From assembly GCA_022562855.1 (NCBI GenBank), contig JADFON010000088.1, forward strand, positions 1 through 7,205: 7,205 nucleotides of DNA, given 5' to 3'. The stretch's first letter is position 1, and every line of letters starts with the position of its first letter. The position numbers were made by a program, and so were the translations under genes. Of this stretch, positions 1 to 7,205 are shown in pieces. This stretch comes from Candidatus Zhuqueibacterota bacterium. Lineage in GTDB: Bacteria > SM23-31. The notes beneath the pieces are model-generated. The model had not been told where the DNA came from, did not search any database, and saw only the letters and a program-made list of their open reading frames with translations.

Positions 1-81
1 GTTAAGAGCGTTCGATTAGAAAGACCGTTGATGCGGTTTAACGAGGAGGAAAAATTACAAAATTATTTGTGGTTTCGCTAG
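1..81 (+). CDS. possible C-terminal tail of an upstream gene (partial)
   Basis: Frame 1 is open from the left edge to a TAG at 79-81 and encodes 26 residues ending in Leu-Trp-Phe-Arg; the other two plus-strand frames have stops within the first 20 bases. The tail is charged and looks protein-like (Glu-Glu-Glu-Lys around residues 15-18) but I do not recognise the family. A terminator-like hairpin follows at 98-127, which fits the end of a gene. The stretch is too short to exclude chance: an open frame of 26 codons is not rare. Confidence 0.3.
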   Translation, partial: VKSVRLERPLMRFNEEEKLQNYLWFR

Positions 82-97
82 TTCGCAAAGCGGTCGT

Positions 98-127
98 AAT
101 CTCCTTACATTTTCGAGGGGATTTTTT
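98..127 (+). terminator. terminator-like hairpin upstream of typA
   Basis: Bases 98-104 can pair with 117-123 to form a 7-bp stem containing one G-U pair, with a 12-base loop, and the 3' arm runs straight into a T-tract (122-127). This is the layout of a weak intrinsic terminator for whatever ends at base 81. It ends only 15 bases before the typA start codon, so it would also lie in the leader of any transcript entering typA and could act on typA expression. The stem is short and A/T-ended, so the call is tentative. Confidence 0.35.
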
Positions 128-142
128 GTTGAATAAAAAACT

Positions 143-2362
143 ATGGAAATAAGAAACATTGCTATTATTGCCCATGTAGACCATGGGAAAACAACACTTA
201 CCGATGCTATTTTGCGCCAGACAGGAGCAATGAGCAATGAAGTAAGCATGGATTCAAACGTGCTCGAGCAGGAGCGCGGTATTACGATTTATTCAAAAAA
301 CGCATCCATTATATACAAAGGCACAAAGATAAATATTGTGGATACGCCAGGACACGCAGACTTTGGATCTGAAGTAGAACGAGTACTGCGCTCTATTGAT
401 TCAGTATTGCTGCTGGTGGATGCTGTGGAAGGGCCAATGCCGCAAACTCGTTTTGTATTAAAAAAGTCTTTGGAGCTTGGATTGCGGCCTATTTTGATAA
501 TTAATAAAATTGACAGATCCTCGGCCAACCCAACTAAGGTGCACAATGAAGTGTTTGAGCTCTTCGCGGAATTGGGAGCTTCAGAAGAGCAGTTGGATTT
601 TCCAGTGGCTTTTGCAGTAGCAAGAGAGGGATTTGTAAAACGCAATATGGAGGATGACTCAAAAGATCTTACACCTCTTTTGGATATGATTCTAGAATAC
701 GTTCCTGTAGCTTCAAAAGATAATGACAAACCGTTTCGCGCGCAACCATTTAATTTAGCGTACGACGACTTTCTTGGAAGGCTTGGGATTGTTCGCGTAT
801 ATAGCGGCAGTATTACTGTCGGAGACACTCTCTATCTAAAAAAGCATTCCGGACAAACTACCAGTCATAAGGTAACAAAACTCTTTACATTTGAGGGAGT
901 GGAAAGAAAAGATGTACAAAGTATTGTAGCGGGCGATATTGCCATAATTGCGGGATTTGAAGATGTAGGCATTGGAGATACATTGGCAACATCTGCTGAC
1001 GAGGCGCTGCTCGAAAGTATTTCCATAGACGAACCCACCATTGAACTTACGTTTTTAGTAAACGACTCTCCATTTGCCGGACGTGAGGGAAAATTTGTAA
1101 CCAGCCGGCAACTTCGAGAACGTTTAGAAAAAGAGCTTGAGGTAAATGTAGGATTAAAAATAGATTTTAATACCCAATCGGGCGACCGATTTATCGTGCA
1201 TGGGCGAGGAGAATTACACATCGCTATTCTCCTTGAAAATATGCGAAGAGAAGGCTACGAGCTTCAAGTTTCGGAACCACAAGTGATTATCAAAGAAGTT
1301 GATGGTGTGGATCATGAGCCATACGAAGAAATTACTGTAGATGTACCAGAAGAATTCCAGGGTTCGGTTATAGAGAAGCTAAGCACTCGCGCCGCACAAC
1401 TCCTAAAGATAGACATAAAAGATGGGCGCGCGCTTATGCAGTTTGAGGGGCCGAGCCGTGGTTTATTTGGATATCGAAACCAATTTGTTATCGACACAAA
1501 GGGAAATGGTATTTTAGCGACTCGGATTATTGGATATCGCCCGTACACAGGAGAAATTGCACATAGGAAGGTGGGGTCTATGATTTCGATTGTAGGTGGC
1601 AAGGCGCTTGGTTTTGCTCTGTATAATCTACAAGATCGTGGAACTCTTTATATTAATCCGACCACAGAAGTGTATGAAGGTATGGTCATTGGAAACACCG
1701 CAAAAGGAGAGCAAATGACAGTGAACCCGACCAAAGGAAAGCAGCTAACCAATATGCGCGCATCTGGTTCTGACGATGCAATTCAACTTACGCCACCTCA
1801 AATTATGACTATTGAGACAGGGCTCGAAGTTATGGACAAGGACCATAATGCCGTATCTTTTATCTATAGCATATATTCGGGATTCGGTTCAGGCTTGGTA
1901 GCTCCCGGCACCGGTTTTACCCTCCAAAACAGAGGGGCATTGTTTTCATTGGACCCCGACCATGTCAACGTAATTGAGCCTCATAAAAGACCGTTTCATA
2001 CGATAATTCCGGCAATGGCGTTCAAAGACGGAGAATTTTTTATGACTTTTGGCTGTATGGGTGGTGCGGTGCAACCACAGCAGCACGCCCAGATTTTCCT
2101 GAACGTAGTGGAATTCGGAATGAACATGCAGCAAGCTGTGGAAATTCCCAGAATAAACCACCAAAGAGGCATGAGCGTGACCGTTGAACCGGGAATCGAT
2201 GAATCCGTGCTTGCCCAGTTGGAAGCATGGGGTCATGTTTTGAGACGAAGAACCACAAGAGGTGGCGTAGGTGGAGCCCAGGGAATTATTTTTGACAGGG
2301 CTACCGGCACTATGATCGGAGGTTCTACACCTCATAAAGACGGGATGGCAGTTGCTTATTAG
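143..2362 (+). CDS. typA: TypA/BipA GTPase fused in frame to gamma-glutamyltransferase C-terminal part (chimeric ORF)
   Basis: Residues 1 to ~563 are TypA/BipA, a ribosome-binding translational GTPase acting in ribosome assembly and stress growth. G1 is AHVDHGKT (10-17), the switch motif RGITI is at 45-49, G3 is DTPGH (67-71) and G4 is NKID (121-124). These are followed by the beta-barrel, EF-G-like and TypA-specific domains up to PPQIMTIETGLEV. Normal TypA is ~600-615 residues and continues with a strand ending in basic residues; that tail is absent. From ~564 to 739 the protein is instead the small subunit of gamma-glutamyltransferase: DKDHNAVSF, the glycine-rich GFGSG (580-584), QNRGALFSLDP (595-605), KRPFHTIIPAM (615-625) and GGAVQPQ (640-646). 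The GGT large subunit and the nucleophilic Thr that starts the small subunit are missing; the aligned position is Glu558. The start ATG is fixed by an in-frame TAA at 134-136; no clear Shine-Dalgarno is present. Both domain identities are near certain; whether one organism carries this ORF is doubtful. Confidence 0.93.
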   Translation: MEIRNIAIIAHVDHGKTTLTDAILRQTGAMSNEVSMDSNVLEQERGITIYSKNASIIYKGTKINIVDTPGHADFGSEVERVLRSIDSVLLLVDAVEGPMPQTRFVLKKSLELGLRPILIINKIDRSSANPTKVHNEVFELFAELGASEEQLDFPVAFAVAREGFVKRNMEDDSKDLTPLLDMILEYVPVASKDNDKPFRAQPFNLAYDDFLGRLGIVRVYSGSITVGDTLYLKKHSGQTTSHKVTKLFTFEGVERKDVQSIVAGDIAIIAGFEDVGIGDTLATSADEALLESISIDEPTIELTFLVNDSPFAGREGKFVTSRQLRERLEKELEVNVGLKIDFNTQSGDRFIVHGRGELHIAILLENMRREGYELQVSEPQVIIKEVDGVDHEPYEEITVDVPEEFQGSVIEKLSTRAAQLLKIDIKDGRALMQFEGPSRGLFGYRNQFVIDTKGNGILATRIIGYRPYTGEIAHRKVGSMISIVGGKALGFALYNLQDRGTLYINPTTEVYEGMVIGNTAKGEQMTVNPTKGKQLTNMRASGSDDAIQLTPPQIMTIETGLEVMDKDHNAVSFIYSIYSGFGSGLVAPGTGFTLQNRGALFSLDPDHVNVIEPHKRPFHTIIPAMAFKDGEFFMTFGCMGGAVQPQQHAQIFLNVVEFGMNMQQAVEIPRINHQRGMSVTVEPGIDESVLAQLEAWGHVLRRRTTRGGVGGAQGIIFDRATGTMIGGSTPHKDGMAVAY
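1826..1846 (+). other. TypA-to-GGT junction (probable chimera breakpoint)
   Basis: Codons 562-568 read Glu-Val-Met-Asp-Lys-Asp-His. The Leu-Glu-Val-Met-Asp part fits the last helix of TypA, where family members usually continue with acidic residues. The Val-x-Asp-Lys-Asp-x-Asn-Ala-Val part fits the start of the GGT small subunit. The two families share a Val-x-Asp-(Lys/Asp)-Asp pattern here, so a short stretch of identical DNA could join them and keep the frame. This is what an assembler joining two genomes at a shared k-mer, or a microhomology-driven recombination, would leave. Confidence 0.75.
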
Positions 2363-2444
2363 AAAATTATGAAGTAGTCGTCTTTAAGGTTTATTCTTTT
2401 GAATATATGTTAATAAAACAGTCACGAGTAAATCTGCGAGTCTG

Positions 2445-2456
2445 AATTTCGAAATT
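2445..2456. repeat. perfect 12-bp palindrome (AATTTCGAAATT)
   Basis: Bases 2445-2456 are a perfect inverted repeat with no spacer. It lies in the 158-base gap between the GGT stop and the GNAT start, two bases before the terminator stem. It could be a dimeric regulator site or chance in A/T-rich DNA; nothing else supports a function. Confidence 0.35.
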
Positions 2457-2458
2457 AT

Positions 2459-2486
2459 AAAAAGGGTGCACATTGTACCCTTTTTT
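2459..2486. terminator. strong intrinsic terminator after the GGT part
   Basis: A 12-bp stem pairs 2459-2470 with 2474-2485 around a three-base CAT loop, with a single G-U pair (2468-2476). It has a GGG/CCC core and a run of six T (2481-2486). The 5' arm starts with five A, so the structure could also terminate minus-strand transcripts. It closes the transcript that ends with the GGT stop at 2362 and separates it from the gene string starting at 2521. It also overlaps the TTG at 2473 that would otherwise give the next gene a longer N-terminus, which argues against that start. Confidence 0.85.
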
Positions 2487-2488
2487 AT

Positions 2489-2499
2489 TATATTTGACA
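2489..2499 (+). promoter_or_regulatory. weak candidate promoter element for the GNAT-racemase-moa gene string
   Basis: Just after the terminator, 2489-2496 matches TAnnTTTG, the -7 consensus known from Bacteroidota, and would place transcription start about 20 bases before the ATG at 2521. The expected partner (TTG-type box about 19 bases upstream) is not at the right distance. The overlapping TTGACA at 2494-2499 is a perfect sigma-70 -35 box, but its -10 partner (GCTAAT, 2517-2522) would overlap the start codon. A promoter is expected here because of the terminator, but neither match is convincing. Confidence 0.2.
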
Positions 2500-2520
2500 T
2501 CAATTTGGCGTTCTGAGCTA

Positions 2521-3375
2521 ATGTCCGGTCTCTTCATTAAAACCCTTCATAAAATTGCTGAATTCTACGATTTCATTGAACTTCAAAAAATAGTCTGGCG
2601 GTTAAAGGATTATGGAGACTGCGTGCCCAGCCATATGCTAATGGCGGTAAGTGAAAGCGGGGGCTTGATTCTTGGCTGTTATTCGGGTGATCAATTGGTC
2701 GGGTGTGCCATGATAATTCCGGCTTACTCACAAATTGACGGGTTTTATCACCATTCTCATATATTGGGCGTTCACCCTGATTGGCAGCATAAGGGAGTCG
2801 GACTTGAAATTAAAAAAGAACACTATACAAGAGCGCAAGCGTTAGGTGTTAAAAAGGTAACCTGGACTTTCGATCCGTTGTTAGGTCCTAACGCCAATCT
2901 TAATATTGCCAAAATCGGGGGAATTGCAAGGCAGTACCGGGTGGATGTATACGGTGATCTTATGGGCGGCAGCGAGCTTGTATCCGGCATTCCATCGGAC
3001 AGGTTTTGGCTTGAATGGTTGATATCGGAGAATCGTGTAATAGAACGAATGAAGGACTTGGAGAAACCGGAGAGTGTTCAACCGGAACAAGATTTGGAAC
3101 CGGTAAACAAGGTGTCCGCAGATGAAAACAATCTGCAAAAAATGGAATCTTACATATTAGTAAACGACAAGGACCGGGTGGTTGTAGAAATTCCTTCCGA
3201 TTATCAGAAGATTTATGACACAGACAAGGATCTCGCCATGGACTGGCGGCTTAAGTCAAGAGATATGTTTCGGGAATATTTTAAAGAAGGATTTATTATA
3301 GTGGATTTTTATAAGGTTTCGAAGGAAAATACCTGGCAAAATTATTATTTACTGGAAAAAGGGACGGAGAAATAG
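2521..3375 (+). CDS. GNAT-family acyltransferase (COG3375 type), probable amino acid N-succinyltransferase
   Basis: The 284-residue protein has a GNAT fold in its first ~170 residues. The beta-4/alpha-3 acyl-CoA site is visible as LGVHP (82-86) followed by Gln89-x-x-Gly92-x-Gly94. After it come TWTFDPL, NIAKIGGIARQY, YGDL and GIPSDRFWLEW, the pattern of the COG3375 acetyltransferases that sit beside N-acylamino acid racemases. In the Geobacillus-type pathway such an enzyme succinylates D-amino acids so that the racemase can invert them; here the succinyl donor is inferred, not shown. Residues ~175-284 form a charged C-terminal extension of unclear role. The frame is open upstream to a TTG at 2473, but that TTG lies in the terminator loop and the family's N-terminus begins close to the ATG at 2521. 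It ends with tandem TAG-TGA stops and lies 7 bases before the racemase gene, so the two are very likely cotranscribed. Confidence 0.85.
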   Translation: MSGLFIKTLHKIAEFYDFIELQKIVWRLKDYGDCVPSHMLMAVSESGGLILGCYSGDQLVGCAMIIPAYSQIDGFYHHSHILGVHPDWQHKGVGLEIKKEHYTRAQALGVKKVTWTFDPLLGPNANLNIAKIGGIARQYRVDVYGDLMGGSELVSGIPSDRFWLEWLISENRVIERMKDLEKPESVQPEQDLEPVNKVSADENNLQKMESYILVNDKDRVVVEIPSDYQKIYDTDKDLAMDWRLKSRDMFREYFKEGFIIVDFYKVSKENTWQNYYLLEKGTEK

Positions 3376-3382
3376 TGAGAAT

Positions 3383-4489
3383 ATGAAAATCGAAAAAATT
3401 GAAATCCACCATGTAAGCATACCTTTGAAACATTTTTTTGAAACGAGTTTCGGGAGGGAAGATCATGGGGAACATATCATCGTCAAACTATCCGGCGACG
3501 GTTTACACGGTTATGGGGAATCTGCCGTCTCACCCGATCCTTCCTACTGTTATGAAACTACTGAAACAGTTTGGCACGTAATGAAGGATTTTCTTATCCC
3601 GGCGGTGCTTGGCAGGGAGATCGACGGAATAGAGACTCTTTTAAAAACCATGAGTAAGGTAAGAGGGCACCATTTTGCAAAGTGTGGTATTGAAGGCGCA
3701 TATTGGCACCTGCATTCGTTAAAAGAGGGGCAGCCGCTTCATAGGATATGGGGCGGCACAAGGACAAAGATACAATCCGGGGTTAGTATCGGGATACAGG
3801 ATTCCGTAGAAGAACTCCTGGAGAGAATAACCGGTTTTCTGGACCAAGGTTATAAACGGATAAAAATAAAGATCAAACCGGGTTGGGATGTGGTTCCTGT
3901 CGAGGCGGTTCGAAAAAAGTTTGGCGATATACCGTTAATGGTGGATGCTAACGCTGCCTATACACTCAATGACTTGGGTATTTTACAGTCTTTAGACGAG
4001 TTTGACCTGACGATGATAGAACAACCGCTGCATTTCGCCGACCTCACAGAACATGCCGTTCTTCAAAAGCAGTTGAAAACTCCGATATGCCTTGACGAAA
4101 GCATAAGCGGCGTTAGAACTGCAAACGCTGCTTTGGCGCTTGGCAGCTGCAAGATAATAAACATAAAACCGGGCAGAGTAGGCGGGTATATGGCTGCGAG
4201 AGAAATCCACGACATCTGCAAGATTGCAGAAATTCCTGTCTGGTGCGGGGGCATGCTTGAATTCGGAATAGGAAGAGCGCTGAACCTTGCAATTTGTTCG
4301 CTGCCAAATTTTATTTTTCCGGGAGACGTCTCCTCGAGCGACAGGTATTTCGACGAGGATATTATCACACCTCCTGTTGAATTTACCGATGGAGAGTTAT
4401 TGTTGTCCGAAGAACCCGGTTTCGGATTTAAACCTGACGACGCCTTAATCGAGAAATACTCTATCCGGTCGCTGCAGTTCAAAAACTAA
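3383..4489 (+). CDS. menC: N-succinylamino acid racemase / o-succinylbenzoate synthase (enolase superfamily)
   Basis: The 368-residue protein has the usual length for the NSAR/OSBS group of the muconate-lactonizing subgroup. An N-terminal capping domain (1 to ~125) is followed by a TIM barrel. The catalytic lysines are in KIKIKPGWD (Lys161 and Lys163) and the opposite catalytic lysine is Lys262 in NIKPGRVGG. The Mg2+ ligands are Asp188 (DAN), Glu213 (EQP) and Asp238 (DES). Further signatures are ICLDES, WCGGMLEFGIGRA and LPNFIFPGD. Arg265 matches the second-shell arginine linked to racemase activity in the Amycolatopsis enzyme. Enzymes of this group racemise N-succinyl amino acids, and many also dehydrate SHCHC to o-succinylbenzoate for menaquinone. 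No men genes are in view, whereas a GNAT partner sits directly upstream, so amino acid racemisation is the likelier role. The symbol menC is the family label only. The start ATG is preceded by a weak GGAGA (3366-3370). Confidence 0.93.
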   Translation: MKIEKIEIHHVSIPLKHFFETSFGREDHGEHIIVKLSGDGLHGYGESAVSPDPSYCYETTETVWHVMKDFLIPAVLGREIDGIETLLKTMSKVRGHHFAKCGIEGAYWHLHSLKEGQPLHRIWGGTRTKIQSGVSIGIQDSVEELLERITGFLDQGYKRIKIKIKPGWDVVPVEAVRKKFGDIPLMVDANAAYTLNDLGILQSLDEFDLTMIEQPLHFADLTEHAVLQKQLKTPICLDESISGVRTANAALALGSCKIINIKPGRVGGYMAAREIHDICKIAEIPVWCGGMLEFGIGRALNLAICSLPNFIFPGDVSSSDRYFDEDIITPPVEFTDGELLLSEEPGFGFKPDDALIEKYSIRSLQFKN

Positions 4490-4515
4490 TCGAAAATTAG
4501 GAATATCAATATCTA

Positions 4516-4767
4516 ATGAAGATAAAGCTAAGATTCTTTGCTATATGCAGGGAATTAGCCGGTCAGGAGTATGCAACAATAGATCTTCCTGAAAGCTGTG
4601 ACCGTGAAAGGTTGCATAATGAAATCGGCACGTTATTTCCTCGATTGTCAGAGCTTTTACCACAGGTGGCTATAGCTCTTAACAATGAGTACGCACCCCG
4701 TGATGGCAATTTAAAGTTGAATGACGGGGATGAAATAAGTTTGATACCCCCGGTGAGCGGAGGATAG
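4516..4767 (+). CDS. moaD: MoaD, molybdopterin synthase small (sulfur carrier) subunit
   Basis: This 83-residue ubiquitin-like protein begins MKIKLRFFAICRELAG and ends in PPVSGG. The C-terminal Gly-Gly is adenylated by MoeB/MoaB-type enzymes and converted to a thiocarboxylate, which supplies sulfur to cyclic pyranopterin monophosphate on MoaE. The length and the DGDEISLIPPVSGG ending are typical. The gene begins 26 bases after the racemase stop with only a weak AGGAA (4499-4503) upstream. It is followed after a single base by moaE, its partner subunit; the two Gly codons form the moaE ribosome binding site. Confidence 0.95.
   Translation: MKIKLRFFAICRELAGQEYATIDLPESCDRERLHNEIGTLFPRLSELLPQVAIALNNEYAPRDGNLKLNDGDEISLIPPVSGG
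4759..4764 (+). promoter_or_regulatory. Shine-Dalgarno of moaE embedded in the moaD Gly-Gly codons
   Basis: GGAGGA at 4759-4764 is both the two terminal glycine codons of moaD and a near-perfect anti-16S match, placed 5 bases (from GGAGG) before the moaE ATG at 4769. The moaD stop TAG lies between them. This arrangement favours translational coupling of the two subunits. Confidence 0.8.
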
Positions 4768-4768
4768 C

Positions 4769-4951
4769 ATGTTTGTTGTTTCAGATTTACCCATCAATCG
4801 TGAAGAACTGGTAAAATCGGTTGAAAGTCAGGAGGCTGGAGCGATAGCAGTATTTGATGGTGTAGTCCGCAATAATGCTGATGGCAAGAAAGTCCTTCGA
4901 ATGAAATATGAAGCTCATAAAGAGATGGCAGAAAACATGATGGAAGAATGA
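4769..4951 (+). CDS. moaE: MoaE N-terminal part (60 residues, ends at the in-frame TGA)
   Basis: This is what would be translated if the TGA at codon 61 stops the ribosome. It holds the conserved Arg34 of Val-Val-Arg-Asn-Asn but lacks the His-Arg and Trp-Lys-Lys elements, so it cannot be a working MoaE by itself. Its start is firmly set by the GGAGGA five to ten bases upstream. Confidence 0.6.
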   Translation: MFVVSDLPINREELVKSVESQEAGAIAVFDGVVRNNADGKKVLRMKYEAHKEMAENMMEE

Positions 4952-4963
4952 GCTGAAAAAACT

Positions 4964-5188
4964 ATGAAAAAATACCCCGTTTTGGGTGTTGCAATGCAGC
5001 ACCGTACCGGGATGCTCGAGATCGGAGATTCGAGTGTAACGATTGCGGTCTCATCCGCACACCGCGCAGAGGCTTTTGAGGCATGCAGATATGTAATTGA
5101 CACGTTAAAAGTTACCCTGCCAATCTGGAAAAAGGAATACTTTGAAGAGGGTTCGGATTGGGTTGAGGGAACACCGGTCAAAGTATAA
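4964..5188 (+). CDS. moaE: MoaE C-terminal part (possible restart product, 74 residues)
   Basis: An ATG four codons after the TGA restarts the same frame and gives the C-terminal half with HRTG, SSAHR and PIWKKE. The bases before it (AAAAACT) are identical to those before the mocA-like start at 5194. No Shine-Dalgarno is in range; a GGAAG lies about 17 bases upstream. Independent translation is possible but unproven, and the Met is equally well an internal residue of intact MoaE. Confidence 0.4.
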   Translation: MKKYPVLGVAMQHRTGMLEIGDSSVTIAVSSAHRAEAFEACRYVIDTLKVTLPIWKKEYFEEGSDWVEGTPVKV

Positions 5189-5193
5189 AAACT

Positions 5194-5778
5194 ATGACGA
5201 TTGCCGTAATTCTTTCCGCAGGCGAATCCAGCCGCATGGAATCGAATCCAAAAGCCAACCTTCTTTATAACGATAAAACGTTCCTCTCCAATATAGCTGA
5301 CATTTTTTATAAAGCAGGTTTGGGAAAAATCTATGTGGTGGTCGGAAAGGATGCAGAGTTAATAAAAAAGGCGAATAAAGATTTAGAAGTCGAATTTTTA
5401 ACCAACAAAGAGTACAAGAAGGGTCAGCTAAGTTCTATTAAAGTATCACTTGAACATATTCCGAAAACTTGTGACAGCATTATGATTCACCTTGTCGATC
5501 ATCCCCTTATTCAAAAAGAGACTGTGAAGACAATTTTAACCACACGCAAATCGACAAATGCCCCGGTTATTATTCCCGTTTTTAAAGGTAAAAGGGGTCA
5601 CCCTGTATTGTTCGGCAGGGAAGTATTTGATGATCTTAAAAGGGCGCCGATGGATGTTGGCGCGCGTTCGGTGGTCTGGAAATATGCGAAGAGTCTGCAT
5701 GAAATTTCAACGGATGATCAAGGAATTGTGCTTAATATTAATACCCCCGAACTTTATCAAAAGTGGTGTGAAGCTTAG
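5194..5778 (+). CDS. mocA: MocA/MobA-like molybdenum cofactor nucleotidyltransferase
   Basis: The 194-residue protein has the Rossmann-like NTP-transferase fold. The nucleotide loop LSAGESSRM (7-15) is followed by Pro19-Lys20, the metal-binding Asp102 is in LVDHPLI, and GKRGHPVLF (132-140) precedes DVGAR (154-158) and NINTPE (181-186). The GHPV(L/F) and (D)xGAR pair is characteristic of MocA-type enzymes, which join CMP to molybdopterin for xanthine-dehydrogenase-family enzymes. The Ala-Gly in the loop, rather than MobA's Gly-Gly, also leans to CTP over GTP, but specificity cannot be settled by reading. Glu16 replaces the glycine that usually follows Arg-Met. The gene starts 5 bases after the moaE stop, so it is part of the same transcript; it has no good Shine-Dalgarno. 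Its position directly after moaD-moaE supports a cofactor role. Confidence 0.85.
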   Translation: MTIAVILSAGESSRMESNPKANLLYNDKTFLSNIADIFYKAGLGKIYVVVGKDAELIKKANKDLEVEFLTNKEYKKGQLSSIKVSLEHIPKTCDSIMIHLVDHPLIQKETVKTILTTRKSTNAPVIIPVFKGKRGHPVLFGREVFDDLKRAPMDVGARSVVWKYAKSLHEISTDDQGIVLNINTPELYQKWCEA

Positions 5779-5857
5779 GATTTGTTTAATGACGTGTAAT
5801 AAGTTTGAAAGAAACTTCATCTTCTTGTTCACATTTTGGTAGTTTTAAAATGCTAAA

Positions 5858-5887
5858 TTGAATATATTGCGCAGTTCGAAGTATAAA
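5858..5887 (+). promoter_or_regulatory. candidate sigma-70-type promoter for the M28 peptidase gene
   Basis: TTGAAT (5858-5863) and TATAAA (5882-5887) are separated by 18 bases in the 181-base A/T-rich gap between the mocA-like stop and the peptidase start. A transcript would start near 5894 and have a leader of about 65 bases. A second possible element, TAAGTTTG at 5800-5807, matches the Bacteroidota -7 pattern but has its TTTG partner at a short 15-base spacing. The gap holds no convincing terminator. Confidence 0.3.
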
Positions 5888-5943
5888 TTACTGATTATCT
5901 CAACATTCATTTCACGCCGGTTTAATCAAATTAAGTAATAACA

Positions 5944-5950
5944 AAAGGAG
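5944..5950 (+). promoter_or_regulatory. ribosome binding site of the M28 peptidase gene
   Basis: AAAGGAG at 5944-5950 lies 9 bases before the ATG at 5960. This is the only strong stand-alone Shine-Dalgarno in the window and it decides the start; a second ATG follows immediately at 5963. Confidence 0.7.
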
Positions 5951-5959
5951 CAAAGGGTA

Positions 5960-7205
5960 ATGATGAAAAATTCAGATAAAACAAGCATACTGTTTATCTT
6001 GATCTTAGCCTTAACGGTTTCGCTTTTTGCATTAAATAGCGGCGTTATTGCACAGACCTTGCATATTGAGAAAAAGATTCCGACGGTCGAGGAAATTGTG
6101 AGTAAAGTATCCCTCGATGAAGTGGTGCGGATGCACGACAAATTAGTTTCTTTTGGGAATAGAAATACCTTCTCGGATACTGTTTCGAGTACCTGGGGTA
6201 TGGGAGCAGCGCGGAGATGGATATACAGCGAATTTATGAAAATGAGTGAGGCTTCCGGTGGCAGACTGCAGGTTTATTATGACAAATTTGAACTCGATAT
6301 GCCGAGTAACTTTCGATCCAGTGAGACTGAGGCAAATTTCAAGGAAGTCTGGGGAGACGCTGAAAAACTTGAAGTCTCCAATGTTGTGGCGGTGCTTCCG
6401 GGCAGGACCGACGATATCAGGTTTATCGTGAACGGTCACATGGATTCACGCGCACGACATAGCTATGATATAACAACGTTAGCGCCTGGCGCTGTCGACG
6501 ATGCAAGCGGAACAATCGTAATGATGGAACTTGCCCGTGTCTTGAGCCAATACGAATTTGACCATACTCTTGTTTTTTCTGCCGACACAGGTGAAGAACA
6601 AGGTCTATATGGTGCAAATCATATGGCTCAGACTGCGCTTGATGAAGGATGGGAAATTGCAGGTGTCATAGCCGATGATATTGTGGGTAACGATCTTGGA
6701 GGAAACGGCGTAAGAGACGGTTCGGGAGTACGTTCCTTTTCACCGGACCCGGTCGACTCAAAAAGCAGGCACTGGTCCCGTTATACAAAGTATGTCGGCG
6801 AGCCGTATGTTCCGGGGTTTAAAATCAACCTGGTATTCCGTCTTGACCGTTATGGAAGAGGCGGGGACCATAGCGCTTTTACCAGGCGCGGATTTCCGGG
6901 AACCCGGTTTACCGAATTGAATGAACATCTTGAACTCCAGCACCATGACGGTACCGATCTGGTTGAAACCGCCTCCCGCGAATATATGACAAAGGTGGCA
7001 AGTATTCAAGCCGCAATCCTTTCACAGGCTGCGAGTGCGCCGAAAGGTGTTACGATTCGTAATCCTTTCCGAACAAGAGGAGACTACGAGTATTCAACTA
7101 CACTTCAGTGGACACACGATACAGAAGAAACTGACATTGCCGGGTTCAAAGTGTTTATCCGTAAAACGGATTCCGGATATTGGCAGGAGATTGTGGATGT
7201 TGGAA
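5960..7205 (+). CDS. secreted M28-family zinc aminopeptidase with fibronectin type III-like domain (3' end outside window)
   Basis: The frame is open for 415 codons to the right edge. Residues 1-31 are a signal peptide: Lys3 and Lys7, a hydrophobic core at ~9-25 and a Val-Ile-Ala|Gln cleavage site, so the enzyme is exported. The peptidase domain (~45-355) shows the M28 co-catalytic zinc layout. His160 is in GHMDS and Asp180 in GAVDDASG is the bridging ligand. Glu212-Glu213 in DTGEEQGLYGA are catalytic base and ligand, Asp240 is in ADDIVGND, and the last ligand is His328 or His329 in LQHHDGTD. GGDHSAF (301-307) is the usual Ser/Gly-Asp-His-x-x-Phe element. From ~360 (SAPKGVTIRNP, then LQWTHD and IAGFKVFIRKT) the sequence becomes a fibronectin type III-like beta-sandwich, cut by the window end. 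The likely role is release of N-terminal amino acids from peptides outside the cytoplasm; substrate and anchoring are unknown. A 181-base gap and its own ribosome binding site suggest a separate transcript. Confidence 0.9.
   Translation, partial: MMKNSDKTSILFILILALTVSLFALNSGVIAQTLHIEKKIPTVEEIVSKVSLDEVVRMHDKLVSFGNRNTFSDTVSSTWGMGAARRWIYSEFMKMSEASGGRLQVYYDKFELDMPSNFRSSETEANFKEVWGDAEKLEVSNVVAVLPGRTDDIRFIVNGHMDSRARHSYDITTLAPGAVDDASGTIVMMELARVLSQYEFDHTLVFSADTGEEQGLYGANHMAQTALDEGWEIAGVIADDIVGNDLGGNGVRDGSGVRSFSPDPVDSKSRHWSRYTKYVGEPYVPGFKINLVFRLDRYGRGGDHSAFTRRGFPGTRFTELNEHLELQHHDGTDLVETASREYMTKVASIQAAILSQAASAPKGVTIRNPFRTRGDYEYSTTLQWTHDTEETDIAGFKVFIRKTDSGYWQEIVDVG

Follow-up and report, generated by a model that had tools for sequence, protein, structure and literature searches.

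A reading frame joining TypA to gamma-glutamyltransferase in a metagenome-assembled genome is very probably a chimera of two organisms

Introduction

Chimeric contigs in metagenome-assembled genomes consist of fragments from different sources that have been wrongly assembled together, and such misassemblies have been termed relatively rare (PMC8201837), so that evidence on the individual join described here was needed. The case involves two protein families, the translational GTPase TypA/BipA (TIGR01394; PDB 5a9v, 4zci) and gamma-glutamyltransferase (GGT; PF01019; PDB 2dbu, 2nlz). Among the papers searched, none mentions BipA, gamma-glutamyltranspeptidase and gene fusion together. We analysed a stretch of 7,205 nucleotides, the window, which is contig C94 of a Candidatus Zhuqueibacterota bin whose fragmented assembly comprises 491 contigs and is 79.6% complete and 2.5% contaminated.

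Results

Positions 143-2362 of the window (forward strand) form one unbroken frame of 739 codons, from ATG to TAG, in which ~567 residues of TypA/BipA are followed by ~177 residues that constitute the end of a GGT. Residues 3-568 match TIGR01394 (E 1.7e-232, above cut-off) and residues 560-734 match PF01019 (E 4.4e-49), the latter across the final 182 of its 512 positions (331-512), which bears out the original prediction of an uninterrupted frame running from TypA into GGT. The TypA part (143-1843, forward strand) matches PF00009, PF03144, PF00679 and TIGR01394, with the EF-Tu-type GTP-binding domain, domain 2 and the EF-G-like C-terminal domain arranged as in TypA proteins. Its BipA C-terminal domain is incomplete: PF21018 is matched up to position 92 of 110, as against 109 of 110 in one intact Parcubacteria TypA, and the codons for the last ~30 residues of the intact protein are missing. 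The truncation had thus been foreseen, although its size had been put too high, at ~45 residues. An Rfam search of the window found no RNA.

The GGT part (1829-2362, forward strand) is likewise partial. Only positions 331-512 of PF01019 are present, in agreement with the earlier claim that the whole large subunit is missing; the large and small subunits are not encoded here in one precursor, and intact relatives match PF01019 over positions 2-512. The small chains of solved GGT structures start opposite Thr370 of the paralogue on bin contig C303, in the motif GDTVYF, and the window has Glu558 at this place. The GGT part begins five residues inside the small subunit, and the catalytic Thr is therefore missing as well.

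With the TypA part as query, a scan of contigs from bacterial and archaeal genomes returned 20 loci, the best of which (79-81% protein identity) belong to Parcubacteria-type Patescibacteria (Jorgensenbacteria, Nealsonbacteria, Parcubacteria and further bins). Positions 2-1843 share 73-77% DNA identity with these Parcubacteria-type loci, and the similarity includes the 142 bases 5' of the gene (1-142, forward strand), which blastn identifies as foreign, Patescibacteria-type DNA: four loci are homologous from base 2-6 of the window onwards, the best ones from base 2, identity 5' of the start codon is 62-74% in most of the loci compared, and donor homology stops at 1842-1843 in most. Phylogenetic analysis of 33 TypA sequences nests that of the window among the Parcubacteria-type loci (support 100/100). 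The genome G002 belongs to the same family as the window; its TypA shares 48% identity with the window TypA and falls into a separate, fully supported group. We rejected a host-lineage origin of the window TypA because of its placement inside Patescibacteria. The bin, which is only about 80% complete, holds no second TypA. Among the five remaining genomes of the phylum (G001-G005), most of them incomplete, TypA was detected at E 1e-100 in G002 only; its absence from the others may reflect missing data or real loss.

The remainder of the contig has a different source. From 1829 to ~5760 it matches the bin's own lineage, in the order GGT, acetyltransferase, MenC-like enzyme, MoaD, MoaE and MocA-like protein, and this gene order is found in two same-family genomes. 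The GGT part has 67% amino acid identity to the bin's own intact GGT on C303 and 61% to the GGT on contig C64 of G002, an intact locus observed directly, where the gene is whole (563 aa, PF01019 positions 2-512) and precedes the same acetyltransferase and, at the contig end, the start of a MenC-like gene. Contig C140 of G001 carries the acetyltransferase, MenC-like, MoaD, MoaE and MocA-like genes arranged as in the window. Because of the identity to the paralogue and the gene order shared with these two contigs, we assign the right part to the bin's own lineage.

The GNAT-family acetyltransferase (2473-3375, forward strand; PF00583) is the same neighbour in both contigs, the MenC-like enolase-superfamily enzyme (3383-4489, forward strand; TIGR01928 above cut-off) is 72% and 58% identical in the two genomes, and MoaD, MoaE and the MocA-like NTP transferase (4516-5778, forward strand) are colinear with C140 of G001.

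Several further features of the host side were noted. The genes from the acetyltransferase to the MocA-like protein (2473-5778, forward strand) form a conserved neighbourhood, and the acetyltransferase-MenC pair is shared by two further genera of this family; the two enzymes may work together. The MoaE gene (4769-5188, forward strand) contains an in-frame TGA at 4949-4951 that follows MAENMMEE and is flanked on either side by intact MoaE sequence. MoaE is uninterrupted in C140 of G001; possible explanations for the TGA are a base error, variation between strains or recent pseudogene formation. Bin contig C303 bears two tandem GGT genes (2-1135 and 1271-2923, minus strand) and further copies lie on C285 and C90, giving several GGT paralogues in the lineage.

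The two sides also differ in tetranucleotide composition. The left part had a likelihood ratio of +9.1 and the right part one of -18.4, positive values being donor-like. Patescibacteria controls ranged from 4.4 to 29 (median 16), and host composition, taken from a sample of the bin's contigs that excluded nine masked to N, gave a median of -17. Scores as high as that of the left part were reached by 2% of host chunks, and no donor chunk scored as low as any right-part chunk. We would treat this result as supporting evidence only. GC content (42.5% left vs 43.6% right) does not separate the halves and is uninformative alone.

Donor homology ends at 1843 and homology to the bin's GGT paralogue begins at 1829, a sharp change of lineage within the contig. 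The 15-base overlap, GTTATGGACAAGGAC (1829-1843, forward strand), fits both parents, contains the join and encodes V-M-D-K-D; its length is an estimate made from relatives of the two parents. On either side, these relatives have [V/I]-M-D-[K/E]-D, or nearly so, in the same frame (...GLEVMDKDEYLEVTP in TypA and ...YFTVMDKDHNAVSF in GGT). The two origins, the position of the switch and the sequence shared there are thus direct observations. Because both parents share their frame across this stretch, a join anywhere within it stays open, which explains the open frame with no need for selection.

Searches for a second example gave a uniform result. No TypA-GGT fusion was found in 40 relatives (each half serving as query), 6 genomes of the phylum or 17 genomes of Patescibacteria. 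Matches to a 216-residue query spanning the junction were obtained in 96 of the 142 genomes of the class to which the nearest donor relative belongs; among the matches listed, the alignment always ends at residue 45 of 216, the start of the GGT part, and no GGT was seen in the 142 genomes. The donor's class thus appears to lack GGT, and the fusion is not a known Patescibacteria gene. Viral contigs yielded no match to an exact 34-base pattern taken from the junction.

Discussion

We conclude, with a probability of roughly 0.95, that this contig holds no fusion gene but is a chimera from assembly or library preparation. A Parcubacteria-type (Patescibacteria) organism would have supplied the 5' end of its TypA gene and the bin's main organism the 3' end of a GGT gene, the two meeting inside the 15 bases common to both genes. 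The false frame would have remained open since V-M-D-K-D, or a close equivalent, is encoded there by both genes in one frame. The original prediction had favoured an artefact joining two genomes. It gains support from the halves' best relatives, which lie in different phyla when compared separately, from the lack of any independent genome carrying the fusion among those searched, and from host synteny with a whole GGT; its warning against treating the left ~1.8 kb and the rest as one organism was right.

We infer an in silico or in vitro origin for the join, as opposed to an event in a living cell. The join may have arisen by gap closing, template switching or a sequencing chimera. About 15 bases is below the usual k-mer length of de Bruijn assemblers, so that, on general grounds, a shared k-mer seems a less likely cause than gap closing or template switching.

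It is very unlikely, by comparison, that a single recombination carried a Patescibacteria TypA fragment into the host GGT gene by way of the 15-base microhomology, leaving a frame that is fused but non-functional, or TypA-only. Microhomology recombination in a cell would leave an identical footprint, and the open frame and the lack of another TypA in the bin fit such a transfer. However, the foreign DNA starts at the contig's first bases, so no host DNA is seen to flank it, and the bin is broken into many contigs; the event would also have destroyed a GGT gene whose counterpart at the syntenic site in G002 is whole, and the genomes searched offered no second copy. A transfer of this kind, if real, would mean that a translation-factor gene had moved directly across phyla into the host lineage. 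A functional bifunctional TypA-GGT protein, which has the uninterrupted frame alone in its favour, is not credible: we rejected a functional fusion on account of the missing large subunit and of Glu in place of the nucleophilic Thr, and the TypA tail is cut and no relatives of this architecture were found in the genomes searched.

Reading the contig as an artefact keeps a spurious gene-fusion family and a spurious transfer between phyla off the record. This contig does not justify counting TypA in the bin's genome, and positions 1-1843 should be trimmed. That a frame runs open through a join does not speak against misassembly, as the shared stretch alone keeps it open.

Compared with the known systems, residues 1-567 resemble TypA/BipA from the GTPase through the later domains and nearly through the BipA C-terminal domain, but the last ~30 TypA residues are replaced by unrelated GGT sequence. 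Residues 563-739 resemble the GGT small subunit almost to its end, and differ from GGT in the absence of the large subunit, the self-cleavage site and the catalytic Thr. Like the chimeric contigs described from metagenome-assembled genomes (PMC8201837), the window joins different sources and changes lineage within one contig; unlike them, it makes the switch inside a reading frame, which is kept open.
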